This document shows positions 1-13,852 of a stretch of 13,852 nucleotides of DNA, piece after piece; the first letter of the stretch is position 1; each line of letters opens with the position of its first letter. The notes below the pieces were generated by a model. The model had not been told where the DNA came from. It searched no databases and worked only from the letters and a program-made list of their open reading frames with translations. This stretch comes from Leucogyrophana mollusca (Eukaryota > Basidiomycota > Agaricomycetes > Boletales), in assembly GCA_021014945.1 (NCBI GenBank), contig MU266743.1, positions 1-13,852 of the forward strand, given 5' to 3'. Position numbers and translations under genes: made by a program.

Positions 1-380
1 GGTTGGTCGTTTATTGCTCATCGACCATTTGTACATGTCTGCGGGCGCTAGGGCGCCCGCAAGGAGATTTTTTTGAGTTTTATTGAACCCTGTGCGGCCA
101 TCCGGACAAATTTGACCTAATGTTCGAACCCTCTGCAAAGTCCGGACAAATGAGCACAGGGGGTGTCCGGACAAAAACGACCCCTCCGCGAACAGGGTTA
201 CATAGGAACTTTCAGGGGTCCTGTTGTTGTTTGACCATTACTCATCTAAGTGCTGTCCTGATGCATTTGACTGGACTCGTGTGACCTGTGTTACGAAGCG
301 ACCTGTCAGGTTCCCTTGTATCACGTGAACAACGCGGTCGAAGGGCAGGCTCAAACGACGGTACAAGAGACCTGTCACCC
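1..380. other. Upstream non-coding region with hairpin and repeated 10-mer
   Basis: No gene is seen here. Two local structures stand out. One is a perfect 9-bp inverted repeat (40-48 with 53-61, four-base loop). The other is the 10-mer TCCGGACAAA, present three times on the same strand at 101-110, 141-150 and 166-175. The 3' part is presumably the upstream regulatory region of the questin-oxidase-like gene that starts at 428. The minus-strand open frame at 238-444 crosses that gene's TATA box and start, has no recognisable motif, and is not called. Confidence 0.4.
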
Positions 381-388
381 TATAAAAT
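381..388 (+). promoter_or_regulatory. TATA box of the questin-oxidase-like gene
   Basis: TATAAAAT lies 47 bases upstream of the ATG at 428. That spacing is usual for a fungal core promoter, leaving a short leader of roughly 15-20 bases. The assignment rests on motif and position only. Confidence 0.6.
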
Positions 389-427
389 GGATGGAGATGC
401 CTCAAGCTTCTCTCAGCAAGATCCACC

Positions 428-2183
428 ATGAACAAAGCAAACATCGAGAAGCTCGAAGAATTATTCCCCAGCCCATCTCCTCCCCCTAATCATATCTGTC
501 CTCAAAGGCTTCCAGGTAGCAATCTTGAATCTGACCGAGTACTGCAAGATATCCTGAAGAAGAACCACACGGACTCTCACATTTTACGGAATGAAATATC
601 TTACCAGAAGTGCGTCTGGGAAATTGATACGCCACTCACCGGGAACTCATGCACAGCGCGATTTTGTAGCCATATTTCGCACCATGTGCTTGCATTGTAC
701 GCCCTGGGCGGAAGCGCCCCTGTTCTCGAGGCAGCGTATAATGAAGATAATAAGAAGCAACGAGCCAACTTTGAGTCCCCAGAAGTGATCACCGAAGGGA
801 ACTTCAGTCTCCATCTGGGTGATCACAAGTAAGCAGCATAAACCTCGGATACCTTAGGTCACCACAATGCTGACTGGGGCGGCGTCGGATCCACCAGGTA
901 TTACCAAGCCTACTTCAATTTCTTTAGCGCATACGTGCTTGAGAACGGCGCGGGTGCTGCCATGGAAGAGTTCGTGTTTTCTTTGAAGCGTAATTTCGAC
1001 CCCGAGAACGATCCCGAAGGCAAGGAACAACCTGAGATGTTGTACCGCTTTGTGATGGACGGACTCCTGCATCCAATGATCCATGTTGGATATGGAGTGG
1101 AGTTTGGCTTGCCGGGTCTGGTCGCTGAAGGTGCGTGCATGATTCGTTGAGGCGGGTACGCGATGCAGCATTTATTGGATCGGCGGGTTAGGTCTTGCTA
1201 TGGCCGCGCTCCATAGAGGTAGATCGAGTGTCGTATATCCACCATCTTTATTCTCCTCCGGGATGCCAGAGGAAATCGCGTCAACAACGCCACGCCTTCC
1301 AGACACCGCCATTGGCAATATTGAAGGCCTTGCTACAAAACATGAAACACACGCCTTTAGCGTGTTATCGCGTCTCCTGAAAGACGAGCATTTCGATCCC
1401 ACGAAATGCAATTGGCCGAGGGAATACCCCGATTTCATGCTAGTAGCTGGAGGCCTCATGCGCGACTACGGAGAGCAGTGGTCAATCGATCTTTCGAGGC
1501 CTGGCGAGCTTGAAAGGAAGATAGAGGAGCTAAGCTGGATGAATGTGTTAATTTATGGGGTCAGTGCCTGGAAGGAGGAGCGTGGTCTACGAGCTGACTT
1601 CATCCTGTGAGCTGACCCACCATAGTATATCGCTCGCCGCTCATCTTGTTTCTTTGTGCAACACAGAATGCACATTGTCACTTCGGCGCTCTTCCTGCCC
1701 TCCCTCCTTTCGACCTTGTCCCCGCGAAGCCAAGCCATACTCCTCAGGGCACACTTTACTGCGTCATTAGTGCAATGGGTCATGCGCGGGAGGCCCAGCT
1801 TCCCCATCAAGACCTTCTTTGCCACCACTTCCACGCTCCCCTCCACACCTTCTGACAGCCAACCCACCCCATCCGCTAAAGCTTTGCCTTCACCAACCTC
1901 GCCTCATGCCTTCACTCCCAACCCATGGCTACCGATCATTGAGAATGCACTCGTCCACCCAGACGATCATCTTTGCAAGCTGCAGCGCGCGCTGGTGCAC
2001 TTTGAGCGGGTATATGGGACGCGTGGCCCTGGATATTTTGCGGGGACAGAGTTGGAGGAGGCCGAGTACATTGATGGATCACTTTTTGTGAGGGTTGCAG
2101 GAATGACGGCTGGCCAGCTTGGATGGGTTAGGGAAGGACAGGAAGCGCGAGAATTCACCTTTGATGCGTTCTTCGATGATTGA
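428..2183 (+). CDS. Questin oxidase-like protein (DUF4243 family)
   Basis: Five exons: 428-609, 670-828, 898-1130, 1192-1606 and 1667-2183. The four GT-AG introns are 60-69 nt. The exons sum to 1506 nt, giving 501 aa plus stop. Family hallmarks are restored only after splicing: NHISHH at residues 61-66 followed by the ALYALG helix, [14 protein letters not shown] at about 110-122, [15 protein letters not shown] at about 170-184, LIYGVSAW near the end of exon 4, then NPWLP and ALVHPDDHL, and GYFAGTELE near the C-terminus. A Ser/Pro/Thr-rich low-complexity linker lies in exon 5 before NPWLP. Members of this family include fungal questin oxidase, which opens an anthraquinone ring by Baeyer-Villiger-type chemistry. 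The family is expanded in basidiomycetes and most members have no known substrate, so substrate and pathway are not assigned. The conserved histidines may form the active site, but this is not shown here. The gene converges with the F-box gene. No frame damage is seen. Confidence 0.88.
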
Positions 2184-2589
2184 ATGGTTCATGAGGGAGG
2201 AGGGAGTGTCGAGTAGGCTGTAGATAACGCAGCCAGCCATACTTAAAATCATGTATATTTGTATTCGCACTCCCGAACCAAGGTCGAATCCACGCTATTT
2301 AACGTGGGCTGCTTGCAGGGGCACGAAGTCACGGACCTGGGATAAAGTGATGCACAAAGTCATTGATACCTGGGAGCACACAGATTTTGTAAGTACAACG
2401 TGAGCTCCACCTCCCAGTGCTTGATCAATAGAGGCAGACCATATTGATTCCGCAGCAAAATACAAACGTCTACGAGTTTCGCCCGTCGCGTGTGTCTTCT
2501 TCCCCTAAGTCGGTTCCTTGCTCTCGCCACCCGGCCTGTGTGATCGTTCACACTAAGGATATCAGAAGCACGTGCAACCAAAGCAAAGC
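2184..2589. other. Convergent intergenic spacer
   Basis: About 400 bases between the 3' ends of the questin-oxidase-like and F-box genes, presumably holding both 3' UTRs. No gene, repeat or RNA gene is recognised. The minus-strand open frame through 2360-2593 runs past the F-box stop in another frame and shows no conserved motif. Confidence 0.4.
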
Positions 2590-3682
2590 TCACTCGTCGT
2601 CATTCCAAGAAGCCCACTTGTCGTCTCTTCGGAACCATACGACACCCTTTGGCAGAATGATCGTCTTGAGCGTCGGACATGCCCTATGCCACGCTGCCGC
2701 GACGGCACGCTCGTCTTCCGCTGAATCCGGGACACCGGGCGCCATAAATGTGAGATATTGCAAGTTGGTGAAGCTCGACAGGGCGGAACCACAATCGGTA
2801 AGAGTTCCCTAGGAGCTCAAAAGGTCGTGAGGACAAAGTCGTCGATAATCAAGCGCGAAAACCCACTTGTGTAGGAGGCGCCATCAATATCATGATATGC
2901 AATGCCTCCAACCCAGACAAACGTTTCGCGACTTCAGGAATAAGCATCTTCGGCTCCCCAGTCTCAAACGACATGACCGTCAACCGTTTGAGCTCCTTCG
3001 ACGATTGAAGGAGAGCATCAAGAGACGCGCTGGTGTCTCCAGGTGACAACGATATTGAGACGTTTTCGACGGGGCGGCCGCGAACTACGGTAGCTGTAAC
3101 GGCCGGGCAGGGAAGGACCGTACGGAACGCCGATAGGTTAGGCATGGCGGTGGGAGGGAGATGGAACTCGTCCGTGAACTCAGAGCTGCGGAGGGAGAGT
3201 TCTCGCATCCGGGTTTGTGTTGAAAGGAACGAAGCGAGATCTTTGTCGCACTTGAAAGAAGTGGTGAAGCACTTTAGTTGGACAGAGCATCCACCAAATA
3301 TCCACGAGATATCAGCATTGTTGTAGAGAGACGAGAACTCAAGCGCGAGAGAATGTAGTAATTTGAGACGCTTTAGAGCATGATTGAGCAGGCGTAGAAG
3401 GTTGCCTGTGACATGACTGTCAGCCCATCCGAGCTCGAGATGACGGACGAGGAGAGCGTGTGCATCATTCTGCGAGAGGGTTTTTACGACCTGGGTTGCC
3501 CTGAGAGGTGAGAGTTCCGATATCGAGCGATAGAGCACTCGAGAAGCGATACTGTGAAAGAATGAGCTTGTCCGCAAAATCACGCCAAGGTCATTGCGAG
3601 AGACGTCGCCGAGAATGAGCTCGAGAGTCTCGTTAGGGAGAACGCATATTGACGATAGAGGTCTGAAAGCTGAGGTGCGCAT
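2590..3682 (-). CDS. F-box protein with short LRR-like C-terminal part
   Basis: Two exons on the minus strand: 3682-2867 (272 codons) and 2808-2590 (72 codons plus stop), giving 344 aa. The intron at 2866-2809 is 58 nt and phase 0 (GTGGGT...TAG). Residues about 14-54 (LPNETLELILGDV through LYRSI) form an F-box, the segment that binds Skp1 in SCF ubiquitin ligases. The rest has leucine-rich, weakly repeated segments. The C-terminus after splicing (FTNLQYLTFMAPG, then AWHRACPTLKTIILPKGVVWFR) matches the usual ending of the very large basidiomycete F-box/LRR family. Without the intron the frame stops early at 2849. The target protein cannot be told from sequence. The start is the first ATG before the F-box. 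Such genes are scattered through these genomes, so I infer no link to the peptide genes. Confidence 0.82.
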
Positions 3683-3761
3683 GAACTACCCCACGATGAT
3701 GGTCCAGGTGCAAGTTGCATTTCAGTCAAGTCCAACAGATAATTCAGAGGCCTGAGGATTT

Positions 3762-3771
3762 GATTATAAAA
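3762..3771 (-). promoter_or_regulatory. Possible TATA element of the F-box gene
   Basis: Read on the minus strand this is TTTATAATCA, about 80 bases upstream of the ATG at 3682. It is a weak match and rests on position only. Confidence 0.3.
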
Positions 3772-3852
3772 CATCCAATATTATCAGGTATATTATTGCT
3801 TCTATGGGTAACATCCAGCGACTGTCATGAGATACTTCACATGCACTCGCAT

Positions 3853-5079
3853 CTACTGGACCTTGACGGTTTTGGGCGCGCTGCCTTCAGCGATCGCCTC
3901 TGCCCGCAAGCCCTCTGCCTCAATCTCAGCTATAAGCTGCCGTTCAGCAGCCTCTTGCTCAGCTTTGCTCTTGTTCTTCATCGCCGCCTTGCTCGCGTTA
4001 ATACGAGCGCGATACTCCCGATACTTGTCGTCCGTGCCGAAAATTCGGTCGCACCACCGGAAGGATGTGGAGTAGTTGTTCGTGAAGGCCATGTGGTGGA
4101 AGTCATGGTGCTCGGCGCCGGACCAGAATGGGATGATATGCTGGAGGGACCACGGGAAATCTATAATGGCGCTAATGAGTCAAAATCGAGTATTTTCGCA
4201 AGGCCACGTCCTTACCATAACCGCTGTGAGCGTCGATGGCTTGGAAAAGGCGGAGTGTAATCCAGATGTACACAGTGAATATGTGCAGGTTGTGTGTAAA
4301 GTAGCAGTAGAGCAAGGGGCCGGCTATAGTGCCAGTTCCAAGGATGAAAACCTCCGCTGGGTGGGCATACTCCGCTGCCAAGCCGAAAGGAGCGGAGTAT
4401 TTGTGGTGGATCTTGTGGATATGCTTGTATAAAGCACCAGTATGCAACGCTTGGTGAGCTGTAGAATAATTCCACCATTAGAGTCAACTTTCATCACGGG
4501 AAAGAGCAAACGCACCAAAGTAATGAAACATATCCTCAAAGATGAAGAAAAACGCTATTTGCGGGAGCATAGTCTTCCACGAGGGGAACGGAACCTGGTG
4601 CGTAGCCATACCAAACGATTCTGCCATAGGGTGGAACAACCAAATCTATATGCGCTTCAGCTCAGGCTTTGCTAGACGGTCTATGTCAGAAAACTTACAG
4701 CCGGCAGCTCAATCGTGAAATGAGAGAATAAGACCTGCTTCGTACATTCCCACTGCTCTTGTGGGGTAGGTATCTTGTTAGGCTGAAGTTTCCACTTTTG
4801 GAAGTACGGGATGGCGTCGATGATGATCCAGGGGATGGAACGGCCGAAGTAAACAATCTGACGCGACGCAGGAGTTGTTTAGCAAGAATAAAATAATAAG
4901 AATACAGCAAATCCCACCTCGTGAAGGAGGAAACTCATGAGTCCCGTCGCAATGATCGGGTTGTCTATCCATAAGTACCAAGCAGCCCACTGCTGCTCAA
5001 TCCAGCTAAGCGTTGAGAAGTCGACGTTCGCATAGATCTGCTGTGCGGTTTGATGCACAACCGTCGCGTTCATAGACAT
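3853..5079 (-). CDS. ERG25: C-4 methylsterol oxidase (ERG25-like)
   Basis: Five exons on the minus strand: 5079-4918, 4857-4699, 4645-4516, 4458-4216 and 4160-3853. The introns are 53-60 nt and the exons sum to 1002 nt, giving 333 aa. The protein belongs to the fatty acid hydroxylase superfamily of di-iron membrane enzymes. Three histidine boxes are present: HYFAH (148-152), HKIHH (165-169) and HHDFHH (249-254). Between them are ERG25 signatures such as [14 protein letters not shown] and [20 protein letters not shown]. The known role of ERG25 is stepwise oxidation of the C-4 methyl groups of 4,4-dimethylzymosterol in the endoplasmic reticulum during ergosterol synthesis. The C-terminus carries a Lys/Glu/Ala-rich, probably helical tail (about residues 275-325), which I recall as longer than in yeast Erg25. 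The start is ATG at 5079; the upstream in-frame extension has no ATG. A paralogue with another substrate is possible. I cannot tell whether this is the only copy in the genome. Confidence 0.9.
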
Positions 5080-5130
5080 GATGGTGGTTGAGAAGAGAAC
5101 GCGAAACGAGGACACTGGGTCGTGAGCCTC

Positions 5131-5136
5131 CTTATA
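5131..5136 (-). promoter_or_regulatory. TATA-like element of the methylsterol oxidase gene
   Basis: TATAAG on the minus strand, about 52 bases upstream of the ATG at 5079. Spacing matches that of the TATA boxes before the questin-oxidase-like gene and the repeat precursor, but the motif is weaker. Confidence 0.45.
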
Positions 5137-5139
5137 AGA

Positions 5140-5973
5140 GTTTTTCGCAGAAACTCTGAGAAAGAAACCGCGCCACTTTTTTGCTCAAGCTCAATAATTT
5201 GTGGCGTGAGCGGAAGCAATCCCCGACAGCCAATCGCGTGTGATTACAAATACACGTGGATGCAACTCCATCCTCCAATCATGGCAGCACGGTCCAGCTG
5301 ATCTTCATTTCGAAACTTTGGTCTGCCTACGGGAAACTAAGCGGATTCCGGAACGTCGGGAGGGACTCTGGTCGACGACAACACTCGAGACTGGGCACTC
5401 ATCCTCTAGTGAAGTTGTCGCCCTTCAGGGTTGCAAGGTCACCAAGGGAAGTGTAACCGACTAAGATGAATACTAGTGTAAGTATATGATCCACCTCCTA
5501 CACTGAATAACTTCACCAGGCCTTTCGATGAAACCAGTCAATGCTGATTTAAAGCCCGGAAGCCTGCTCAATGGACGGCTACTGGTATAGTCAACGGTTG
5601 GCACTGTGCTTACCTCCAATAGTTGCTAATTAATGTCCGTTCCAGTCATTCGCCCTCGTGGATGTGGTAGCGCCTGTCATGATACGCTATGTAGCGCACA
5701 CGCGTACGTCGTACAAGTCAGTCCTGAACATTTGGTGCGTGGTCATAAACTCTGTCGAGCAGAACCCCAACAGCCAAAGGCACCAACGGGTATGGAGTCG
5801 ATTTTGGACAGTTTCGCGTTTAAAGTACAGGCTAGAGCTCAGTAAAACACGCCATTGCATAACAATATCGGATTGTACAGTCCAGTAGCCCACGAGCAGC
5901 CACATCCATTCCGTGTGGGAGCCGTAGCCCATGGGCGTAACTTACTCTCCCGCAGGGTTGTGTCGGGGTGGGA
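5140..5973. other. Intergenic region without a recognised gene
   Basis: About 830 bases between the methylsterol oxidase promoter and the 3' end of UstYa-like gene 1. Several open frames of 66-81 codons exist on both strands (for example 5658-5888 plus and 5687-5932 minus), but none shows a domain, signal peptide or clear splice structure. No tRNA or long repeat was seen. Confidence 0.4.
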
Positions 5974-6984
5974 TCAAGGGGGGGAAGGGAGGTCAACACT
6001 ATCTTCCAACCGAACCACCTTGGATTTCGGGACAAAAACGCGATTGGCGTCCACCCAGTCTAAAACCTTCTCAAAATTTCGGCACTGGTGCTGGATGTTG
6101 AAGTTAGGGAATGGATCCTCGGACCCCTCCATCCAGTCGTAAGTGATCATTGTCACATCCCCGCGACACATGATATTCTGCCTCATCATTTCGATGCAGT
6201 GATCTGAAGAAACGCGCTAAGCGGCGGATGGGCCGGACAGAGAAGACACATACCGACGTGCGTGCGGAATGCTTCAGGAGTGTCATGGAAGGAATGGTCA
6301 GAGTGCTTATAATGCTCTCCCCACGTGATCTTACGCAGCAGATCCTACAGGTATGTGAGCAGGATTGATCAGACCCAGGGTGATACACTTACTACACAGT
6401 GAAGTTGGTGAATGACCTCAACCGTTGCCATGTAACCTCCGCCATATTCATCCGGGAACTTGGCCATGAAAGGAAGCGGTTCCTCGCCGGTTCTGAGTAG
6501 CTGGTCAAGTGTCATGCGAGTTGGTCGCGCTAGAGAATCACTGCGTGAGTCGTCACCATCGCGAGCACAAGCAAGACGGCGTACAATCGTGAGATACTCT
6601 CTCCCAAGCAGCATCGACCTCAGGGGAGGGGCTGCCACGATATATGGAGGGAGCGCCGAGACTGCCGTTGAACCTTATGGTGCCGATGGATTCTATAGCT
6701 TCGTTTGCTGGTGCTGTGACGGGTAAGTAAGGTCTGCACGCCGCTATGTTGATCCACTTACAGTATAGAACTAGGGCGTCAGGCGAGGGGGCCAACATCC
6801 ACAGAGTGAAAAAGACCATCGATGCGCATATCAAGACGCCGTGACTCAACCAAGGCAGCAGACGAAGGAAACGGGAATTCGGACGAGGTTCGGCAGAGAA
6901 TCCCTCTACACCATCATGATGAAGTTTCGCCTCGTCGTCGTCAACCCCACCGATAGGAGAGTACTGAGAAGATGCTTGGAACAT
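5974..6984 (-). CDS. UstYa-like oxidase 1 (DUF3328)
   Basis: Five exons on the minus strand: 6984-6762, 6713-6585, 6529-6393, 6344-6254 and 6203-5974. The introns are 48-55 nt and the exons sum to 810 nt, giving 269 aa. An N-terminal cytosolic segment (QYSPIGGVDDDEAK) is followed by one membrane segment at about 46-66. Next come the family core (YSPANEAIE, RFNGSLGAPSIYRG, RPTRMTLDQLL, YGGGYMATVEV) and the two signature HxxHC motifs, HQLHC (158-162) and HVDHC (192-196), then MRQNIMC, DVTMITYDW and HQCRNFEKVLDW. In ascomycetes UstYa-family proteins carry out oxidative cyclisation of ribosomal peptides (ustiloxin, asperipin, phomopsin type), with the HxxHC motifs as likely metal ligands. In basidiomycetes the family is numerous and mostly uncharacterised. 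Both motifs are intact, so the protein is probably active. It is a duplicate of the gene at 9193-10259. The peptide precursor at 13475 is the obvious candidate substrate, by inference. Confidence 0.9.
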
Positions 6985-8345
6985 GGTGAGGTGGAAGAGT
7001 ACTTTTGGGACGGGGCCTCACGGGGCGTGTTGAAGTTAGGTGATTATCAGATGGACAGCAGAACGGTTTGTAAGCGGACCTTCGATGAGGAGACAGGGGC
7101 AACTTCAACGCGATGTATTGACAGGATGTCTTCTCTGACGGACCGCGGACTAGCGGATTAACCAATGCCCTGAGTATGAGCCCCGACTCCAGTTCGAACA
7201 CTTACAGTTACTACTTCCCTGTCAGTGGCACCATGCTTGAACCAGTCCGGGCACGCAACATGCTCCAGCTCATTCGCCATGAACCTGCCCGGAAAACAGA
7301 ACAAAGAAATCCCACCCCGAAATAACGATCTGAGCTGTCTCGATTCAAGAAGGCCTGCGGAGAGACCGGCCAGGTCGCGATATGTGCGGCTTTGAGACGG
7401 ACGTGCTGTGCACTTCTTACTCTAGGTCCAAGGTACCTTCGCGCGATGTTCTGGTTGTGGTGCGGGATACGAGCTGATGTGAGTTCCGATTGGCCCACTG
7501 ATAATGTGACTGCTTTACAAAGTGGCTCACCAGGAACATAGCAATATTTATGGAGACTCCGACGTTCGTGGCTTCTCACGGGGCGTTCGAAGGATACTCT
7601 CTTTTCGAGATGGCCGATCAATATCATTGCCTTTGAACTCGTCTTCTCGTGTAAATCTGATTGGCTGATGTTATCAGGCGTCGCCAAAAAGCCTCTACGG
7701 CGGCCACGGTGTTCCGATAGAGTGTGCGGTGACGGGTCTGGATCGACTGGAAGCGAGTAATGAGGATTCGACCATGCGACCTCGAAAGAACTGCTTCATG
7801 GCCATCAACCTATCAATGAAAAGGTACGTGCTTCACGTATCCCATACCCCATAATGTTGGGAAACTCTCACTGTGGAGACATCCTGTAGGCAGGCCAGCT
7901 AGGGTAATAATAGCAAGGTCATGGTGCAGTCATCCTCGACTACCCCACGGGACCATCTAGCCTTCAGCTTCACCAATCATATCTTGGTTATCTTTGGGGT
8001 GATTGACCATATGGCGAGCTACTCGACACGCAGCCTCGGCAAATGCTGTTACGTTTGCTAAACGTCCAATGGACTCCAAGGTAAGCTCAAAGCTGGAGCG
8101 GGAAGCCTAGGCCAATCATCTACCCATGCGGTTGAAAACAAGCTGCCTGGGGGACTCGGGCGGTCTGGCAATTCCGTTCTTCCAAGATAATTGGCCCATG
8201 GTTTCCTTTCCGTATGTCACGGTCAATTCGGACTAATCACCCAAATCGTATACCGCACGCCCTCATACTTCGGGTGCCACTCGAAACACTCAGCAATCCG
8301 TCGCAATAACCAGGGGAGAAACTCCGTTCTCGCGCATTCACAACG
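6985..8345. other. Intergenic region between UstYa-like gene 1 and the secreted-protein gene
   Basis: About 1.36 kb lying upstream of both flanking genes, which diverge from it. A 158-codon minus-strand open frame at 7211-7687 lacks an ATG start, has no motif and is not called. CCAAT-like sequences occur (for example near 8112), which may belong to the promoter of the secreted-protein gene. I see no transposon, RNA gene or long repeat. Confidence 0.4.
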
Positions 8346-8721
8346 ATGATCAACTCTCACGTCGTTTTCGTCGCGTTACTCGCATACTTTACTGGTTCCT
8401 ATGCGCAGGAATGTACCGTCGAATGTCCTGCCTCAGTACAGGCAAACGGCACCACTTACGACTTGCTGGAGACGACTTCCGTGAGGACCACGCTGGTTTG
8501 CATGTGAGCCTGCTCCTCATAATTGGCGGGTATGGTTGCTTACACAGGAATACTCGACAGATATTTTCCAACAGAGCCATTTCAGTGTGAATACAATATG
8601 GTAAATCTGCTCGATACATGAAGCTGTTATCGTATTGAGGACATGACATTTACAGTACAATGGATGGTCTATGGGCGGTGCCCTCGACTGTCCCCAGGAT
8701 CTCCCAGTGACGAATTGTTGA
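8346..8721 (+). CDS. Small secreted cysteine-rich protein
   Basis: Three short exons: 8346-8503, 8561-8600 and 8656-8721. The introns are 57 and 55 nt, and the product is 87 aa. Residues 1-20 form a signal peptide (hydrophobic VVFVALLAYF, cleavage probably after SYA). The mature part of about 67 residues has six cysteines at 23, 27, 52, 62, 78 and 87, enough for three disulfides, with the last residue being Cys. Two in-frame segments in exons 2-3, FPTEPFQCEY and GGALDCPQDLP, resemble a pattern I recall from small secreted basidiomycete proteins. No function is known to me. At the first intron the acceptor at 8560 was preferred over 8547, because the earlier one leads to a stop and loses the fourth cysteine. 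The gene sits between the two UstYa-like genes, on the opposite strand. It could be a member of the peptide cluster or an unrelated effector-like protein. Confidence 0.7.
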
Positions 8722-9192
8722 AGGAGGTCTCCGAGTCTCTGGCACGAACACTATTCCTCAGTACTATTCGGTAGCTCGCCTTTGTTGTCAACGATTTCAT
8801 TGGATCATACCCCCTACACCATCATTAAATGAAGTCCGAGCATTATTGTATCGGGGTAGACTTCTTTGTTCAGTTGTTGGTGTCCTACACTTGAGCTCGA
8901 CTCGTCAAAGGACCACCCGCGGCCCGCATACAAGTACTTACGTGTGCCAGCGCGATGCTGCCACCACCCCATACCCACCCTAGACCTCAAATTTATGCAC
9001 CCGTCGTGAAGGGGCTTCAGTTGCATTCGCACCCACGAGCCTCGCAGACTCCCACAGACCTGTTGTAAGTGCCTGCACAGGCTGTTCATTCACTCGATAT
9101 CCACCCTCGCCGCGCGTTTAGAACAATGTGGTCGTTGTTTACAGTCCAGTATGTAACAAACATGGGTAAAAACAAACTATATAGGAGACCTG
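8722..9192. other. Convergent spacer without a recognised gene
   Basis: About 470 bases between the 3' ends of the secreted-protein gene and UstYa-like gene 2. A 91-codon minus-strand frame (8814-9089) shows no domain and is taken as chance. Confidence 0.4.
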
Positions 9193-10259
9193 CTATCCGT
9201 CATGATCATGATGATTCGTGCCGTGGTGGAAAGGTAAAGGTAATTTGACTGTATCTTCGAGGGGTGTGACTTCAGATTTAGGGATATGGACAGCATGTGT
9301 TGTGGCCCAATCCAATATCTTCTCGAAGTCTCTGCACTGATGGCGAGTGTTGAAGTTAGGATAAGGGCTGGTGCGTCCTTTCACCCAGTCCCAGGTGATC
9401 ATCGTCACATCGGCATTGCACATGACGTTCTGCCTGACCATCTCGATGCAATGATCTGGAGGGGACATCGTGATAAGCAGGAGGCGCGTTAGGCGAGACG
9501 TAGATATACCTAGATGCATGCGGACTACCTCAGGGGTGTCTTGAAAAGAAGGCTCAATACTCTCATAGTAATCAAGCCAGGATGCTTTGCGAAGCATGTT
9601 CTGCGGATTTGTAAGAAACAGCTGGGTTTCCAATGGATGCGGCTTACCAGGCAGTGTAGCTGATGAGTGGATTCCAAGGACACCATAAAACCCCCGCCGT
9701 AACTGTCCGGATACTTGACCTTTGACGGGGAATTTACCTCGCCTGCTCTGAGCATCTGGTCAAGTGTCATACGCGTCGGTCGCACTGGAGGTCTGCACGT
9801 TGATCAAGTACCTTGGGGAAGAGTTTGGATAACGCACCATCGTGAGATACTCTCGCCCAAGCGGCATCGAGCTCGGGGGAGGGATGACCGCGATAAATGG
9901 AAGGGAAGTCGAGGGTTCCGTTGAACCTCACAACATGAGATTCCACAGCAGTGTTTGCCGGGGCTATGACAGGAGGCGTTAGATCCATGGGCCGGCCGTC
10001 TAATGCTGTCTCGCCACTCACAGTATATAGGAAGATGTTCGTGCACATACGTCGAACCTGTCTCCATCCATAGCGTGAAGAAGAGCAACGATGTGCACGC
10101 AAGGATACCGTGGCTCAACCACGATGGGAATCGAAGGAACCGGGGCTTAAGGCGACTTGGGGGTGTGGCAGGAAACCCTTCCGCACCACTGTGAAGGAGT
10201 TTCGCCTCGTCGTCGTCGACCCCACCAACGGGAGAATACTGAGAGGGTTCTTTGAACAT
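9193..10259 (-). CDS. UstYa-like oxidase 2 (DUF3328)
   Basis: Five exons on the minus strand: 10259-10022, 9963-9838, 9784-9648, 9600-9510 and 9455-9193. The introns are 47-58 nt and the exons sum to 855 nt, giving 284 aa. The architecture copies that of the UstYa-like gene at 5974-6984: a short cytosolic N-terminus (QYSPVGGVDDDEAK), one membrane segment near residues 51-71, YSPANTAVE, RFNGTLDFPSIYRG, RPTRMTLDQML, then HQLHC (162-166) and HLDHC (196-200), MVRQNVMC, DVTMITWDW, HQCRDFEKILDWA and IPKSEV. All four introns lie at matching positions and phases, and exons 3 and 4 have identical lengths in both genes (137 and 91 nt). Both HxxHC signatures are complete, so an active oxidase or cyclase is expected. 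The C-terminus is longer than in copy 1 and ends in a His/Asp-rich tail (FHHGTNHHDHDG). It is the UstYa gene nearest to the repeat precursor, 3.2 kb away and divergent from it. Confidence 0.9.
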
Positions 10260-10702
10260 ACTTTAGTGAGGATGGGAATCACGGATGCTGAGGGCACCGA
10301 GCATAAAATCAGGCGGACATCAAATGCAAAGAAGGCCCCCTGAGACTTCAAACTTCAAGATCCGTAAGTTATTCAAGCAACGCCTCATCCAGACAGCAGG
10401 CCGTGAGCGAAGGGAAGTATCGTCAGCACGGTGTCTAGAGGCGCTGCCGGACGGGCCACGGGCCAAACCGACTATTTCGCCTACACCTCTAGAGGCGGAC
10501 GAATTGAGATTCGATCCACTTTAGGCTTTAAAAGCGACATGAAGCGGCGCCGTTACGAACCGAGGCGAGTTTTACCTCGAACTGACCTCCTCGACATCAA
10601 CACTACTTGCCTTTTTTGTTTTCTAACTCCGCTTTCTAAAGCGTTTGGGTCGTGACGATAATTCTAATCGGGAGCGTCGCCAGTGGTCTCGACAACAGAA
10701 GT

Positions 10703-10789
10703 CCCATGAGCAGAAATACCTTCTTGTCCAACTTGCACAAATGAAGTTTACTTTTATCTGGCGATCTTGACCCGATCAATGTCATAGAC
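10703..10789 (-). repeat. Diverged dispersed repeat, copy A
   Basis: Read on the minus strand, this segment matches 13107-13196 on the plus strand over about 65-90 bases (20 mismatches in 65 aligned bases by eye, with gaps beyond). The strongest shared words are TTCATTT and AGTTGGACAAG. The match also holds when translated (IGSR.P...K.HL..LDK), which suggests two relics of one coding family rather than a simple repeat. I do not recognise the family. Confidence 0.4.
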
Positions 10790-13106
10790 TCATACGATGG
10801 AAGTTGAGATGCTGGAACTTGGCATTTCTCCGGCGCTACCTGGGACAGCGCACGATACACTGTCGTAAAGATCAATGACCGCTTCACCCGATCTGATTCC
10901 CCGAGAAGCCCGGACGCTCCCGCGACCTGCCCTCCCTGAGCGGGGGGGCCGCAATGGCTCCCAAACGGATCTGCAATATTGAAGAATGGTAGCTGACCAG
11001 GACATTATTTTGGGCTGTGAGTTCTTAGTTCTAACTTCCGTCAACCTCATAATGAAGGAGAAAACTGATGCACGTTGCAAAACCCACTTTGAGGCTCGTT
11101 TATCACAAGCGCCCACTTTGACAAGGGTACTGTGAACTTAAATCCGTGACGCCCAGCAGCTGCATTATTGATGAGTATTCGAGCTGCGGTCAGGAGACAT
11201 GGTCAGGGCAGGCGGAGCATAGGAGACTGGCCAGTGTAGCCAATCGGCGAGAAGGAGTGTTGCCGCGCGGTGAACTGAATCGAATCGAAGTAAAATTTTG
11301 TGTCCAATTCGCGTGCCTTCGACAATTTGAAGTGGGGCGAAGTGTACGTCGCTCACTTTCGAAGTGCATTCGAAGCGAAGCAGTGTCCAGATCACTTCTA
11401 CAGGCTTGCCCTTACAGGTGAGATCTTATCAGCTACCATTGTAAATATGCCTGGCCAGCTTCCATCGGCCTCAGGTCGGGCGTCGCACTAAGATATGCAT
11501 TGCTGAAGCATCAAGCCTACTATCCCCAGGCTGTCACATTGCATAGGCGTGGGTTTGCATATACTCAAGGATTACGCTTGTAACGGAGCCAGAAGAATTC
11601 AAGTGTGCCCTTGCAGTAGGTATGTCCGTGATGATGCTTTCACAGCTGTGCGAACACTGGAAATAATTCAAAGCCCAGCCGTTGTTGGGTGTGCACGGCG
11701 GTCGCCAAAAGTCTTGCAGGCGATCGCAAGGACGCAGAGCTCGATTTACAGCGCTACGAAGCTGAAGGCGTGCGTGAGGTTGGGCGATAGGACAACCCAC
11801 ATAGTGCGATAATGCCGGAAGTGGGTCACGCACCATGTCTCCGTCGGAACCGATTCTGATTTCAACCCAGTGCAAGGAATATGTTTTTCTTCTCTTTTTC
11901 GTGCCGCAATGTATATCCTACTTACACAGGCGTCATCTGTACCCTCCGAACGTATCTTTGCCAAGGGAGCATGCACGCTTTGTCGTCGTAATATGTCTCT
12001 CGCTATCGGAAGCCAGGTTGCCTGAATTTTACCGGTGATTTCCTGACGCCTTGTATGGATTATGCCACCTCCTCTCCAGTCATTGCGAGAGCTGTTGACG
12101 AGCTTGAGAATCTCTTGTATTGTGATTGGCCGGACGGTCAGCCCATGAAAATCCGAGTTCGCCGCCAAATCTGCGAAGTGAACGAAGCCGGTTCAGGGCT
12201 TGTGACAACAATGTCCGCACGCTGAGGATGGCGCAATCGATATGCTGGATGGAAGTCAGCCGCTACAGGGTCGAACTTCGCGCACCCGGGAAGTTCGTTA
12301 GGTTCATTAGATGACCTTACATTGGGGATTTGCCGAAATGACAAAGGGTATGTAATCCTTTGGAAGGTCTCGGACTCAAGCCTACTCCACCGACGTTCAC
12401 CGAACCGTCATGACTTACGCCCATTCACTTCGCGAGCAATCCTAACTCAAACTACTCACCATCTTAATGTCCGCGGTGACCAGTCTGTCGAGACTTCGGG
12501 GTTTTTCGGTTCCGTCGATTTCTCGATGTCAGCGTCTTCGGGCACCCAGCCTCGCTCGATCTGAACTCCATATTCAGTGCTGTGAAGCTGTGACGTTGAC
12601 TTATGCCCGCAAACTTGGTATGTCCTTCTCATTACCGCGATCGACAACGTATACATCACGACTGAAAATAACTGGAACCCCCGAACGCTTCGAGCAGCTT
12701 ATGGTATCTACTCCGAATATTTTCGATTACTGTCCTTTAGCTACGTTGGAGTCGGTTGAAATCTCCTGCGCACGTCATTTGGACCAGCACCTCGATGCCC
12801 AATGCCACCTTACTGGCTGACACCGGTGATACTAAACGCGAGTCCGACGTAAGGACACCAGGAGAGGGAAGGTACAGAGTGGGGTCCAACAACGAGAGCG
12901 GTGAGCAGTGGGTTGGGCACACATAAAGGTATGTGCTTACTGCTCGTTTCTCAGCCACTTACCCTGTACCTTGCGACCCGGAGTCCTTGGGGTCACTTGC
13001 CATGACATCACAGCATGTGCTCGGACTTCAAAAAAGCACGCTTTTTCAGAACCGAAAAACCTCGGAGTATTAACAGGGGACTAGGAACTCCAGTGTCTGT
13101 TGGGTG

Positions 13107-13196
13107 GAAAGATATTGGATCGAGGGTGCCCCGATTGCCGGAGAAATGCAAAGTTCATTTACGCCAGTTGGACAAGGAAATAATTGACCAGATGGT
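13107..13196 (+). repeat. Diverged dispersed repeat, copy B
   Basis: This is the plus-strand partner of the segment at 10703-10789 and lies in inverted orientation to it about 2.4 kb away. In the plus frame it reads DIGSRVPRLPEKCKVHLRQL followed by DKEIIDQM, then a GTGAGC that could be an old splice donor. It may be the remnant of an exon. No complete gene could be built around it. Confidence 0.4.
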
Positions 13197-13387
13197 GAGC
13201 TATTCGGTCCATTCTGACAGCTTCGGTATTTCCCAATGAGATCAACTCTTCCTTCTGTATCCCATGGCAGAAACGCTGACCAGAATTCGTCGCAAGTATT
13301 ACGAAATCTTGCAATGGTAAACGGCCGGGGCAATATTAGCAGCAGCCCAGATGATCAAGACGAGTCTTGAGTGGATCGTTGGAAAGG

Positions 13388-13395
13388 TATAAAAG
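13388..13395 (+). promoter_or_regulatory. TATA box of the repeat-precursor gene
   Basis: TATAAAAG lies 87 bases upstream of the ATG at 13475. It is a near-consensus TATA box, predicting a leader of roughly 50-60 bases. Strong TATA boxes are common on highly or conditionally expressed fungal genes, but expression is not shown here. Confidence 0.65.
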
Positions 13396-13418
13396 AGCTC
13401 TCGACTTTCGAGCAAGGT

Positions 13419-13448
13419 CCACCAGCACTTTCACCACCAGCACTTTCA
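13419..13448 (+). repeat. Perfect 15-bp tandem duplication in the 5' leader
   Basis: CCACCAGCACTTTCA occurs twice back to back (13419-13433 and 13434-13448), between the TATA box at 13388 and the ATG at 13475. It is probably in the transcribed leader. Function unknown; it may be a simple slippage duplication. Confidence 0.7.
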
Positions 13449-13474
13449 TAAGCAGTCACCTTTTTACACTAAAG

Positions 13475-13852
13475 ATGCAGATTACACCTGTCTTCAGTGT
13501 CCTCGTGTCCTTTGTCGTTCTCGCCGTGGCATATCCCACAACGGGGCCCGCAAAAAGTAGGTTTTTATACTACATATCATTCATCGTCTAATTACTCCGC
13601 CAGGTGCTGATGAGCCCAAAGAGCTCGACTCCAACTTGTTTGGTTACGACTACGAGCGTCGTGAGTTTTGCACTTCTTCGCATGATCCTTGCTCGCTGAA
13701 CCCTCGCCGATAGGCGCTGACAAGCCCGAGGAGCTCGACTCTAACTTGTTTGGTTATGACTACGTGCGCCGTGAGTTTTGCCCTTCTTCGCGTGATTCTC
13801 GCTCGCTGAACCCTTGCCGGTAGGCGCTGACAAGCCTGAGGAGCTCGACTCT
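13475..13852 (+). CDS. Secreted Kex2-processed repeat peptide precursor, 3' end beyond window
   Basis: Exon 1 is 13475-13556: a signal peptide (MQITPVFSVLVSFVVLAVA, cleavage predicted before YP) plus a short pro-segment. After a 47-nt intron, repeat exons follow at 13604-13660 and 13714-13770 (57 nt each) and at 13824 onward, running off the window. Introns 13661-13713 and 13771-13823 are 53 nt, with GTGAGT donors, CTGAAC branch-like sites and TAG acceptors. Every repeat exon starts and ends in phase 1 and encodes one 19-residue unit: ADEPKELDSNLFGYDYERR, then ADKPEELDSNLFGYDYVRR, then a third beginning ADKPEELDS. RR is a kexin site, so secretory processing should release one peptide per exon. 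The constant part NLFGYDY, with an acidic spacer before it and Tyr residues suited to oxidative cross-linking, looks like the core. Architecture resembles dikaritin precursors (UstA type) and the Kex2-processed repeat proteins reported from Agaricomycetes. Two UstYa-like oxidases nearby support a modified product. The final chemistry is inference. Confidence 0.82.
13604..13852 (+). repeat. Tandem 110-bp exon-plus-intron repeat array (continues past window)
   Basis: Units begin at 13604, 13714 and 13824, an exact 110-bp period made of a 57-nt exon and a 53-nt intron. By direct count, the first two exons differ at 9 of 57 positions and the two introns at 6 of 53. The third exon differs from the second at 1 of the 29 visible bases. 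Introns are thus at least as conserved as exons, pointing to recent duplication or homogenisation of the whole unit. The number of further units is unknown. Confidence 0.92.

Follow-up and report, generated by a model that had tools for sequence, protein, structure and literature searches.

The gene that starts at position 13475 of the window, the 13852-base stretch of DNA analysed here, is very probably a dikaritin-like (UstYa-associated, Kex2-processed repeat) precursor of a boletalean fungus whose repeat takes the form of an exon-intron module. The genome sequence itself establishes the module anatomy, the presence of three paralogous genes and their adjacency to six UstYa genes. In the mechanism that we propose, whose Kex2/Kex1 processing and UstYa cross-linking steps are taken from established dikaritin knowledge, modules of about 110 nt would be spliced and the resulting 57-nt phase-1 exons joined into a secreted polyprotein, Kex2 would cut after RR or KR at every former exon border, Kex1-type trimming would yield peptides such as ADKPEELDSNLFGYDYV, and the two co-located UstYa oxidases would probably cross-link the Tyr-containing core. 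At the DNA level, the arrays would grow or shrink by whole exon-intron modules. The layout of one tiny exon per peptide copy is unusual, and it may explain why such genes get overlooked.

Anatomy of the precursor gene

The window represents the entire contig C417 of the 32.3-Mb genome (545 contigs) of Leucogyrophana mollusca, a wood-rotting relative of the boletes (Basidiomycota, Agaricomycetes, Boletales). The gene of interest (gene A) lies on the forward strand with its ATG at 13475, and the right end of the window, which is also the end of the contig, falls within its third unit. A TATA-like box, TATAAAAG, with a putative promoter function, is located about 80 nt 5' of the ATG (13388..13395, forward strand) and is identical upstream of gene A and of its two paralogues, B and C, the upstream regions of which also share long conserved blocks. 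Just 5' of the ATG, the window further carries a perfect 15-nt tandem duplication (13419-13448), the second copy of which has diverged in B and is missing in C.

Exon 1 (13475..13556, 82 nt) encodes the leader MQITPVFSVLVSFVVLAVAYPTTGPAK plus the first base of the next codon; the leader is conserved in B and C, and the segment MQITPVFSVLVSFVVLAVAYP, likewise conserved across the three genes, was judged by eye to be signal-peptide-like. Intron 1 (13557..13603, 47 nt) runs from GTAGGT to CAG and contains a CTAAT branch-like site. It is followed by exon 2, or unit 1 (13604..13660, 57 nt), which encodes ADEPKELDSNLFGYDYER and the first base of a split Arg codon, by intron 2 (13661..13713, 53 nt, GTGAGT...TAG), by exon 3, or unit 2 (13714..13770, 57 nt), encoding ADKPEELDSNLFGYDYVR and again the first base of a split Arg codon, and by intron 3 (13771..13823, 53 nt, GTGAGT...TAG). 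Exon 4, the start of unit 3 (13824..13852), encodes ADKPEELDS and is cut by the contig end after 29 nt. All these exons and introns are on the forward strand. The spliced product, MQITPVFSVLVSFVVLAVAYPTTGPAKS-ADEPKELDSNLFGYDYERR-ADKPEELDSNLFGYDYVRR-ADKPEELDS, is stop-free, and the unspliced gene has stops in all three frames. Raw six-frame open reading frames near 13475 were ruled out as the gene because these unspliced frames carry stops. Tandem Repeats Finder reports a 110-nt unit at 13602-13852 with 88% matches; since 110 is not a multiple of 3, the units can be joined in frame only if the 53-nt stretch is removed. The initial annotation had placed a gene at 13475 with 19-residue repeats, each in its own 57-nt exon, and with 53-nt introns, and this was borne out by the open spliced frame and by the repetition of the design in the paralogues.

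A public model of gene A exists (BV22DRAFT_1134383, here P0121; 82 residues). It contains the leader, and its first 66 residues coincide with spliced gene A after removal of introns 1 and 2, both of which are absent from the model; beyond these residues the model continues into intron 3, the last codon of which supplies its stop. P0121 and the model of a neighbouring UstYa gene (P0001) are placed on a public contig of 17846 bases, as against the 13852 bases analysed here, and the longer public contig may therefore extend beyond the right end of the window.

Paralogues, introns and selection

Both paralogues reside on contig C364 of the same genome. Of the nine matches that a DNA search of the genome returned, eight lie on C364 and the ninth in the window; a protein search at E<=10 returned at least 16 matches, every one within genes A, B and C. 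Gene B (start at C364 12292, minus strand) is complete, with ten units followed by a degenerate last exon (RAKLEELV and a stop), and gene C (start at C364 3089, minus strand) comprises four complete units, with a fifth passing into a run of Ns. Ten units in B thus compare with at least three units begun in A and at least five in C. In all 16 complete units of the three genes, an AG and a GT enclose exactly 57 nt, and the recurrence of this arrangement in two paralogous genes, with 14 more complete units, is beyond what chance would produce at the sequence level. The claims that each peptide has its own exon and that these exons are symmetrical, in phase 1, were based on gene A and hold for the 16 complete units alike.

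The relationship between exon borders and processing sites is more nuanced. The dibasic site between units is RR in A and B and KR in C, and the codon split at the unit border is the Arg of the dibasic site in A and B and a Ser or Thr codon following KR in C; the proposed splitting of the second Arg of RR by the intron is hence a property of A and B and not of C. The predicted coincidence of exon borders with processing borders was confirmed, the borders being no more than 1-3 nt away from the predicted Kex2 cut, and it breaks down ahead of the first unit of gene A, where the leader-unit 1 junction reads KS (13553-13605) as opposed to KR in B and C. Gene A is thereby left without a dibasic site ahead of unit 1, which may remain joined to the propeptide.

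The predicted introns share several further features. The 16 repeat introns measure 51, 52, 53, 54, 56 or 60 nt and fall into all three length classes modulo 3; despite this, changes in unit length are confined to the introns. Together with the three leader introns, all 19 predicted introns follow the GT-AG rule, and each contains, 11-21 nt from its 3' end, a branch-like site (YTDA), a loose motif scored with no chance control. In gene C, 15 of the 57 exon columns vary among the four units, and 13 of these 15 are third codon positions (p=3e-5) and none a second position; the peptide encoded by units 2, 3 and 4 is the same. In the introns of this gene, 35 columns vary out of 49 that are free of gaps (p=5e-6 against the exons), and another 13 are gapped. 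Third positions also account for 9 of the 14 variable exon columns in gene B (p=0.02). Elsewhere, the identity of introns and exons is closer (86% and 93%, respectively, in comparisons within B; 84% and 86% between A and B), and in the single comparison within A the introns are more alike than the exons (89% against 84%). The argument for selection hence rests mainly on gene C, which offers a clean example of duplicated exon-intron modules whose introns have diverged and whose peptide has stayed fixed. As judged mainly from that gene, the predicted exons are under purifying selection, and the introns much less so. From these patterns, we strongly infer that the 57-nt exons are spliced in vivo.

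The same observations bear on the idea that the arrays are decaying or non-expressed pseudogenes and their design a relic of tandem duplication. Such an origin would be in keeping with the missing dibasic site in gene A, with the truncation of gene A in public annotation and with the failure to find proteins for B or C among the best candidates scored. It is, however, very improbable in view of the third-position bias, of the peptide shared by units 2-4 of gene C despite their diverged introns, of the conserved upstream region with its TATA box and of the fact that none of the 16 complete exons contains a stop or a frameshift.

Within one gene, the units encode nearly one peptide with a common core, which is FGYDY in A, LSYDY in B and FVYDY in C, with two Tyr residues in each. 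The first unit combines an N-terminal half that is common to the paralogues (AD[QE]PKELDS) with a core half that follows its own gene, a pattern that fits either gene-wise homogenisation of the arrays or selection for one core per gene. In a FastTree phylogeny of the 16 units, the genes do not form clean clades, and the units of A and C branch within those of B, beside B10. The initial annotation had also suggested that copy number or the mix of peptide variants could change. The first part is upheld by the different copy numbers of the paralogues, and the second is weakened, since near-identical units with a single core per gene leave little to mix. The ten units of B against the numbers in its paralogues, together with the homogeneous cores within each gene, support changes in copy number by gain or loss of whole exon-intron modules, as far as sequence comparison can tell. 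Three-unit higher-order repeats were considered in gene B, where the intron of unit 1 seems paired with that of unit 6 and the intron of unit 2 with that of unit 5, and were discarded; the lag test is weak (p=0.11 at lag 3; best of lags 1-5, p=0.04), and no specific history of unequal crossing-over is therefore claimed.

An extension of the preferred reading, and not an alternative to it, would make gene A a regulated exon-module gene in which skipping of phase-1 exons varies the dose or the mix of peptides, by analogy with schistosome micro-exon genes. Each of the 16 complete exons is symmetric, being 57 nt long and bounded by phase 1 on both sides, so that any subset of them would preserve the frame. 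Against this, the near-identity of the units within each gene offers little mix to select from, so that skipping would tune dose more than kind, and 12 of the 16 repeat introns would halt translation if retained, which fits constitutive removal. The other four (B10, C1, C2 and C4) have a length divisible by 3 and no in-frame stop, and their retention would preserve the frame. On balance, we consider regulated skipping quite doubtful. A broader synthesis, in which the exon is the unit of both processing and evolution, dikaritin-like modules expand, contract and homogenise, regulated skipping sets the dose and the layout hides the precursors from protein mining, seems unlikely when taken as a whole.

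UstYa cassettes and public proteins

The initial annotation had compared gene A with dikaritin precursors, and two UstYa genes near it give it a dikaritin-like context. The first (9193..10259, minus strand; 284 aa) comprises five exons (10259-10022, 9963-9838, 9784-9648, 9600-9510 and 9455-9193), matches PF11807 with E=8.1e-60 and encodes the motifs HQLHC and HLDHC. The second (5974..6984, minus strand; 269 aa) also has five exons (6984-6762, 6713-6585, 6529-6393, 6344-6254 and 6203-5974), a PF11807 match with E=1.2e-58 and the motifs HQLHC and HVDHC. Two HxxHC motifs are a hallmark of DUF3328/UstYa proteins. Both genes are on the strand opposite to gene A, at distances of 3.2 kb and 6.5 kb 5' of its ATG, and their spliced frames are open. 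The public L. mollusca model BV22DRAFT_899365 (P0001) is identical to the first of them once 18 extra residues are set aside; these residues correspond to the retained last intron (54 nt) of the gene.

Contig C364 harbours two further UstYa pairs, each adjoining a precursor gene. In the first pair, the spliced frames are open and encode 284 and 269 residues. The second pair is represented by the public proteins P0002 (from L. mollusca) and P0016, of which 238/275 and 223/260 10-residue words, respectively, are present at the locus, the gaps amounting to about four junctions' worth. The genome therefore contains three cassettes, in each of which a precursor is accompanied by two UstYa genes. 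Along 4.9 kb, the UstYa region of the window shares 94.8% identity with the first C364 cassette, and precursor A is closer to B (83%) than to C (73%). By these identities, the history of the cassettes is mosaic, with the UstYa region and the precursor having their nearest counterparts in different cassettes.

Across the whole genome, UstYa searches yielded at least 35 matched stretches, several per gene, on about 17 contigs. Tandem Repeats Finder and self-BLAST were applied to 23 UstYa loci (L018-L040), 20 of them outside the window contig and C364, and ten more flanking pieces (L058-L067) were subjected to self-BLAST, four of them also to Tandem Repeats Finder; all 33 pieces were scanned in six frames for evenly spaced dibasic sites, a scan run with no positive control. 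No precursor was recognised in the UstYa flanks examined outside C417 and C364, and no array of exon-intron modules was seen in the 33 pieces, which cover mostly 1.5 kb flanks and gave, besides short repeats, no more than a single unrelated repeat in two copies. The latter (L026, 2412-2556, on contig C140 near a UstYa gene) consists of two 67-nt copies, 78 nt apart and 92.5% identical, with one His-rich frame, and was not flagged by the dibasic-site scan. As to other genes of the window, consecutive open frames at 386-2183 (forward strand) match the questin oxidase-like family PF14027 over profile positions 3-340 and apparently belong to one multi-exon gene. On the minus strand, 2849-3685 has an F-box-like match below the cut-off and 4172-4477 a fatty acid hydroxylase match (PF04116) above it.

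A further reading holds that these genes encode Kex2-processed repeat proteins giving rise to linear peptides with signal, repellent or surface roles, and that the adjoining UstYa enzymes act elsewhere. In the consulted parts of PMC7329392, DUF3328/UstYa genes are found next to 30% of ascomycete and 6% of basidiomycete repeat precursors (103/1680 in the latter), and the authors propose that the cyclisation motif differs in basidiomycetes or that cyclisation hardly occurs there; linear Kex2-processed repeat peptides are known in Agaricomycetes, according to the parts of PMC9769878 considered. An exon-wise search of the genome for tyrosinase, moreover, gave one weak match on contig C5 and none on C417 or C364, so that a nearby tyrosinase gene was not found. 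The pairing of each of three precursors with two UstYa genes and the two Tyr residues in each of the three cores speak, on the other hand, against linear products, and we regard this reading as rather unlikely. The low basidiomycete figure in those parts of PMC7329392 also admits a testable alternative explanation, namely that precursors with numerous 57-nt exons may come out fragmented from gene prediction. Two observations bear on this: the public model of gene A ends after 82 residues, and a 225-residue query for full-length gene B had no match at E<=10 among public proteins, with the best 7994 candidates scored. A query with the precursor alignment (a profile) found three public proteins among the best 7990 candidates scored, and B and C had no public counterpart in either search (best 7994 and 7990 candidates, respectively). 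Scanning genomic DNA for short exon-intron modules next to UstYa genes could then uncover further fungal cyclic peptides.

Relatives and comparison with known systems

A search of public proteins with the UstYa gene gave 195 matches; among the 120 listed, the named ones are mostly from Suillus, and the others from Hygrophoropsis, Rhizopogon, some Agaricales and polypores. Hygrophoropsis aurantiaca has a UstYa locus with the identifier BJ138DRAFT_1166726. The precursor profile led to two Suillus proteins that resemble A-C in leader and spacer. Both have the same type of leader and a repeated EELDS(N/D)L spacer, with a repeat spacing of about 15 residues in S. cothurnatus (BD769DRAFT_1421887) and of 28 and 22 residues in S. 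ampliporus (DFH29DRAFT_952457). In the tail of the S. ampliporus protein (P0123), a shifted frame is compatible with KREEL twice more, once as KREELDSNLV; when 120 control proteins were put through the same comparison, none of the 60,382 window-shifts fitted KREEL. From their sequence, these frame-shifted copies could reflect mis-joined exons. The distance between the two copies is 22 residues, too short for an intron to fit in, and the one-exon design may therefore not extend to relatives. A Suillus-based protein query of the L. mollusca genome gave no match and also missed genes A-C; it is thus uninformative.

With respect to dikaritin precursors (ustiloxin, phomopsin and asperipin-2a, of the UstA type), the L. 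mollusca genes share tandem Tyr-containing cores, dibasic Kex2 sites (save for the KS ahead of unit 1 of A) and, beside gene A, two adjoining DUF3328/UstYa genes with two HxxHC motifs each; by eye, their leader also looks like the signal peptide of such precursors. They differ in that each unit is its own exon, a trait known here from the L. mollusca genes alone, in their basidiomycete host, in their organisation into three precursor-UstYa-UstYa cassettes and in having no tyrosinase near the C417 and C364 precursors. The original five-gene definition of dikaritins, as given in the parts of PMC12048977 consulted, takes in tyrosinase and methyltransferase genes. The cores FGYDY, LSYDY and FVYDY are also unlike the dikaritin cores YAIG, YVIG and YVIP mentioned in the consulted sections of PMC7329392.

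In their near-identical repeats flanked by Kex2 sites, and in a secretion signal judged by eye, the genes resemble KEX2-processed repeat proteins (KEPs) at large. Like the Agaricomycetes KEPs described in the sections of PMC9769878 and PMC7329392 considered, their products would be secreted, repeated and cut at dibasic sites (KR, RR or KK in those proteins), whereas most basidiomycete KEPs have no nearby UstYa genes (PMC7329392, in part). A word search of the KEP papers PMC9769878, PMC7329392 and PMC6339444, as far as their text was covered, found no exon modularity and a single mention of 'intron', in a methods section. Nor is the exon structure of Kex2-type precursors described in the consulted parts of these three papers or of PMC12048977, PMC9233826 and PMC7099791. 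More generally, the parts of the open-access literature covered yielded no account of a fungal Kex2-processed precursor with a separate exon for each repeat, which is a weak negative. According to PMC9233826 (in part), high intron density hampers the recognition of amatoxin-type cluster genes in basidiomycetes unless transcriptomes are at hand.

A likeness in gene layout comes from schistosome micro-exon genes, in which, according to the consulted parts of PMC10526429, secreted proteins are encoded by many very short exons; the reference list of that paper includes a title starting 'Tandemly Repeated Exons Encode'. As in those genes, secreted-protein genes of L. mollusca would be built from arrays of very short, symmetric exons (57 nt, phase 1-1 in all 16 complete exons), a likeness that we take as analogy and not as homology. 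The schistosome genes belong to animal parasites, have introns of 100 to almost 5000 nt and are not Kex2 polyproteins (PMC10526429, same parts). Hence, judging from the literature covered, arrays of short exons in secreted-protein genes were already known from schistosomes (PMC10526429), and what appears to be new is the assignment of one exon to each repeat in a fungal Kex2-type precursor.
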